Shown here: positions 1 to 64,000 of the stretch, piece after piece
How the letters are laid out: each line of letters starts with the position of its first letter
How positions within the stretch are numbered: the first letter of the stretch is position 1
The notes under the pieces: generated by a model
Databases searched by the model: none
What the model was told of the DNA's origin: nothing
The model's input: the letters and a program-made list of their open reading frames with translations, nothing else
From: Spongiibacter taiwanensis
Lineage (GTDB): Bacteria; Pseudomonadota; Gammaproteobacteria; Pseudomonadales; Spongiibacteraceae
DNA length: 64,000 nt
Assembly (NCBI RefSeq): GCF_023702635.1
Contig: NZ_CP098455.1
Coordinates: 1,984,001 to 2,048,000, forward strand
Reading direction: 5' to 3'
Made by a program: the position numbers and the translations under genes

Positions 1-2644
1 CATCCTGCTCAAAGCGCATTGCGCAATCAAAGGACGGACCAAGCTCCTCCCACAAACGCCCCAGAAAGGACGCGGATTCTGCCTTGATCTCGCCGTTTTT
101 GTCCTCGCTCGCCAGACCAAACAGGTGCAGTTCGACCTTCGCGCGGGTAAGGGCGACGTACAGCTGACGATCCAGTTCTTCGGCCAGCGCCGCGCGGCGC
201 TGGCCATCAAAAAACCGGTAGAATCGCGCCGCCTGATCGTCGCCCGCCTGGGGCTTGGGCGCGAACACCATATGCTCCCCAAGGCGCTGCCACACCAACA
301 GGGGGCTGTCTTCATTGCGCCCCCGGCCGCCAAGGCCCGGCAGTATCACCAGGTCGAACTCGAGCCCCTTGGATTTATGTACTGTCATCAGTTCCACCGG
401 CGCCACCGGCGGCGTGGCAAACAAACGCTGCAAAGCCGACTCGAAGGCGCCGATATCTTCCAGCAATCCGGCGGGAGCATGTTGTGACAGCAATGCCAGC
501 ACCCGCTCAACATCCCGATACTCGGTCTCGGTCACACAGGCTGGCCCACCGAGCTGATGCCAGGCGGTGCGCAATGCCCAACGCAGGTCCCGGCTCTGGG
601 GCTGGGCTTCAATCCAGGCAATGACCTCGGTTACCCGTTTCACCCGACGGCGACCCTCGGGGCTCAGTGCAATCCCATCGGCGTTAAACAGCGCGTCTCG
701 CAATAAGCCGCCCGGTTGGCGCAGCAAGCGCAGGTCTTCCCAGCTGAGGCCAACAAAGGGCGCACGTGCCAGCCGCGCCCAGGCCACATTATCTGCCTCG
801 TGCCACAGGCTGCGCAGCAGCGCGGTAAAATCCAACACTGCCGGCGTCTCGACCAGCGTGTCGATATCCTGGCCTGAAAAGGCAATTCCCGCCCCCTTCA
901 GAGCCGGGACGATGGCCGCTAAATGGCGGCGGCTGCGGGCCAGAATGGCAATGCTGGACACTTTGCCAGTCGCCTGATCCTCTGCTTGACGGCGCTGAAT
1001 GAGCGCGACGATGTCCGCCGCTTCCTGCTGGCCAACCTGCCCTTTTGCATTAACCTGATAGGCTTGCACATAGGGGTGGATATGCAGACAGCCGTCGCTG
1101 CTGCGCTGAGCAATGGCCGGGGTATATTGGCCACCGCGCTCGTCAAACAGACGACTAAAACCCCTGTTCACCCAATTCACCAGGGTCGCAGATGAGCGAA
1201 AATTCGCGGTGAGCTGAAGTAGCTCAAGGGGCCGGTTAGCAAAGCGAGCCTGCTGAATCAGGTCGTCAAACAAAGCCACCAGGCTACCGCGAAAGGCGTA
1301 AATTGATTGCTGCAGATCGCCGCAGAAAAACACGCTGCGACCATCGCCCTCCTGCCAGTCTTGGCACAGGTTACTCAACAGCTCGATTTGGCTCACTGAG
1401 GTATCCTGCATCTCGTCGACCAGAATATGCTCAATGCGGTCCTCCACCAGTAGCGCCTCACCGACTTCGTCGCCAACCTGCCCGGGACGCAGCGCAAAGA
1501 TCGCCCGCTGGGCAATCTCCACAAAATCGACACCGCCCTGGTGCTCAAACTCCAGCCGCAGGTAAGCCGCGAGATAACGCAGCGCGCAGCGAAAATCCTC
1601 TACCAGCTCCCGACTGCTCTCAGGCAGACCGGGCGCGGGCAAACTGGCCAGCTCTCCCAGGCACGCCGTTACCTCGGGATAGTCACCCTGGGCCTCGCGC
1701 TGGGCCAACCAATCTTTCAAGGCCTGGGTGCCGGGCTGGCCCTTGCGAAACTTGGCATGCTGCACACCGCCCGGCCTGTACATTTCACCTTTGGTATTGA
1801 GCAGCGATTCGGCCACTTTCTGTAACAGCGGAATGTGCTCATCGTGATCAACCTCGTCCAGATCAAGCACGGCGGCCCAGGCATGCTCTTCCACTGCTGA
1901 CGAAGCTTCGATAAAGGCACTCAACAACACCGGCAATTCACGCTTGCGCAGCACGGCGATCAGCTGTTGATAGCGACCGCGAATTTCCGCTGCCAAGGCC
2001 TCTTCCATCGCATCGATATCGCCGCTGAGGATGTCACCCAACCATTGGTCCCGCTTGGCCAACAATGCCGCCAGCAGCGGTAACAGGCTCTCTATGCGGT
2101 TGTTGCCGTAAGCCAGCAATCGCGATAGCGAGGCGGCAAGATCGGGGGGACAGCGCGCAGAGTCCAGCTGTCGAAACAGTGTTAAAATTGCTTGGCGATA
2201 CAGTGCATCGGTATCCGTCAAAGGACGTGCTGCGCCCATACCTGAAAGCAAGGGCATGCGACGAGTCAGACTGCCGCAAAAACTGTCAAAGGTGGCGATG
2301 CGCAGCCGGGCGCTATTCTCCAGCAGCTGCCATCCCAGCTCGGCATCGCGCTGCAGCACTTTTTCTACCACTTCGTTTATGTCGCTTTCGAAGGCATTTT
2401 CTGCCGGGGCATTGCCCCGCTGCAAAGCGCCGATAACCCGTTCTTTGATCTCACCTGCTGCCTTGTTGGTGAAGGTAATGGCAACCACCTGCTCCGGATG
2501 CGCCACCGTGAGCAGGCAACGCAAGTAACGCAGCAACAGAACACCGGTTTTGCCGGAGCCCGCGGGCGCCCTCAGCAACACCGATACACGGGGATCCACG
2601 GCCCGATCCCGATGCGCCTGATCCGGCGGCAACCCATGACTCAT
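1..2644 (-). CDS. UvrD/RecB-like ATP-dependent DNA helicase (partial, AddA-like)
   Basis: Superfamily I helicase expected to unwind broken DNA ends in the cytoplasm with the nuclease encoded just upstream. About 881 residues are visible and the C-terminus lies beyond the left edge. A Walker A loop (APAGSGKT) is at residues 26-33, followed by ITFTNKAA, a Walker B-type DEMQDTS, and the late motifs VHKSKGLEF and LYVALTRAK. The ATG at 2644 overlaps the stop of the upstream gene as ATGA, so the two are translationally coupled. No frameshift was seen in the visible part. Whether a C-terminal nuclease domain follows cannot be seen. The family call is firm; the AddA-like role is inferred from the partner gene. 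Confidence 0.9.
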   Translation of the reverse strand, partial: MSHGLPPDQAHRDRAVDPRVSVLLRAPAGSGKTGVLLLRYLRCLLTVAHPEQVVAITFTNKAAGEIKERVIGALQRGNAPAENAFESDINEVVEKVLQRDAELGWQLLENSARLRIATFDSFCGSLTRRMPLLSGMGAARPLTDTDALYRQAILTLFRQLDSARCPPDLAASLSRLLAYGNNRIESLLPLLAALLAKRDQWLGDILSGDIDAMEEALAAEIRGRYQQLIAVLRKRELPVLLSAFIEASSAVEEHAWAAVLDLDEVDHDEHIPLLQKVAESLLNTKGEMYRPGGVQHAKFRKGQPGTQALKDWLAQREAQGDYPEVTACLGELASLPAPGLPESSRELVEDFRCALRYLAAYLRLEFEHQGGVDFVEIAQRAIFALRPGQVGDEVGEALLVEDRIEHILVDEMQDTSVSQIELLSNLCQDWQEGDGRSVFFCGDLQQSIYAFRGSLVALFDDLIQQARFANRPLELLQLTANFRSSATLVNWVNRGFSRLFDERGGQYTPAIAQRSSDGCLHIHPYVQAYQVNAKGQVGQQEAADIVALIQRRQAEDQATGKVSSIAILARSRRHLAAIVPALKGAGIAFSGQDIDTLVETPAVLDFTALLRSLWHEADNVAWARLARAPFVGLSWEDLRLLRQPGGLLRDALFNADGIALSPEGRRRVKRVTEVIAWIEAQPQSRDLRWALRTAWHQLGGPACVTETEYRDVERVLALLSQHAPAGLLEDIGAFESALQRLFATPPVAPVELMTVHKSKGLEFDLVILPGLGGRGRNEDSPLLVWQRLGEHMVFAPKPQAGDDQAARFYRFFDGQRRAALAEELDRQLYVALTRAKVELHLFGLASEDKNGEIKAESASFLGRLWEELGPSFDCAMRFEQD

Positions 2645-5331
2645 TGCGCACCCTCCCCGGCTGACTCGCCATCAGCGGCGCCCTCACCCCGCAAAAGCGG
2701 TAACAGGTAAGCGCTGAAGCCTCGCTGATGATCCTGACTGAAATCGTGACCGATATCGCCGCCAAGAATGCCCTCCGCCATGGTTGTCAGCGCCCTTTCC
2801 CATGCACTTAACTCTTCGGCCCATTTTTCAGGGGTATCCACGTCCTTGTCTCTGGGCACTTTCTTTACCACGCTATTTGTCCAGTTACTGCGCAGGTGAA
2901 TACTGAGTTCATCAACGCTCTTCACCTGCGCCAACATCACCCCATCCACGGGCGCCCCGGCGTCGGCCTCGGCCAGCGCGTAAATGGGTAACTGGGGCTC
3001 GCTCAGTTGATCTACATTTAAATTTCGCCCCTCTACCCGACCGGTTTTGTAATCGATCACCAATCGATGCTCGCCAATCTGGTCAATTCGGTCGACCCTT
3101 AAGCGAAGCGGAATTCCCATCAATCGATATTCCCGCTGCTGTTCAGTAGCAATCACCGTGAAGGGCTCCAGGCGCGTACGTTCTTTTTCCAGCCAGGCAC
3201 CCAGCAAGCTGCACAAGCGCCGGATCTCTAACTGCTTCAGCGTGTCGCCATAGCGACCACTGCGCAGCTCCGGATGGGCAAATGCGCGCACAACGCACTC
3301 CTCTACACGCACAGCAAGCTGGGTCGCAGTAAGGCTTGCCAGCGCCGCGCTGTCGCCGGTTTGTTGCCAGAAAAACTGCAGGCTGTCATGGACCAGAACG
3401 CCCTGAATTCGCTGATCCAGCCCCTCTCGTGGCTGGGGAAACTCGGCCAGCTGCAAACGGTATTTCAAGAAAGCGAGGAAGGGGCTGGCGGCATACTCTT
3501 TGAACAGCCCGGTGCCGCCACGAAGTTGTTCACGTTCGGCCACGCCCACTGGAGACACCGCATCGTTTTGCGGCTGAATAAGGTCGGCAGAGCACTGAAA
3601 GCCCAGTGCCGATGTCAGGGGAGGGGCCGACGCTGCCATGCTCAACAAGGGGGAGGCCGCCAGCGGCGCACCGTTTTCATTTTGCTGGCAGTGGCTGACC
3701 ATGACCTCAGGCGCCACCGCTAGCAGCGCATTCAAGACCTTTTTATCCGCTGCCAGCCGGGTCGCGGCGCTCGCGTCGGGAATCGCCGCGCGCTGCTGCA
3801 AGTGCAGAGGCAAAAATGGCGACGGTTCAACGCGGCGGGGCAGGGCGCTGTCGTCCAGCCCCATAATCCAGATAGCGTCAAACTCCCGGCCAATCGCATC
3901 CTCGTAAGACATAATCCGCACCGGACACCACCAGTCGCGGGCAATGGAAAAGCGCTTGCTCGCAAGGATATGCTGCAACCAGGAAAGGGCATCTCCCTGA
4001 GCAATTTCGCCGAGCTGACGATCCAGGGCCCGAAACACATCCATTGCCTGGCTGAAGCCCCGTCGACATTGTTGTACGACCAAATCGTCATTGTCGGCAT
4101 TGGGCCAGCCAGCGGCCAGCAGCAGCTGGTCAAAGAAGCGTACCCACCTGGAGGGTAACTGGCGTGCGGGGGCCTGGCCGACGATCTGCGCAATGGCTGT
4201 CAGTGGCTCCAGCATTTCGTCTGTCACTGTCGGGCTATGCCGGGACAGCGCCAATGCACTTGCCAATGTGGTTTCCGGGCCAAGGTACTCTCGCCAACGC
4301 AGATCCAGACTTGCGCGATCACTGCGATGCTCAGGCCAGCCACGGATAAAACGAGAACGCAAAATGCGGCTTAACTTCTCTGTTTCTACCGAGGAATTTC
4401 CAAGGGAAATAACATCCCAGGCCGCACTGATGAGCGGAAAAGACAGAATTTTCTCACTGCCCTCAAACACCCAGGGCTCGCGAATGGCAGGCGCGGCAAC
4501 GTCCGGATCACTTCCGCTGCCAACCGGGGGGAACAAGGTTTGCGGATAAAGATAGCGGGCGAGGGCGCTTTGCAGGTCAGCCTGGTAGCGTTCGATATCG
4601 GGCACCGCGATACAGATCAGGTCGCTGGGCGCCCGGTCGGGCAAGGTTTTCGCCAGCCAGGTGGCCACCTGCTCACATTCCTGGCGCTGCTGCTGCACAC
4701 TCACCAGTCTGGGGGTGCTCATTGAACGACGTACAGCCAGGCGCCAGCGCTGACAGTGGCAACCACAGTGGTCCAGAAATCGCTGCATCGCCGGTGGAAA
4801 TTCGAGGTCGGGACTGATCACAATATGGTCAGGCAGGGCCAGGGAAGGCTGGGCGAGCAAATAATGGGGTAGCTGTTGGCTGCTGAGGGCCTGCTGCGTG
4901 TCCAGGGTGTCTTGCAGTGCCTCGCGCCACTCGCTAAATGCCTGGTACTCCGGGCTGAACAGGTAATCCTCCCGGCGGTCACCCAGACAATAGGCGGCGT
5001 GCAACTGGAAGGCATCGACAAACTGGCGAGTAATCGCCAAGGGGTTAAGGCAATTTGCGGGGTAGTGGGGGCTGGCTTCAATAATGCCTCTCGCCAGTGC
5101 CAGTAGCTGAATGGGACGCAGCACCTGACGGTCGGCAAAGCAGTTGTCCCACAGGCCTGCCAACCACTGATCCGGCGGCACAATCGTAATGCTTTCCAGA
5201 AAGGCCTGATCCTGCTCGCCGCGGAGGCGGGCGATGGCATCGCGACACTGCCGGGCGGCGGTGTCACTGGGCATCAGTACCAGCACCTCACCCTCCAGGC
5301 GCAAGATTTCTTCCAAGCCGATATCTGTCAA
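2641..5331 (-). CDS. PD-(D/E)XK nuclease, probable DNA repair protein (AddB-like)
   Basis: An 896-residue protein of the 'probable DNA repair protein' type that accompanies a UvrD-like helicase in many gammaproteobacteria. The N-terminal half resembles an inactivated helicase, as in AddB. The C-terminal part carries a RecB-type nuclease core, where VIDYKTGR supplies the catalytic Asp and Lys, preceded by RVDRID. It probably forms an end-processing helicase-nuclease with the downstream gene, which it overlaps by four bases. It is divergent from the TlpA-like gene across about 170 bp. The nuclease domain is clear; the AddAB-like complex is inference. Confidence 0.87.
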   Translation of the reverse strand: MTDIGLEEILRLEGEVLVLMPSDTAARQCRDAIARLRGEQDQAFLESITIVPPDQWLAGLWDNCFADRQVLRPIQLLALARGIIEASPHYPANCLNPLAITRQFVDAFQLHAAYCLGDRREDYLFSPEYQAFSEWREALQDTLDTQQALSSQQLPHYLLAQPSLALPDHIVISPDLEFPPAMQRFLDHCGCHCQRWRLAVRRSMSTPRLVSVQQQRQECEQVATWLAKTLPDRAPSDLICIAVPDIERYQADLQSALARYLYPQTLFPPVGSGSDPDVAAPAIREPWVFEGSEKILSFPLISAAWDVISLGNSSVETEKLSRILRSRFIRGWPEHRSDRASLDLRWREYLGPETTLASALALSRHSPTVTDEMLEPLTAIAQIVGQAPARQLPSRWVRFFDQLLLAAGWPNADNDDLVVQQCRRGFSQAMDVFRALDRQLGEIAQGDALSWLQHILASKRFSIARDWWCPVRIMSYEDAIGREFDAIWIMGLDDSALPRRVEPSPFLPLHLQQRAAIPDASAATRLAADKKVLNALLAVAPEVMVSHCQQNENGAPLAASPLLSMAASAPPLTSALGFQCSADLIQPQNDAVSPVGVAEREQLRGGTGLFKEYAASPFLAFLKYRLQLAEFPQPREGLDQRIQGVLVHDSLQFFWQQTGDSAALASLTATQLAVRVEECVVRAFAHPELRSGRYGDTLKQLEIRRLCSLLGAWLEKERTRLEPFTVIATEQQREYRLMGIPLRLRVDRIDQIGEHRLVIDYKTGRVEGRNLNVDQLSEPQLPIYALAEADAGAPVDGVMLAQVKSVDELSIHLRSNWTNSVVKKVPRDKDVDTPEKWAEELSAWERALTTMAEGILGGDIGHDFSQDHQRGFSAYLLPLLRGEGAADGESAGEGAQ

Positions 5332-5505
5332 ACCGAATCCCTAGCGTTGCGGCCCAAGGCGGTGGCCATAAAAACCGCTATGGTAATCATTGGCAGGCAC
5401 CCGGACCAAAACTTTTCCGCGTTTTGGCCCTGAGTGGGCAAAGGCGGGGGTGATGACTCGGTTATGGCATACTTCGGCTTTTTCGGGTCGACCTAAACTT
5501 CCATC

Positions 5506-6021
5506 ATGCTGCCTGCACGCGTCATCTTGTTATTGATCTGCCTGCTCCCCGTCGGGGCCGCTGGCGAGAAGTTTTTCATCCCGGTAACCGACATGCACTT
5601 GCCCACTGACCTGGGCTTGTTGGATGTGAATGATCAGGTCGTCAACCTGAAGCCAGACCGGCCACTGCTGATTAATCTGTGGGCGCTCTGGTGCGCCCCT
5701 TGCCTTGAGGAGCTGCCGTCACTGAATCGCCTGCGGCAGCAGTTTGCCAACACCGAGCTGGCGATGGTGGCGCTGAATTCAGGTGACAGCCTCAAAGAAA
5801 CTCGCGAGTTTGTCGCCCTGCACCCCATCGACTTTCCTGTCCTGCTCGATATCAGCACCCGCTACAGTCAGCGGCTGCAACCCATCGGGCTGCCCACCAC
5901 CTATCTGGTGGACACCCGTGGCGTTGTGCGCTTTCGGTTTGAGGGTAAAGCGGATTGGACAAGCCCGTCGATGCTGAGCAAACTTCGCCTGGCCCTGGCT
6001 GAACTAACTACTCCACCGTGA
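5506..6021 (+). CDS. TlpA-family periplasmic thioredoxin-like protein
   Basis: A 171-residue thiol-disulfide oxidoreductase. Residues 1-20 form a hydrophobic signal peptide, so it acts outside the cytoplasm. The active site WCAPC follows a typical LLINLWALW strand, and the cis-proline loop appears as GLPTTYLVD. Length and order match TlpA/ResA-like proteins that reduce disulfides, for example in cytochrome maturation. The target here is unknown. It stands alone on the plus strand, and its last 14 bases overlap the end of the opposing DUF3859 gene. The start is the first ATG before the signal peptide; no strong ribosome binding site is visible. Confidence 0.88.
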   Translation: MLPARVILLLICLLPVGAAGEKFFIPVTDMHLPTDLGLLDVNDQVVNLKPDRPLLINLWALWCAPCLEELPSLNRLRQQFANTELAMVALNSGDSLKETREFVALHPIDFPVLLDISTRYSQRLQPIGLPTTYLVDTRGVVRFRFEGKADWTSPSMLSKLRLALAELTTPP

Positions 6022-6517
6022 TGGTTTCGCTGATCAGCTCATTGCCGTCGAGCAGCACTTTAAAGGTCCACTCGCCGGCAACCAGTTCCCAGGGCTCCTC
6101 GATGTACCAGCTGTAAACGTCGGCATACAGGTCGGGATCACCGGCACAGGCACCAATACGCTGGCGCCGCTCGTAGTAGCTGCGCGGCTCACCAGAGGGT
6201 GTCATCATTTCGGGATGAAAGAGTACATGACTGAGGGTGTGGCACTCCTGGTCGGCCAGCCCGCTGATGACATACTCCACACCGAAATTAGCGCCAACGG
6301 CTCCCTTTACCCGGTGAGTCTCGTCGCGCACCTCAATGGACTGGCAAATATCCCGCGCAAGGGGGTAGCGATCGGACTGCTCCATCTCGGCGCAGCGGCT
6401 GCTGGCCACCACACCGGTCTTGTGGGTAACAGAAATGGCCTCCCCAGCCATCAGTGCGCCCGGGAGGGAGAGGGCGCCGCTGAGCAACGCCAGTGAGATT
6501 GTCATTTGTGTTTTCAT
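6008..6517 (-). CDS. DUF3859-type exported protein
   Basis: A 169-residue protein with a clean signal peptide (cleavage near LMAGEA, residue 25). The body contains GANFGVEYVISG and, near the end, WELVAGEWTFKVLLDG. These features match DUF3859 proteins as I remember them: small exported beta-rich proteins of unknown function. It contains several cysteines. It lies tail-to-tail with the TlpA-like gene (14-bp overlap) and downstream of the DM13 gene on the same strand, 33 bp apart, so the two may be co-transcribed. Function unknown. Confidence 0.7.
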   Translation of the reverse strand: MKTQMTISLALLSGALSLPGALMAGEAISVTHKTGVVASSRCAEMEQSDRYPLARDICQSIEVRDETHRVKGAVGANFGVEYVISGLADQECHTLSHVLFHPEMMTPSGEPRSYYERRQRIGACAGDPDLYADVYSWYIEEPWELVAGEWTFKVLLDGNELISETITVE

Positions 6518-6550
6518 CCTTGAACTGACAGGCCCAACACCTGTTAGCTC

Positions 6551-7021
6551 CTATTGATAGGTCGCCGATGTGATAAATTGCCTAAATGAATCACACCAGA
6601 CCACTACACTCCGATAATCAGCCGGATCGATATCCCCAGCCACCGGCACCACAAAATGCTCAAAGGTTTTAATATCCCCCACCCGCACCATCGAAGCCTG
6701 ATGGGCGAGAAATCCCGCTTTGTCCGCAATCGGCACCGGCGACAGGTAGAGGCCAAAATCGGGCCCCGGCGATAGCTTGCCCATCAGGGAAATGCTATCG
6801 CCCCCAATGGCAACCACTCCCTCGCCCCAGTGCAGGGCGTCACTACCGGCAACATCGCGGTTGAAATAGGTGGTGAACTCAGCCCGTGCCGCCGCCTGCT
6901 GCAAAGTGATTTCGTCTGGTGAGGGCGGGGCGGTCAAAATCGGTAACGCATAAATTCCGGCCGCAAAACCGATCACCACCGCCAGGCCATGACTGATCAA
7001 AAAACGTAGCAAGCGTCCCAT
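6551..7021 (-). CDS. DM13-domain exported protein
   Basis: A 156-residue protein with an N-terminal membrane or signal segment followed by a DM13 domain. The domain shows HWGEG, LSPGPDFGLYLSP and ends with SVVVWCDSFRQFI, which contains the characteristic single cysteine after tryptophan. DM13 domains are thought to act in redox or electron-transfer chemistry at membranes, but the reaction is not established. I start at the ATG at 7021 because AGGGA precedes it at a good distance and the hydrophobic segment follows at once. A longer reading frame to 7219 would add 66 residues that do not look like protein. Confidence 0.8.
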   Translation of the reverse strand: MGRLLRFLISHGLAVVIGFAAGIYALPILTAPPSPDEITLQQAAARAEFTTYFNRDVAGSDALHWGEGVVAIGGDSISLMGKLSPGPDFGLYLSPVPIADKAGFLAHQASMVRVGDIKTFEHFVVPVAGDIDPADYRSVVVWCDSFRQFITSATYQ

Positions 7022-7311
7022 ACCGTCATTCCCTGAGTGTTGAACTGTTGCGGGCCAGAGGCGGCCAGCCACACGCCATTGCGCAAAAACCCGCTGCTGG
7101 GCGGGGTGGTATCGTCTAACCATACCCCATTTGTGCTCCGCTACGACACAATACCTGACGCGATTTGCTATCTTGATACTGTCTCGACGTAAATCTGGCT
7201 CTACCGCAAGCTGTCTCAACCACGTTCTGGTTGCTTGACAGCTCGCTCCGAGCAGTCGAGTCTAGAGTAGCTGTATCCGGTCCCTCGCAATGTAAGGCCG
7301 AACCGCCGACT

Positions 7312-9066
7312 ATGCCGTATAAAAAGATTCTGTCTGCACCTCAACGCTTGCGTTGCCCCCGGGCGCTGACCAGTTTGCTGTTGCTTGCCCTCAGCACAGC
7401 AAGCGGCGCCGAGGAAACCACAGAAACCCGTGAGACCGAGAAAGCTCGGCAACCCAGTGAGCAATGCCAAAGCCTGCTGCCACGAGGCGATCCGGCACTG
7501 TTTCAGTTTGTGGAAACCCGCGAGAAAATCGATTACGACCAGTACAAGGGGATGCCCATCAAGGGGATCGACTACGAGGTCCTGCCGATATTTGACCCCA
7601 ACAACCCTGACGAAAACTACGCCATCTACCGGCTGTTCAATTTTCTGCACATCGACACCAAGCCCGGCACGCTGGAGAAGCAGATGCTGCTCAGCCCCGG
7701 CGAGCCCCTGAATCCCGACGAGCTCTACGAGAACGAGCGCCAACTCCGGGAGAACGGCTATCTGGTAGATGCCATGATTGTGCCCGAGGAGGTCTGCGAT
7801 GATGGCATTCGCCTGCGTACCGTGGTGCGGGATGTGTGGACCCTGTACGCCAGCGGCTCGGCATCCCGCTCCGGTGGTGACAACAGCGTGGGCGCCGGCC
7901 TGACCGAAAACAACCTGTTCGGCCTCGGTCAGGAACTCAGCGTGGGGTATTACGAAAACGACGACCGGGACGGTTACGGTTTTTCCTATTACGCTCCTGA
8001 CCTGATCACCCAGCACCTGGAGTTGGCGCTGGACTACTACGACAACTCCGATGGCGACGAGCTCTCGGTAAACCTCAAGCGGCCCTTTTACAAACTCGAT
8101 AGCCGCTGGGGCGCTGGGGCGTCAACGGACCAGATTCGCCTCACCGAGAATGTAGAGCGCGATGATGTGGTCATCAATCGCTACCAGCGCGAATCGATCA
8201 ACAACAGCGCGTTCTGGGGCTGGTCAGCCGGCCTGGAGAACAATGAAGTACATCGCTGGCGCATCGGTTATACCGAGCAAATTGACGAGTTCACTGCAGT
8301 AATGGACCCCTCAAGCCCGCCAGATGATGTTGAACTGCGCTACCCCTGGGTAAACTGGGAATACCTGCAAGACCGCTTTTGGACCACCTCCAACATTACC
8401 CGCAGTCACCGTCAGGAAGATATTCCCATTGGCCTACGCAGCAGCGTAACGCTGGGCTACGCCAGCGAAAGTGCCGGCAGCGACCGCAATGCCGCTATCT
8501 ACAACTACAACCTGTCTTACTCGACCAATGCCGGGCACAGCCACCTGGTGCGGACCCGAGCGGAGGGCAGCGGCCGCTACAATCTGGATACCGATCTGCC
8601 GGAGGAGGCGATCTACTCGTTTAACCTGGACTACTTCAAGTTCATCGACCCCAACAATCGCTGGTTTATCAACCTGCAATACAACCTGGCGCGCAATATC
8701 CGCGATGACCGCTCCTTCACCACCGGCGACGGCGACGCCCTGCGCGGCTACCCCAGCGACATTCAGCGCGGCAATCATCAATGGACCTTTACCGCCGAGC
8801 GCCGTCACTTCACCGATATCCATCTACTCAATCTGGCCTGGCTGGGCGGGGCAATTTACTTTGATGCCGGACGGACCTGGGACAGTGACAGCGACGACCC
8901 CGATGTGGACGAGCGGGTGCTGAGCAATATCGGCATGGGGCTGCGCATCAGCCCGTCAAAATTTCGCATTGATCGGGTCGCCCACATCGATATCGCCTGG
9001 CCGCTGGACGAGGGCGACAATATCGACAACTACCAGATTCTGATCAAAGGCCGGGTCGATTTTTAA
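7312..9066 (+). CDS. BamA/TamA-like outer-membrane beta-barrel protein
   Basis: A 584-residue outer-membrane protein. Residues 1-32 form a signal peptide ending near ASGAEE. A POTRA-like stretch follows (about residues 75-180, including PGEPLNPDELYENERQLREN). The rest is an amphipathic barrel rich in alternating aromatic and acidic strands. It ends in a C-terminal aromatic (VDF), as expected of substrates of the barrel-assembly machinery. One POTRA-like unit is far fewer than the five of BamA, so it is a BamA/TpsB relative and not BamA. The ATG at 7312 was chosen because the signal peptide follows it. The next gene begins 18 bp downstream behind a strong ribosome binding site, suggesting an operon with it and the DUF3703 gene. 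Confidence 0.82.
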   Translation: MPYKKILSAPQRLRCPRALTSLLLLALSTASGAEETTETRETEKARQPSEQCQSLLPRGDPALFQFVETREKIDYDQYKGMPIKGIDYEVLPIFDPNNPDENYAIYRLFNFLHIDTKPGTLEKQMLLSPGEPLNPDELYENERQLRENGYLVDAMIVPEEVCDDGIRLRTVVRDVWTLYASGSASRSGGDNSVGAGLTENNLFGLGQELSVGYYENDDRDGYGFSYYAPDLITQHLELALDYYDNSDGDELSVNLKRPFYKLDSRWGAGASTDQIRLTENVERDDVVINRYQRESINNSAFWGWSAGLENNEVHRWRIGYTEQIDEFTAVMDPSSPPDDVELRYPWVNWEYLQDRFWTTSNITRSHRQEDIPIGLRSSVTLGYASESAGSDRNAAIYNYNLSYSTNAGHSHLVRTRAEGSGRYNLDTDLPEEAIYSFNLDYFKFIDPNNRWFINLQYNLARNIRDDRSFTTGDGDALRGYPSDIQRGNHQWTFTAERRHFTDIHLLNLAWLGGAIYFDAGRTWDSDSDDPDVDERVLSNIGMGLRISPSKFRIDRVAHIDIAWPLDEGDNIDNYQILIKGRVDF

Positions 9067-9084
9067 CAACCCGGCGGAGGAACC

Positions 9085-9771
9085 ATGACACCAAGCCCTG
9101 CTGTTTCGGTGGCACCCATCGCCTTTTGCACCGCCGCCCTCAGCCTGGTCACCATCCACCTTTGCTGGTGGCTGGCGAGCTGGCAGGGGATGATCGACTG
9201 GTGCAACCCCTACTGGGCGGACTGCGTCAGCATCAGCAAAACTGGCCGTCAGGGTGTGGCCTATTTTGTATTCAAGGGCGGCATTATTCCCACCTGCGTG
9301 CTTCAGGGGCTGGTCTGGCAGCTCAGCCGGCAGTGGCTGACCTCCCTGGGCAGCAGCGGTGGCAAAGCACTGCCCTGGCTCGGGTGGGCGGCCGCCGCGG
9401 CGCTGGTGGTCTACACCCTGTCACTGGGCCACGCCGGCGACACCTTCCGTCTGCTACGCCGCTTTGGCGTAGTGATGTATATCGCGCTGAGTTTCTTTTG
9501 TTTTGTCGCCTGCGCCGCAGGTCTGATCCGCAGCCCCCTGCAACGGGCGGGCCGGGCGATGTTGGGCTACTCTCTATTCACCCTGGCGGTGGCGATATTC
9601 TCCCTGATCCTGGATGGTCTGCTGGGAGAGACCTACAACCGGGTAGAAAATGCCTTTGAGTGGTGGCTATTGATGATGCTGAATCTGCAGCTGTTCGCCC
9701 TTGCCGCCCTGTGGCAGCGCAGCCAGTTTCGGCTGACCTTTTCCAGCAACCCCCACCCCAGAGCGAAATAA
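9085..9771 (+). CDS. Multi-pass membrane protein, unknown function
   Basis: A 228-residue integral membrane protein with about six hydrophobic segments. A loop CNPYWADCVSISKTGR between the first two segments carries two cysteines. The layout recalls Frag1/DRAM/Sfk1-like proteins, but I cannot confirm that family. The start has a strong CGGAGGAA ribosome binding site. Its stop is directly followed by the ATG of the DUF3703 gene (TAAATG), so these two are certainly co-transcribed, probably with the barrel protein upstream. No function is assigned. Confidence 0.7.
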   Translation: MTPSPAVSVAPIAFCTAALSLVTIHLCWWLASWQGMIDWCNPYWADCVSISKTGRQGVAYFVFKGGIIPTCVLQGLVWQLSRQWLTSLGSSGGKALPWLGWAAAAALVVYTLSLGHAGDTFRLLRRFGVVMYIALSFFCFVACAAGLIRSPLQRAGRAMLGYSLFTLAVAIFSLILDGLLGETYNRVENAFEWWLLMMLNLQLFALAALWQRSQFRLTFSSNPHPRAK

Positions 9772-10155
9772 ATGGCACAGCAGAAAACATCCTACCGCCG
9801 GGCGATTGCCCCGGAGGTGACTGCGGAGCTCAACGCCGCCAGACGCTGCCTCAGCGAAGGCCAGGCACAGACAGCCTTTGAGCATCTGGAAAATGCTCAC
9901 ATTCTCGGGCAGGCCTGCACCTCCCTGCATGTAAGTGCCCACTATCAAATGCTGCGTTGGGCCTTTCACCAGCGTGATTGGCGGGAGGCTGCCGGGCAAG
10001 TCCTGCGCATTGTTGGTGCCGCCAGCAAAACCGCCATCGGCCTGGTGCCCAGCGGCAATACCGGCGGCAGCAATATCAGCCCCTTTGCCAGGCTGCCGAT
10101 CCGCGATGACCTGGCCACAAAAATCCGTCGGGCAAAGGCGCAAACGCTGAACTAA
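9772..10155 (+). CDS. DUF3703-family protein
   Basis: A 127-residue soluble protein. It matches DUF3703 by the segments AHILGQACTSLHVSAHY, MLRWAF and LVPSGNTGGSNISPF. The histidines in AHILGQ...H...H are strongly patterned and could bind a metal or a reactive substrate, but no activity is known. The start codon abuts the stop of the preceding membrane-protein gene. No terminator was recognised behind it; about 290 bp without a convincing gene separate it from the acyltransferase. Confidence 0.8.
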   Translation: MAQQKTSYRRAIAPEVTAELNAARRCLSEGQAQTAFEHLENAHILGQACTSLHVSAHYQMLRWAFHQRDWREAAGQVLRIVGAASKTAIGLVPSGNTGGSNISPFARLPIRDDLATKIRRAKAQTLN

Positions 10156-10448
10156 GCTTTCGCCTATAACACAGCGAAATCCAACTGTGACCTGTGGGGT
10201 AATCCTCCTGCACCAGGTGCTGAGGCATAATTTACAGCGTGTTGAGCAAGTCCCGTAAGGGGCAACACAACAACCACGGCAACACCGACGCGGCACGCAA
10301 ACCAACGATAACAAGCGGCTGCAACCACATTCCGATCCTGCATTACGGAACACACCCAGCGATACCCTCGCGGGAGACCTGCGGCTGTCTGATATTCGAC
10401 ACAGCGCAACAATAACGACAAGAAACAACAACGGAAGGTGCAATTACC

Positions 10449-11786
10449 ATGATGAAACTCGCCGATGCGGGCTTTCTGCTCGCCGAAACACCCCGAAGTG
10501 GCGCCCAGGTCAGCATGCTGACCACCTGGCACCTCCCCAAAAATGCACCGGCAACGTATCTGCGCAATATGGTGGACCGCTGGCGTCAATCCAGACACTT
10601 TGAGGAGCCCTTTAATCTGCGCCTCAAACCGGGCCTGCTGCCCGACTGGGAGCGGCTCGCCCCCCACCAGATTGACCTGGACTACCACCTGCGCCACTCA
10701 GCGCTGCCCGCGCCCGGCGGCGAACGGGAGCTGGGCATTCTCGCCTCGCGCCTGCACTCCAACCCCCTCGACCGCACCCGCCCACTGTGGGAAATGCACG
10801 TGATTGAGGGTCTCGAGCGCAACCGCTTTGCCGTGTTTCTCAAGTTGCACCACTCCCAGGTAGACGGCATGGGCGCCATCGCCATGATTGAACGCTTCTT
10901 GAGTCCCGACCCCAAAAACACTAACACGCCGATCTGGTGGGAAGTTCCACCCCGTCCCTCACCCCCACCTGAATCGGCAACTAAAAAAAGTCGCTTTGCG
11001 CTACCCCGGTTAGACAAGCTCGCCTGGGCACTGGGCGACATTTACCTCAACCGCAGCGATGACAACGTGAGGCCCTTCACCTCGCCCAAAACCACGCTCA
11101 ACGTGCGGCTGCAGCAATCCCGCCGGGTAGCCACCCAGCTGATTGAAATCTCCCGGCTGGAGCGCATCGCCAAGCATGAAGGCGTTTCCATGAATGACGT
11201 TGCCCTGTGCATGGCCGCCGGCGCCCTGCGCCGCTACTTGATTGAGCGCGGCGAACTGCCGGAAAAATCCCTCTCCGCCGGGGTGCCGGTTTCCATCAGA
11301 GACAACGAATCGGTCGGCAATGCCATTACCTTTCTGTTGGCCAAACTCAACACCGGCATTGCCGACCACTACGACCGCCTCCACGCCATTCATCGCTCCA
11401 CGTCCTTGTCCAAGGAGCGCCTGCGCGGCCTGCCGGATAAAACCAGCCGGGAGCTACTCGGCGCCGCGCTGCTCGGGCCCTATCTTGGTCAAGTCGGATT
11501 AAACCTGGCCGGCCGCCTGACCCCGGTGCACAACCTGATCATTTCCAATGTTCCCGGCCCTAAGAAGCCCATGTACATGAACGGCGCCCAGATGGAGGCC
11601 TTTTACCCCATCTCCGCGGTCATGGACGGCCAGGCCCTGAACATTACCTTCCTGAGCTATGCCGGACACTACGCGGTGGGCTTCACCTCATGCCGCTACG
11701 GCGTGCCCAGCATGCAGCGCATTGCGGTGTACACCGGTGAAGTGCTGGAGGAAATGGAGCAGAAGCTGAAGGTTCACGCCGCTTGA
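10449..11786 (+). CDS. Wax ester synthase/diacylglycerol acyltransferase (WS/DGAT)
   Basis: A 445-residue bifunctional acyltransferase that esterifies fatty alcohols or diacylglycerol with acyl-CoA, giving wax esters or triacylglycerol stores at the inner membrane. The catalytic HHxxxDG motif is HHSQVDG at residues 134-140. The conserved C-terminal NVPGPKKPMY and the start MKLADAGFLLAE also fit the family. Two adjacent ATGs begin the gene behind GGAAGG. Length is normal for the family. It appears monocistronic, with a hairpin about 25 bp after the stop. Confidence in the family is high; substrate preference cannot be told. Confidence 0.93.
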   Translation: MMKLADAGFLLAETPRSGAQVSMLTTWHLPKNAPATYLRNMVDRWRQSRHFEEPFNLRLKPGLLPDWERLAPHQIDLDYHLRHSALPAPGGERELGILASRLHSNPLDRTRPLWEMHVIEGLERNRFAVFLKLHHSQVDGMGAIAMIERFLSPDPKNTNTPIWWEVPPRPSPPPESATKKSRFALPRLDKLAWALGDIYLNRSDDNVRPFTSPKTTLNVRLQQSRRVATQLIEISRLERIAKHEGVSMNDVALCMAAGALRRYLIERGELPEKSLSAGVPVSIRDNESVGNAITFLLAKLNTGIADHYDRLHAIHRSTSLSKERLRGLPDKTSRELLGAALLGPYLGQVGLNLAGRLTPVHNLIISNVPGPKKPMYMNGAQMEAFYPISAVMDGQALNITFLSYAGHYAVGFTSCRYGVPSMQRIAVYTGEVLEEMEQKLKVHAA

Positions 11787-11809
11787 GCAAAGCCGCAGAC
11801 CAACCTGTT

Positions 11810-11833
11810 GCCCGACCGCGTTAGCGGTCGGGC
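11810..11833 (+). terminator. GC-rich hairpin after the WS/DGAT gene, possible terminator
   Basis: A perfect 10-bp stem, GCCCGACCGC with GCGGTCGGGC around a GTTA loop. There is no T-tract, so intrinsic termination is uncertain. It also marks the border between the core genome and the integron-associated DNA. Confidence 0.45.
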
Positions 11834-11842
11834 GTTGGCATC

Positions 11843-11977
11843 TGGGACGACTACCAAGCCTTGGAAGACACAGCGTATCTGCTGAGGAGCCCCAAAAATA
11901 TTCGCCGTCTGATCGAGTCTATTGCCGAGCTTGAGGATGGCAAAGGGCAAGAAAGGGACCTGGTTGAAAGAAATTAA
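11843..11977 (+). pseudogene. Remnant of YefM-family antitoxin (C-terminal part)
   Basis: A 44-codon open stretch without a start reads WDDYQALEDTAYLLRSP...RRLIESIAELEDGKG...RDLVERN and stop. This is the C-terminal half of a YefM/Phd-type antitoxin, the toxin-binding part. The N-terminal DNA-binding half is missing, and the homology begins right after the hairpin at 11810-11833. The toxin remnant follows in its usual place. Antitoxin identity is recognised from the ETLYLLRSP-like signature. It is broken and presumably not expressed. Confidence 0.75.
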
Positions 11978-12150
11978 TTTTTGCGGAGAAGGAGTGGGAA
12001 GATGACCGCTACTGGCAAAGAACAGACAAACAAATACTGAAACGAATTAATACCCTTATCAAAGAAATCAGACGAGAACCTTTCGAGGGGATAGGAAAAC
12101 CGGAGGCGCTCAAACACGCCCATTCAGGATATTGGTCTCGCCGTGACCTT
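11968..12150 (+). pseudogene. Remnant of YoeB-family mRNA endonuclease toxin
   Basis: The frame starting at 11968 reads KKLIFAEKEWEDDRYWQ...KRINTLIKEIRREPFEGIGKPEALKH...SGYWSRR, which is unmistakable YoeB. The expected ATG is AAG, consistent with loss or change of a T. The sequence stops resembling YoeB after SGYWSRR near 12150, so the catalytic C-terminus (the Arg and the final His-Tyr of the RelE/YoeB fold) is gone. The reading frame runs on to a stop at 12202-12204 through DNA that on the other strand is the start of an integron cassette gene. The toxin is therefore dead, and the junction looks like a recombination breakpoint. Confidence 0.8.
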
Positions 12151-12255
12151 TCTCTTTTTAGTCAGCGCGAAAATAGAAATCGCAATCGTAAAAAGGCCGA
12201 GTAGAAATTGACCAGTATCCCCAAGGATGGACGAAATATTTAACGCAAGCTCCAT
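12124..12255 (-). CDS. Truncated last integron cassette gene, small membrane protein
   Basis: A 43-residue frame starting MELALNISSILGDTG and continuing into one membrane segment (LLGLFTIAISIFAL) followed by KKRK. It starts about 20 bp after an attC core in cassette orientation with AGGA before the ATG, as cassette genes do. The last few codons lie over the YoeB remnant, so the natural C-terminus has probably been replaced at the recombination junction near 12150. No family recognised. It could be a decayed gene rather than a working one. Confidence 0.45.
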   Translation of the reverse strand: MELALNISSILGDTGQFLLGLFTIAISIFALTKKRKVTARPIS

Positions 12256-12274
12256 TACTTATCCTAATGCCTGA

Positions 12275-12360
12275 GCTCAACGGCATTTGAGGCGATGCCA
12301 GTTTTTGCGGTAGCAAAAATGGGCAGCGGGTCAAATGTCCGGTGCAACGATTTGTTGGGC
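12275..12360 (-). other. attC site (attC5) of integron cassette 5
   Basis: An integron recombination site of about 86 bp read on the minus strand. R'' is GCCCAAC (12354-12360) and R' is GTTGAGC (12275-12281), with imperfect dyad sequence between. The first bases of cassette 5 (TTGGGCGGC, from 13179 leftwards) are complementary to this R'' region (GCCGCCCAA), exactly as expected for one cassette. Confidence 0.85.
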
Positions 12361-12375
12361 GGCAACTCCACCGAC

Positions 12376-13143
12376 CTATTCATAATCAATGAAATCGCAC
12401 TGCATGTGCTTGTCAGAGCCATTCCACACGTAGGGATAAACGCCTTCATCCAAATCGCTGCACTTGATGCCCAGCAACATTTCATTCTGTGGGTTGGTCA
12501 CGGCCTTGCGTGACGTGTAGTTCCAGAAAATATTTTCTGCCTTTTCAAACTTTGAAAGCTGGACGATTCCACACTCCCCAGTCGGCTCGCTGATGACACT
12601 CCAACCGCCGGAGGATTTTCTAAATCTCTGCGTGAACGGATTGATCGAAATCTTGCATGTCCGCAGCTCTCTCTCAAACGATACCCTGCCAATTGCGGCC
12701 AAATTTTCAGCACTCGGCTTATCGCACATCCTTTTTGATGCTACGGCCGATTTTTCAAAAAACTTAACTTCTTCAGCAGACAGCGCAGCCCACATTGTTG
12801 GATCAGGTGGCTCGACCGTTCCAGCAAGAATTCCTTCAAGCTGGATTGTGAATTTACATACTCCAGATAGCTCTTCCTTCAACTCGGCGGGCGTCATTTT
12901 CTTGAAGCTCGTTTCTGCGGCCCGTTTACGCTTTGGCCAATCGGATTCCTTTGCTGCATGCGTCGTTGAAACCTGAATAAAGTCACAAGAAATGGTTTCT
13001 TTTGAATCCGGTTTACAGTCAAAGCGAATTGCGTCGTTGTCAACAGTGCCGTGAACGGTTCCAAGCGTCGGATAGTCAACTGCGGCTACTGCAGAAGCCC
13101 AGGCAACCAGAGATACAGTCCATAGCGAATTAAGCTTCCTCAT
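12376..13143 (-). CDS. Cassette 5 gene: exported protein of unknown function
   Basis: A 255-residue protein with a signal peptide (MRKLNSLWTVSLVAWASAVAA). The rest is hydrophilic with several cysteines (DCKP, SCDF, GVCKF, RMCDK, RTCK, GECG, IKCSD, QCDF), suggesting a disulfide-bonded periplasmic protein. I place the start at 13143 because the signal peptide follows it and GAGGGA precedes it. An upstream extension to 13251 would run back through the attC site. No family recognised. It is the only gene of its cassette and is AT-richer than the core genes. Confidence 0.7.
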   Translation of the reverse strand: MRKLNSLWTVSLVAWASAVAAVDYPTLGTVHGTVDNDAIRFDCKPDSKETISCDFIQVSTTHAAKESDWPKRKRAAETSFKKMTPAELKEELSGVCKFTIQLEGILAGTVEPPDPTMWAALSAEEVKFFEKSAVASKRMCDKPSAENLAAIGRVSFERELRTCKISINPFTQRFRKSSGGWSVISEPTGECGIVQLSKFEKAENIFWNYTSRKAVTNPQNEMLLGIKCSDLDEGVYPYVWNGSDKHMQCDFIDYE

Positions 13144-13173
13144 TGCGTCCCTCAACCTCCATCGCTTCTTGCC

Positions 13174-13267
13174 GCCCAACGCCCGCATTTGGAGCCGCAG
13201 TGGAGGCGCGAAGCGCCGGAATGGAGGTCCCAGCCTCATAGGGGCGAACAAGATGTGTTTGTTATAG
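13174..13267 (-). other. attC site (attC4) of integron cassette 4
   Basis: About 94 bp. On the minus strand R'' is CTATAAC (13261-13267), immediately after the stop of the cassette 4 gene, and R' is GTTGGGC (13174-13180). The interior shows strong dyad symmetry around CGCTTCGCG. It separates cassettes 4 and 5. Confidence 0.85.
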
Positions 13268-13269
13268 AC

Positions 13270-14133
13270 TTATTCACCGATGATGCCTTCATCGCTGGCA
13301 TGAGATAAAAAAGCAAGTGTTGAACTATTGGCAGCTGGCTTAAAGCTAGCGCCATATGATGCCTTTAATTTGAATAAAGAAGCTAACCCACCAGCTATTG
13401 TACCAACTGGCATCGTAAACCCATTTGTAAAGAAATCGAAAGCTGCGCCTCCTGCAACCGACTGGATAAACTTGCCACCATCTAAATTAAATGACGCAGA
13501 AAAATCAAATTTCGAAGTTTTTTCCCAGCGTTCATCAGCTACTACATTCAAGTTATCAATGCTGGCCCTAAGCTCTCTGATGGAAACAGCAGAACCAAGA
13601 TCTGGATCTGGGTTTTTGAGGGCCTCAACATATGCCGCTTCGATTGCCTGGTGAAGAGCCTCTAGCTCGTCACCTCTGCGTTCCTTAAATTCTAATATGT
13701 CTGGAATTGGAACTTCACCCTCAGGAACTGGTAATAAATTGATAAGTTCAAATCGAAGCGAATGCTTTTCCTCACAATATTCTTGAGGGATGTTCAATTT
13801 GTTACCAATTTGATGAAGCGCCCAATCTATGGATTTGTCTTCTTCTATAAGCTTTTTCGCAACCAGAGATTGCGCTACGGCGAAAGCATGGCCTAAATCC
13901 GCACCACCGAAAGATCCCTGAAACCCTACCCGGGGGCGTTCTATGACTCCACTTTCGATTAATATATCCTCATCAGGAAGCCCAATGTAAACCAAATTGT
14001 TACCCGGTATTACAACTCTGTCCCAGTACAAGGCGTAATAACGAATCTCCTCGAGAGATAACCCTCTCTCCATCGTAAAGCCATTGCCTTGAATGTTTAT
14101 TATTGCTGGTGCCGCAATCACTCCACGATTCAT
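13270..14133 (-). CDS. Cassette 4 gene: DUF6236-like protein of unknown function
   Basis: A 287-residue cytoplasmic protein starting MNRGVIAAPAIINIQGNGF with the segments LSLEEIRYYALYWDRVVIPGN and HIGL-like YIGLPDED. From memory this start resembles DUF6236-family proteins, found scattered in bacterial accessory DNA; I cannot check it. The C-terminal third is rich in Gly/Ala/Phe (FTNGFTMPVGTIAGGLASLF) and might contact membrane. The ATG at 14133 has a perfect GGAGG. The stop sits two bases before attC4, typical of cassette genes. Function unknown. Confidence 0.72.
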   Translation of the reverse strand: MNRGVIAAPAIINIQGNGFTMERGLSLEEIRYYALYWDRVVIPGNNLVYIGLPDEDILIESGVIERPRVGFQGSFGGADLGHAFAVAQSLVAKKLIEEDKSIDWALHQIGNKLNIPQEYCEEKHSLRFELINLLPVPEGEVPIPDILEFKERRGDELEALHQAIEAAYVEALKNPDPDLGSAVSIRELRASIDNLNVVADERWEKTSKFDFSASFNLDGGKFIQSVAGGAAFDFFTNGFTMPVGTIAGGLASLFKLKASYGASFKPAANSSTLAFLSHASDEGIIGE

Positions 14134-14157
14134 TGTTTTCCTCCACACTCGAGGAGC

Positions 14158-14244
14158 CTATATCGCCACAAATACAAGCCGAGCGACAGCGAGGTCCAGC
14201 CAGCGCTCCTTTTGCGCTGGCGATTGTGCTTGGCTTTGTTATGC
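14158..14244 (-). other. attC site (attC3) of cassette 3, with an altered core
   Basis: About 87 bp. R'' is GCATAAC (14238-14244), overlapping the stop codon of the cassette 3 gene. R' reads GATATAG (14158-14164) where GTTATAG is expected; cassette 4's own R'' (CTATAAC) predicts the T. The interior contains the palindrome CCAGCGC...GCGCTGG. The changed base falls at the crossover position. Confidence 0.75.
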
Positions 14245-14832
14245 ATTTGACTCAGAAACTAACTGTTTGGCTGTATCAGTAGCGATATTTTCTGCCATAA
14301 ATATTCCCGCAAGGGTTGCTAGGCTTAATGTCACAATTGCCCACGGTGCATATAGTTCAGGGCCATTATTTGAAAATACGTAATTAGCCCCTAAGAGCAT
14401 ATATAAAGCTGGTATACCTGTGGCAAAGTACATAACCAGGAAAAGCCATTTTCTTCTATTTAAGTTGATTCCATTTTTAACAGATAGAGAGCCAGATTCG
14501 TAGCATATATCAATATATTTTTTGCAGGACATATACCTTTTTATCTTTTGAATAGGCGATCGTCTTTCTAAGAAAAATGATATTTCTTGCCAAGATAATA
14601 GTTTTCCAAAATGATCTTCGAAGAGAAGCTCCTTAAGGAATATATTTCTCTCGCTCTGAGGCAAGTCAAAATATTCCTTTATATTGCCGAGTGTCTCCGT
14701 TTTTCGAATTTTATGCTGCTCATATTTACTCTTTAGGATTTTATATACCCAAAGAGCTCCTAGGCATATTAAGAGCCATGAGCTATCCATTGATAACACG
14801 TTTGCCAGCTGCTTTAGTACGGTTACTTCCAT
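14239..14832 (-). CDS. Cassette 3 gene: membrane protein of unknown function
   Basis: A 197-residue protein with one N-terminal membrane segment (SSWLLICLGALWVYKIL), a central hydrophilic domain of about 100 residues with charged helices, and two C-terminal membrane segments. The start has AAGGAG six bases upstream and lies directly behind an attC core. The stop codon lies inside the next attC, the classical compact cassette layout. Strongly AT-rich codon use compared with the core genes marks it as imported. No family recognised. Confidence 0.7.
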   Translation of the reverse strand: MEVTVLKQLANVLSMDSSWLLICLGALWVYKILKSKYEQHKIRKTETLGNIKEYFDLPQSERNIFLKELLFEDHFGKLLSWQEISFFLERRSPIQKIKRYMSCKKYIDICYESGSLSVKNGINLNRRKWLFLVMYFATGIPALYMLLGANYVFSNNGPELYAPWAIVTLSLATLAGIFMAENIATDTAKQLVSESNA

Positions 14833-14845
14833 CTGATCTCCTTAT

Positions 14846-14923
14846 GCATAACGCCCGGCGCAGCGGGCAAATTGAAGCGAGGAACGAGCGGAAATTTGAT
14901 CCGGCTGCCGCCGCTTGTTATGA
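14846..14923 (-). other. attC site (attC2) of cassette 2
   Basis: A short, well-kept site of 78 bp. R'' is TCATAAC (14917-14923) and R' is GTTATGC (14846-14852), flanked inward by GCCCGG and CCGCCGC arms. Cassette 2 starts with TTATGAA, complementary to its R'' (TTCATAA). Confidence 0.88.
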
Positions 14924-15235
14924 AAGCCCATAGACCAACCCAACTGCTATAAGAACACTGCTAACGACCCCAGCAGCTCTATGAAACTGCATGAGCTTTG
15001 GGCTGCGCTTTACAAGGAATGCCAAGTAAGAGCCCAGCCAGACAATAAGCCCCAATATGCCCAGGTTCACTAAAATTGCAGCAACCCCCTCAACCTCAAA
15101 TGCATTCCCAAACTTGGCTCCATACACAGCCCTACCAGACAGCAGGTTATCGAACGTAAGGAATAACAGAAGGCCCACAACAAAGAGAACAGGGATCATT
15201 CCGGCCATATATATGAAGTTGGGTCGTTTACTCAT
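14918..15235 (-). CDS. Cassette 2 gene: small three-helix membrane protein
   Basis: A 105-residue integral membrane protein with three hydrophobic segments (VLFVVGLLLFLTF; VAAILVNLGILGLIVWLG; SSVLIAVGLVYGL). I start at the ATG at 15235. An alternative ATG at 15241 overlaps the attC core, and the longer open frame to 15328 would cross the whole recombination site. The stop codon is part of R'' of attC2. No family recognised. Confidence 0.68.
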   Translation of the reverse strand: MSKRPNFIYMAGMIPVLFVVGLLLFLTFDNLLSGRAVYGAKFGNAFEVEGVAAILVNLGILGLIVWLGSYLAFLVKRSPKLMQFHRAAGVVSSVLIAVGLVYGLS

Positions 15236-15237
15236 AT

Positions 15238-15321
15238 TCATAACGCCCGCAGCAACCGCGGATTTGTAGTGGAGCCGCAGGCGGAACGAAAAAGCCGTCG
15301 GATTGACTGCGATTGTTAGAG
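15238..15321 (-). other. attC site (attC1) of cassette 1
   Basis: 84 bp. R'' is CTCTAAC (15315-15321) and R' is GTTATGA (15238-15244). The R'' is complementary to GTTAGAG at the attI-side junction (16202-16208), which shows that the segment between is a single cassette of about 964 bp carrying two genes. Confidence 0.86.
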
Positions 15322-15324
15322 CTT

Positions 15325-15774
15325 TCAACCACCAAAGCCAATTAGAACTCCACCACCAGACATTGTATTATTTGAAAAATTAGACCCACCAACTTTCAGG
15401 CTTGACTTATCTCCATATAGATTTAGCCCAATGGGCCTGAGATCCATCTGGGTCACCACGCCTTTTTCTGGCGATTCCTGTCGCACCACAAGCACTATCT
15501 TGTTTTCTATTTTGATTTCTATACTTCCGTGCTTTTCAAGCAGCTCAACTGCAGGGTGCTTAGATACTGAAGCCTCGACTATGGAAACAAATTCTTTGGT
15601 TTCTGGATTGCTTATAGCCTGAAGCCAGATTTGTGGTTTTTCTCCACTGCCAATAACCAACGGCAATTCATCTCCAACTGCGACTATATGGCCGCCGCCT
15701 TTCATTGTGTTACTGCAAATCACAAGGCTCTCATAGGGAACATAGCTTTTTGGCAAATTTTCTCGCGTAATCAT
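15325..15774 (-). CDS. Cassette 1 second gene: unknown soluble protein
   Basis: A 149-residue protein without signal peptide or membrane segment. It looks like a mixed alpha/beta fold and ends in a glycine-rich tail (NTMSGGGVLIGFGG). Its ATG overlaps the stop of the preceding membrane-protein gene as ATGA, so both are made together from one cassette. The stop lies four bases before attC1. No family recognised. The tight coupling to a small membrane protein suggests a two-part system. Confidence 0.65.
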   Translation of the reverse strand: MITRENLPKSYVPYESLVICSNTMKGGGHIVAVGDELPLVIGSGEKPQIWLQAISNPETKEFVSIVEASVSKHPAVELLEKHGSIEIKIENKIVLVVRQESPEKGVVTQMDLRPIGLNLYGDKSSLKVGGSNFSNNTMSGGGVLIGFGG

Positions 15775-16181
15775 TTTTCTCCCTCCTTCATCATTTGACG
15801 CATTTTGGGGGAGTTATCGAAATGGTCTTTGAGCTTTCTCATTAACTTTTTTCTATCATCGGGCAAACAGAGCCCAATAACGTATAAGATGATTGATATG
15901 GCTATGCCAATACCAAGGCCTATCCATTCTCCTTTGTAGATCACCACCGATGGATTTGTCTGCTGGGATATATATTTACCGAGCAGAGTTAGGCCTATAC
16001 CAATTGAGGTTAACAGAATCGAGTTCGCCCAATTGAAAGTGACAGGCTTTCCATTCTTTAGATGTTCGTAGTCGCGACCGGTGAGATGGTAATCTTCCTG
16101 CCACGTCCCGATACTCATACCTGAAATCAACCCGCTGACAATCACGGGCTGATCTATTTCTTCATTGATTCTATCGTTCAT
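15771..16181 (-). CDS. Cassette 1 first gene: two-helix membrane protein
   Basis: A 136-residue protein. Residues 1-50 are hydrophilic (contains TWQEDYHLTGRDYEHLKNGK). Two membrane segments follow (SILLTSIGIGLTLLG and WIGLGIGIAISIILYVIGL), then a basic tail of about 30 residues. It is the first gene after attI, where a cassette promoter would express it best. Paired with the overlapping 149-residue gene. Function unknown; a membrane effector with a soluble partner is one possibility, offered only as inference. Confidence 0.65.
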   Translation of the reverse strand: MNDRINEEIDQPVIVSGLISGMSIGTWQEDYHLTGRDYEHLKNGKPVTFNWANSILLTSIGIGLTLLGKYISQQTNPSVVIYKGEWIGLGIGIAISIILYVIGLCLPDDRKKLMRKLKDHFDNSPKMRQMMKEGEK

Positions 16182-16201
16182 GCATCAAGTCCATGATTGA
16201 G

Positions 16202-16300
16202 CTCTAACAGCATGTTAATGAGGCCAATGGCCTCATAATAATTATTAGCGTGAAGTCATCATAATTTTCACGATTTATCTTGCGGCCTTGCAACCTGTTG
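16202..16300 (-). other. Probable attI site and cassette-array leader
   Basis: The first cassette begins at a core-like GTTAGAG (16202-16208, minus strand). Next to it is an inverted repeat with 8-bp arms, ATGAGGCC/GGCCTCAT (16218-16236). The position, between the array and the divergent integrase remnant, is where attI and the cassette promoter belong. I could not define a convincing promoter by eye. Confidence 0.55.
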
Positions 16301-16343
16301 AAAATCAACATGAATTTTTTCAGCCAGCCACGGTATTGGCGAA

Positions 16344-16362
16344 ATCGTGAAACGTTCACGAT
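16344..16362. promoter_or_regulatory. Perfect palindrome upstream of the integrase remnant
   Basis: ATCGTGAA and TTCACGAT flank ACG. It sits 60-80 bp upstream of the intI remnant start and could have been an operator or part of the attI region. No LexA-type box was recognised nearby. Confidence 0.4.
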
Positions 16363-16424
16363 AATGAGACTGTCGGCCATGGAATGGCCATTGATAGGTA
16401 GATCTCAGGGAGGAGTATTCACCC

Positions 16425-16685
16425 ATGCCACGTTCACCTTTTCTCGATTCCGTTCAAAAATTTATGTGGTTCGGCGTTATAGTATGCGGTCCGTGAAGCC
16501 TTATCAGCAATCGATCAAGTATTTCATACCCTTTCACGGCATGAAACACCCGTCAGTGTTGCCGCCTTTTGCGGTTAAGGCGTTGCTCACTTTCCCGATA
16601 ACTGAGCGCAATGTGTCTGCGGCAGGGCAGATACATTGCCTTAAATACACGGGTGCTTTTCTACACTACGTTTGTGCAGCAACCT
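16425..16685 (+). pseudogene. Decayed integron integrase (intI) pseudogene
   Basis: A good ribosome binding site (AGGGAGGAG) precedes an ATG opening the frame MPRSPFLDSVQKFMW, the usual IntI start. A frameshift moves homology to RRYSMRSVKPYQQSIKYFI and then PFHGMKHPSV, and the hallmark ERNVSAA follows. Another shift continues as ALNTRVLFY. Homology covers only the N-terminal SAM-like DNA-binding domain of a tyrosine recombinase. The catalytic domain, with its Arg, His, Arg and Tyr, is absent, because the opposing GFA gene begins at once. The integrase is therefore dead through truncation and at least two frameshifts. It is divergent from the cassettes, as intI always is. Confidence 0.85.
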
Positions 16686-16700
16686 ACGGGCGGGCTGACG

Positions 16701-17123
16701 TCAAACGCCACCCTGTTTGTCGAAGGTTTCCACGCCATCTGGTATATGAAACCAGTCCTGCTTTTCACTCACCCACAGGTGCACGGTCGGCTGTAGCACC
16801 CGGGTGTCTTCCAGGCTGGCGGCCTTGAGCTTGAGGGTGTCTGGCGCATCGGGATTATAGTGGTACATGCGGTTGCCGCAGCCGGGGCAAAACTTGGCGT
16901 AGTTTTTATTGCCGCTTTCAGCCAGACGCTGCCATTCGACTAGCTCGCCAACAAACTCCACATCGTCGGTATTCACCAGTGCGGTGATGCTAAAGGCACT
17001 GGTGGAGAGTTTTTGGCATTGCCGACAGTGGCAGGCAACCACTTTCAGAGGCGGTGCTTTCAGGGTGTAACTGACCTGGCCACACTGACAACTGCCTTTG
17101 AGGGGATAGCTGATTTCGCTCAC
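16701..17123 (-). CDS. GFA-family zinc protein (glutathione-dependent formaldehyde-activating-like)
   Basis: A 140-residue member of the GFA/CENP-V fold. Zinc-binding cysteines appear in order as GSCQCG, CHCRQCQK and CPGCGN. Family members are linked to glutathione adducts, but most, like this one, have no proven reaction. The start is GTG at 17123 with AAGGAG at ideal distance; the ATG two bases upstream hits a stop at once. It lies tail-to-tail with the integrase remnant and seems to be where the integron meets the core genome. Confidence 0.88.
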   Translation of the reverse strand: MSEISYPLKGSCQCGQVSYTLKAPPLKVVACHCRQCQKLSTSAFSITALVNTDDVEFVGELVEWQRLAESGNKNYAKFCPGCGNRMYHYNPDAPDTLKLKAASLEDTRVLQPTVHLWVSEKQDWFHIPDGVETFDKQGGV

Positions 17124-17202
17124 ATGATCTCCTTAATGAGGCTCTTCTCAGGTCTTGAGGCTTGTCGCTTCATTTAGGCAGCCCACGGCAGCCGTGTCAA
17201 AA

Positions 17203-18165
17203 TCAGCGCTGTTTTTTCTGCTCGTACATCAGCGCATCGCCAGCGGCCATTAACTGGTCGATGCTGTGATGTGCCTCGGCGTCAAAGCCTACTGCGCCCC
17301 AAGAGAAGGCGATTTCATAGCCCCGCTCAGGTTGGTGCTGCTGATTATGCTCGCACATGCGCTGCTCAAAACCCGCCATCAGTTCACGGGCGTGTTCCAT
17401 ACTCGCCCCCGGTAGCAGTACCACAAACTCGTCGCCACCCAGCCGTGCGAGCACATCGGTGCTGCGCAAACTTCGGCGCATGGTGGCGGCAAATGTCGAG
17501 AGAACACGGTCACCCTCGGCGTGCCCAAAGGTATCGTTAATACCTTTGAACTTGTTCAGGTCGAAATACACCAGCGTTGCCGGATCTTCGCGCAACCGGC
17601 AAACATCAATCATGTGTTGGCCCAGCATAAGAAAGCCGCGCCGGTTGGCCAGGGTGGTTAATTCGTCGACCGTCGCCATTTCAATGGCGGCCAATTCCCG
17701 CTCGACCATCAGGGTGAGGTCGCTGAGGATGCGGCTGTCTGCCTCGCTGAATTCCCGGGGTTGCCGGTCAATAATGCAGACCGTGCCGAGCTTGCGACCG
17801 TCCATTGCCCGCAGCGGGCACCCGGCATAAAAACGAATTCGGGGTTCGCCTTGCACCAAGGGGTTGTCAAAAAAGCGCTGATCCTCACGGGCATCAGAGA
17901 CCACGAACACCTCGTCACCCAGCACCGCATGACCACAAAAGGAAATATCCCGGGGTGTCTCGGAGGCATCCAGACCCTGGCAGGATTTGAACCACTGCCG
18001 TTGTTCGTCCACCAGACTTACCAGTGAGATCGGCACGCCAAACAAGCGCTGGGCGATGCGGGTCAGGCGATCAAATCGCTCCTCGGCAGGGGTGTCGAGC
18101 AGGTTCATTGCGCGCAGCGTTTTCAGACGTTGGGCTTCGTCGTGGGGGAGTGGAGGGGCAATCAC
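17203..18165 (-). CDS. GAF-GGDEF diguanylate cyclase
   Basis: About 320 residues. An N-terminal GAF-type sensor (from EERFDRLTRIAQRLFGVPISLVSLVD to the FCGHAV and CPLRA segments) is followed by a GGDEF domain. The signature is RLGGDEFVVLLPG, with DLNKFKGINDTFGHAEGD ahead of it, so both metal and substrate residues are intact and cyclic di-GMP synthesis is expected. No transmembrane segment, so it is cytosolic. I prefer the GTG at 18165; a TTG at 18216 would add 17 unlikely residues. The regulated process is unknown. Confidence 0.88.
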   Translation of the reverse strand: MIAPPLPHDEAQRLKTLRAMNLLDTPAEERFDRLTRIAQRLFGVPISLVSLVDEQRQWFKSCQGLDASETPRDISFCGHAVLGDEVFVVSDAREDQRFFDNPLVQGEPRIRFYAGCPLRAMDGRKLGTVCIIDRQPREFSEADSRILSDLTLMVERELAAIEMATVDELTTLANRRGFLMLGQHMIDVCRLREDPATLVYFDLNKFKGINDTFGHAEGDRVLSTFAATMRRSLRSTDVLARLGGDEFVVLLPGASMEHARELMAGFEQRMCEHNQQHQPERGYEIAFSWGAVGFDAEAHHSIDQLMAAGDALMYEQKKQR

Positions 18166-18360
18166 ATTATGCTCCGGTGCGGAATAAGCAGTGGAAATAG
18201 GACGGAAGGGCAGCAAAGACCGGCTACCAAAATCGCATTATTACCGCGCCAGCGCAGCCAATGGCAAGGGCCGCACACAGTAAAGCGAACTAGTTAGCAA
18301 TGATTTCGCCGCTACGTCACAAAGTGCTGGGTTTGCCACCACACCGGTGCGATGCAGACG

Positions 18361-19140
18361 CTAGCGCAAAAACGGAATTGCCGATTCTGTGTCGGCCTCC
18401 AGCTGCTGAGAATCGTCCTTCAAGCCGACCCCGGTCACCCCTTTGCTAAGGGCTTGCTGAATTAGATAGCAGCAGGTTTGGGCTGCCCGTTCGTAAGACA
18501 GCCCCTCGGGCCGGATATTGGAGATGCAATTGCGCTGGGCATCGCTGCAGCCCCGGCGGGGCCGATAGGTGAGGTACAACCCGAGGCTATCTGGCGAACT
18601 CAGGCCCGGGCGCTCGCCGACCAACAACAAGGTCATTTTCCCGTCGAGGGCCTCACCAATATCGTCGCCAATAGCCACCCGGCCCTGATGCACCAGCAGC
18701 GGCGGCGCCACAACAACCTTGGCCTCGGCCATTTCAGCCTGCCACGCCGCAAGAAAGGGCAGGGCATGCCGGTTAATCGCGGTGGCGGACAAACCGTCGG
18801 TCACTATCGGCACCACGTCTGCCGCTGCGGCATCAGCTTTGTGTTGTTCTGCCAGCTGCTGCCAGTCCGCTTCATTGAGCTGGCGCCCCAGGTCTGGCCG
18901 TTGCAGATATTCAGCCCGGGAGGGCGCTCGGCTGTGCAGAATCGATGCCGCGCCAAACAGATCTCTCAAGCCGCCAAGCAGCGCCGCCTCATCGAGCGAC
19001 TGGTGTACCGCATCCCGGGCCCGGGCATGATCCAGCTGAAAGGCCAGCGTTGCCGAGGTCGGCAGCGATGCCCCCGCCCGGCCCAGGGCAATGCGGGCGC
19101 GAGTGAACTGCCGCAAACCCTGCCAGGGATCATCCGTCAT
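18361..19140 (-). CDS. eutC: Ethanolamine ammonia-lyase small subunit
   Basis: A 259-residue light chain of the coenzyme-B12-dependent lyase that turns ethanolamine into acetaldehyde and ammonia. Family signatures include FQLDHARARDAVH near the start, the IVTDGLSATAIN region and ISNIRPEGLSY near the end. The ATG at 19140 is chosen for its strong GAGGAAGG site; the open frame back to 19179 reads into arginine-rich sequence. It follows eutB by about 40 bp. No microcompartment, reactivase (eutA) or regulator genes lie nearby, so this is the minimal, carboxysome-free arrangement. Confidence 0.93.
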   Translation of the reverse strand: MTDDPWQGLRQFTRARIALGRAGASLPTSATLAFQLDHARARDAVHQSLDEAALLGGLRDLFGAASILHSRAPSRAEYLQRPDLGRQLNEADWQQLAEQHKADAAAADVVPIVTDGLSATAINRHALPFLAAWQAEMAEAKVVVAPPLLVHQGRVAIGDDIGEALDGKMTLLLVGERPGLSSPDSLGLYLTYRPRRGCSDAQRNCISNIRPEGLSYERAAQTCCYLIQQALSKGVTGVGLKDDSQQLEADTESAIPFLR

Positions 19141-19179
19141 AAGCCTTCCTCGTGGCCGACGCCTTTGCGCAAAGCTCAA

Positions 19180-20589
19180 TCATGATTGCTCATCTCCCGA
19201 CCGCCCAACCAAGCGCAGGGCGTCGGCAAAGCGCGGCGGCAATTGCCCCCCGGCAGCGAGCCGGTGGGGCTCAGCAAATATGCCGGTCTCCAGCAACCAC
19301 TGCTCAAATTCCGGCGCTGGACGAAGATTCAGCAGCTGGCGGATATACAACGCATCGTGGAAAGAGGTGGCCTGATAGTTGAGCATGATGTCATCACTGC
19401 CGGGAATACCCATGATGAAGTTACCTCCGGCCGCCGCAAACTGGGTGAGCAGCATATCCATATCATCCTGATCCGCTTCGGCATGATTGGTGTAGCAGAT
19501 ATCACAGCCCATCGGCAGGCCCAGCAACTTACCGCAAAAATGATCTTCCAGCCCTGCGCGCAGAATCTGTTTGCCATCAAAGAGGTACTCGGGGCCGATA
19601 AAGCCCACCACGGTATTCACCAGCAGCGGTGAAAATGCCCGCGCCACCGCATAAGCCCGAGCCTCCATAGTTTGCTGATCGACACCGTGGTGGGCATTGG
19701 CCGACAACGCGCTGCCCTGGCCGGTTTCAAAGTACATTACGTTATCACCGAGGCTGCCCCGCTGCAGCGACAGCGCCCCGGCGCGAGCCTCGGCCAGCAG
19801 TGCCAGATCGATACCAAAGCTGCGGTTTGCCGCCTCGCTGCCGGCGATGGACTGAAACACCAGGTCCACCGGCGCACCCCGATCCATTGCTTCCAGCGTG
19901 CTGCTGACATGGGTGAGCACACAGCTCTGGGTGGGAATTTCAAAGCGCTGAATCAGTTCATCTAACATCGATAGCAAGCGGCAAACGGTTTGCAGGTTGT
20001 CGCTGGCCGGGTTGATGCCAATCACCGCATCGCCACTGCCATACAGCAGGCCGTCGACAATACTGGCAGCAATGCCCGCGGCATCATCGGTGGGGTGGTT
20101 GGGCTGCAGGCGGGTGGCAAACCGGCCTTTCAAGCCCAGAGTATTGCGGAATCGAGTCACCACCTCGCACTTGCTGGCCACCAGAATCAGATCCTGAACC
20201 CGCATCAGCTTGCTGACGGCGGCCACCATTTCCGGGGTCAGCCCCGGTGCCAGCGCCGCCAACATCGGTCCGTCCACCTTCATATCCAACAACCAGTCGC
20301 GAAACCCACCTACGGTTAAATGACTGACCGGCGCAAAGGCAGCAGGGCAGTGAGAATCGAAAATCAGCCGGGTGACTTCGTCCGTCTCGTAGGGCACCAG
20401 TGGCTGTTGCAGGAAGGTGGTGAGCGGCAAATCCGCCAGGGCAATCTGGGCCGCCACCCGCTCTTCATTGGAACGGGCGGCGATTCCCGCCAGTACATCG
20501 CCACTGCGCAGCGGGGTCGCCTTGGCCATCAAATCGGCCAGGTTATGGAAACGGTACTGACTATCGCCGAGACGGCAGGTGTAGGACAT
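19180..20589 (-). CDS. eutB: Ethanolamine ammonia-lyase large subunit
   Basis: A 469-residue catalytic subunit, slightly longer than the usual 450-465. It contains the conserved LQPNHPTDDAAGIAASI, INPASDN, VFQSIAGSEAANRSFG, GQGSALSANAHHGVDQQ and CDICYTNHAEADQDD segments that build the substrate and cobalamin sites. The start is the ATG at 20589, before SYTCRLGDSQYRF; the upstream extension does not look like protein. It forms an operon with eutC. The released ammonia and acetaldehyde would feed nitrogen and carbon metabolism. Confidence 0.94.
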   Translation of the reverse strand: MSYTCRLGDSQYRFHNLADLMAKATPLRSGDVLAGIAARSNEERVAAQIALADLPLTTFLQQPLVPYETDEVTRLIFDSHCPAAFAPVSHLTVGGFRDWLLDMKVDGPMLAALAPGLTPEMVAAVSKLMRVQDLILVASKCEVVTRFRNTLGLKGRFATRLQPNHPTDDAAGIAASIVDGLLYGSGDAVIGINPASDNLQTVCRLLSMLDELIQRFEIPTQSCVLTHVSSTLEAMDRGAPVDLVFQSIAGSEAANRSFGIDLALLAEARAGALSLQRGSLGDNVMYFETGQGSALSANAHHGVDQQTMEARAYAVARAFSPLLVNTVVGFIGPEYLFDGKQILRAGLEDHFCGKLLGLPMGCDICYTNHAEADQDDMDMLLTQFAAAGGNFIMGIPGSDDIMLNYQATSFHDALYIRQLLNLRPAPEFEQWLLETGIFAEPHRLAAGGQLPPRFADALRLVGRSGDEQS

Positions 20590-20708
20590 GGCAGGGCCGG
20601 TCGCCTGAGGTCGGTTTACAGCCTTTGAAATTAACCCGGCTTTGGCGGTGGAGTAAAGCAACGCCGAGGGCCAAGGGCCAAGCGCCAAGGGTTTGCGCGG
20701 CTAGTTCG

Positions 20709-21542
20709 TTACAACAACCCCAGCAGGGACAAGCTGGCCCGGGCGAGGGCCTCGCGCTGCGCCGCTTGGTCTGGCGACTGAATATCCATATTCATGCCAA
20801 AGGCATAGACCTTGCCGTCTTTCTCCACCCAGCCAACCCACCAGCCCACTCCCGGGCCGGGCGCATTCTCCCAGCCGGACTTGGCAAACAGGGCTACCCC
20901 AGGCGGGGCAGGTTGGGCGATGATCTCACGCACATCGGCTTGGGACGACGGGCGGTAAGGCAGGCGCTGCTGGGCTAGCGCCGTCAGAAAGCGCAGCTGC
21001 TCCAACAGGCTGATTTGCAGGGGGCCGTCCAACCAAAAGCGGTCGACTTCGCTGCCGATATCGGCGTTGCCATAACCCAGCCGATTGAGTTCGCGCTGCA
21101 TGACCTCCGGCCCGATCCGGCGCGCGAGTTGCTGATAGATAGCGGCGTTAGATACGGCAATTGCCTGACGCAGACTCATATCCTGCTCCCAGCCGGGAAA
21201 GGGTTGGGGAGAGCGATCCCAGGGCAATACCTCGTCCACGCTGGTCACCGCCTGCGCATGAAGACCGATCAGGGTATGGGCGACTTTGAATGATGACGCT
21301 GGCACAAAGCGCTGTTTGACCCGACGATGATCGAAGCCGACCAGGCGCTTCTCCTGTGGGTCCAGCATGGCAAAGGTGCCGGTCACCCCGGCCTTGTCGA
21401 ATAGCGCGGCAATGGCCGCTGACTCCTGCCATTGCAGCACAAAACACTGCTCGCTCACCCCGGTATCGCCAGAGTGAAGCTCGGCCCAAGCCTGTGGCAC
21501 CCAAAGCAGCATGCCCAACATCACAAGCCGTATTGATGGCAT
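20709..21542 (-). CDS. Class D (OXA-type) beta-lactamase
   Basis: A 277-residue periplasmic serine beta-lactamase. A signal peptide (ends QAWA) precedes the mature domain. The active-site SxxK is SSFK in VPASSFKVAH, YGN is present in LGYGNADIG, and the KTG box is KSG followed by WWVGWVE. The second motif, normally SxV, reads SNA, so the valine is changed. The start at 21542 has GGGGAG nine bases upstream. No mobile element, attC or promoter insertion touches the gene, so it appears to be an intrinsic chromosomal enzyme. Spectrum cannot be read from the sequence. Confidence 0.88.
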   Translation of the reverse strand: MPSIRLVMLGMLLWVPQAWAELHSGDTGVSEQCFVLQWQESAAIAALFDKAGVTGTFAMLDPQEKRLVGFDHRRVKQRFVPASSFKVAHTLIGLHAQAVTSVDEVLPWDRSPQPFPGWEQDMSLRQAIAVSNAAIYQQLARRIGPEVMQRELNRLGYGNADIGSEVDRFWLDGPLQISLLEQLRFLTALAQQRLPYRPSSQADVREIIAQPAPPGVALFAKSGWENAPGPGVGWWVGWVEKDGKVYAFGMNMDIQSPDQAAQREALARASLSLLGLL

Positions 21543-21818
21543 TCTGATCATGCTCCCCGGCAATTGCATTGGCGCCCTTTATGACACAGCGGCCCTGCGG
21601 GCTGCGCGACCCGCTTCAAATATTTGTCATGTTTTTGCGTTGCGCCATCCTGAAAATGTAGTGATACTTCAACAATTTGACGCATCGGGCTGGCGCCGAG
21701 CCACCGATGTATTACACTCACAATCCACGGTATACGGCACAGAGCCAACCGCAGTCGCAAAGCAGGCCCACGCGCTTTTACTTTGCCATCAGGGATTGTC
21801 GACAAAAGGAATTTGTCC

Positions 21819-22286
21819 ATGAAACGACCTTTGCTAACGGCACTATTGTTGATCCTGAGCGCCTGCTCGGTCTACGACCCTGTGCCCGAGGGCTATCAAG
21901 GCCCCACCGCCACCATTCAAGATTCTTACAGCAACAAGAAGCCGACCAGCGCCCATTACTTTCTCCTTGAGCGCATCGATGGCAAGGGCATTGCCAGTAG
22001 CTGGATGGCCAGCAAAGCCGCCAACCTCGGCCACCCCCACGACTTTACGCCCAACATGCTATCGCGTCAGGTACTGCCCAGTAAGCAGACCTTCACCCTG
22101 GTGGGGCTGATCTTTTTCCCCTCGGAGGTCGAGGGCCGCTTTGCCGATGAGCGCACGGTCCAGAAGACCATCACCTTTACCCCCAAGCCCGGCGAGGCCT
22201 ACACCGTAAGAGGCCACATCGACACCCGCCGCTCCGATGTCTGGCTGGAAGACTCCCAGGGTAACCGGGTGAGCCCGAACCCTTAA
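21819..22286 (+). CDS. Lipoprotein of unknown function
   Basis: A 155-residue protein with a short lipoprotein signal (LLLILSAC; lipid attachment to the Cys of the LSAC box). The mature part is beta-rich and contains HDFTPNMLSRQVLP and YTVRGHIDTRRSDVWLED. AAGGA precedes the ATG at 21819. It overlaps the end of the opposing alkB-like gene by four bases. No family recognised with confidence. Confidence 0.72.
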   Translation: MKRPLLTALLLILSACSVYDPVPEGYQGPTATIQDSYSNKKPTSAHYFLLERIDGKGIASSWMASKAANLGHPHDFTPNMLSRQVLPSKQTFTLVGLIFFPSEVEGRFADERTVQKTITFTPKPGEAYTVRGHIDTRRSDVWLEDSQGNRVSPNP

Positions 22287-22894
22287 TCGGTGGTATTGAT
22301 CGTGCGGAAGGTCAAATTCACCCGGGGCTCGTGAACCTTTTTGGTGGGCGGCAGGCGGTGCAGCCAATGGCGCTGGGTCGCCCCCTTCATCACCAACAAG
22401 CTGCCGTGCTGCAGCTGCACCGCGACCACTTCTTTGCTGACTTTGTGCTTGAAGCAAAACTTGCGGCAGGCACCCAAACTCAGGGACGCAATCGCGCCAT
22501 CCCGCTTAAGATCAATCTCGGCATCACTGTGCCAGGCCATGCCCTCGGAGCCGTCGTGGTAGAGGTTTAGCAGGCAGGAGTTGTAAGTCTCGCCGGTCTC
22601 CCGCTCCACCAATGACTTCAGCGCCCGCAATTGGTCGGTCCAGGGCAGGGCCTGTTTGCTGGTGTTGGAGTAGGTGTACTGAAAGGGCCGGTCGCCATAC
22701 CAGGCCACCTTGCGCCGGGTGACAATCCGCTTGCCAAAGATCACCGCCTCGTCGCAGCGCCATTCGATGTCGGCCAGCAGCTGAGCCAGATGCGCATCAG
22801 CCTCCGGGGCAGACAGCACCACCTCGTGGTAGAAAACGTCACCGTCACAGGGGAGCAGGCTGATCGCATCGTCTAATGAGTCGAACAAATCCAT
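22283..22894 (-). CDS. alkB: AlkB-like 2-oxoglutarate/Fe(II) dioxygenase
   Basis: About 203 residues. It is of the short AlkB homolog type that oxidatively removes methyl groups from 1-methyladenine and 3-methylcytosine. The iron ligands are the HxD of WHSDAE and the later His in QRHWLHRL. The 2-oxoglutarate arginine lies in PRVNLTFR, and the substrate-side NLYHDG is present. It is the last gene of the alkylation-repair operon; its ATG at 22894 lies inside the end of the Ada-zinc-domain gene (22-bp overlap). The context makes a DNA or RNA repair role very likely. Confidence 0.92.
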   Translation of the reverse strand: MDLFDSLDDAISLLPCDGDVFYHEVVLSAPEADAHLAQLLADIEWRCDEAVIFGKRIVTRRKVAWYGDRPFQYTYSNTSKQALPWTDQLRALKSLVERETGETYNSCLLNLYHDGSEGMAWHSDAEIDLKRDGAIASLSLGACRKFCFKHKVSKEVVAVQLQHGSLLVMKGATQRHWLHRLPPTKKVHEPRVNLTFRTINTTD

Positions 22895-23118
22895 CGCTGA
22901 TAGTCCTGCCTTAAGCAGTTGCCACAAGGCCGAAAGCCCGCCGCCCGAGCCTCGGCCGCATTCCGAAAGAACACCCGGTTAGCGCGCTTCATGCGCTGGC
23001 CCGAGGCGCACGCCAGGCTGCCGTATATTTTCAAGCGGGCATTGCCCGCCAGGCAAACTTGCCGCCGGCGGATCAATCCTCGCAGGGCCCGACCGCTGAC
23101 CGCCGTGTGCGCTAGCAT
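22873..23118 (-). CDS. Stand-alone Ada metal-binding domain protein
   Basis: An 81-residue protein that matches the N-terminal zinc domain of Ada, especially in RVFFRNAAEARAAGFRPCGNC. Cysteines are present in QVCLAGN, SLACASG and CGNC. By eye, the residue aligned with the methyl-accepting Cys38 of E. coli Ada is Gly (KIYGSLAC versus GIFCRPSC), while an extra Cys occurs upstream. It may thus bind zinc and DNA without the classical methyl-transfer chemistry, or use the other Cys. It lies between the 2OG oxygenase and AlkB genes and overlaps the latter. Confidence 0.82.
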   Translation of the reverse strand: MLAHTAVSGRALRGLIRRRQVCLAGNARLKIYGSLACASGQRMKRANRVFFRNAAEARAAGFRPCGNCLRQDYQRWICSTH

Positions 23119-23127
23119 CGGCGAGGC

Positions 23128-23820
23128 TCAACTGAGGGCATCGTGAAAGATCACCCCCAGGGTGTGGCGATGCCCCCAGTGCACCTCACTCACCCCGTGC
23201 TTCATTGGGCTTCGAGAAAACCCGCGCGCAGTTTTCACCGGCCGAAAGCGAGTGGCGAAAATCAGCATGTCACCCAAGCCAAGGTTGAACACCCGGGCCG
23301 CCGATTGGGCTCTAGGGGTTTGCTGGGTGAGCACAAACTCACCGCCACCAAAATCAGTACGTGGGTTGTTGAGCATAAAGACCACCTGCAGCGGAAAATA
23401 CACTTCACCGTAAATATCCTGGTGCAGGGTATTAAATCCGCCTTGCCCGTATTTCAAAATCAGTGGGGTGGCCTTGCACTGCCCCTGGGCCCGGCACTGG
23501 GCCAACAGTGCGTCCAGTGAGGGGGGAAATTCCCGGGCAATGTTGAGCTGTTGCATCCAGCGATTGGCCACCGGCACCAGATGGGGGTAAACCGCTTGCC
23601 GCAGGTTTTCCACCACGTTGGGCAGGGGATAGTCAAAATAGCGATACTCACCCAGACCATAGCGATGGCGCGCCATCACCACCGTTTTGCGATAGCCGGA
23701 GTCGGTGTAACCCGCAATCAACTGCTGGCAAATATCGGGTGGCAGCACCCCCGACACCTGGGCGAAGCCCTTGGCATCCAGAGCCGCACCCACCTCAGAC
23801 CAATCAATGTTGGAAAGCAT
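23128..23820 (-). CDS. 2OG-Fe(II) oxygenase of the alkylation-repair operon
   Basis: About 230 residues. Iron ligands are HxD in NTLHQDIYG and a distal His within the KHGVSEVHWGHRHTLGV region; the latter also holds the 2OG-binding arginine. It is distinct from AlkB and is commonly annotated only as '2OG-Fe(II) oxygenase'. It lies a few bases behind the AraC-Ogt gene, so it should be induced together with it. Substrate unknown; its fixed place suggests repair of alkylated nucleic acid or protein. An ATG at 23820 or a GTG at 23826 may start it. Confidence 0.85.
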   Translation of the reverse strand: MLSNIDWSEVGAALDAKGFAQVSGVLPPDICQQLIAGYTDSGYRKTVVMARHRYGLGEYRYFDYPLPNVVENLRQAVYPHLVPVANRWMQQLNIAREFPPSLDALLAQCRAQGQCKATPLILKYGQGGFNTLHQDIYGEVYFPLQVVFMLNNPRTDFGGGEFVLTQQTPRAQSAARVFNLGLGDMLIFATRFRPVKTARGFSRSPMKHGVSEVHWGHRHTLGVIFHDALS

Positions 23821-23832
23821 TGTCACCCGACA

Positions 23833-24771
23833 TTACTCCCCGCCAGCCTCGGCAGCACGGCCGTGCAATCGCGCCGCCTCCCACGCGATCAGGGCAGATT
23901 TTCGGGTGGGGCCCCAACGATAGCCGCCCAGCTTGCCGCTGGCCTGAATCACCCGATGGCAGGGAATTAAAAAGGCGACCGGATTGCTGCCAATGGCGGT
24001 ACCCACCGCCCGGGATGCCTTGGGCTGACCCAATGCGTGGGCAAGGTGGCCATAGCTTCGCAATTGGCCTTCGGGAATTCGCAGCAAGCTCTCCCAGACT
24101 TTTAACTGAAAGGGGGTGCCCTGCAGATGCAGTTTTATTGTGCTGAGCGGGACAGGCTGCGTACCGCCGGTTTCGCCAGCGGGACGAAAGATAGTCAGGG
24201 CCGCCCGCTGATGCGCGTCTTGACCCGCCACATAGCTCGCTTTGGGAAAACGGTGCTGCAATTCGGCCAGCGCCTTTGTCGTCTCGTCCTCAAAGGCCAG
24301 ATGGCAAACCCCTTTATCAGTAGACGCCACCAACACCTGGCCAAAGGGGCTATCGGCAACACTATGGCGGATGGTGAGGCCCTCGCCGCCCTGGCGATAT
24401 TCCCCGGGGGTCATGCCTTCGATCTTCACAAACAGATCGTGCAATCGGCCACTACCCGACAGGCCCGCCGAATGGGCGGTTTCCATCAGTGATCGGGGCT
24501 CCTGCAATAAGCCCTTGGCGTAATTCAGGCTTAAATACTGGATAAATTTCTTCGGACTCACCCCGGCCCACTCGGTGAACAGGCGCTGAAAATGAAAGGG
24601 GCTCAAGTGCACTGCCGCGGCCACCTCATCGAGGGAGGGCTGACGGGTAAAGTGGTGCTGCAGGAAGTCGATGGCCAGGGCGATGCGTTGATAGTTAGTC
24701 TGTCCGTGACCAGCCCGTGCAGACAACGTCGACAGCGGGATTGTGCTCTGCGGAGTGCTTGCCTTGCTCAT
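23833..24771 (-). CDS. AraC-type regulator fused to methylated-DNA-protein-cysteine methyltransferase (Ada-like)
   Basis: A 312-residue fusion. Residues about 25-125 form an AraC helix-turn-helix domain (LDEVAAAVHLSPFHFQRLF). Residues about 135-300 form an O6-methylguanine methyltransferase with the acceptor in PCHRV (Cys271). It corresponds to E. coli Ada without its N-terminal zinc domain, which here is a separate gene two positions downstream. It probably repairs O6-methylguanine and controls its own operon. I saw only a weak Ada-box-like AAAGGCGCG upstream. First gene of the four-gene operon. Confidence 0.92.
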   Translation of the reverse strand: MSKASTPQSTIPLSTLSARAGHGQTNYQRIALAIDFLQHHFTRQPSLDEVAAAVHLSPFHFQRLFTEWAGVSPKKFIQYLSLNYAKGLLQEPRSLMETAHSAGLSGSGRLHDLFVKIEGMTPGEYRQGGEGLTIRHSVADSPFGQVLVASTDKGVCHLAFEDETTKALAELQHRFPKASYVAGQDAHQRAALTIFRPAGETGGTQPVPLSTIKLHLQGTPFQLKVWESLLRIPEGQLRSYGHLAHALGQPKASRAVGTAIGSNPVAFLIPCHRVIQASGKLGGYRWGPTRKSALIAWEAARLHGRAAEAGGE

Positions 24772-24877
24772 TATGGTCGCGCCTTTCGCTGAACCCTAAG
24801 GGAGTAGATGGCACTTTAGCGATCACAGCCAACACGATCGACCCGATTCTTGCGCACCTTGCTGCTATTTGCCCCGC

Positions 24878-25210
24878 TCAGCCCTGCAATTCGCGAATTG
24901 GTCGCACTTCGATGGTACCAATACGGGCAGGCGGAATTTTGGCGGCCTTATCCAGCGCCTCATTGAGGTCCCGGGCTTCGAGCAGGTAAAAGCCCGCCAG
25001 CTGCTCCTTGGTCTCGGCAAAGGGGCCATCGGTCACGCTGACCTTACCATTGCGCACCCGCAGACTGGTCGCCGTGGCCACCGGCTGCAAGGCCTGCCCC
25101 GCCACAAAATGGCCGCTGTCCATCAACCCGGACACACAGGCCATGCACTCCCGATCATCCATGGTGGCCATCAACGACTCCTCGCCGTAAACCAGACACA
25201 GGTATTTCAT
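24878..25210 (-). CDS. YCII/DGPF-domain protein
   Basis: A 110-residue cytoplasmic protein beginning MKYLCLVYGEE and containing VTDGPFAETKEQLAGFYLLEA, the DGPF signature. Such proteins are the standard partners of ECF42 sigma factors, and one is encoded upstream here. Their enzymatic role is unproven; a YciI-like catalytic fold is assumed. GGAGAG precedes the ATG at 25210. It lies 168 bp from the sigma-factor gene on the same strand. Confidence 0.88.
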   Translation of the reverse strand: MKYLCLVYGEESLMATMDDRECMACVSGLMDSGHFVAGQALQPVATATSLRVRNGKVSVTDGPFAETKEQLAGFYLLEARDLNEALDKAAKIPPARIGTIEVRPIRELQG

Positions 25211-25378
25211 TTGTGACTCTCCATTTTTAAATGCAGCCATTTCTAAATACAGCGATTTCTAAATTCGGCCGTTTCTCATTTTGGCCACTGCTCAATTTGG
25301 CCATGGGGATGACACCGGTGAGTGTCCCTTTCACCTCTAGTCGAATGTCAACGCGGCAATTCGACAGTCCGGCAGAAA

Positions 25379-26623
25379 TTATTTGCCACAACCGGCGCGA
25401 AGCTGGTCAATGCGGCGCTGCAAAAAGCGCTGCTCAGGCCCCTGCCTGGCCAGATTCAGCGCCTGAATATAGGCTGAAATCGCGTCATCAACACGCTGCA
25501 GACGCCGTAGAAAATCGGCTCTGGCCGCATGGGCCAGGTGATAGTCCAGCAACTGCCCGGCATCGAGCAAGGCATCCACCGCCGCCAGACCCGCCGCCGG
25601 CCCCTGGGCCATGCCCAGTGCCACCGCTCTGTTCAACGCCACCACTGGCGTGGGTGACAACCGCAACAACACATCGTACAGCCCCACAATTTGCCGCCAA
25701 TCGGTGTCGGCCTCGCTCGCCGCTTCCGCATGTACTGCCGCGATGGCCGCTTGCAAGGAATACACGCCAAACCCCGGGGTTTGCAGAGCCTCTGCCGCCA
25801 AGGCACAACCGCGTTCGATGAACTGGCGATTCCAGCGGCGGCGATCCTGATCCGACAGCAATATCAATTCCCCTTGGGCATCGCTGCGCGCCTCTCGCCG
25901 GGATTCCTGCAGCAACATCAACGCGAGCAAACCCCGGGTCTCCGCCTCGGGCAACAGGGTCACCAACCATTCGCCCAGGCGAATGGCCTCTGCCGACAGA
26001 TCACCGCGCACCGCGCTATCACCTGCCGCCGGGCTATAGCCCTCGTTAAACAGCAGATAGACCACCTGCAACACCGCCTCAAGCCGCTCAGCCAATGCTG
26101 GACCGGCGGGCACTTCATAGGGAATACCCGCGTCGCGGATTTTGGTTTTGGCGCGCACAATGCGCTGGGCCAGGGTCGAGGGGCTGATCAGAAAGGCGCG
26201 AGCGATTTCCTCGGTGGTCAGGCCGCAAACCTCACGCAGAGTCAGGGCCACCCGCGCATCTTGCGCCAGGGCGGGATGACAACAGGTGAACACCAAACGC
26301 AGCCGGTCATCTTCGATGTCGTCATCGTCCCAGTCGGCAGGGTCGGGTGAGTTGCCCTCAAGTTGATCGGCGCGCTCATCCAGCCCCAGATCAAAGCGGG
26401 CATCCCGGCGCAGTCGATCGATGGCCTTAAAGCGGCCCGCCGACACCAGCCACGCTCGGGGATTGGCCGGCACACCCTGGTCGGGCCACTGCTTCAGCGC
26501 CGCCAGAAACGCATCCTGCAAGGCTTCTTCGGCCTGTTGAAAATCACCGAGCAAGCGCACCAGGGTGGCAAACACCCGGCGCGATTCCTGCCGGTAAATG
26601 AGTTCCACCTGGGCTTTGCTCAT
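25379..26623 (-). CDS. ECF42-type RNA polymerase sigma factor
   Basis: A 414-residue sigma factor. Residues 1-90 hold the sigma2 domain (VRLLGDFQQAEEALQDAFLAAL; RAWLVSAGRFKAIDRLRR). Residues about 110-170 hold sigma4 (LTLREVCGLTTEEIARAFLIS). The long C-terminal half is helical and TPR-like, the mark of ECF42, which lacks an anti-sigma factor and is thought to be tuned by this extension. The flanking YCII and VOC genes are the usual companions and likely targets. The stimulus is unknown. Length is typical. Confidence 0.9.
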   Translation of the reverse strand: MSKAQVELIYRQESRRVFATLVRLLGDFQQAEEALQDAFLAALKQWPDQGVPANPRAWLVSAGRFKAIDRLRRDARFDLGLDERADQLEGNSPDPADWDDDDIEDDRLRLVFTCCHPALAQDARVALTLREVCGLTTEEIARAFLISPSTLAQRIVRAKTKIRDAGIPYEVPAGPALAERLEAVLQVVYLLFNEGYSPAAGDSAVRGDLSAEAIRLGEWLVTLLPEAETRGLLALMLLQESRREARSDAQGELILLSDQDRRRWNRQFIERGCALAAEALQTPGFGVYSLQAAIAAVHAEAASEADTDWRQIVGLYDVLLRLSPTPVVALNRAVALGMAQGPAAGLAAVDALLDAGQLLDYHLAHAARADFLRRLQRVDDAISAYIQALNLARQGPEQRFLQRRIDQLRAGCGK

Positions 26624-26632
26624 CGAGTTGGC

Positions 26633-27001
26633 CTATTGCGCCATGCAAACGAAGTTGAGCTTATTGCCATCGGGGTCGCGCACATAGGCGCAGTAGAAGG
26701 GCGCCATCCGCAGACCGGGATCACCCTCATTGGTCGCGCCCAGTGCCAGCGCCTTGGCGTGCAGCTGGGCCACCTGTTCGGTATTGGCCGCGCCGATGGC
26801 CACCATCACGCCATTGCCGGGTGCGGCTGGCTGGCCGTCATAGGGATAGCACACGGTAAACATCGGGCCGGCCGCATCGCCCCAGGCGCGAACGCGCTCA
26901 GTGCTCATCAACAATTTCTTGCCCAACAGGTCAAACAGCGGCGTGTAAAAGGCCTCTGCCTTGGCCAAATCCGCCGAGCCCAGCATGGTGTACGCAATCA
27001 T
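26633..27001 (-). CDS. VOC-family (glyoxalase-like) protein
   Basis: A 122-residue vicinal-oxygen-chelate protein with paired beta-alpha-beta halves. It contains SADLAKAEAFYTPLFDLLG and ends CAYVRDPDGNKLNFVC, the classical C-terminal signature with a metal-ligand-like segment. GGAG precedes the ATG at 27001; a TTG one codon upstream also fits. It ends nine bases before the sigma-factor start, so it leads the ECF42 cluster. Substrate unknown. Confidence 0.87.
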   Translation of the reverse strand: MIAYTMLGSADLAKAEAFYTPLFDLLGKKLLMSTERVRAWGDAAGPMFTVCYPYDGQPAAPGNGVMVAIGAANTEQVAQLHAKALALGATNEGDPGLRMAPFYCAYVRDPDGNKLNFVCMAQ

Positions 27002-27185
27002 CAACTTCTCCTTATTTTTGGACCCGTGCCACCGGTCGATTGCAAACGACGCGCCGCAGTGACCGGGGCAGCGAACAAGAGCGTAGCGCGATTGCCCGCG
27101 TGCCGATAGCGTCTAACGCCGGGCTGCAACGCAGCAGCAGGCCTTGCTGGGCATTCTGAATGCCAACAAGCTTGCGCCATGAGAA

Positions 27186-27893
27186 CTAGAGGATGGGTTC
27201 TTTCTCAATATAACGGCACACCGGAAAACGGCCGCATACGGTAAAACGACGCCCCGCCAGGTCGCCGTGCTCGGCCACGCGCTCGGTCAACGGGCTGTTG
27301 CAGTCGGGGCAATTGCCGAGGGAGGGCGCTGCAGGCAGGGTCAGCCCCAGAGAGGGTTCCACTCGGATCGGCGCCGACTTGCGGCCGGTGCGAGCCGGAC
27401 TACCCAGACTTTCGCCGGGCATCAGTTGGGCTCGCAAGTCCGCGATGTTGTAGCTGTGCCGCGCCTTGATGTTGTGCAGCGGTAATTTTGCTGCCGCACA
27501 GGCCCGGCGCAAAAACTGATCCCGCTGACGGCGGTCCTCCCGGTCGTGGCTGCTGTCATCCAGCTCCACTACGGCTGCCACTTTCAGGTCCTCGGTGCGG
27601 CACAGCACAAAATCAAAATGCTTTGCCTTAATCCGGTTGAAAGCAGCAGTTCGCTGTTTCGGTAGCATGCCGCGTTTGGCGCTGATGACATCGGCCACCC
27701 TCACCTTGCCAAACACCCGATACTGGGGCGAAACCGCCTGCTCTAACACACCAATAAAAGCGCGTTCTGCCGGGCTGAACAGGGCTTTGCCCATTTCATA
27801 GGGCATATCCTCGACCTTGGCACCGCCGCCGTAAATGAGCGCCAGCAAAATCAGCACCACAACGACAAAACCCACCACCAGCCACGCTATCAC
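27186..27893 (-). CDS. DUF2726 protein with C-terminal zinc ribbon
   Basis: A 235-residue protein with one N-terminal membrane anchor (VVGFVVVVLILLALIYGG). A DUF2726 domain of the restriction-endonuclease-like type follows (FDFVLCRTEDLKVAAVVELDDSSH, with acidic residues placed like a nuclease core). A topoisomerase-type zinc ribbon comes last (CPDCNSPLTER...CGRFPVCRY). Biochemistry is unknown; nucleic-acid binding or cleavage near the membrane is an inference. The GTG start overlaps the stop of the DUF1275 gene. Confidence 0.85.
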   Translation of the reverse strand: MIAWLVVGFVVVVLILLALIYGGGAKVEDMPYEMGKALFSPAERAFIGVLEQAVSPQYRVFGKVRVADVISAKRGMLPKQRTAAFNRIKAKHFDFVLCRTEDLKVAAVVELDDSSHDREDRRQRDQFLRRACAAAKLPLHNIKARHSYNIADLRAQLMPGESLGSPARTGRKSAPIRVEPSLGLTLPAAPSLGNCPDCNSPLTERVAEHGDLAGRRFTVCGRFPVCRYIEKEPIL

Positions 27894-28576
27894 CGCCCCG
27901 TCTCCTGAGTTGACACCGCGTCACTTTGTGCAAGCAGCCGCCAATACAGCCCCGCCAGCAATACGGCCAGCAACACCGGTACCAGCAGCGCCAAGAACTG
28001 CCAGGCCAGAAATATCACGCTGCCCAATGTTCCACCAAGAATAAAGCCCGTCACCAGTAACAAATACAATCTGGCCCGACGCCGGTCCAAGGGCTGACCG
28101 CGCAGGCGAGCACCGAGCATCAAGCCCAGGTCGGTAAAAATCCCTGACACATGCGTGGTGCGAATAATCGCGCCGCTGAAGGTGGTGGCCAGCCCATTTT
28201 GTAAACCACAGGCCGCCGACGCCAAGAAGTGACCCGCGCTCCAGCCGGCCATCAATGCCCACATACCGAGGAGCAACAGCAGCGCCTCTAACATCAGAGC
28301 ACTGCCGTAATGGCGTCCCAGCTTTAACGCGGTGTTTTCTATCAACCAACCGGACAGGGCCGCACCGATCACAAAGCTGATCAGAATCAGCAGCAGGTGG
28401 AGGGCCACGCTGATATTCATCGACGCCAGTTGCTGACCCAGCAGAGTTGCCGTGCCGGTAAGATGGGAGACAGCCTGGTGGCTAAACCCCAGCAGGCCGA
28501 TGGCATTGACCATGCCTGCCAGCAGCGTTAACAGAAAAGCACCGCCCTCTACCCAGGGCGGCAACCGATTGATCAT
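27890..28576 (-). CDS. YoaK-like DUF1275 membrane protein
   Basis: A 228-residue integral membrane protein with about six hydrophobic segments. The family is recognised by FSHQAVSHLTGTATLLG, CGLQNGLATTFSGAIIRTTHVSGIFTDLG and the internal repeat. DUF1275 proteins are presumed transporters without known substrate. It overlaps the DUF2726 gene by four bases, so the two are translated together. Confidence 0.86.
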   Translation of the reverse strand: MINRLPPWVEGGAFLLTLLAGMVNAIGLLGFSHQAVSHLTGTATLLGQQLASMNISVALHLLLILISFVIGAALSGWLIENTALKLGRHYGSALMLEALLLLLGMWALMAGWSAGHFLASAACGLQNGLATTFSGAIIRTTHVSGIFTDLGLMLGARLRGQPLDRRRARLYLLLVTGFILGGTLGSVIFLAWQFLALLVPVLLAVLLAGLYWRLLAQSDAVSTQETGR

Positions 28577-28652
28577 AAGCGCTTCGTTTCCCTAAAGCCT
28601 CACTTCACCCACTGCCTGGCAGGGGCTCAAAGATTGGCTTGATCGTTAAACC

Positions 28653-29405
28653 TCACCCGTCTTTGATTTTTTTCTGCAAATGTAATGCCGCCGAGGCGCG
28701 TTTGTTGCGCATGCGGATATTGAGCAACTCCACCGCAAAGGAGAAGGCCATAGCAAAGTAGATGTAGCCCTTGGGCACATGTACGTCGAAGCCCTCTGCC
28801 ATCAGGGTGAGCCCGATCATCAGCAAAAACGCCAGGGCCAAAATCTTGATGGTGGGGTTGGCATCAACGAAGTTGCCAATCGCTTTGGCAGAAAACAGCA
28901 TGACCCCCACCGACACCACAATGGCGATCACCATTACCATCAGGTGGTCCACCAAACCCACTGCGGTGATGACCGAGTCGAGGGAGAACACCACATCCAG
29001 CGCTGCAATCTGCAGCAGAATGGCGGTGTAGCTGGCCGCCTTGGCCGAGCCACCCTCGCTGTGCTCCTCTACCTCCAGGCTGGCGTGAATCTCGTGGGTG
29101 GATTTGGCCAACAGGAACAGGCCACCCACAATAAGAATAATATCCCTGCCGGAGATCGCTTCTCCCAGTACGGTGAACAACGGTTCCACCAGCCCCATCA
29201 CCCAGGTCAGGCTGAACAGCAAGGCCAGACGGGTCACCATGGCCAAGCCGAGGCCGATCTGGCGGGCTTTTTGTCGCTGTGACTCCGGCAAGCGACCAAC
29301 CAGAATCGAAATGAAGATGATGTTGTCGATACCAAGCACAATTTCCAAGGCGATCAGGGTCGACAACGCTACCCACGCCTCAGGACTTGCCATCCACTCA
29401 AACAT
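28653..29405 (-). CDS. TerC-family integral membrane protein
   Basis: A 250-residue membrane protein with about seven helices. The hallmark acidic residues lie in membrane helices: LIALEIVLGIDNIIFISIL near the start and ALDVVFSLDSVITAVG in the second half. TerC/Alx relatives transport or protect against metal ions such as manganese, or help metalate exported enzymes. The charged C-terminus (MRNKRASAALHLQKKIKDG) is cytoplasmic. No yybP-ykoY manganese riboswitch was recognised upstream, where the transglutaminase gene lies only 11 bp away. Confidence 0.9.
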   Translation of the reverse strand: MFEWMASPEAWVALSTLIALEIVLGIDNIIFISILVGRLPESQRQKARQIGLGLAMVTRLALLFSLTWVMGLVEPLFTVLGEAISGRDIILIVGGLFLLAKSTHEIHASLEVEEHSEGGSAKAASYTAILLQIAALDVVFSLDSVITAVGLVDHLMVMVIAIVVSVGVMLFSAKAIGNFVDANPTIKILALAFLLMIGLTLMAEGFDVHVPKGYIYFAMAFSFAVELLNIRMRNKRASAALHLQKKIKDG

Positions 29406-29416
29406 AAATTGCTCCG

Positions 29417-30217
29417 TTAAGACTGATGAGATTCATCGGGATTGGTTACCGTGACCTGCTGAAAATACGGCAGTACCGGCGGCCCGAACTGGGTATAAAT
29501 CGCTACGTCGGCCGCATCTCTGCCGTAAGCATAGGCAACATAACCGCTGCACAGCGTGGCCTGGGTGGCATCGAAGGTGTACCAGCGGCCACCCACAAAG
29601 GCCTCAAACCAGGCATGCAGGTCCATTGGCTCGAGCCCTTTCAGGCAGCCCACGACCATCCGCGCGGGAATGCTCAGACTGCGGCACAGGGCAATCCCCA
29701 GATGGGCCAGATCACGGCACACGCCATAGCCTCGTTCATTCACCGTCTCTGCCGATACCGGCACTGTGCTACTGCCGGGCAAATAGGCAATGTTAGTGCG
29801 CAGCCAGCGCTGAATGGCGGCCACCTGATCATAGCCGAGTTGCGCACCGGCGGTAATGGTCCCCGCCAGCGCGTTGAAAGATTCTGTTTCACAAAAGCGG
29901 CTGGGCAGCAGATAAATCAACACATCGGTGGGCAGTTGCTGCACATCGATGAAGGGCGCGCCGGGCTGGCTGTCCATTTCGTCGGTGGTGTGAACGGTGG
30001 CGCTGGTCTCGATACGAAAGTCGCCCACCGGCGCGACCAGACGCTGACACAAGTTGCCGTAGAGGTCGGTGAATTCCTCCACCGGTACCATCGGCGCAAG
30101 CTGGTACGACTCCCGGGAAATCCATTGCTGGGCGCCACTTCGGGGCCGCAACATCAGCAAAAAAGGGGAGGGAACGGCAATATCAAAATGAAACTGGCAG
30201 CGGGTTTCTATCCACAT
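29417..30217 (-). CDS. Transglutaminase-like cysteine peptidase domain protein
   Basis: A 266-residue protein with an N-terminal beta domain and a transglutaminase core. The Cys-His-Asp triad is visible in [21 protein letters not shown] and WYTFDAT. It has no signal peptide, so it is cytoplasmic. Related bacterial proteins often accompany peptide-ligation or proteolysis systems, but none is adjacent here. It lies 11 bp ahead of the terC-like gene on the same strand, suggesting co-transcription. Substrate unknown. Confidence 0.85.
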
Positions 30218-30474
30218 CGGTGCGAAATCCTCACGGTAACGTGTATGTCAGTGCTGTCGATGGTGCGTGCCTGGCGGCGGTCACACGGTTGTCAGGGTGG
30301 TGTGCCGGGCCCGGCGAGTGATGACGGTGCGCCCCGTCAACGAAAACCGGAGCCGTCCGGAACAATGCGGGGGTAATCAGTCGGGGCGGTTATCGCGACG
30401 ATAGCCCGACCCCGTGACAATTTGCATCGCGGCGCCAAAGAGGGCGCGCTGTGAGCAAGATAATGCCGGCCTAT
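30218..30474. other. Intergenic stretch without recognised feature
   Basis: About 257 bp between the transglutaminase gene and the MITE-like element. It should hold the promoter of the minus-strand transglutaminase-terC pair. I see no gene, RNA or clear promoter. Confidence 0.4.
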
Positions 30475-30760
30475 TTAGGGCCTGTTAACACTAATTGGAT
30501 TACGCCTGTTGTGGCTAAAAATTCGCCAATCTAGCGGACGCCGCGCGGAAATGAGGAGAGAGGTTTGGTTACTCCAAATGAACGACGAATGACGACGAGT
30601 GGTGGATTTTTAGCCACAACCCAAAGGGCTGCAGCCATTTTTGCCCCCAGCGTCGTTCTCGGTCGCTTATTTGGAATAACCAAACTACGCTTCCTCCGCC
30701 TAGCTGGGGGCAAAAATGCCCTCCAGCAGGTGCAATTCAATTAGTGTTAACAGGCCCTAA
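30475..30760. mobile_element. MITE-like element with perfect 23-bp terminal inverted repeats
   Basis: A 286-bp non-coding element whose ends are perfect inverted repeats (outermost bases TTAGGGCCTGTTAACACT at 30475-30497 and its complement at 30738-30760). Inside lie three further inverted pairs: 30508-30522 with 30606-30620 (15/15), 30564-30579 with 30669-30684 (15/16), and 30637-30651 with 30703-30717 (15/15). It could fold into an elaborate structure. No transposase is encoded. Its right end supplies the last codons and stop of the nitroreductase gene. Confidence 0.65.
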
Positions 30761-31418
30761 TGAAAGTGACAATATCGTCAATGTCGGCCCGGCCCATAAT
30801 GGCGTCGTTGATTTGGGCGCCAACGTCTTCATATCCAAAGGACAGGCCGCAAATAATGCCGTATCCCTCAGGCACTCCGCCAATCGCCTTGACCGGATCG
30901 GGGTAGAGCGCCAGGGCGCCCTGGGGCACGCTGGCCAGGCCGCGCTCCACCAGTGCCAACATCAGCGTTTGCAGAAAGATGCCAACATCCACCGCGTTGG
31001 TGGGACCAAGATCAGCGGGCATGGAAACAAAGCCCACATGGGGCGCGTCGAAAAACTCGAAGTTTTTCATCGCCAGGGCAGTGCGTTTATCGCGCTCGTG
31101 GCGCTCAATGCCCATCACCCCGTAGTAATCCATTGCACACTGGTATTGCCGGTCTTTCAGCGGTCCCTGCAGATTCACATCGCCCGGGGTAAACACGGGA
31201 CTGGGCGCCTTGCCCGCATTGATTTCATCGAGTATTGCCTGACGCAGGCGCTGGCGAGCCTCGCCCGACACCACGGTCAGGTGCCAGGGTTGGGTGTTGC
31301 AGTTGGAGGGGGCGAAGCGAGCCACATCCAAGATGTCGCGAAGCAGATCATCGGGGATCGGATCCGGCTTGAACCCGCGGATGGAACGGCGCGCTTTGAT
31401 CGCCTCGGTCACATTCAT
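30747..31418 (-). CDS. Nitroreductase-family flavoprotein
   Basis: A 223-residue FMN-dependent oxidoreductase. It shows the entry motif AIKARRSIRGFKPDPIP, APSNCNTQPWHLTVVSG (FMN and dimer contacts) and the late GVPEGYGIICGLSFGYED. The ATG at 31418 is preferred to a TTG three codons earlier. Its final residues RAC and stop are encoded by the terminal repeat of the MITE-like element, so its original C-terminus has been slightly changed. Physiological substrate unknown. Upstream is a 206-bp gap and a divergent gene. Confidence 0.88.
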   Translation of the reverse strand: MNVTEAIKARRSIRGFKPDPIPDDLLRDILDVARFAPSNCNTQPWHLTVVSGEARQRLRQAILDEINAGKAPSPVFTPGDVNLQGPLKDRQYQCAMDYYGVMGIERHERDKRTALAMKNFEFFDAPHVGFVSMPADLGPTNAVDVGIFLQTLMLALVERGLASVPQGALALYPDPVKAIGGVPEGYGIICGLSFGYEDVGAQINDAIMGRADIDDIVTFIRAC

Positions 31419-31624
31419 GTAGGACAACTCCCAGTATCGAATCAGCCCACAAGTCTATCGATTTCGCCGGCGCAAGCGAACCCTTGCGCCGAATGTGCCC
31501 CCGCGCAGCTACACTCTGGTGATACGCGGGGGTGACACGCGGGCGGTTACGCGCACGTGCGACTGTCGGAACCCCTGCCAGCCTGCACGGTCTTCTTTGA
31601 AATAGCACAGCTGGGGACATCAGC

Positions 31625-32554
31625 ATGAGCGAGCAGCGCCCACAAGGGCCGTATTTCATTGTGCTCAACGACGGCGCAGGCAGCCAGGCAGGCTCGACAC
31701 TGCGCCAGCAAATCCGCCAGACCTTGACCGAGGCGGCACAACCCTTCGAGTTTATCGACTCGGAGTCCACGCTGGCCGCAACCGCCGCCCGGGCCGTTTC
31801 CCAGGCACGGGAGCGAGGCGGCATTGTGGTGGCAGCGGGAGGGGATGGCACCCTCAATACGGTTGCCCAGGCGGTGCTTGGCAGTGATATCGTCATGGGA
31901 ATCATCCCGGGAGGCACTTTCAATTACTTTGCCCGCTCCCTGGGGATTCCCGAATCACCGGCGGACGCGGCGCTGGCACTGGCCACCGCCGAGGTCAAAC
32001 CGGTACAGCTGGGGCTGGTCAATCAACGGGTGTTTCTGGTGAACGCCAGCTTGGGCTTGTACCCCAAGTTGCTAGAAGACCGGGAGGCCTACAAGCAACG
32101 CTACGGGCGCAGCCGCACAGTAGCCTTGCTGTCGGCCCTGGTGACCCTGAGCCAAGCCCATCGGCGGCTACATATCAGCCTGCAGCGAGACGGCGTGTCG
32201 ACCCAGATGCACAGCGTCTCGGTGCTGATCAACAACAACCCCTTGCAGCTGCATCAGGTGGGTGTCGACGGCGCCGACGCCATTGGCGATGGCAAGCTGG
32301 TTGCGATTGCTGCCCGACCTCGGGGTCGCCTGTCACTGTATGGGTTGTTGCTGCGCGGGCTGATCAGTCGCCTGGGTGAGGCCGACCAGATTGAAAGCTT
32401 TCCACTGCGCCGAATGACGGTGATGCTCGGTCGCCGCAAGCGAGTCAAAGTCGCCACAGACGGGGAGATACAATGGCTGACGACCCCATTGCACTTTGCC
32501 GTGGCAGAACAGAAACTCTCGGTGCTGATACCCAGTAAGGATCGTGCGACATGA
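31625..32554 (+). CDS. Diacylglycerol/lipid kinase-family protein
   Basis: A 309-residue kinase of the DAGK/YegS type. The nucleotide site is VVAAGGDGTLNTVAQAV, followed by GIIPGGTFNYFARSLGIP. The C-terminal beta-sandwich with ATDGE is present. Such enzymes phosphorylate diacylglycerol or related lipid alcohols at the inner membrane surface. It overlaps the metallophosphoesterase gene by four bases, a pairing that suggests linked phosphorylation and dephosphorylation of lipids. Exact substrate unknown. Confidence 0.9.
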   Translation: MSEQRPQGPYFIVLNDGAGSQAGSTLRQQIRQTLTEAAQPFEFIDSESTLAATAARAVSQARERGGIVVAAGGDGTLNTVAQAVLGSDIVMGIIPGGTFNYFARSLGIPESPADAALALATAEVKPVQLGLVNQRVFLVNASLGLYPKLLEDREAYKQRYGRSRTVALLSALVTLSQAHRRLHISLQRDGVSTQMHSVSVLINNNPLQLHQVGVDGADAIGDGKLVAIAARPRGRLSLYGLLLRGLISRLGEADQIESFPLRRMTVMLGRRKRVKVATDGEIQWLTTPLHFAVAEQKLSVLIPSKDRAT

Positions 32555-33360
32555 CCAGAATCCTTCACATCTCTGACACCCACTTCGGCACCGAGATGGA
32601 CGATGTGCAACGCGCCTTGCTGGCGCTGAGCCACCGCCTGCTACCCGAGGTGATCGTACTCACCGGCGATATCACCCAGCGCGCCCGGCCCCGGCAATTT
32701 GCCGCGGCCAGTGCCTTTATCGACTCCCTGCCGGCACCCGTTCTCGCCGTGCCCGGCAATCACGACATCCCCCTGTTCAACCTGTTGCGGCGCGGGCTGC
32801 GCCCCTATCTGCATTACCAACAGGCCATCAACCGGGAGCTGGAACCGGAATTTCTCAGCCCGACGTTGATGCTGCTGGGGGTGAACTCAACCCGGCCCCG
32901 CCGCCATGTGGATGGCGAGTTGAGCATGGCCCAGATTCGCCACGTCAGTCAGCGCCTCGCCGCGGCCAGCCCCGAGCAATTGCGGGTGGTTGCTCTGCAC
33001 CATCCAGTGAAAGTGATTGAAGAAAAAGACCGGGAAAACCTGGTGCGACGGCATCGCAAAGCGGTCGACGCCTGGGTTCAGGCCGGGGTAGATCTGGTGC
33101 TGGCCGGGCATATTCACCTGCCCTACGTGGCCAAACTGGGGGCGCCGGGCCAGCGCCTCGCCTGGACAGCCCAGGCAGGCACGGCACTGTCACACCGGCT
33201 GCGCGACAGTGTGCCCAACTCCGTTAACCTGATTGAGCACGAATGCGGCGACGGCGCCCACCACTGCACCTTGCAACGCTGGGACTTTGACGCCAGTCAG
33301 AGCGAGTTCAGTCTGGCCCACCAGCGCTGCCTGCCCCTGTGTCGGGCAGGCGCTCATTAG
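32551..33360 (+). CDS. Calcineurin-like metallophosphoesterase
   Basis: A 269-residue phosphoesterase with the full two-metal motif series: LHISDTHFG, VLTGDITQRA, VPGNHDIP, VALHHPV and LAGHIHLPY. The His-Asp-Asp-Asn-His-His ligands are intact, so an active enzyme is expected. It resembles CpdA-type and related nucleotide or lipid phosphodiesterases. Translationally coupled to the lipid kinase gene by ATGA. No signal peptide. Confidence 0.9.
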   Translation: MTRILHISDTHFGTEMDDVQRALLALSHRLLPEVIVLTGDITQRARPRQFAAASAFIDSLPAPVLAVPGNHDIPLFNLLRRGLRPYLHYQQAINRELEPEFLSPTLMLLGVNSTRPRRHVDGELSMAQIRHVSQRLAAASPEQLRVVALHHPVKVIEEKDRENLVRRHRKAVDAWVQAGVDLVLAGHIHLPYVAKLGAPGQRLAWTAQAGTALSHRLRDSVPNSVNLIEHECGDGAHHCTLQRWDFDASQSEFSLAHQRCLPLCRAGAH

Positions 33361-33389
33361 CCGGCTCCACCTGGCAATACTGACCGGAC

Positions 33390-35321
33390 TCAAGGGTTGG
33401 CCAGATAAACCTGGTATTGGCCGCTTCCCGAGAAGGCATTCACCCGCCAGCGGTACTGACCGGAGGTGCCATTGTAGTCAATAGCTTCACTGCCACCGGG
33501 TGACTCGGACTTGGCGACCACGGTCCAGGACTGCAATATAAATCCGGTCAGTTTTTCCAGATACAGGTCGAAGTCAGCGCCTTCCGGGCTTTCCAGGAAG
33601 CCGACAAAGTTGCCACCATCGCTGCGGAAGCCAAAGCTGGAATCGTAATAGGCGCGCCCGCCGCTCGCCAATTCGCCGGAGAAGGCATCGCACTCACTGC
33701 AGGGGGTTTCCGGCGCCTCACTCAATACCAGCGCTTGCCCGGCACTATCACTTTGTCCCGCGCTATCGGTCACCGACAGGCTCACCTGATACTCGCCGTA
33801 ACCGCTGTAGCGATGGCTCGCGCTGGCCCCGCTGGCGGTGGCACCATCACCAAATTGCCAACGGTATTGGCTGATGCCCTGATCATCGCTGGAGGCCGCC
33901 GCACTGAAGCTGCACAACAGGTCATCACAGCTCACCGCCAGGCGGGCGACCGGCGGCCGGTCTACCCCATCATCCACCGCCAACTGCAACAGCAGATTGG
34001 GACTGCCCGCCACATTGGCCAGGCGATTGCTGATTGCGCTGTCCTGAAGCGTCTGGGCGACATCGGCGGGCGAAGCGCCACCATCCATTTCCAGCACCAG
34101 CGCAGCCACACCCGCCACGTGGGGCGCCGCCATGGACGTGCCACTGAGGTCGGCCACCGCCGAGTCACCGGTGTACCAGGCGGAGCGAATGTTCGCGCCG
34201 GGACCAAACAGATCGACGCAGGTGCCTTTGTTGGAAAAGGAAGCGCGTTGGTCATCGATTGTTGAGGCGCCCACGGTGATCGCCTTGGGTGCCCGGGCGG
34301 GGGACTCACCGCAGGCATCCACGTTATTGTTGCCTGCCGCGACCACCATGGTAATGCCGGCATCCACCGCTGACTCAACCGCCTGGTCCAGCGCCGTGCT
34401 GGAAAAGCCGCCCAAACTCAGGTTGGCCACCGCCGGTAATTGATGGTTAGCAATCATCCAGTCGATGGCAGCAATCACCCCCGAGGTACTGCCCGAGCCA
34501 CCGCAGCCGAGTACCCGCAGCGGATACAAAGTCGCACCCTTGGCCACCCCCCAGGTTTGCCCGGCTGCAGTGCCGGCGACATGGGTGCCGTGGCCGTTGC
34601 AATCATCGGTGTCGGCGGGATCGACCGAGGAGAATAAAAAGCCACTGCTGACAAAGTTTCTGCCGCTGGCCACCCGGCCACCAAAATCCTGGTGGCTGGC
34701 ACGGATGCCCGTGTCGAGAATATAGATGTTTACCCCGGAGCCATCGCCAAAGTATTCATAGAAACTGTCCAGTGGCAGATCGCTTTGGTCGAGGCGATCC
34801 AGCCCCCAGGGCGGGTTGGACTGGCTGGCCGTGGCCGCCACGATCCGGTCGGGCTCAACCAGGGCCACCAGCGGGCTGGCCTCCAGCAGGCCCAATAATT
34901 CTGGCGGCAGTTGAATCACCCCGCCATTCAGGGCGTTGTCGAAGGTGGTCAGCAAGGTGCCGCCCAAGCCCTCGACCAATGACAGCAACTGGTCCACCAG
35001 CGGCAGGTCCAGCAGCCCCAGACCGAGCAGATCGGCGCTGGTCAGCTTGTTCAACACCACAATATATTGGTCGGGAATCACTTCCCCGGCTTGGGGCCAT
35101 TGATCCTGGGCGGTGCCGGGTTCTTCAGGAGAAGGCTGTTCGGGTTCAGGGTCGGCTGGACTGCCGTCCCCCTCTTCGTTGCTCGAGCCGGGGCTGTTGT
35201 CACCCTCCACCAGGCTGTCACCGCTCGTATTGTTGGAGGCGCTACCGCCAGAACCGCCGCCACAGGCAGCCAATACCACGCAGCTGAGCAGCATGATCAG
35301 CGTTGCATTTACCTTTTTCAT
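33390..35321 (-). CDS. S8 family (subtilisin/proteinase K-like) lipoprotein protease with PKD domain
   Basis: A 643-residue secreted protease. A lipoprotein signal ends VVLAAC (Cys20), then comes an acidic Ser/Gly/Pro linker. An I9-like propeptide (residues about 80-160, [10 protein letters not shown]) precedes the catalytic domain with Asp203 (YILDTG), His244 (NGHGTHVAG) and Ser396 (GTSMAAPH). A PKD domain follows ([13 protein letters not shown]...[17 protein letters not shown] split by a short gap). Last is a pre-peptidase C-terminal-like beta domain. The lipobox suggests surface anchoring or delivery through lipoprotein export. Transcribed alone. Confidence 0.92.
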
Positions 35322-35480
35322 TGTTAAACCTCAGGCGCCATTCCATCTAACCAATGGAATATGTCTTATGTTTTGTGTCGCGCCAGTAAAACGGCTTTGC
35401 TCGCCGGGACGCATCAGGACTTACCCCGATAAGGGTTCAGGGTCGTTAACTACGTCACATTTCTCGATTTTGCCAGCAAG

Positions 35481-35511
35481 CCGCCCGACCAATCGTTAGG
35501 TCAGCGGGCGG
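35481..35511 (-). terminator. Possible terminator after the DUF6491 gene
   Basis: CCGCCCGACC and GGTCAGCGGGCGG can form a stem with one bulge, 25 bp behind the DUF6491 stop. It lacks a good T-tract. Confidence 0.4.
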
Positions 35512-35535
35512 TAAACCGGTGCAGAAATCGGCGTG

Positions 35536-35931
35536 TTAGGGCGCCAGCTTGCTGAGCGTATGGAGCGACTCTATCGGACAGCGGCGGCGCCCGGTGGGGG
35601 TCGCTACAACCACGCTCTCGAAGGCGGTCAGATTGTTGTTGGTTGAGGTAAAGGCAATGTCTTCAGCAGAGCGCAAATCAGTGCAGGACTGGCTGAGGGT
35701 TACCATGTAGTCTCCGCTCGGCCCGGCACTAAAAATCAGGTGTTCGGTATCCAGGTAGTTCCAGCCATCAATCCGATAATTTTTGACTTCCCGAATCGCC
35801 TCGCCCTGGGCAAAACCGTGCTTGGCCAGTTTTTCCTCAAGGGTGGCTGGTTCACCCGGACTGGTGCAACCGGTCAGTATCAGTGCGGCCATCAGGCCGA
35901 GTGACGAAACCCATCTTGTTAGCGTTGTCAT
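35536..35931 (-). CDS. DUF6491-type lipoprotein
   Basis: A 131-residue exported protein. The signal ends LILTGC, a clear lipobox. The mature part carries YRIDGWNYLDTEHLIF, YMVTLSQSCTDLRSAEDIAF and RRCPIESLHTL. These match DUF6491 as I recall it: small exported proteins with two conserved cysteines, presumably disulfide-bonded. Function unknown. It is divergent from glnN across 345 bp. Confidence 0.72.
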   Translation of the reverse strand: MTTLTRWVSSLGLMAALILTGCTSPGEPATLEEKLAKHGFAQGEAIREVKNYRIDGWNYLDTEHLIFSAGPSGDYMVTLSQSCTDLRSAEDIAFTSTNNNLTAFESVVVATPTGRRRCPIESLHTLSKLAP

Positions 35932-35959
35932 TGTGTTTCCTCCTGCGCAGAGCCGGCTG

Positions 35960-35985
35960 AAAGTGCGTCAGCCACCACGCACTTT
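35960..35985. promoter_or_regulatory. Inverted repeat in the glnN upstream region
   Basis: Perfect 9-bp arms AAAGTGCGT and ACGCACTTT with an 8-bp spacer. It lies 30 bp before the DUF6491 start and about 135 bp upstream of the sigma-54-like promoter of glnN. It could be an activator site or a hairpin in the DUF6491 leader. The half-site order is opposite to the usual NtrC box. Confidence 0.4.
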
Positions 35986-36118
35986 GTCCGGTAGCATCCC
36001 GGCAGAGTTCCCAGCCGCCACTGCCCAAATTCGGCAGAGTGGCCATTGAAAGGGTGAAATTGGTGCTAGCGCCCAGGTCAGTGAAAAAAATCTGTAACAA
36101 AGGGCGCTAAGCAAGACT

Positions 36119-36136
36119 TTTGGACCGAAAATTGCT
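36119..36136 (+). promoter_or_regulatory. Candidate sigma-54 (-24/-12) promoter of glnN
   Basis: TTGGACCG-AAAA-TTGCT has the invariant GG (36122-36123) and GC (36134-36135) exactly ten bases apart, and matches the consensus TGGCACG-N4-TTGCW with two differences. It would start transcription near 36147, about 130 bases before the glnN ATG. Nitrogen control of a glutamine synthetase by RpoN makes biological sense, but this is a reading by eye. Confidence 0.55.
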
Positions 36137-36276
36137 GGGCATTTTTTGATAAGAGACCCCATCCCCAGGGGAAATCGCTGACTGCTGGCCAGTTTCACTC
36201 CCATTGCCCTCCGCCAACGACCTCTCAAATCGAATCCATAACTTTTTGTGTTTGTTTTTTGATCTAGGAGCGCCCT

Positions 36277-38451
36277 ATGAGTGCGAACCCCGGCCGCGCG
36301 GCTGCCATTTCCTCCATTCTGAATCGTCAACCCAAGCAGGTAAGCGCGACCCAGCCCCTGAACAAAATCTGGGCGAGCGACGTGTTTAACCTGGCAACCA
36401 TGGAAGAAGCGCTGTCAAAGAACGCTTTCAAAGCCATGAAGAACACCTTCCAAACCGGTGCGCCCCTGGACCCGGCAACCGCCGATGTGGTCGCTGCCGC
36501 GATGAAAGAGTGGGCGATGGCCAAAGGGGCCAAGTTCTTCTCCCATATTTTCTACCCGATGACCAACGCCACAGCGGAAAAGCACGATGGCTTTATCATC
36601 ACCAGCCCGGAAGGCGCAGCCATTACCGAATTCACCGGCAGCCTGCTGATCAAGGGCGAGCCCGATGGTTCCTCGTTCCCCAACGGCAGCCTGCGGATGA
36701 CCAACGCTGCCCGGGGCTACACTGCCTGGGACCCCACCAGCCCGGCGTACATCATGCACACCGCCAACGGCGCCACGCTGATGATCCCCAGCGTGTTTAT
36801 GTCCTGGACCGGCGAAGCATTGGACAAGAAAATCCCCCTGCTACGCTCCAACGCCGCCATGAACAAGGCCGGCCAGCGGGTGCTGGCGCTGATGGGCGAA
36901 ACCGATATTGCACCGTTGAATTCAAGCTGCGGCGCTGAGCAGGAATACTTCCTGGTCGATGCAGCCCTGGCGAATGCTCGTCCCGACCTGGTCCTGGCTG
37001 GCCGCAGCCTGTTTGGCGCCAAGCCACCGAAAGGGCAGGAGTTTGACGACCACTACTTTGGCGCCATTCCCGCCCGCGTGCAGAACTACATGCAGGACCT
37101 GGAAGACAAGCTGTACAAACTGGGCATCCCTGCCAAGACCCATCACAACGAAGTCGCCCCCGGCCAATTCGAAATCGCGCCCTATTTTGAGTCAGCAAAT
37201 ATTGCTGCCGACCACCAGCAGCTGCTGATGACGCTGTTGAAGTCCACCGCCAAAGAACACGGCTTTATGTGCCTCCTGCACGAAAAGCCGTTTAAAGGCG
37301 TGAATGGGTCGGGAAAACACGTGAACTGGTCAGTTGGCAACAGCACCCAGGGCAACCTGCTGGACCCTGGCAGCACCCCAAATGAGAACCTGAACTTCCT
37401 GCTCTTTTGTGGTGCGGTTATTCGCGGAGTGCACCTTTTTGGCCCAATGCTGCGCGCCGTCATCGCCTCAGCATCCAACGATCACCGCCTCGGCGCCAAT
37501 GAAGCGCCCCCGGCCATCCTGTCTGTGTATCTGGGTGACCAGCTCGAAAAGCTGTTTATGGACATTAAGAGCGGCAAGTTGGAAGCCTCTGCCAAGGGCG
37601 GTTACATGGACCTGGGCTTGTCCCAGATTCTAACCTTTGAGCGCGACCCCGGCGACCGTAACCGGACCTCGCCCTTTGCCTTTACCGGCAACCGCTTTGA
37701 ATTCCGCGCGGTGGGCTCCTCAGCCTCTGTCCACGGCCCGCTAGTGGCCATGAACACCATGCTGGCCGACTCTCTGAACTGGGTGGCCGATACCCTCGAG
37801 GGTGCACTGGCCAGCAGCGCCAGCAAGACCGAAGCCGTTATTAGCGTGCTGAAAGAGCTGATGGAGCTGCACGGCAATGTGATCTTCGGTGGCGACGGCT
37901 ACTCTGCCGAATGGCACAAGGCTGCCGTGGAAGAGCGCGGCCTGAAAAACCTGCCCACCACCGCCGACTCGCTGCCAGAGCTGTGCGACGAGGCAGTCGT
38001 CAGCCTGTTCTCCAAGGCCGGCGTGTTCACCCCGGTTGAGCTGAAAAGCCGCTACGACGTCTACTCTGAGCAGTACATTCTCTCCATTGAGGTAGAAGCC
38101 AAGCTGGTCATCGAAATGGCCAAAACCCTGATCTACCCCGCTGCGATCAGCTACTTGTCCGAGCTGAGCAAAACCGGCGCCGCCCTGAAAGACATGGGTG
38201 TCAGCCTGGGCAATGGCCCCGCCGCCAAAGTGGCCGCCGAAGCCGATGCCATGCTGGCCGCCGTCGCCAAGCTCGAAGCCGCCTTGGAGATGCACGATTT
38301 CGCCAGCACGGATGACCACATGAACTTCCTGGCTTATGAAGTGCGCAAGCTGATGGACGAAGTTCGCGACCACGCCGACACCCTCGAAGGCGAAGTGGCC
38401 GACGAATACTGGCCGCTGCCCAAGTACCGGGAACTGCTGTTCATCAAGTAA
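36277..38451 (+). CDS. glnN: Glutamine synthetase type III
   Basis: A 724-residue GSIII, the large dodecameric form that makes glutamine from glutamate, ammonia and ATP. Length is typical. It contains NATAEKHDGFI, SCGAEQEYFLVD (metal-binding glutamates), KTHHNEVAPGQFEIAP, NGSGKHVNWSVG (the catalytic-loop region) and GANEAPPAI. GSIII is often induced by nitrogen limitation and is not controlled by adenylylation. A good fit to the sigma-54 promoter consensus lies upstream. The gene is monocistronic and followed by a strong terminator. Confidence 0.96.
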   Translation: MSANPGRAAAISSILNRQPKQVSATQPLNKIWASDVFNLATMEEALSKNAFKAMKNTFQTGAPLDPATADVVAAAMKEWAMAKGAKFFSHIFYPMTNATAEKHDGFIITSPEGAAITEFTGSLLIKGEPDGSSFPNGSLRMTNAARGYTAWDPTSPAYIMHTANGATLMIPSVFMSWTGEALDKKIPLLRSNAAMNKAGQRVLALMGETDIAPLNSSCGAEQEYFLVDAALANARPDLVLAGRSLFGAKPPKGQEFDDHYFGAIPARVQNYMQDLEDKLYKLGIPAKTHHNEVAPGQFEIAPYFESANIAADHQQLLMTLLKSTAKEHGFMCLLHEKPFKGVNGSGKHVNWSVGNSTQGNLLDPGSTPNENLNFLLFCGAVIRGVHLFGPMLRAVIASASNDHRLGANEAPPAILSVYLGDQLEKLFMDIKSGKLEASAKGGYMDLGLSQILTFERDPGDRNRTSPFAFTGNRFEFRAVGSSASVHGPLVAMNTMLADSLNWVADTLEGALASSASKTEAVISVLKELMELHGNVIFGGDGYSAEWHKAAVEERGLKNLPTTADSLPELCDEAVVSLFSKAGVFTPVELKSRYDVYSEQYILSIEVEAKLVIEMAKTLIYPAAISYLSELSKTGAALKDMGVSLGNGPAAKVAAEADAMLAAVAKLEAALEMHDFASTDDHMNFLAYEVRKLMDEVRDHADTLEGEVADEYWPLPKYRELLFIK

Positions 38452-38469
38452 AAAAGTTCGTTATCTTTT

Positions 38470-38493
38470 GGCGGCTTCGGCCGCCTTTTTTTT
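38470..38493 (+). terminator. Intrinsic terminator of glnN
   Basis: GGCGGC-TTCG-GCCGCC followed by eight T residues, a textbook rho-independent terminator 18 bp after the stop codon. Confidence 0.95.
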
Positions 38494-38883
38494 CGGAAGT
38501 AGACTTGCACCACTGATAAAAAAAGATAAAACTCGATCCAGAGCAGTCAGGTAGTAGGCACCCAGTTCGCCGTTGTTAAATTCGAAATCTACCAGCTGTA
38601 CTCACAATGGACGTGAGCTTTCCTATGATAAACGCCCCCTCTACTGCGCCAACAATTGCCAGGCACTCCATTCAAACGCCTGAGCACTCTGGCGGCGACG
38701 ACGCCCCACATTTTTGCGCTGCCGCACTACCGCTGAACACAAGCCTACACAGGCAAACTGCCAAAGTAATAACGATCATATTTGCACAATCTTTGTCGAC
38801 CGGAACCCAAAAGGAGGAGGACTAAAAGAGACCATTTCGAACAAGGTAGTTAAGCGTTCCATCATTACTTAGGGAGAAGTTAA
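38494..38883. other. 390-bp stretch with no convincing gene
   Basis: AT-richer than its surroundings. A 72-codon frame at 38607-38825 has no ribosome binding site, unusual composition and no resemblance to a protein. A strong Shine-Dalgarno-like AAGGAGGAGG at about 38810 is followed by a stop rather than a start codon, so it may be a relic or belong to a leader. No RNA gene recognised. Confidence 0.4.
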
Positions 38884-39261
38884 ATGGACAAGAAAACTCT
38901 TAGAATTCTTTTAGGTGTCTCAGCCATCATTCTTTGGTTCATGCCGCTGGCCTATGTCGATATGCAAGGCTTTGGAGGCGGGATGTTTGAAGGCATGCAA
39001 ATGTATCAAACTGGCCAACATATAGGCGGCATCGCCTATTTATTACTGGCCAGCTCCGCCCTGTATATTTTTGGAGCATGGAATGCCAACAATCAAATTA
39101 TGATTATTGCTGCCGCGATCTCGCTTGGCATATCAATGCTATTCCTCGTTCAGGCCGGCTCAAGTGCCGCTTGGGGATTGCTTAGCTTGTGTGGCATCGC
39201 CATTCTTAGCCTGGTTGTGGCACTGAAGAAAGACCCTCAGCCGAAACAACCTGAGCCTTAA
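38884..39261 (+). CDS. Small multi-pass membrane protein
   Basis: A 125-residue protein with four hydrophobic segments and a hydrophilic tail (KKDPQPKQPEP). AGGGAGAAG stands ahead of the ATG. The first loop is Gly/Met-rich (DMQGFGGGMFEGMQMYQTGQ). No family recognised. It leads a group of small plus-strand membrane proteins and lipoproteins. Confidence 0.68.
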   Translation: MDKKTLRILLGVSAIILWFMPLAYVDMQGFGGGMFEGMQMYQTGQHIGGIAYLLLASSALYIFGAWNANNQIMIIAAAISLGISMLFLVQAGSSAAWGLLSLCGIAILSLVVALKKDPQPKQPEP

Positions 39262-39420
39262 ACATTTAAACGGCCACAAGCTGCAATCGAGATTGCGAGC
39301 CAACATCAAAGTTTGTGAGCGAATCTGAGTCGGTACTGGCTCTTTTTTGCTCACTACTCGCTCGACTAAGAATCTTCTATCTTCAGGTGACACGAGCGTT
39401 TTTTAGGGACATTTGTCATA

Positions 39421-39756
39421 CTGCACGCGATCATTGGCGCAATAGTTCTTCTCGGGATCTACAAGTTCATCAATACCAAAAGCGATTACGACATCACCTG
39501 GTGGCTGGCATTTGTTTTTATTATCGTGCCGGGCATTCTGATCCTGTTGATCACCGCCGGACTCCGCCTGATGGAGCTACCTACCGACTTTGCACTGCTT
39601 GGCTACATCTTTTATTTGGTGATTCCCTTCTCTATTTTGCGTTACGGCCTGGAGTACGAGCGCGGCCCGGCGATGAAATTATCGATTGCCGTCCCGGTCG
39701 TCGCCGTCATCACAGAAATTCCCTTTGCCCTGCTGATGCGGGGGCTTGGGGGATAA
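39421..39756 (+). CDS. Small membrane protein with unclear start
   Basis: An open frame from 39391 encodes HAIIGAIVLLGIYKF, WWLAFVFIIVPGILILLITAG and two more hydrophobic segments, ending LLMRGLGG. The protein is convincing over about 110 residues. However, the frame has no ATG, GTG or TTG before a GTG at 39526, which would delete the first segments. A CTG at 39421 with AGGGA upstream is the best guess. Either an unusual start codon is used or the start was lost by mutation. Function unknown. Confidence 0.5.
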   Translation: MHAIIGAIVLLGIYKFINTKSDYDITWWLAFVFIIVPGILILLITAGLRLMELPTDFALLGYIFYLVIPFSILRYGLEYERGPAMKLSIAVPVVAVITEIPFALLMRGLGG

Positions 39757-39784
39757 ACCCTGCCCGACTCAGGAAGATAGTGCT

Positions 39785-40021
39785 ATGAATCACATCCGCA
39801 TTTCCCCCTTGCCGCTGCTTTGCTTGCTGTCGATTGCCATCAGCGCCAGCGCCTGCACCTACCGGGGAAGCTATGAGGCAATTCAACAGAGCAATCGCCA
39901 GGAATGCGGCAAAGTCCCGCCATCCCAGTATGACGAATGCCTTGCCGAGGCGAATCGGTCGTTTGATGAATACCAACGTCAGCGGGATGCCGAGGACAAG
40001 GCCGGCGTTATCGAGGACTAA
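39785..40021 (+). CDS. Small lipoprotein
   Basis: A 78-residue protein with a signal ending SASAC (lipobox) and a charged mature part. That part contains two cysteines in QECGKVPPSQYDECLAEA, a likely disulfide, and a helical tail. Small lipoproteins of this pattern are widespread and uncharacterised in gammaproteobacteria. The ATG at 39785 follows GGAAGAT weakly. Probably outer-membrane anchored (Thr after Cys, no Asp). Confidence 0.72.
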   Translation: MNHIRISPLPLLCLLSIAISASACTYRGSYEAIQQSNRQECGKVPPSQYDECLAEANRSFDEYQRQRDAEDKAGVIED

Positions 40022-40178
40022 ACCACTACGCCACTGTATTGGCAGGGCCGATTGGGGGCGCGGCAAATGCGAGCCACTGTTTATTCAAAGTAGCCTCTTA
40101 TATGCTAGGGCCTGCTGCGCCCCAGCGATAGGAGCCGCCGCAGCATTCCCTCCACCTTTCTTTTTTCGAGCAACCACT

Positions 40179-40568
40179 ATGGACAAAAAGTTTGTCATTA
40201 GCAGTCTTGTATACGGCATTCTCGGTATGGTCCTTGGCAACATGATGGCAGCCTCCCACAACCACGGGCAGATGGTGACCCATGCGCATATTTTGCTGGT
40301 AGGCTTTGTGGTGTCATTTATCTACGGTCTGTGCCATAAATTGTGGCTGGACGGCATTAACAAAACCCTGGCGACCATCCAATTCTATTTGCATCAATTG
40401 GGAGCGCTCGGGATGTTCACCGGACTCTACCTGCTTTATGGCGGTATCGTTGCGCCAGAGAAAATCGAGCCCTTGCTGGCCAGTTCGTCAATCGCAGTGC
40501 TGGTGGCCGGGATTCTGATGCTGGTGATGTTTTGCAAAACACCGACACCCCATTCATCGAGCCAATAA
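40179..40568 (+). CDS. Four-helix membrane protein with conserved histidines
   Basis: A 129-residue membrane protein with about four segments. The His-rich junction ASHNHGQMVTHAHILLVGFVV resembles the heme-ligating helices of heme-copper-oxidase-like proteins, so heme or metal binding is possible but not shown. The ATG at 40179 is chosen because the first membrane segment starts right there; the longer open frame to 39834 runs through the lipoprotein gene. No strong ribosome binding site seen. Confidence 0.65.
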   Translation: MDKKFVISSLVYGILGMVLGNMMAASHNHGQMVTHAHILLVGFVVSFIYGLCHKLWLDGINKTLATIQFYLHQLGALGMFTGLYLLYGGIVAPEKIEPLLASSSIAVLVAGILMLVMFCKTPTPHSSSQ

Positions 40569-40680
40569 CGGAAGCGCAGCGCAGTTGGGGTATCGTTAGT
40601 GCATCCAGCTTCCTCCGCTGACGGCTCGCCTAACAAGCCGGGCGGGAACCCTCTGCCATTCTCAGGAGCAATGGAGTGCC

Positions 40681-41865
40681 ATGACCCTAACCGCACTGCA
40701 GTCTCACAACATTGAAAAGGCGATTGCCGAAGGCCGCCAGGTCGAGGCCGTTAAACTTTACCGGGACGCCATCAAGTGCGACCTGCTGGAGGCCAAGACG
40801 GCAATCGACGCAATGACAGCCGAGCTGCAAGAGCGCAAGCCTTGGATCTTTCGCACCAGCGCGAGTACAACAGAGAAAGCCATCCGCCCGGCCCGCTTTC
40901 GGCCCCAGACACTGATACTGTTCCTGCTGGTGGACGCACTGATCGTTGGCGCCATCATCTTTTATTTTTTTATGCGTGACGACTCAGCGCACCAAGCCGC
41001 TTCGACCACCAATAGCGTAATCCAAAGTGCCGCGAATCAAAGCAAAGGCAGCCCAAGGAGGGTCAGCCTGCCCAAGCAGGTTGCCGAGTCTGACTATCAG
41101 GCAGCCCTGCATGAAGGCGATACCTTTCGCCGTTTGTATCTAGCAAAAATCGATAGCGCCGCCTACCAGCGCCGCAAAAGTGGTGACAGCCGGTCTGTTG
41201 ATACCAGCGAGATCGAGCGCAAGATCAAAAGCGCACGCAGCCACAAAGCCGCCAAGCGTGAGTTGCCTGCCGGTCAGACTCTGGGTGAGATTCGCCACAG
41301 TAGCAGCCAGCCGAGTTTGGATGGCGTCTTTTCCGAGGGTGAGTGGGACGAAGCCACCTTTTTTATCGCCGACAAGCAGGCCGACACCCGCTTGTATTTG
41401 AAGATAGTAGGGGAGTGGTTATTTATCGGCTGTGATGCCCCGGCTGAAAAGACCAGCGGCGGCTATGATCAGCTGCGAGTGTATTTTCACACGGGCCTAT
41501 TGAGCAAGCTGGTTAACGAGCGCATTCACCTGGGTCGCAGTGGCGGCATTACCAGTATCCGCCAAACCCGTTTTCGCTGGCAGGGAGCGCCACCGGCGAG
41601 TGACAAAGAGCGCTGGAAGAAATACGCCATCAACGATTGGGGCCTGTACCAGCACGCCTATGGCGCGTCGTCCATGACCCGGGGTCATCGCCAGTATGAG
41701 GCCGCGGTGCATTTGGGGGAAACCGGCCTGCATCCGGCAGTGCCCTTTACCCTCTACGCCGAGATTGAAACTGACCCGCTGCGCAATGCCGAAGGCAAAT
41801 TTGTGGAGCGACAATACCTCGGGTTTCTCGGCAGTGAACAACAGCCCCTGTGGCTGCAGTTCTAA
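40681..41865 (+). CDS. Membrane-anchored protein with L7/L12-like N-terminus and DOMON/CBM9-like domain
   Basis: A 394-residue protein. Residues about 10-45 (AIAEGRQVEAVKLYRDAIK, LLEAKTAID) look like the C-terminal helices of ribosomal protein L7/L12. One membrane segment follows (residues about 80-98), then a long Ser/Lys-rich linker with coiled-coil character. A beta-rich exported domain comes last (LDGVFSEGEWDEATFFI, LYLKIVGEWLFIGCDAP), similar to DOMON/CBM9-like ligand modules. The L7/L12-like part faces the cytoplasm and the beta domain the periplasm. Function unknown. Confidence 0.7.
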   Translation: MTLTALQSHNIEKAIAEGRQVEAVKLYRDAIKCDLLEAKTAIDAMTAELQERKPWIFRTSASTTEKAIRPARFRPQTLILFLLVDALIVGAIIFYFFMRDDSAHQAASTTNSVIQSAANQSKGSPRRVSLPKQVAESDYQAALHEGDTFRRLYLAKIDSAAYQRRKSGDSRSVDTSEIERKIKSARSHKAAKRELPAGQTLGEIRHSSSQPSLDGVFSEGEWDEATFFIADKQADTRLYLKIVGEWLFIGCDAPAEKTSGGYDQLRVYFHTGLLSKLVNERIHLGRSGGITSIRQTRFRWQGAPPASDKERWKKYAINDWGLYQHAYGASSMTRGHRQYEAAVHLGETGLHPAVPFTLYAEIETDPLRNAEGKFVERQYLGFLGSEQQPLWLQF

Positions 41866-41893
41866 GGCCTGTTAGTTCGCAAATCTCATTTTG

Positions 41894-43315
41894 CTAAGCC
41901 TGGGGCTGCGCGGGCCGGGCACCTATCTTGCGAAAGATGAGATAGCACACCACCCCGGCCATCATTCCCGGCAACCCCTCATAAATCATATTATGCAGAT
42001 CAGCATAGCGCCATAAAAGTGCTGTTAGCAGCCCAGTAAAGGCCATGGCAACACTGAGAACGCCGCCGGGGCGACCACCAAAAATCAGCACGATCAACAG
42101 CGGAACAAAGAAGCTGGCCAGCCCCGACCAGGCCATCACCACCAAGCCAAACACGCTCTGGGCGCTGAACAGCGCCCAGCCCAGCGCGAACAAGGTAACG
42201 AACAGGGTCGCTGCCTTGATCAACAGGGGGCGCTCAATATTGTGTGGCAACAGGTCGTGGGTAAGCGCGGCAGACGAGCTGAGTATCAGTGAGTCAGCGG
42301 TGGACAGGGTGGCCGCAAACACCCCCGCCAGAATGAGCCCCACCATCACCGGCGGCAGCAACTCCTGGGCCATGGTCGGCAACGCCAGTTCCGCATCAAA
42401 ACTGCCAATATCCGGCAGGTACAGCTTGGACAGCAGGCCAACGCTGGTGGCCATCAGGTAGAAGGCGGTAAACCAGCCGTAATACCAAAAGCGCGCTCGA
42501 CCCATGCTGCCCTCGTCTGACAGGGTCATAAAGCGCACCATCACGTGGGGCTGACCCGCCACTGAGAAACCAGCAAACAACCAGCCAAGGGCGAACAACA
42601 CCGCCCCCGCCGCGCCGGGCATGGCAAGATCTTCAGGGAACCAGTTCATGTAGTCCGGCACCGCCTGCAGCTGATCCACCGTGGCACCAAATCCGCCGAG
42701 GTTAGCGACCGCAACCCAAAGCAACAGACCCATTGCACCAATCATGACAAAGGACTGGGCGGCATCGGTCCAGATTGAGGCGCGAATCCCGCCGGCCAGA
42801 CAATACAGCGCCACCAGCACCGCGCCGGCTACTGCCCCAGCCCAGCTTGGCCAACCAAACAAGACCTGCAGCGCCTTGCTGCCCGCTAGCAGTTGCGCCC
42901 CAGCATAGGCCAGCAGCAAGGTGAGCGACACCAGCGCCGCCAGGCGCTGATAAGCGATATTTCTACCGCCGCCCCAGTTGGCCAGCACGCCGATAAAGCT
43001 CACTTCACCGGTGTTACCCGTCATTGAGCGCAGGCGCTTGTGCACAAAACTGGAAGCCATCAAGTCGCCCAGAATCCAGCCGACCATCATCCAGAAAGCC
43101 GACAGCCCCACGCTGTAGGTGTAACCGATGACACCGATAAACATGTAGCCGCTATTGTTGGTGGCAACCGCCGACAGGCCGACCAGCCAGGGCTTCACGC
43201 TGTTGCTGGCAAGATAATAATCACTGCTGTGATGCTTATTGGCCAACACCGACGACAAGCCGATCCCCACAAATATCAATAGAAATGCGACGAAACTCCA
43301 TGCGGTAACCATCAT
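41894..43315 (-). CDS. Sodium:solute symporter (SSS/PutP-like)
   Basis: A 473-residue transporter with about 13 membrane helices. It shows SSS features such as YYLASNSVKPWLVGLSAVATN near the start, ALYCLAGGIRASIWTDAAQS and ADSLILSSSAALTHD (sodium-site region). It lies 38 bp behind the TPR gene of the ectoine cluster on the same strand. Import of proline, ectoine or another compatible solute is therefore plausible but unproven. Two ATGs in a row begin the gene. Confidence 0.9.
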   Translation of the reverse strand: MMVTAWSFVAFLLIFVGIGLSSVLANKHHSSDYYLASNSVKPWLVGLSAVATNNSGYMFIGVIGYTYSVGLSAFWMMVGWILGDLMASSFVHKRLRSMTGNTGEVSFIGVLANWGGGRNIAYQRLAALVSLTLLLAYAGAQLLAGSKALQVLFGWPSWAGAVAGAVLVALYCLAGGIRASIWTDAAQSFVMIGAMGLLLWVAVANLGGFGATVDQLQAVPDYMNWFPEDLAMPGAAGAVLFALGWLFAGFSVAGQPHVMVRFMTLSDEGSMGRARFWYYGWFTAFYLMATSVGLLSKLYLPDIGSFDAELALPTMAQELLPPVMVGLILAGVFAATLSTADSLILSSSAALTHDLLPHNIERPLLIKAATLFVTLFALGWALFSAQSVFGLVVMAWSGLASFFVPLLIVLIFGGRPGGVLSVAMAFTGLLTALLWRYADLHNMIYEGLPGMMAGVVCYLIFRKIGARPAQPQA

Positions 43316-43353
43316 GGGCAGGACCTTTTGTTATTGGTGTTGGCGAAGCACAC

Positions 43354-44250
43354 TCACTCGGCTTCCTCCAGATCAGGGCTGAGCATCTCCTGAAGGGGGC
43401 CGTGGCCTCGCAGTGCGGCAAGGGCTTCATCCCGGTGCAGTTCTTCCCGGTAACTTTCTGACTGGGCGACCGCCTTGGCAAAGTAACGGGCTGCCTCATC
43501 CAGATGCTGCAAGCTGGCATGGGCACAGGCGAGCTGATAGAAGGCGTGGGCGTTGTTGTCTTCCCGGGCCAGGGCCTGGTGACAGAGGTTGATGGCCCAC
43601 TGGGCCTCACCCTGTTCCAGCACCGCATCCGCCTTAAAGGTAAAGGCTTCTACATCACCCGGGCGCAATGCAATGATCTGGTCATAGATTGAAATCTTGC
43701 CGGCCGACGAGGATTCCTGACTGGCCTTGAGCCACAGGGAGTGAACCTCCTGGGTCAGGCTGATTTCGTCCCGGTTTCGTTCGATCAGCTCGGTTTCATT
43801 CTTGAGCTGAGTTTCCACTTTGCGCAGCCGGTCCTCATACTTTTCCACCAACTCGGCAACCTGCTCACTGGCGGCGCTGTGCACTTTCTCTTTTACTTCC
43901 CGCAGCGAATTCCAGCCAATTAACACCAGCGCCGAACTGACCGCGGCAATCAGATAGAAAAAGTAGGTGACGGTGGTATTGGAGTAGCTCATTGCCCGGT
44001 CGGACAAGCTCAGCTCTTTTTGCACCAGTTGTTCAGCGAGCTCCCGGTCTTTCCGCTCCATATCAACACGTAGCTGACGCAGCTCATCGAGCATGTAGCG
44101 CTCGATAAACGGCGAGTACAAGGGCTCGTCCAGGGCCTCAACACTGTTTTCCAACTGCTCAGCCGAAGGCGCCTGACCAGACTGGTCAGGCGCACTTTGA
44201 GAAACAACTGAAAAGGTGAGGAAAAATAGCAGAATGCCTAAGCGGCACAT
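43354..44250 (-). CDS. Membrane-anchored TPR protein of the ectoine cluster
   Basis: A 298-residue protein with a signal peptide (ends QSAPDQ), a charged helical stretch, one membrane segment (TVTYFFYLIAAVSSALVLIGW), a coiled coil (residues about 118-165), and TPR-like repeats (residues about 180-275). Its start overlaps the end of the aspartokinase gene by 13 bp, so it belongs to the ectoine operon. Its role there is unknown; a scaffold or sensor is possible. Confidence 0.75.
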   Translation of the reverse strand: MCRLGILLFFLTFSVVSQSAPDQSGQAPSAEQLENSVEALDEPLYSPFIERYMLDELRQLRVDMERKDRELAEQLVQKELSLSDRAMSYSNTTVTYFFYLIAAVSSALVLIGWNSLREVKEKVHSAASEQVAELVEKYEDRLRKVETQLKNETELIERNRDEISLTQEVHSLWLKASQESSSAGKISIYDQIIALRPGDVEAFTFKADAVLEQGEAQWAINLCHQALAREDNNAHAFYQLACAHASLQHLDEAARYFAKAVAQSESYREELHRDEALAALRGHGPLQEMLSPDLEEAE

Positions 44251-45674
44251 ATCGCCTCGCCGTGATCATGAACCTCAACCAGACAGCTGTGCAGACTTGC
44301 CACCGCTTGCTCGTAATCGTCCTCGTTGATCACAAACTGCATATCTACCTGTCGCATGGACTGGTGCATTGCCAGCACACTGATATCAGCAGAGGCCAAC
44401 GCAGAGACGGTTTTTGCCAGCATGCCCGGCACCTTCATATCGCTGCCAATCGCCGACACGATGGCCACTTTGCGAGTGCTGACTTCGGCGCTGGGAAACT
44501 CTTCACTCACTGCCTTCACAATACGCTTCACGGTCTTGAGGCTGGCGCCCAGATAGTGGGTAATGGTGTTGGCGTTGATGTCCTTGGTAATGACTGTGCC
44601 TTTGAAACGCTGGATAGCATTGAGCACCTTCTGCTCGTACTGCCACAGGCTGCCGACCATGTCCTGATCAAATACCTCCAGTGCATACACCTGCTTGCGA
44701 CCGGCGATAATTTCCACACAGGGGCTCTCACTGGTGTAACCACAGGTAATCAGGGTACCGGCATGCTCTGGCTCAAAGGTGTTCTTCACCCGCAGGGGAA
44801 TGTCATCCTGACGCAGGCCTTTGGCTGCACGGGGGTGAATCGCTTCCATCCCCAGGTTTGCCAGCTGGTCGGCAACATCGTAATTGGTGCGACCAATCGG
44901 CACGACTTTCTCGGCGCCAACCAGACGAGGGTCAGCACTGCTGAGGTGGTATTCCTTGTGGATTACCGCTTCCGAGGCACGACTGATCACCGCCATGCGG
45001 CTGAAGGTCATCTCGCTGTAGCCCCGGTCAAAGGTGGCCATCAAGCCCTCTTTGCAGTACGCGTAACCGGTAACGATGGGCAACTCACGATCCAGATTAA
45101 TCCCTGCCAGCTCTTGAGCAATATGCTCATCCAGCGGTACAGCGACTTCCATGCGCCAGCCCGATAGATCGACAAAACGCGCGGCCACACCGTCCCGGCG
45201 CAGCAACTTGGCGGTGTTCCACGCACTGTGAACCTCGCCGATACTGGCCAGCATCTCGCGCACAGTCAGCAGGTGGTCTTCCAATCCAAAGTGGCCGTGC
45301 TGGCAGAGTCGGTGCAGGTTGTCCATGCAACGCTCAGCCTCTTTCAGACGCCCCTCAATGAACTCGTTTGCTTCATCCAGCTCTTCCTGGGTGGTGAACA
45401 GGGAGGCGTTGATTTTACGCAGGTGTACCCGCACCTCTTCCAAGGCTTCACGCCACAGGGGCTCGCTGCCTTCTTCGGCAAACAGGCCGTACACACCGGG
45501 GTTGCCGTTGCGCTTGTTTTCCAGCAATAAGTCGGTCACGCCACCGTAGGCTGACACCACAAAAATCCGACCGAAGGGCTTTTCCTTGTATTCACCACCA
45601 AGAATGATGTTATCCCGCACCGCGGCATAATCACTCATGGACGTTCCACCGATTTTTTCGACACTATGTGTCAT
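44238..45674 (-). CDS. ask: Ectoine-specific aspartate kinase
   Basis: A 478-residue aspartokinase of the Ask_Ect branch, which phosphorylates aspartate to start ectoine synthesis and escapes the feedback control of the amino-acid pathway. It opens with VEKIGGTSMSDY (the kinase lysine). It contains GRTNYDVADQLANLGMEAIHPRA and FDRGYSEMTFS, and ends with two ACT domains (VAIVSAIGSDMK, ISVLAMHQSMR). It follows ectC by about 50 bp. Context and sequence agree strongly. Confidence 0.94.
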   Translation of the reverse strand: MTHSVEKIGGTSMSDYAAVRDNIILGGEYKEKPFGRIFVVSAYGGVTDLLLENKRNGNPGVYGLFAEEGSEPLWREALEEVRVHLRKINASLFTTQEELDEANEFIEGRLKEAERCMDNLHRLCQHGHFGLEDHLLTVREMLASIGEVHSAWNTAKLLRRDGVAARFVDLSGWRMEVAVPLDEHIAQELAGINLDRELPIVTGYAYCKEGLMATFDRGYSEMTFSRMAVISRASEAVIHKEYHLSSADPRLVGAEKVVPIGRTNYDVADQLANLGMEAIHPRAAKGLRQDDIPLRVKNTFEPEHAGTLITCGYTSESPCVEIIAGRKQVYALEVFDQDMVGSLWQYEQKVLNAIQRFKGTVITKDINANTITHYLGASLKTVKRIVKAVSEEFPSAEVSTRKVAIVSAIGSDMKVPGMLAKTVSALASADISVLAMHQSMRQVDMQFVINEDDYEQAVASLHSCLVEVHDHGEAICAA

Positions 45675-45724
45675 GTTGATCTCCGTTGATTGGCTGATTC
45701 AAAGTTTGAAAGAGTCAATCTTCC

Positions 45725-46120
45725 TTAGCCGGCCTCATCCACCAGGGGATAAACGCCGTTCTCGTCGTGTACTTCCTTGCCGGTAATCGGCGGGTTAAAC
45801 ACACAGGCCATAATCATGTCTTCACTGCCGCCGCGCAGCAGGTGCTTGTCGTGCTGGTCGAGAATGTAGAGCGTGCCCGCTTCAATCGGGTACACCTTGC
45901 CATCTTCAACCGTTTCCACTTCGCCGTTGCCAGAAATGCAGTACACCGACTCCAGGTGATTCTGGTAGTGGATGGGGGTTTCGGTATTGGCGCGAATGGT
46001 GGTGATATGGAAAGAAAAGCCCATCTTGTCGTCTTTCAACAACATGCGCACCGATTTCCAGTTACCACCTTCAACGTTGCGTTCAGAGTTCTCGCAGTCT
46101 TTCAGAGTTCTAACAATCAT
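45725..46120 (-). CDS. ectC: Ectoine synthase
   Basis: A 131-residue cupin that cyclises N-gamma-acetyl-diaminobutyrate to ectoine. Length is standard. It begins [21 protein letters not shown]-like and carries [20 protein letters not shown] (metal-binding cupin motif), [19 protein letters not shown] and [20 protein letters not shown] in order. It lies 75 bp behind ectB. EctD is absent here, so hydroxyectoine is not indicated by this window. Confidence 0.97.
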
Positions 46121-46195
46121 GTTTGCGTCCGTTAAATTCGTTACCGAGTAGCTGATAAAACAGGGGGCGCTACAACGCGCCCCACTGCGTCGGAT

Positions 46196-47467
46196 TTAGG
46201 AAGCCTTGCTGACCTTCTCGTCAAAGACCTCGGCGATGCTGTCTGACAGGATATCCAGCCCCTTGATCAGCTCGCCCTTGTCGATGGTCAGCGGCGCAAA
46301 ACACTTCACCACCTGACCCAGGTTGCCGCAGGTCTCGATGATCAGACCGCGCTCGAAACAGGCTTTGGCGATAGCATCAGCCGTGTCACCGTCTTTACAG
46401 GACAGACCCTGCATCATGCCGCGACCCTTAGGCTGCAGACGGGTCACGCCGTAGCGATCCGCAATTTTCTTGAAGCGGTGGCTGACGATGCCCGCTTTCT
46501 CGGTGATTTCCTTAGAGAAGCTGTCATCTTTCCAGTAGTGACGCAGGGCTGCTGCCGCCGTAATAAAGGCGTGGTTATTACCCCGGAATGTCCCGTTGTG
46601 CTCACCGGGCTCCCACACGTCCAGGTCAGGACGCAGCAGCACGATGGCAAAGGGCAGACCATAGCCGCTCAGGGATTTGGACTGGGTAATGATGTCGGGT
46701 TTGATGCCTGAGGGCTCAAAGCTGAAGTAGGTGCCGGTACGGCCACAGCCGGCCTGGATGTCATCGACAATCAACAGAATGTCGTGCTTGCGGCACAGCT
46801 TCTCAAGGCCTTGCAGCCAATCGTTGGTGGCCACGTTCAGACCACCCTCGCCCTGCACAGGCTCAACCAGCATGGCAGCAGGCAGATCGATACCGGAAGA
46901 GGGGTCGCTCAACAACTTGTCGATCATCTTCAGGCTGTCTACGTCACGGCCATGATAGCCACAGAACGGCATGCGGTTGATATCGCCCAGCGCCACACCG
47001 GCACCGCCGCGATGGTGACCATTACCGGTAGCCGCCACACTGCCCAGGGTCACACCGTGGAAACCGTTAGTGAAGGAAACAATAGTATTGCGTCCAGTCA
47101 CTTTACGGGCCAGCTTCATGGCCGCTTCCACCGCGTTGGTGCCGGTGGGGCCAGTGAACTGGAAGGTGTAATCCATGTTCCGGGGCTTCAGGATGATCTC
47201 GTTATACGCTTTCAGGAACTCGGCCTTGGCTGCGGTGTGCATGTCCAGACCGTGGGTCACGCCATCTTCTTTGATGTAGTCGATCAGCGCCGCCTTCATC
47301 ACGTCGTTGTTGTGGCCATAGTTCAGCGTGCCGGCGCCCGCCAGAAAGTCGATGTACTGACGGCCGTCGATGTCGTAAAGATGCTCACCCTTGGCCTTGT
47401 TGAAGGTGACCGGGAATGACCGGGCGTAACACTGCACTTCCGATTCCAGTTGATCGAAGATACTCAT
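46196..47467 (-). CDS. ectB: Diaminobutyrate-2-oxoglutarate transaminase
   Basis: A 423-residue PLP enzyme that makes 2,4-diaminobutyrate from aspartate semialdehyde and glutamate. It shows [54 protein letters not shown] and the PLP lysine in [13 protein letters not shown]. The start has GAGAGGAAA. Second gene of ectABC-ask. Confidence 0.97.
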
Positions 47468-47488
47468 GATTTTTTCCTCTCGGCTTTC

Positions 47489-48028
47489 TCAGGATGTCTG
47501 TTGTGAATCACGGGCAAAGGGGCCAATGCGAAGCAAGGCTTCACTATCGTGTTGACCGCCAAAATGCGCGTTTTTCTCAAACCAAATGCGATCGACAATG
47601 TCGGCGCCTTTATCCCGGGCAAAACTGCGAAACAGCGCCCAAGAGGCCTCATTGTCGGGGGTAATAGTGGTCTCCATGTGCGTCACCGCGGCACAAGCGG
47701 GCCGCTCGACAATGGCATGGAGCATCTTCTTCGCCAGACCACGGCCGCGCTGGCTTTTATCCACTACAACCTGCCAGACAAACACCGTGTCGGGTTTGCC
47801 CGGGGGGATGTAGCCAGAGATAAAGCCCACCAGCGCGCCATTCTCCTCAACAGCAACTGAGGTCTCGGCGAAGTGGGTGCACTGCAGCAGATTGCAGTAG
47901 ACCGAATTAGGGTCGAGGGGTGGACTGTTCTCCACCAATTTGTTGAGAGCGTAACCATCTTCCGCTGTGGGCTGACGAAAATGGTGCACCGAAGCGTCTT
48001 CCGAAGTCGCTTTATTTACATTCAACAC
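47489..48028 (-). CDS. ectA: Diaminobutyrate acetyltransferase
   Basis: A 179-residue GNAT enzyme that acetylates diaminobutyrate with acetyl-CoA. The acetyl-CoA site is VVVDKSQRGRGLAKKMLHAI, and TTITPDNEASWALFRSFAR and YCNLLQCTHFAETSV fit EctA. The start is GTG at 48028, followed by TTG; no in-frame ATG is available upstream. First gene of the ectoine operon, divergent from the MarR regulator gene across about 230 bp where the promoters must lie. Confidence 0.95.
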   Translation of the reverse strand: MLNVNKATSEDASVHHFRQPTAEDGYALNKLVENSPPLDPNSVYCNLLQCTHFAETSVAVEENGALVGFISGYIPPGKPDTVFVWQVVVDKSQRGRGLAKKMLHAIVERPACAAVTHMETTITPDNEASWALFRSFARDKGADIVDRIWFEKNAHFGGQHDSEALLRIGPFARDSQQTS

Positions 48029-48072
48029 AATTCATTTGTGTTCGTAACATTTGCGCAAGATTTTCAAGGCTT

Positions 48073-48101
48073 TACCACTTCTACAACCGCGTATAGTGGT
48101 A
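48073..48101. promoter_or_regulatory. Inverted repeat in the ectA-ectR intergenic region
   Basis: TACCACT and AGTGGTA arms separated by 15 bp, in the control region of the divergent ectoine operon and its MarR regulator. It is a candidate binding site for that regulator, based on position and symmetry only. Confidence 0.4.
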
Positions 48102-48261
48102 CAAATCCTGACAAATGAGAACCCAACCTCCGTTTCAATTACTTTGAACACGAAGTATTATAGCGAGACATCCCGCGGATGCCAAACGCAAATATTGACA
48201 GTACAGCACAATTTATGTGCGAAAAATCACCAAAAGGGCTACTATTGGGGCGTTTCCAGCC

Positions 48262-48804
48262 ATGCAGAAAAATTTGATGGACCGTATAGAAGAAGTACTG
48301 GTTTCACTGCGCCGGGTTACCCGGGCCATCGATCTTCACTCCAAATACCTGATGAAAACGGCGGGCCTCACCGCGCCGCAAATGCTGATTCTGCAAACCC
48401 TGCGTGACCAGGGCGACGCGATCATCAGCGACATTGCAGGCCAGGTGAGCCTGAGCCAGGCCACCGTCACCAGTATTATCGATCGCCTCGAAAAGCGCGG
48501 TCTGGTGACCCGTGCCCGCTCCAGCCAGGACAAGCGCAAGGTATTTGCCTGCCTGACCGATGAGGGCTTTGAGCTGATTCGCAATGCCCCCACACCGCTG
48601 CAGGACTACTTCAAGCGCCAGTTTGGCGACCTGCACGACTGGGAACAGACTCAGATTCTCAGTTCGCTGCAACGTCTCGCCCAAATGATGGACGCCCAGC
48701 ATATCGATGCCGCACCACTGCTGGACGTTGGCGCCATTGATCGCCAGTCTGAAGAAGAGCACCCCCAATTCGGCTTTGAGGCCGACAGCAAAAAGGCCAG
48801 CTGA
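48262..48804 (+). CDS. ectR: MarR-family regulator of ectoine synthesis (EctR-like)
   Basis: A 180-residue MarR protein. It begins MQKNLMDRIEEVLVSLRRVTR and has the winged helix IISDIAGQVSLSQATVTSIIDRLEKRG split across the DNA-recognition region, then RSSQDKRKVFACLT (wing). Position, divergent from ectA, and the IEEVLVSLRRVTRAIDLHSKYL-type start match EctR1 repressors of halotolerant bacteria. Starts at 48217 (GTG), 48262 and 48277 are possible. Expected to repress the operon at low salinity. Confidence 0.87.
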   Translation: MQKNLMDRIEEVLVSLRRVTRAIDLHSKYLMKTAGLTAPQMLILQTLRDQGDAIISDIAGQVSLSQATVTSIIDRLEKRGLVTRARSSQDKRKVFACLTDEGFELIRNAPTPLQDYFKRQFGDLHDWEQTQILSSLQRLAQMMDAQHIDAAPLLDVGAIDRQSEEEHPQFGFEADSKKAS

Positions 48805-48813
48805 GACCCAATC

Positions 48814-49209
48814 GTGCGTCGAATCCTGATCGGTTTATTCACTCTGCTGGCACTGGCGGGCTGCGGCCAAGGCGACACTAGCGCCTCGGGCGCCGCCAAT
48901 CAGGTCGCGTCCAGCAAGTCCCTGATGCCTGCCGACCCCGCAATAAAAAGCCTCTACATTCAGAGCTGCTATGGCTGTCACAGCTCTGGCGCAGGCAAAG
49001 CGCCGCGCACCGGTAATCAGGCGGACTGGGCACCCCGCTGGCAACAGGGCATCGATACCCTGGTCGCGCATACCGTGAAGGGCTACAACAATATGCCGCC
49101 CAAAGGCATGTGCATGAACTGCTCAGAAGCCGACCTGGCCGCGCTGATTCGTTTTATGGCGGGGCAAGAGCAAACCGGCGAGCCCGACCCATCCGCCCCC
49201 TCCCACTGA
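48814..49209 (+). CDS. Cytochrome c5-like lipoprotein
   Basis: A 131-residue c-type cytochrome. The signal ends LALAGC (lipobox), so it is lipid-anchored. Heme binds at CYGCH, with a later MPPKGMCMNC segment containing the axial Met and the extra cysteine pair typical of cytochrome c5. A GTG begins the gene, ten bases after the regulator's stop, so it may be co-transcribed with ectR. It resembles the soluble cytochrome c5 encoded at 56.6-56.9 kb. Confidence 0.88.
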   Translation: MRRILIGLFTLLALAGCGQGDTSASGAANQVASSKSLMPADPAIKSLYIQSCYGCHSSGAGKAPRTGNQADWAPRWQQGIDTLVAHTVKGYNNMPPKGMCMNCSEADLAALIRFMAGQEQTGEPDPSAPSH

Positions 49210-49310
49210 GCGCCTGACAAAGGCAGCAGGGCTTGATCCGCAAGGAAAAGTCAGGCGTAGTAGTAACTCGTTTGTTCCTTCTGCCACGAGATTATCGCCA
49301 ACCAGCCGCC

Positions 49311-50261
49311 ATGAACTTACCCGACCCTATTCACATCGGAATTAGCGCGTGCCTGATGGGTGACGAGGTCCGCTACGACGGTGGCCACAAGCGCCTGCCC
49401 TTTGCCACCGACGCCCTGGCCCAGCACTTTGACTTCATTCGCGTCTGCCCAGAGCAGGCCATTGGCCTGGGCGTACCCCGCCCCACCATTCGCCTGGTCG
49501 GCGACCCCGAAGCACCCCGGCTGCAACGCAGCAACGATCCCAGTGTTGATATCACCGAGCAAATGCAAGTCTTTGCCCGGGACACCGCCAGCCAGCTTAC
49601 CCACATTAGTGGTTATATCCTCTGCGCCAAGTCACCGAGCTGCGGCATGGAGCGGGTACCGGTGGTGGCCGAAGAGGGCGGCGGCCTGGGCAAAGTCGGT
49701 GTGGGCATTTATGCCCGAGAACTGATGGAAGCCCTGCCATTACTGCCGGTGGAAGAAAACGGCCGCCTTAACGATGTCCGCCTGCGAGAAAATTTTGTGC
49801 TGCGGGTCGTCGCCTACGCCCGCTGGCAGGCGCTGATGGCAGACGGGCTGAGCACTCACGGCCTGCAGGAATTTCACCGCCGCCATAAATTCCTGCTGCT
49901 GGCACACAACCAGCAGATCTATCGGGAACTGGGGCCACTGGTCGCCAACCCTGACAACCTGGAAGCGGCCGCCGAAGAGTACATTCACCGCTTTATGCTT
50001 GCCTTGAAGCGCCCGGCGAGTACCAAAAACCACACCAATACCCTGATGCACATTCAGGGCTTCTTCAAAAATCATCTCGACAGCGACGATCGGGCCCAGC
50101 TCACCCAGGTCATCAAGGACTACGCCAGCGGTCTGCTGCCCCTTCTGGTGCCACTGGAAATGCTGGCCCTGTTTCTGAAGAAGTATCACATCGACTATCT
50201 GCTCGATCAGTATTACTTCGAACCCTATCCCCGCAATCTCAAACTGCGCCTTGGCCTGTAA
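49311..50261 (+). CDS. DUF523-DUF1722 (YbgA-like) protein
   Basis: A 316-residue protein. The N-terminal DUF523 part has ISACLMGDEVRYDGGHKR, CPEQAIGLGVPRP and YILCAKSPSCGMERV with conserved cysteines, possibly for a metal or Fe-S site. The C-terminal DUF1722 is the YbgA domain (EFHRRHKFLLLAHNQQIY). It lies 12 bp before the photolyase gene, the same pairing as ybgA-phr in E. coli, hinting at a role in light-dependent repair or antenna supply. I start at the ATG at 49311. Confidence 0.9.
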   Translation: MNLPDPIHIGISACLMGDEVRYDGGHKRLPFATDALAQHFDFIRVCPEQAIGLGVPRPTIRLVGDPEAPRLQRSNDPSVDITEQMQVFARDTASQLTHISGYILCAKSPSCGMERVPVVAEEGGGLGKVGVGIYARELMEALPLLPVEENGRLNDVRLRENFVLRVVAYARWQALMADGLSTHGLQEFHRRHKFLLLAHNQQIYRELGPLVANPDNLEAAAEEYIHRFMLALKRPASTKNHTNTLMHIQGFFKNHLDSDDRAQLTQVIKDYASGLLPLLVPLEMLALFLKKYHIDYLLDQYYFEPYPRNLKLRLGL

Positions 50262-50273
50262 GGAACTGACCCC

Positions 50274-51650
50274 ATGAGCATCGCGGCCGTCTGGTTTCGC
50301 AATGATCTGCGCTGCCTGGACCATCAGGCACTGAGCGAGGCATGCAAGCAACATGAACAGGTGCGCGGGGTGTATTTCCTGTGCCCCGCCCAGTTAGATG
50401 AGCACGTGACCGCGCCCATGCGCCGCCACTTTCTGCGCCGGGCGCTGGACGAGCTGGCAGCCCAGCTCGCGGCGCTGGGCATTCCGCTGGATATCGTCAA
50501 TGCCTGGCACTTTCGCGAGGTGCCCCAGGCCCTGGTCGGCTACTGCGACAAATTCAACATCGATGAAGTCTTTGCCCACCGGGAATGGCTGGTGGATGAA
50601 ATTCGCCGGGACGATGCCTGCGCTGCCGCACTTGAAGGCCGCTTCCGCTTGCTGGATGACAGCCTCACCAGCCCCCTGCAGATCAGCAAAGACGACGGTG
50701 ATCCCTACAAGGTGTTCACTCCCTTCTCGCGCCGCTGCCGGGATCACCTGCGCCAGCACTTTCCCCAATGCCTGCGCCGCCCCAAGACCAAGGGCGAGCC
50801 CATAGAACCGAGCACCTGCCCGGTGTTTGGCGAGGAGGTTTCCTCCGACGATTGGGCCGCCAGCGAAAGCGAGGTACTGGCACAGCTGCGCCGCTTTTGC
50901 AGCAAACAGGCCGGAAAATACAAAGAGCGCCGGGACCTGCCCAGCGAAGCCGGCACCTCAGAACTGTCTCCGGCATTGGCCCTGGGGCTGGTCAGCCCCC
51001 AGCAGTGTCTCGCGCGACTGTATTCGGAATGTGGTGACACCATATGGGATACCAAATCTGGCCCCGGCACCTGGTTCAATGAGCTGTTGTGGCGGGACTT
51101 TTACCGGCACATTGCCTACCACTACCCGCGGGTGGTGATGGGCAAGGCATTTCAGCCCCACACCGATCACATCGCCTGGCGCTACGACCAGGACGATTTC
51201 GACGCCTGGCGGGAAGGGCGTACCGGCTTTCCCATTGTCGACGCCGCCATGCGCCAACTGAAAGAACGGGGCTGGATGCACAACCGTCTGCGGATGATTA
51301 CCGCGTCTTTTTTATGCAAAGACCTGCATATCGATTGGCGCTGGGGAGAGAAGCACTTTCTGGCGCATCTGGTGGACGCCGATTTCGCCTCCAATAATGG
51401 TGGCTGGCAGTGGGCTGCCTCAACTGGCACCGACGCCGCGCCTTACTTTCGCATCTTCAACCCGACCACCCAGGGCCAGCGTTTTGACCCTGAGGGCAAG
51501 TTTATTCGCCAGTACGTGCCCGAGCTTGCCGGGTTGAGCGGTAAGGCTCTGCATCAACCGCCCGCGCTAAAGAACTACCCCGGGCCGATTGTCGATCACA
51601 GTCAGGCCCGACAAATCAGTCTCGCACTTTTTAAGGATTTGGCTGACTAA
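50274..51650 (+). CDS. phrB: Deoxyribodipyrimidine photolyase
   Basis: A 458-residue flavoprotein that repairs UV-induced pyrimidine dimers using blue light. It opens with VWFRNDLRCLDHQAL (photolyase domain). The FAD-binding half has GTSELSPALALGLVSP, WFNELLWRDFYRH, TGFPIVDAAMRQLKERGWMHNR and FASNNGGWQWAASTGTDA. The electron-transfer tryptophans appear conserved. AAGGA precedes the ATG. Length is that of class I CPD photolyases. Confidence 0.95.
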   Translation: MSIAAVWFRNDLRCLDHQALSEACKQHEQVRGVYFLCPAQLDEHVTAPMRRHFLRRALDELAAQLAALGIPLDIVNAWHFREVPQALVGYCDKFNIDEVFAHREWLVDEIRRDDACAAALEGRFRLLDDSLTSPLQISKDDGDPYKVFTPFSRRCRDHLRQHFPQCLRRPKTKGEPIEPSTCPVFGEEVSSDDWAASESEVLAQLRRFCSKQAGKYKERRDLPSEAGTSELSPALALGLVSPQQCLARLYSECGDTIWDTKSGPGTWFNELLWRDFYRHIAYHYPRVVMGKAFQPHTDHIAWRYDQDDFDAWREGRTGFPIVDAAMRQLKERGWMHNRLRMITASFLCKDLHIDWRWGEKHFLAHLVDADFASNNGGWQWAASTGTDAAPYFRIFNPTTQGQRFDPEGKFIRQYVPELAGLSGKALHQPPALKNYPGPIVDHSQARQISLALFKDLAD

Positions 51651-51777
51651 CACCTTTCACGATAGTGCACAGGCCGAGAAAAACGGGATTTGCTGAAAAG
51701 CACCAATCATTTCAGCTGCGTCAAGCTGGCTATTGTTCTGACCAGTGTTCTATCCTAAGCGCGTAAACTCACAGGGT

Positions 51778-52347
51778 ATGGAGGGCCGGGTGCGCGTCCC
51801 CGCTATAACAATAGGTTGTCTGCTGCTGTTCGCCGGCGAGGCTCTCGCCAACAATAACCGTATTTTCGGTCTGTCAGAGCAGGTGTACATCAAAGATTTT
51901 GACGTGACCTTCGACGCGAAAGTCGACACCGGCGCCGAAAGCGTGTCGGTGAACGCCATCAATATCCGGGTTGAAAAGGGCCGCGGCGATGACGAAGAGG
52001 ACATGGTCCACTTCGATCTGGTGATGCCGGACAACAGCCTGAAATCCATGAGTCACGCGCTCAAAAAACATATTCGCATCAAACGTCGCGCCAGCGACTA
52101 TGATGATGACGAGAAAGACTACGCCCGCCGGCCTGTGCTCGAACTCGACCTGTGTATTGGCGGGGAGCACCGCAAGGTGGAAGCGAACCTGGCCGACCGG
52201 CGACAATTTTCCAAGCCAGTACTGATCGGCCATGAGCCGCTGGTTGACTTCAAGGCGCTGGTTGACCCCAGCGCGGCCAACTTGCAAAGCATTGAACTGT
52301 GCAAAGCACCGGTAGAGGACACTGGTGCTAAGGATAACGAGGAATGA
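51778..52347 (+). CDS. Retropepsin-like exported protease ('ATP-dependent zinc protease' family)
   Basis: About 189 residues with a signal peptide (TIGCLLLFAGEALA). The aspartic-protease-like motif KVDTGAESVSVNA and the later strand KPVLIGHEPLVDF fit the RimK-associated family mislabelled as zinc proteases. The ATG at 51778 or the GTG at 51790, with GGAGGG ahead of it, may be the start. It overlaps the next gene by ATGA. Work in Pseudomonas, as I remember it, named such clusters Rlo for retropepsin-like osmotolerance. Confidence 0.82.
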   Translation: MEGRVRVPAITIGCLLLFAGEALANNNRIFGLSEQVYIKDFDVTFDAKVDTGAESVSVNAINIRVEKGRGDDEEDMVHFDLVMPDNSLKSMSHALKKHIRIKRRASDYDDDEKDYARRPVLELDLCIGGEHRKVEANLADRRQFSKPVLIGHEPLVDFKALVDPSAANLQSIELCKAPVEDTGAKDNEE

Positions 52348-53879
52348 AAGGCGTAAAGCTTCACGTAAAGATTATTGCGGCAGCCCTGTTTTTGATCGGC
52401 GCCATCAGTGTGGCCTGGCAACTGTTCGTGGCCAATATTCCTGTCTCTGCCAAAACCACCGAGCCGGTGTGGGTCATCGACACCAAGGTCAGCTTTAACG
52501 CTCGCCCCAACACGCCGGTGAAGGTAGAAATGTATGTGCCGCCGAGCTGGAGCAAGTTCATTACCCTGAACGAGAGCTTCATTTCCAAGAACTATGGCGT
52601 GAACATTGATGTGATGGAACACAACCGCAAGGCGGTGTGGTCCGCGCGCCGGGCCGAGGGCAAACAGCAGCTGTTTTACCGCTTGATGCTCACGCAGCGC
52701 AGTAACGCCCGCCTCTCCAACGAAGAGCCCGGCCCCCAATTCCGGGAAAGCCCCCAGCTTGAAGGGGTAGAGAAAGTGGCCGTGGAGGCCCTGCTCAAAC
52801 CCATTCGCGAGCACTCCGCCGATATCGAAACCTTTATCCGCGAAGCCATCAAGCTGATCAACGATACCGACAACCACAACTCCCGCCTGCTGCTGGCCAA
52901 CGACTACTCCCAGGAGAGCAAATCCCAGGTGCTGGAGCTGCTACTGTCAGCGGCGCACATTCCGGTCGAGCAGGTGCACACCCTGCGCCTGGTCACCGGC
53001 ACCAGCCAGTCCCCCGAGTTGTGGATGCGCAGTTACAACGGCAAACGCTGGTTGTACTTCAATCCGGAAACCGGCGCCCAGGGCCTGCCCAATGACCGTA
53101 TTGTCTGGTGGACAGGCACCGATTCCATCGCCGATGTCGACGGCGGTAGTCAGCTCAAGGTAGAGATCAACGCCAACCAGCAGACCATGAACTCCATCAT
53201 GCTGGCCCAGTCGATTGCCGAGCGCAAAAACAACATGATGTGGGCGTTGTCGCTGTACGACCTGCCGCTCCAGTCGCAAACCACCTTCGAGATCATCATG
53301 ATGATCCCGATCGGGGTGCTGTTGATTCTGTTCCTGCGCAACATTATCGGCATTGAAACCCTAGGCACCTTTACCCCAGTACTGATCGGCCTCGCCTTCC
53401 GGGAAACCCAGGTGATGTGGGGCATTATCATGTTCACCTTTATCTCGGCGCTGGGGCTGTCGCTGCGCTCCTACCTCGAACACCTGCACCTGCAGTTGCT
53501 GTCGCGGCTGTCGGTGGTACTGACCTTTGTCGTGATTGTGATGGCCTTTATCGCCGTGCTCGGTCATCAACTCGGCTTGGATAAAGGCCTGTCGATCGCG
53601 CTGTTCCCAATGGTTATTCTCACCATGTCGATAGAGCGCCTGTCGATTGTCTGGGAAGAGCGGGGCGGCCTCAACAGCATGAAAGTGGGCATTGGCACCC
53701 TGTTTGCCGCCACCCTGGCCCACCTGTTGATGACCTATCAACCCTGGGTGTACTTCGTGTTCACTTTCCCCGGCGTTTTGCTGATTTTTATGGCCATCAT
53801 GCTGGCAATGGGCCACTACCGGGGTTATCGACTGATGGAATTGTTCCGCTTCAAAGCCATGCTTGAGAGGCAGAAATAA
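52344..53879 (+). CDS. Inactive transglutaminase fused to seven-helix membrane domain
   Basis: A 511-residue membrane protein. An N-terminal membrane anchor is followed by a periplasmic transglutaminase-like domain (residues about 50-300, lacking an evident Cys-His-Asp triad). Seven membrane helices come last, starting at TFEIIMMIPIGVLLILFL. This architecture (Transglut_i_TM plus 7TM_transglut) is known from clusters with retropepsin and ATP-grasp proteins. It overlaps both neighbours, so the trio is translationally coupled. Confidence 0.88.
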   Translation: MKGVKLHVKIIAAALFLIGAISVAWQLFVANIPVSAKTTEPVWVIDTKVSFNARPNTPVKVEMYVPPSWSKFITLNESFISKNYGVNIDVMEHNRKAVWSARRAEGKQQLFYRLMLTQRSNARLSNEEPGPQFRESPQLEGVEKVAVEALLKPIREHSADIETFIREAIKLINDTDNHNSRLLLANDYSQESKSQVLELLLSAAHIPVEQVHTLRLVTGTSQSPELWMRSYNGKRWLYFNPETGAQGLPNDRIVWWTGTDSIADVDGGSQLKVEINANQQTMNSIMLAQSIAERKNNMMWALSLYDLPLQSQTTFEIIMMIPIGVLLILFLRNIIGIETLGTFTPVLIGLAFRETQVMWGIIMFTFISALGLSLRSYLEHLHLQLLSRLSVVLTFVVIVMAFIAVLGHQLGLDKGLSIALFPMVILTMSIERLSIVWEERGGLNSMKVGIGTLFAATLAHLLMTYQPWVYFVFTFPGVLLIFMAIMLAMGHYRGYRLMELFRFKAMLERQK

Positions 53880-54985
53880 TGTCGTTGTTCAGTACCTGGC
53901 GGTCCCTGCGCGAGCAGGGCATCATGGGGATCAATCAGCGCAACGCCGACTATGTGTTGCGCTACAACTCCCGCCACCTTTACCCGCTGGTAGATGACAA
54001 GATCAAAACCAAGCGCCGGGCCAGTGACGCCGGGATTCATGTGCCGCCCATGTACGGCATCATCGATTCGGAAAAGGGCATCGCCAAGCTTGGCGATATC
54101 GTCAAAGGTCACCGGGATTTTGTGATCAAACCGGCCCAGGGCGCCGGCGGCGACGGCATTATGGTCATCGCCGACCAGTTTGAGGGCTACTACCGCACCA
54201 CCTCCGGCAAGATGCTCAGCGCAGAAGACATTGAGTTTCAGCTGTCCGGCATTTTGTCCGGCATTTACTCCCTGGGCGGTCACCGTGACCGGGCGCTGGT
54301 GGAATACCGGGTCAAACCCGACCCCATCTTCACCGCCATCAGCTATGAAGGTGTGCCCGATATCCGCATTATTGTGCTGCGCGGCTATCCGATTATGGCC
54401 ATGCTGCGCCTGCCCACCCGCCAGTCCGGCGGCAAGGCCAACCTTCACCAGGGCGCCATTGGTGTAGGGGTCGATCTGGCCACCGGCATCACCCTGGACG
54501 GCACCTGGCAGAACAAGAAAATTCAGATTCACCCCGATACCACCAACCCGGTGCGCGGCGTGCAGCTGCCCTTTTGGGATGGGTTTATGAGCCTGGCCAC
54601 CCGCTGCTACGAGCTGACCGGCCTGGGTTACCTGGGTGTAGACATGGTGCTGGACAAAGACCTCGGCCCGCTAATGCTGGAGCTTAACGCCCGGCCCGGC
54701 CTGAGCATTCAGATTGCCAACGACTGCGGTCTGGCACTGCGTTGCGAAAAGGTCGAAAAGGAAATCGCCCGCCTGGCTGCCAAGGGCATTGCCAGACCGT
54801 CACCAGAAAAGCGCATGGCCTTTTGCCAGAAGAACTTCTTTGATCCGCGCTACGCTGCGGTGGCTAGTAGCAGTGCGGCGAGCAACGCCGAGCCGCCTGC
54901 AGCAAGCCAGGCCACAGAGCAGCCCGCGCCGCCACCGACCAGCGATGAGTCAGCGCCAGCGCCGGATCAAAACCCGCCGCAATAA
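53879..54985 (+). CDS. Alpha-L-glutamate ligase-like ATP-grasp protein
   Basis: A 368-residue ATP-grasp enzyme related to RimK. It shows DFVIKPAQGAGGDGIMVI (ATP-binding), EYRVKPDPIF, HQGAIGVGVDLATG and MLELNARPGLSIQIAN (Mg-binding). The last 50 residues are a Ser/Ala/Pro-rich disordered tail. It would ligate an amino acid, perhaps glutamate, to a protein or peptide. Together with the retropepsin and transglutaminase-membrane proteins it suggests a peptide-tagging or envelope-peptide system. The substrate is unknown. Confidence 0.88.
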   Translation: MSLFSTWRSLREQGIMGINQRNADYVLRYNSRHLYPLVDDKIKTKRRASDAGIHVPPMYGIIDSEKGIAKLGDIVKGHRDFVIKPAQGAGGDGIMVIADQFEGYYRTTSGKMLSAEDIEFQLSGILSGIYSLGGHRDRALVEYRVKPDPIFTAISYEGVPDIRIIVLRGYPIMAMLRLPTRQSGGKANLHQGAIGVGVDLATGITLDGTWQNKKIQIHPDTTNPVRGVQLPFWDGFMSLATRCYELTGLGYLGVDMVLDKDLGPLMLELNARPGLSIQIANDCGLALRCEKVEKEIARLAAKGIARPSPEKRMAFCQKNFFDPRYAAVASSSAASNAEPPAASQATEQPAPPPTSDESAPAPDQNPPQ

Positions 54986-55023
54986 CTCGGCGTCTTTGCG
55001 CTTCTTCGCCAATTGCCAGACAT

Positions 55024-55064
55024 AAAAAAACGGCCAGCACCGAGAAGGTACTGGCCGTTTTTTT
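55024..55064. terminator. Bidirectional intrinsic terminator
   Basis: A-tract, CGGCCAG, a 13-bp loop, CTGGCCG, T-tract. It serves both the plus-strand ATP-grasp gene and the minus-strand dsbA-like gene, which converge here. Confidence 0.93.
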
Positions 55065-55081
55065 GAGCGCCTGTTGGCGGC

Positions 55082-55783
55082 TTACTTCATGGCCGCCCGC
55101 TCTTTGGCAATCAGCTCATCAGCCACATCCAGCATGGCGGCCTTGCCGCCCGCCGCCCGGGCGGTGATGCGATATTTACCGTTAATAATCAGCTCAGGCG
55201 TACCGGCAATGCCGTAGGCCCGGGCCCGTGCGTCGGCCTGCGTCACCTGGGCGTTCACGCCGAAAGAGCCAAAGGTGCTTTTGAAGGCTTCAGGATCCAC
55301 ACCCGCGTGATCGACAAACAAGGTTTCAATCGCTTCAGCGCTGTCGAGACGATTCTTTTGCAGGTTAATGGCATCAAAGATCGGCTGGTGAACCTTCTCG
55401 AGTACCCCCATCGCCTTGGCGGTGTAGAAAGCCCGCGCATGCAGCACCATCAGGTCGTTCCACATGGCCGGTGAATGACGGAAGGACACGTCTTCAGGCA
55501 GCTTGTTGGCCCAGGCCATCAGCATCGGCTCAAAGTCAAAGCAATGACTACAGCCATACCAGAACACCTCAGTCACTTCGATTTTGCCAGGAGCATCGGT
55601 GCGCACCGGCTGGGCGATGCGAATAAACCCTTCACCTTCCCGGGCGGTGGTCGGCTGGGGCGCCGCCGCAGTCTGGGTGCTGGTTTCCGTTTTGGCCGGT
55701 GCAGGTGCGTCGGCGCTCTTGCTGCAAGCGGCGATCATCACAATGGCCAGGGTGGCCAGCAGAGTACTAAAGATGCGTTTCAT
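55082..55783 (-). CDS. DsbA-like thiol:disulfide oxidoreductase, lipoprotein form
   Basis: A 233-residue protein that introduces disulfides into exported proteins. The active site is FWYGCSHCFDF, with CSHC in place of the classical CPHC, and the cis-Pro loop is GIAGTPELI. The signal ends VMIAAC, a good lipobox, so it may be membrane-anchored. A Thr/Pro/Ala linker follows. GAGGAC lies before the ATG at 55783. It is next to cytochrome c4 and c5 genes, a common gammaproteobacterial order. Confidence 0.9.
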   Translation of the reverse strand: MKRIFSTLLATLAIVMIAACSKSADAPAPAKTETSTQTAAAPQPTTAREGEGFIRIAQPVRTDAPGKIEVTEVFWYGCSHCFDFEPMLMAWANKLPEDVSFRHSPAMWNDLMVLHARAFYTAKAMGVLEKVHQPIFDAINLQKNRLDSAEAIETLFVDHAGVDPEAFKSTFGSFGVNAQVTQADARARAYGIAGTPELIINGKYRITARAAGGKAAMLDVADELIAKERAAMK

Positions 55784-55894
55784 TGTTTTGTCCTCGTCAT
55801 CCAACTCGATAGTCAGGGCTTTGAGACCCGATAACGGCCGGGTGGTTTCGCCGCCGCTGACTATCCCTGTTCAATCACTGTCATCTATCGCAAT

Positions 55895-55922
55895 AAAAAA
55901 GGCGGCCGTAGCCGCCTTTTTG
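55895..55922 (-). terminator. Intrinsic terminator after cytochrome c4
   Basis: GGCGGC-CGTA-GCCGCC flanked by A and T tracts, so it can work on both strands. It lies just behind the cytochrome c4 stop on the minus strand. Confidence 0.92.
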
Positions 55923-55933
55923 GTTAGCCCCGA

Positions 55934-56560
55934 TTACTTATGCAGGCCTTGGATAAAGCTCGCTACCGCTTCGATTTCAGAATCGCTCATTTCGAAAGCG
56001 ATGGTGCGCATCATCTTGCCTTCGCCGTCGTTGCTGCGACCTTCACGGCCATCCGCTGCCGCCCGGAAGGCTTTCAGCTGGGCAACGGTGTACTCGGCAT
56101 ACTGACCCGCCAACGCCGGGAAGCCCGCCGCCGCCATGCCTTGACCAGTGGGCGAGTGACAGCCAGAACAGGCGGGAATACCGCGCTCGGCGATACCACC
56201 ACGGTAAATGGCAGCGCCTTTTTCAGCCAGCTTGGGATCAGCCTGACCCGTGCTGCCTTGCTTGGACGCGTAGTAAGCGGCGATGTCGGCAATGTCCTGC
56301 TCAGACAGGTTATCGACCTGGCCAGCCATCATCGGCACCGGACGGGCACCGGATTTAATGTCTTCGATCTGCTTGATCAGGTAGCGCTCGCCCTGGCCCG
56401 CCAGTTTGGGGAAGGTGGGAGCGGGGCTGTTGCCATCAGCGCCGTGGCAAGCAGCGCAGGAGGCGGTTTTTGCCTTCCCTGCGGCGGCATCGCCTTCCAC
56501 TGCCACTGCAGCAGAAGTGCACAGCAGAGAGGCCAAAATAACTACCAGAGATTTTTTCAT
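55934..56560 (-). CDS. Diheme cytochrome c4
   Basis: A 208-residue periplasmic electron carrier with a signal peptide (ends SAAVAV). Two heme sites are present: CAACHGADGNSPAP and CSGCHSPTGQGMAAAG. Axial methionines lie in PVPMMAGQ and GKMMRTIA. It passes electrons between the bc1 complex and terminal oxidases. Normal length. 46 bp behind cytochrome c5. Confidence 0.95.
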   Translation of the reverse strand: MKKSLVVILASLLCTSAAVAVEGDAAAGKAKTASCAACHGADGNSPAPTFPKLAGQGERYLIKQIEDIKSGARPVPMMAGQVDNLSEQDIADIAAYYASKQGSTGQADPKLAEKGAAIYRGGIAERGIPACSGCHSPTGQGMAAAGFPALAGQYAEYTVAQLKAFRAAADGREGRSNDGEGKMMRTIAFEMSDSEIEAVASFIQGLHK

Positions 56561-56606
56561 TGTCCCTTACTCTTTCTAATAAGTGGAATCCAGGTGCAGC
56601 CCGCCC

Positions 56607-56906
56607 TTACTGGGGCGCAGCCATCAATTCGATCAGAGCCTTGTACTCGGCATCGCTACAGTCAAAGCACAAACCCTTGGGTGGCATGGTGTTGAAACCA
56701 TCCTTCACATGGGTGACCAGGGTTTCCATGCCCTTTTCCATACGCGGCGCCCACTGATCAACGGCACCGGTTTTTGGCGCGCCATTGGCACCAAAAGCAT
56801 GGCAGGCATAACAGCTTTTCTTGTACAACGCTTGGATATCGCGATCTTGAGCCGACACAGCAGAGACGGCGGCCACGGCAAGGACTGCCAACAGAACTTT
56901 CTTCAC
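56607..56906 (-). CDS. Cytochrome c5
   Basis: A 99-residue periplasmic monoheme cytochrome with a signal peptide (ends VSAQD). Heme binds at CYACH; the axial Met is in NTMPPKGLCFDCSD, which also holds the disulfide cysteines typical of c5. Same strand as c4, likely one transcript. About 150 bp separate it from divergent engB. Confidence 0.94.
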   Translation of the reverse strand: MKKVLLAVLAVAAVSAVSAQDRDIQALYKKSCYACHAFGANGAPKTGAVDQWAPRMEKGMETLVTHVKDGFNTMPPKGLCFDCSDAEYKALIELMAAPQ

Positions 56907-57059
56907 CTTTTCCCCCTATTGTCGGGCCTCAGCGATTGCGGATGACCCCATCTAAAAACTGCGGCATTATACACAACTAGTTACGGGGAGGGCCATTCCC
57001 ACACCCGCTACAGGGGCATTAAATCCCCCCTCAACGCCCTATTAAACAGCGATTTCCTG

Positions 57060-57725
57060 ATGTCTTCAGCCCCCAGTATTAATTACCGCCGCGCCACCTA
57101 CCTGAAAAGCGCCCCCTCGCTCAGCCAATGCCCCGCCGACAGCGGTGCCGAAGTGGCCTTTGCCGGGCGCTCCAACGCCGGCAAATCCAGCGCCATCAAC
57201 CGTCTCACCGGCAACGGCAAACTGGCCCGCACCAGTAAAACCCCGGGCCGCACCCAACTGATCAACTTCTTTACCCTCGACGAAGCAGGCCATCAGCGGC
57301 TGGTGGATTTGCCGGGCTACGGCTTTGCCAAGGTGCCCCTGGCGGTAAAGAAGGAGTGGGAGAAAAACCTCGAGTCTTACCTGCAGCACCGCCAAGCGCT
57401 CACCGGGCTGGTATTGCTGATGGATGTGCGCCACCCGCTTACCGAATTCGACACCACCATGCTCAACTGGGCGGCCCAGAGCAGCATGCCCGTGCGCATC
57501 CTGCTCACTAAAGCCGACAAGCTCAAGCGCGGCCCGGCCAAAAGCACTCTGCTGGCAGTCCGCAAGCAACTGCAGGTGTACGGTGGGTTGGTATCGGCCC
57601 AGCTGTTTTCGGCCACCAGTGGCGAAGGCCTGGAAGACTTGATAGAACAGCTCGATATTTGGCTAAGCCTGGAAGGCGGCATTGACGGCGACGAGCCAGT
57701 AGACGAAATCACGCCTGCAGAATAA
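57060..57725 (+). CDS. engB: Ribosome biogenesis GTP-binding protein YihA/YsxC
   Basis: A 221-residue essential GTPase needed for 50S assembly. G-motifs are intact: GRSNAGKSS (G1), KTPGRTQ (G2), DLPGYG (G3), TKADK (G4) and SATSGEG (G5). The acidic C-terminal tail is somewhat longer than usual. Core-genome marker; its place beside cytochrome c4/c5 is conserved in related bacteria. Confidence 0.97.
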
Positions 57726-57761
57726 GGGCGCGCTACTAAAAGCGTACAAACACTGGCCCCT

Positions 57762-58582
57762 GGCTCGGAGCCTGCCCCAGACTATGATCCGAGGGCCGGG
57801 GTGACGAACTCAGCAAATCTATTCAGGGCGCCGAGCCCAGAGGCCGGCAGGACCAGATCCGCCTTAACCAGGGTCCAGCCTACCCAGCGGGAGCAGGCGC
57901 CGACCACAACCCTCCAACACCCAATCCGCTCCCGTCATTCCGGGCGCGCTTTTTTGCAAGCCGGACTCCAGAGCCACTGCAACTCATACTCCGGGTCATT
58001 GCCTGGACCCCGGCTCGGGGGCCGGGGCGACGAACTCAGCAAAACCATTCAGGGCGTACAGCCCAGAAGCCGACAGGATCAGCTCCGTCCTGGCCAAGGC
58101 CCACCAACCCTGCAGGAGCGGGTGCCGACCGCGACTCTCCAACACCCAATCCGCTCCCGTCATTCCGGACGCGCTTTTTTGCAAGCCGGAATCCAGAGCC
58201 ACTGCAACTCATACTCCGGGTCATTGCCTGGACCCCGGCTCGGGGGCCGGGGTGACGAACTCAGCAAAACCATTCAGGGCGTACAGCCCAGAAGCCGACA
58301 GGATCAGCTCCGCCCTGGCCAAGGCCCACCAACCCTGCAGGAGCGGGTGCCGACCGCGACTCTCCAACACCCAATCCGCTCCCGTCATTCCGGACGCGCT
58401 TTTTGCGAGCCGGAATCCACAGCAAACATCAGTACAGAATTTGCCGGGGCGAGCCCTAATTTACGAAAGCCTGGAATATCGTCATGCCCGCGAACGCGGG
58501 TATCCCGTATGTTGCTAACGTAGTGGGCCTATGGATGCCGGCTCGGGGCCAGCCCCGGACTATGATCAGGGGCCGGGGCCAC
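57762..58582. repeat. Tandem repeat array, about 225-bp unit, with dispersed-repeat segments
   Basis: The sequence GACGAACTCAGCAAA recurs at 57803, 58029 and 58254, giving periods of 226 and 225 bp. The second and third units are nearly identical; the first is diverged, and a truncated end follows. Each unit contains CCGTCATTCCGG..CGCGCTTTTTTG and GCCGGAATCCAGAG, the look of dispersed intergenic repeats of proteobacteria. Related flanking motifs (GACTATGATC...GGCCGGGG) bracket the array. An open frame runs through but is an artefact of the repeats. About 880 bp here hold no gene. Confidence 0.85.
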
Positions 58583-58602
58583 ATAATGTGGCAGAGGGCA
58601 CG

Positions 58603-59898
58603 CTACCAGCTCAGCCGCAGCGTTTTCTGCACATGGCGGCGCAGTTTTTTGGGAATCTCCAGGGCCTTGGCTTCCTGCTTCCAGTCGGCAAAGGCATCCA
58701 GGGTCTGCTGCAAAATCAGCTTCTCCCGGCCTCTAGGCAGCCCTGCATACTCGGCAATGCCGCGCAGATCGGCCAGGGTAAAGTCAGTAACCTTGCCATT
58801 CACACTGAGCTGGTGGTGGCGGGTAAAGTCGCTGCCCTCGGCGTGGCAGAGGTCGTAGGCGGGGCTGAGGGACCACTGGCCGCGACGGTCCATCATAAAG
58901 CTGATGTTCTTCACGTGGTCATCCTGGTTGCAGGCCACCAGATTAAAGATGATGCGCCGCACCTGTTCTTCCAGCTGGTCTTTGCCCATGCCCAATCGCT
59001 TCATATCCAGCAGCACCTGCTCGTAGGAATAGGCACCGGACTCGTAATAATCGGCGTGGGCGATGGCACCATAGGTCTGCATAAAATGCTTGGCACCATT
59101 CTCGCCCCGGTCAAAGCGGCGGGTCATAAAGTGGTGGCGACCATTTTCGCTGAACAGGCGAGATTCCATCATCTTGATGCCGCAGCGCTGGGCGACCTGG
59201 GCGTAGCTGTATTCCAGCAGGCCGTAACCGGCGGGGTCGGCAATGCCCCAGTCGCCGCTGAATCTGACCCCGTCAAACTTGATCAGCCAGTGCTGAAAGC
59301 CCGCCGGTAAATCCAACTGGCCAGAGCGCACCTCGCCGCTGACGGGGTTGTAGGCAATCACCGCCTTGGCCCGTGCGCCACCGGCCGAGGTGCCCACGCT
59401 GAGAATATCCAGCAAGTCGTCGCTGGCCATATCACTGCTCAGGTGGGCATCCAGCGCCTCCTTGTCGGCAAAGGCCAGGGCCGCCAGCTCCACCAGTTGT
59501 TCCATTTCCAGTTTCTGATCCGGCGCGGCCTTGATCGGTGTGGAGGGAAAATACTCCAGCGCCCCCATGGCCCGCTGGCCGACATAGCAGAGCCGGTCTA
59601 CGACATTAAAGTCGGCCTCGCTGCGGCCCGTTTTGGCCAGCCAGATATTGATCAAGCGGTGACCGTATTTGTCCGGCAGGCTGTCGGCCAGCAGGCCCGG
59701 CAAGCCGTAAAAGGTGCGGGGATGAAGGTGGCGAAACTGATAGATTTGCCCGGCTTTGGCCGGCATATGCAGGGGCGCCAACTCGATACCGGCATTGGCA
59801 AAGTCCGGGTCGTACTCAAAACGGGCATGGGTCTCGCCGGGCTCCATGGCGACATAACCAATGGTGGTACCCCAGAGACGAACTTCGGCCTGGCTCAT
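58603..59898 (-). CDS. hipA: HipA-family serine/threonine kinase toxin
   Basis: A 431-residue kinase toxin. It shows an N-terminal HipA_N-type domain (GLPGLLADSLPDKYGHRLI), the Gly-rich loop VGTSAGGARAKAV, the phosphate-site FDR in RRFDRGENG, NLVACNQDDHVKNISF (catalytic Asp and Asn) and LSPAYDLCH (metal Asp). All catalytic elements appear intact. Such kinases inactivate glutamyl-tRNA synthetase or similar targets and cause persistence. The partner antitoxin gene lies 36 bp upstream. Confidence 0.92.
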   Translation of the reverse strand: MSQAEVRLWGTTIGYVAMEPGETHARFEYDPDFANAGIELAPLHMPAKAGQIYQFRHLHPRTFYGLPGLLADSLPDKYGHRLINIWLAKTGRSEADFNVVDRLCYVGQRAMGALEYFPSTPIKAAPDQKLEMEQLVELAALAFADKEALDAHLSSDMASDDLLDILSVGTSAGGARAKAVIAYNPVSGEVRSGQLDLPAGFQHWLIKFDGVRFSGDWGIADPAGYGLLEYSYAQVAQRCGIKMMESRLFSENGRHHFMTRRFDRGENGAKHFMQTYGAIAHADYYESGAYSYEQVLLDMKRLGMGKDQLEEQVRRIIFNLVACNQDDHVKNISFMMDRRGQWSLSPAYDLCHAEGSDFTRHHQLSVNGKVTDFTLADLRGIAEYAGLPRGREKLILQQTLDAFADWKQEAKALEIPKKLRRHVQKTLRLSW

Positions 59899-59934
59899 GG
59901 CTTTGCTATCTCGCTCATGGCTGTTTTACCTCGC

Positions 59935-60330
59935 TCAAGGCTGCTTGTCCGCCGGCTTGTCGGTTAACGGCTCCGCCACCAGACCATCACCCCAGCGAAA
60001 GCCCTCGGCAGCGCCCGGCTCGACCTCAGCACCGCTGCGGCGACGTTTTGCGCTTCCTGCTTTGCCCTGCACCGCCAGCCGGGGCGACTTCAACTCGGTG
60101 GGCAGCAAGGTATCCAGGGATTCACTTTCCCCCAGCGCCGCGAGCACCTTGATCCAGGAGCTGAAATGCGCATCCAGCCCGCCTTCCATCCGCCGCAGGG
60201 TGGCCACACCAATGCCGGCTGCCTCCGCCAGTTCCTCCTGGCGAAAGCCCTTGTTCTTGCGCTGTCTGGCCAAGCGCTGACCGAATTCTTCCAGCGCCGT
60301 GGCATGGGGGGTGAGATGGGTAATTTTCAT
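59935..60330 (-). CDS. hipB: HipB-like XRE antitoxin
   Basis: A 131-residue protein whose N-terminal 65 residues are an XRE helix-turn-helix (FGQRLARQRKNKGFRQEEL, IGVATLRRMEGG). The C-terminal 50 residues are basic, then Pro/Gly-rich, probably the HipA-binding or degradation tail. The ATG at 60330 is favoured; a GTG at 60360 would add ten residues. It should repress its own operon through the palindromes just upstream. Confidence 0.88.
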   Translation of the reverse strand: MKITHLTPHATALEEFGQRLARQRKNKGFRQEELAEAAGIGVATLRRMEGGLDAHFSSWIKVLAALGESESLDTLLPTELKSPRLAVQGKAGSAKRRRSGAEVEPGAAEGFRWGDGLVAEPLTDKPADKQP

Positions 60331-60460
60331 ATCATTAATGAGCGAAAACAGGATTTCCACTCAATTTTATATCACTAGTGATGGTTTTTTACTAGCGCCG
60401 ATTAACTATCATAAGTGATAGCTATTGGCGATTATCAGCATAAATATATCAATAATGATT
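60330..60460. promoter_or_regulatory. Array of TATCA-N4-TGATA operator-like palindromes upstream of hipBA
   Basis: Four similar palindromes: 60330-60342 (TATCATTAATGAG, right arm weak), 60370-60382 (TATCACTAGTGAT), 60407-60420 (TATCATAAGTGATA) and 60447-60460 (TATCAATAATGATT). They are spaced 37-40 bp apart, near four helical turns, so bound dimers would face one side. They lie in and before the hipB start, as expected for autoregulation by HipB. The region is also unusually AT-rich. Confidence 0.7.
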
Positions 60461-60477
60461 GATTTATATGACAACCC

Positions 60478-61206
60478 TTAAGAACCCGCCACCCGAGCCG
60501 CAACCCGGTGAGCAAAGTTCTTGAGCACCTGCGTGGCGGCAGGCGTTTCTGTAACCGACGCCAGTAGCGCGGATACATCCAAGCCCTCAGCCTCCAGCCG
60601 CTCGCGCTGCTGCTCAATGTAGGAGCGCATAATCGAGGCGGTGTATTCCGGGTGGAACTGCACCCCATAGGCCCAACCGCCAATGCGATAGGCGTGATTG
60701 GGCTCAAAGGCGTTGGCCGCCAGGCGGGTGGCGTTTTCGGGCAGGGTCATTACCGTTTGCCGATGGGTGACCTGGGCAGGGAAAGCGGGCGGCAAGGACT
60801 GAAACAGCGGATCATCGTCACAGGCTGGTTGCAGGTTAATACCCACCGTACCGATCTCGATACCGCCCGGATGATTATCCACCTGCCCACCCGCCGCCTT
60901 GGCCAGCACTTGATGGCCGTAGCAAATACCCAGTATCGGCGTGTTGGCAGCAAGCAGCGACTGCAACCAGCCCTCCAGCCGGACACTCCAGGGCAGATTA
61001 TCGGTGACCATGGAATGAGAGCCGGTAATCACCGCCGCCGCACAGGTCTTGATGGCGGGGAGGGGCTCGCCATGTTCGGCATCCACCACCACAGGGTCCC
61101 AACCTGCTTCCCGCAGCACGGCGCCGGTCCAGTTATCGAAATCGCCATATTGCCGGGCGGTGGCGGCAAAGGTGGTGCCGACTTTGATGATGTAGAGCTT
61201 GGTCAT
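60478..61206 (-). CDS. Class I glutamine amidotransferase
   Basis: A 242-residue amidotransferase. The nucleophile is in PILGICYGHQVLAKAAGG, the His-Glu pair in GVQFHPEYTASI, and the oxyanion region in VITGSHSMV. No synthetase domain is fused, so it is of the stand-alone GuaA-like type that may hydrolyse gamma-glutamyl compounds. Substrate unknown. It lies 26 bp behind the VOC gene on the same strand. Confidence 0.88.
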   Translation of the reverse strand: MTKLYIIKVGTTFAATARQYGDFDNWTGAVLREAGWDPVVVDAEHGEPLPAIKTCAAAVITGSHSMVTDNLPWSVRLEGWLQSLLAANTPILGICYGHQVLAKAAGGQVDNHPGGIEIGTVGINLQPACDDDPLFQSLPPAFPAQVTHRQTVMTLPENATRLAANAFEPNHAYRIGGWAYGVQFHPEYTASIMRSYIEQQRERLEAEGLDVSALLASVTETPAATQVLKNFAHRVAARVAGS

Positions 61207-61231
61207 GGAGGGTCTTCGCAGGGAGGGTTGC

Positions 61232-61588
61232 TTACTGGTGAAAGATCACCAGATTACCATCCGGATCGAGCACGCCAAACTCCTTTGCGCCCCAGGGCTT
61301 TTCCGCCAGGGGCGCATTGGGGTGAACAACGCCCAGGTCAGAGCAGGACTGATACAAGGCCTCAATTCCCTGAACCCCAATACGGCAACTGGTCGCCCTG
61401 GCAATGGCCGGGTCTTGGCAGGCCCAGAAGTGCAGGGCGATCTGATCCCGCTGAACGATGCCATAGATGCCTGCCTCGGCGTAGATACGAGTAAAGCCGA
61501 GATTGTCGCAGTAGAAAGCGACGGATTTCTCAATATCCAGAGAAGCAAGAACCGGGGCGGCTGAAACTAGCTGAACTTCCGTTGGCAT
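61232..61588 (-). CDS. VOC-family protein (bleomycin-resistance/glyoxalase-like)
   Basis: A 118-residue VOC protein. It has PVLASLDIEKSVAFYCDNLGF near the start, the FWACQDP segment and the ending FGVLDPDGNLVIF with a glutamate/acidic metal-ligand region. Either a small binding protein or a lyase/dioxygenase. Upstream sequence from 61600 is where GC content drops toward the dGTPase operon. Confidence 0.87.
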   Translation of the reverse strand: MPTEVQLVSAAPVLASLDIEKSVAFYCDNLGFTRIYAEAGIYGIVQRDQIALHFWACQDPAIARATSCRIGVQGIEALYQSCSDLGVVHPNAPLAEKPWGAKEFGVLDPDGNLVIFHQ

Positions 61589-61830
61589 GGCTTGAATCCG
61601 ATAATGGGTACAAGACCTTCTAGCGCCTTGACCTCAATGTCAAATGTGAGACCTGCCCCAGCCCACATAAAATGAAATGCATCAACATCCAAATATCGAC
61701 ACAAAAGTGCCATTAAACATTCCGTGAATCCCGCAGACCAGTTATCATCTTTTTACACCCCTCACGACTGACAAAATTCGCCGAAAGGCCAAACCCCATA
61801 TTTATCATATAGTTAAGAGGCAGGCACTCT

Positions 61831-63222
61831 ATGCTCAGCTGGGAAAAGCTGCTAAACCCTGTTCGACGGAAAGAACTGCACGGCTCCAGCGAAATAACCG
61901 GCACTGGCACCGGGAGAGAGGAGCTAGAGAGAGATTACGACCGCATCTTATTCGCTTCTCCAACTAGAAGATTAGCCGACAAGACCCAGGTTTTCCCGAT
62001 GGAGGAAAACGACTCCGTTCGGAACAGGCTCACTCACTCTCACGAGGTAAGCAATCTGGCCAGAAGCATCGGTGTCAGATTAGCATTCGAACACGCTGAA
62101 GAAGTATTTGGGCCAAACCACGAAAGCCTCAAAGTAAAGCGAAACGTACCAGCGGTCCTAGCAGCCGTTGGCTTAGCTCACGACCTAGGAAATCCACCGT
62201 TCGGCCATCAGGGTGAGCTAGCGATGCAGCAGTGGTTTGAGGCTAGCGGAGAAAAACTTTGGGAAGCTTCAGAAATTGATCAAGTCCCCAGCGATTTTTT
62301 GAGCTTTGATGGCAACGCTCAAACATTCCGCCTACTAACACGATTGCAATTACTAAACGATGAATTCGGCTTAAACCTAACCGTAAGCACATTGGCAGCA
62401 TTATTGAAGTATCCAAGCATATACGGATCACCGGAAGAGAAAAAAGGTGGCTATAAAAAATACGGCGTGTTCCACAGCGAGAGAGAAATAGCAAAAGAGG
62501 TCTGGGAAAACACCGGTCTCAATGAGGGCGTGAGACACCCATTTGCATACATCATGGAAGCGTGCGACGACATTGCGTATTCTATTATCGACGCCGAAGA
62601 TACGGTAAAAAAAGGTTATGCATCTTTCTATGATCTAATCGATCATCTGGATAGTTGGCCTGAAAAAGATTCAGTAATAGAAAAGGTTATTTCCGAATCT
62701 AAAAAGAAAAACCTAATATTCAAGAAAGAAAAATTAAGCTCTAAAGAGCTCAATGATATGTCAATGCAGATGTTTCGCGTAAATGCGATTTTTCATATGA
62801 TAAATTCTGCTACTACTGGCTTTGTTTCCAATATCGATAAGATAATGAGTGGAAGTATAACTCCAGGATTTGAGCTTATTAAGAACTCTGAAAGCGCTCA
62901 GTTATGCAAAGCCGTCAAAGACTTTGACCGACGATATGGCTTCCAAAATAGAGATGTCCTCAAACTGGAACTGCAGGGTAGCAATTACATCAAAGGAATG
63001 ATGGATATGCTGTCTTCTGCGGTAATCAATGGCGACGATGCTGGCAGGCCATTTGAGCGATACATATTTGGCGAAGTTTCAGAAAATTACCGACGGGTTT
63101 ATAACGACACCGACTCTAGTGGTTATGCAAAATGCCAATTAATGTGTGACGCACTTTCTGGAATGACTGAGACATACCTTATAAAGAAATATGAAGAGTA
63201 CAGGGAGCTAATGTCCGTATGA
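61831..63222 (+). CDS. dGTPase-family dNTP triphosphohydrolase
   Basis: A 463-residue HD-domain enzyme that splits dGTP or other dNTPs to nucleoside and triphosphate. It shows the substrate-side RNRLTHSHEV (His69, His71), the HD pair in LAHDLGNPPFGH (His117, Asp118, His126) and the fourth metal ligand in CDDIAYSIIDAEDTVKKG. AGAGGCAGG precedes the ATG. Base composition is clearly AT-richer than the genes to the left, suggesting transfer. It overlaps the next gene by ATGA. dGTPases can be housekeeping or anti-phage; the unusual partner and composition favour the latter. Confidence 0.92.
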   Translation: MLSWEKLLNPVRRKELHGSSEITGTGTGREELERDYDRILFASPTRRLADKTQVFPMEENDSVRNRLTHSHEVSNLARSIGVRLAFEHAEEVFGPNHESLKVKRNVPAVLAAVGLAHDLGNPPFGHQGELAMQQWFEASGEKLWEASEIDQVPSDFLSFDGNAQTFRLLTRLQLLNDEFGLNLTVSTLAALLKYPSIYGSPEEKKGGYKKYGVFHSEREIAKEVWENTGLNEGVRHPFAYIMEACDDIAYSIIDAEDTVKKGYASFYDLIDHLDSWPEKDSVIEKVISESKKKNLIFKKEKLSSKELNDMSMQMFRVNAIFHMINSATTGFVSNIDKIMSGSITPGFELIKNSESAQLCKAVKDFDRRYGFQNRDVLKLELQGSNYIKGMMDMLSSAVINGDDAGRPFERYIFGEVSENYRRVYNDTDSSGYAKCQLMCDALSGMTETYLIKKYEEYRELMSV

Positions 63223-64000
63223 CTTTTGTATCGCACGCACCGGCCCCCTCTGCAGTAGCGCTAAGAGAGAGAGTTGAAAGGCTCTTTGGCAAGGGCCTGC
63301 AACATAAACAAGTGAGAGAGAACCAATTTTCTCTGAATCTCGACGCTACCCAAGATATGTTCTCCGAACTTGAATCTCCTTACAGTGGTATTGGAGGATT
63401 TTTAGATTTGCTGTGTGACAAAATCCCCGTGGGGGATCTTTATATATTTGGAGGGCTAATTCGAGACATAGGCCTCTTCGGGAAAAAGGGGTTTAAATCG
63501 GATATCGATTTGGTGGTTGACGGAGACTGGGAGTCACTTATTTTTTTCCTTGAACATTTGGGGGCAGTTAGGAATAAATTCGGTGGCTATAGGCTTAATA
63601 AATATGGACAACCTATTGATATTTGGAACGCTAGAGAAACTTGGGCAATAAGACACGGCCATGTCAATTATGACGGTATATCATCCCTACTCGAAACAAC
63701 GGTTTTGAACTGGGATGCGATTCTTATGAACTGGAGGACAAAGCGTTTTATCTATAAGCCTAAATATTTAGATGAGCTCAATACTCGGGCGCTAGATGTT
63801 GTTCTTATACACAACCCAAACCCGCTGGGAATGCTGGTCAGAGTCCTTCGTCACTTGTGCCTAAAAGATGCGGCCTCTATATCCGTTCGCACACTGAATT
63901 ATCTCGAAGACGCAACCAACCAATACTCCTTCGAGCAAATTGTTGAAAGTGAACGCAGGAGCTATGGAAACTCAATAATCGAAAAAGCAATCTACCAAGT
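63219..64000 (+). CDS. Poly(A)-polymerase/CCA-type nucleotidyltransferase-like protein (partial)
   Basis: At least 260 residues are visible before the right edge. Residues 78-100 carry FGGLIRDIGLFG and KSDIDLVVDG, the class II nucleotidyltransferase head with catalytic Asp95 and Asp97. Asp134 in QPIDIWNA fits the third carboxylate. The later YLDELNTRALDVVLIHNPNP resembles the neck of CCA-adding enzymes, but the N-terminal 75 residues do not belong to a normal tRNA enzyme. AT-rich and translationally coupled to the dGTPase. Target unknown; the C-terminus is outside the window. Confidence 0.75.
   Translation, partial: MTFVSHAPAPSAVALRERVERLFGKGLQHKQVRENQFSLNLDATQDMFSELESPYSGIGGFLDLLCDKIPVGDLYIFGGLIRDIGLFGKKGFKSDIDLVVDGDWESLIFFLEHLGAVRNKFGGYRLNKYGQPIDIWNARETWAIRHGHVNYDGISSLLETTVLNWDAILMNWRTKRFIYKPKYLDELNTRALDVVLIHNPNPLGMLVRVLRHLCLKDAASISVRTLNYLEDATNQYSFEQIVESERRSYGNSIIEKAIYQ

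Follow-up and report, generated by a model that had tools for sequence, protein, structure and literature searches.

A five-cassette integron array with a broken integrase gene and a conserved attI in Spongiibacter taiwanensis, likely still recombined in trans

The window, a stretch of 64,000 nucleotides (positions 1984001-2048000) of the closed 3.71-Mb chromosome of Spongiibacter taiwanensis (G000:C1), holds an integron array of five cassettes that is headed by a conserved attI site and flanked by a broken integrase gene (intI). From sequence comparisons we consider it likely that an intact integrase encoded 186 kb away still exchanges cassettes at this array in trans. An earlier note on this DNA described the locus as a fossil chromosomal integron with a dead integrase. 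The integron is real, with attI and the cassette boundaries found on the minus strand, and its own intI is indeed broken. The word fossil, however, was only half right, as the attI is conserved, the same chromosome carries an intact intI and five further attI copies, and different cassettes occupy orthologous integrase-less attI sites in related species.

Read on the minus strand, attI is followed by cassettes A to E, and the array ends near 12281 (Table 1). It had been thought to reach 12124, where the sequence instead belongs to a decayed YefM-YoeB pair, the YoeB part of which is recognisable (41% over 61 aa, E 7e-11) and the YefM part only at an E of 0.13. The covariance model R1, built from 19 attI copies with the window copy left out, recovered the window attI at 83.3 bits (E 3.3e-15) in a whole-genome search and with an E of 1.3e-16 in a second search. 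The last 100 bp of this attI are 93% identical to those of the intact integron. The intI remnant is divergent from the cassettes, and attI lies between it and the first cassette as in a complete integron, while the functional intI that a complete integron has beside its attI is missing here. In keeping with the earlier verdict on the integrase, the match of the remnant to TIGR02249 (26.1 bits) is confined to model positions 5-75 of 315, or about the first 75 codons; the fragment shares 58.7% identity with residues 12-74 of the intact integrase and matches Phage_int_SAM_4 with an E of 1.6e-6. In an Rfam search no family passed its gathering threshold. On the plus strand the attI hairpin (16218-16236) resembles an intrinsic terminator facing intI, one such element having been found where 0.7 were expected.

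Table 1. Features of the integron locus (positions in the window; boundary matches are cassette starts that equal the complement of the cassette's own R'')
Feature	Position	Strand	Remarks
attI	16199..16267	-	stem-loop 16218-16236; core site G^TTAGAGC (G at 16208)
intI pseudogene	16425..16684	+	5' fragment only; broken frame; without catalytic residues
Cassette A	15244..16207	-	two ORFs; 9-nt boundary match, GTTAGAGCT
Cassette A ORF 1	15771..16181	-	136 aa; probably membrane protein
Cassette A ORF 2	15325..15774	-	149 aa; predicted all-beta
attC_A	15238..15322	-	arm pairing -17.0 kcal/mol; fold z -2.43
Cassette B	14852..15243	-	ORF 14918-15238, 106 aa, probably membrane protein; 8-nt boundary match, GTTATGAA
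attC_B	14846..14923	-	arm pairing -20.3; fold z -1.95
Cassette C	14164..14851	-	ORF 14239-14832, 197 aa; 9-nt boundary match, GTTATGCAT
attC_C	14158..14245	-	R' core GTT to GAT; fold z -1.29
Cassette D	13180..14163	-	ORF 13270-14133, 287 aa, DUF6236 (PF19749, E 2.4e-38)
attC_D (weak)	13174..13267	-	boundary match with cassette E; fold z +0.11
Cassette E	12281..13179	-	ORF 12376-13143, 255 aa; 12-nt boundary match, GTTGGGCGGCAA
attC_E	12275..12360	-	fold z -5.75
Decayed YefM-YoeB pair	11846..12144	+	beyond far end of array

An attC-bounded cassette array, the remaining part of a complete integron, was found at this locus. It has five cassettes, rather than the six proposed, with six ORFs and five attC-like sites, since the ORFs of 136 and 149 aa share cassette A. 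The MAFFT alignment A3 was too poor to build an attC covariance model on, and the assessment of the attC sites therefore relied on boundary matches, arm pairing and folding. The boundary matches put forward in the earlier note (TTAGAG, TTATGAA, TTATGCAT and TTGGGCGGC) were borne out over 8-12 nt at A, B, C and E, and the boundary between C and D matches at seven of nine positions because the core triplet of attC_C is GAT, not GTT. The folding of bottom strands that the note had proposed, here of DNA and against shuffled sequences, supported A, B and E; C, with its mutated core, and D are weak, and D folds no better than its shuffles. A simple scan for arm pairing recovered only A and B of the five, beside several stretches that are not attC, and is not selective.

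The cassette genes had also been called unfamiliar. This holds for five of the six ORFs, which have no Pfam family above cut-off, and fails for the ORF of cassette D, a DUF6236 protein. Cassette A would appear to be a widespread two-gene unit whose ORFs, judging from the matching lengths of the contigs that carry them, presumably travel together: its ORF 1 has 42 database entries including itself (46-100% identity) and its ORF 2 has 108 (48-97% identity). The structure model of ORF 2 reached a pLDDT of 92.4, and a fold search with it against the PDB gave nothing at E <= 0.001. The cassette C ORF has four database entries including itself; the ORFs of cassettes B and E have no Pfam or NCBIfam match, and that of E begins with a putative signal peptide, as judged by eye.

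The intact integrase gene lies at 2186115-2187062 on the minus strand and scores 417 bits against a family cut-off of 265, the single integrase above that cut-off in the chromosome. Its R135/R136, H268, R271 and Y303 stand at what we take to be the residue positions of tyrosine recombinases, and it carries its own array, referred to here as the live array. The attI and promoter region of this integron aligns with that of the window, and a DNA search revealed that the first 45-65 bp of attI recur elsewhere. With model R1 exactly six attI copies were found in the chromosome (65-88 bits, the next match having 20 bits), so that one chromosome contains several conserved attI sites and a single intact intI. 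The four copies other than the live and window ones have no intI within 1.7 kb upstream; in each a cassette ORF adjoins the core, and at least three are followed by a recognisable attC. One copy in the chromosome has a GATA core. In the live array one cassette resembles a CAP12/Pycsar TIR effector (L008:10662-11744; PF10137, E 9.8e-15), and an attC is interrupted by a transposase fragment (L008:12300-12800; HTH_Tnp_1).

Beyond this chromosome, attI was found in 11 of 18 genomes of the genus (E <= 0.01) and in 29 of 293 genomes of the order (E <= 1e-4), together 32 genomes. The 88 matches, counted by hand (34 from the genus search and 54 outside the genus), include weak ones of 38-42 bits, some of which may be false; 81 were examined, those left out being G085, G127, G140, G147:C22, G171:C1, G255:C38 and G124:C13. 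A script placed the core in 74 of the 81 sites and placed none in seven. At these 74 sites intI was near full-length in nine (one of them, in G230, matching the model only at positions 1-254), a remnant in 15 and absent from 50, two of which have less than 300 bp of upstream DNA. An independent set of 80 sites defined by pattern, which overlaps the covariance-model set in genomes, gave 13 near full-length genes, 18 remnants and 49 sites with none. Scanning 84,980 named genomes for the attI pattern yielded 92 stretches, from Marinobacterium, Nitrincola, Motiliproteus, Porticoccus, Zhongshania antarctica, Methylophaga, Alteromonas, Neomelitea salexigens (Spongiibacter marinus) and others. The element was absent from viral contigs in a pattern scan and from plasmids in a blastn search with a 69-nt attI query. 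In 16 of the 32 attI-bearing genomes an intI matches 310 or more of the 315 model positions (17 genes by our reading). Copies of attI are also kept where a genome lacks full-length intI (G253, G195 and G234, each with one contig), so that attI may persist for another reason.

Of 67 sites, 24 combined a match of 8 nt at the cassette end with attC arms, where controls gave 0.65 on average and at most 2; the other 43 had no such match. A cruder first test had given 36 of 68 sites against 15-25 in its controls, a high control level. Among 65 first-cassette proteins, the 25 Pfam families listed as most frequent occur once each. It had been suggested that the array is a store of phage-defence functions. 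For the six ORFs of the window this found no support, PADLOC giving a single weak match (E 0.031); for the wider attI set it is plausible, given PADLOC matches among first-cassette proteins elsewhere that include SAVED, Mad2, LeoA and SIR2 models, and the TIR effector-like cassette of the live array. At one locus (L097, G002:C2) two attI sites stand in tandem 3.7 kb apart, the second within the cassettes of the first. In G249 four of five attI sites, the live one included, contain an IS91-family element, perhaps an attI-targeting one, that begins each time at the same junction, CTGTT/GAACATAACC (L188, L189, L191 and L192, on C13, C14, C17 and C47; Zn_Tnp_IS91 E 1.8e-12 at C13).

Across the 81 aligned attI copies the stem-loop is 95.3% paired and both sides change in seven of its eight pairs, with 48 compensatory cells against 11.2 in shuffles (0/500), in an alignment that was fitted to the stem-loop structure and so favours this result. 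Eleven orthologous pairs without a full-length intI at either site, which are not mutually independent, were compared: in 10 of them conservation is higher over the final 45 bp of attI before the core than over the next 55 bp. In G002/G011 attI is slightly less conserved than the flank (91 vs 96). Conservation extends through the recombination core AACAnGCTGTTA. It was considered whether the array might be a true fossil that froze when its integrase broke, with the attI copies as slowly decaying relics, as would suit the broken intI, the mutated core of attC_C, the weak attC_D, the old YoeB remnant and the GATA core of one copy in the chromosome. A relic, however, sits poorly with an attI that outconserves its adjacent DNA where full-length intI is gone, with a stem-loop that covaries, and with cassettes that differ at orthologous integrase-less sites, and we regard this explanation as unlikely.

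Attaching an equally low likelihood to it, we also weighed the possibility that attI is kept as the promoter and 5' leader of the first cassette and not for recombination, its hairpin acting in the mRNA. At 65 of 67 sites no more than 160 nt separate the core from the start of a first ORF of at least 50 aa (median +23), which together with the covarying hairpin and the copies kept in genomes without full-length intI would agree with such a role, whereas a scan for promoters turned up no sigma-70-like site reading towards the cassettes and conservation runs on through the recombination core. A pure leader would also leave unexplained why cassettes change exactly at the core, and the two roles could coexist.

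That cassettes do differ from the core onwards was seen at orthologous sites, which were recognised by their upstream flanks. In five pairs without full-length intI (G002/G011, G096/G253 at two sites, G211/G249 and G211/G287) similarity extends through flank and attI up to the core, with 72-95% identity over the last 100 bp before it, and then gives way to unrelated DNA; for post-core identity the baseline of unrelated pairs has medians of 18-29 and reaches 62-71. A protein comparison of the downstream DNA in these pairs found nothing shared (in G287 only 192 bp could be compared), and at the DNA level G002 and G011 have a 59-nt attC-like piece in common downstream. This pair is the clearest, with 96% identity over 1.5 kb of flank; G002 itself has no intact intI. 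Where neither genome of a pair has intI in an alignable flank of 1.5 kb, a change of cassettes after the loss of the cis intI is the simplest reading. Excision from longer ancestral arrays, in place of insertion, could also account for the changes. Exchange of whole arrays between strains by homologous recombination, for which the shared flanks offer an opportunity, was judged very improbable, as similarity stops at the core dinucleotide region in all five pairs, a point that crossovers in the flanks would not favour. At one further locus intI is kept in G230 while G056, G211 and G249 have a solo attI, hence solo sites can arise through intI loss in place.

Two Marinobacterium species seemed at G056:1040100 and G211:C20 to have replaced one cassette exactly by another, with conserved DNA on either side; this was rejected on its downstream side, because the shared DNA there is an IS110-family transposase gene in attC. 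Such a gene occurs in both species, each time in a different cassette and only just within its attC (L168:4128-5072 and the corresponding part of L186).

The window locus has a counterpart in G003 (contig C51), flanked as in the window by a PD-(D/E)XK nuclease gene and, on the other side, by GFA, GGDEF, EutC and EutB genes, with 44-77% amino acid identity (EutB 77%, GFA 71%). Its attI occupies the same interval in the same orientation, intI is absent, and a protein comparison found none of the window's cassettes in its array. The G003 array does contain a YefM-YoeB pair that is 91-98% identical to a pair in the live array of S. taiwanensis, against 77% for EutB, which we read as the recent spread of a cassette into a solo-attI array. 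In G012 (L110) the GFA-GGDEF-EutC-EutB genes are kept; no attI was found at the position of the window's GFA neighbour, and no clean empty site was found.

Sedentary chromosomal integrons, such as the Vibrio superintegron, usually have one attI beside one intI. The system described here is like them in its chromosomal location, its attI and attC arrays and its intI divergent from the cassettes, and unlike them in that six attI copies go with a single intact intI. Scored by hand and by folding, the window array also qualifies as a CALIN, a cluster of two or more attC sites with no integrase next to it, and resembles one as a cassette array with no functional integrase beside it; it differs in that a conserved attI, found again at several places in the chromosome, stands at its head. 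CALINs are described in PMC12444791 as mobilisable in trans and as lying at conserved loci in Xanthomonas, and attG sites (Loot et al. 2024) as sequences for recombination that belong to neither the attC nor the attI type. With attG sites the present ones share the presence of cassettes outside the integron locus, whereas they can be recognised as copies of attI, and at 15 of 74 an intI remnant lies where it would be expected. Literature searches, whose coverage excluded bioRxiv and most subscription papers, gave no description of dispersed, orphan or stem-loop attI, nor of a set of attI-headed arrays sharing one integrase.

Taken more broadly, we give an even chance to the system being a distributed integron as a whole, in which one integrase would serve many attI platforms in the chromosome, all of them having a covarying stem-loop and expressing a first cassette of their own, and in which cis integrase loss would be normal and harmless and the arrays live parallel slots, not relics. 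Under our main reading, in which the window array is one of several attI-headed arrays likely served in trans by a single IntI, solo sites would have arisen from complete integrons that lost intI, the surviving IntI would recognise all attI copies, the stem-loop would help recombination or first-cassette expression, and recombination at attI would happen today. The covarying hairpin raises a testable question, namely how it is used by IntI or by the ribosome, and the attI element provides a search handle that is missing from common tools. Integrase-less arrays are commonly taken to be degraded, and some that have been set aside as fossils may be alive. If a conserved attI heads many of them and a single integrase serves them all, surveys that recognise a live integron by the integrase next to it would count too few, and a chromosome would hold several expressed entry slots for cassettes at once instead of one.
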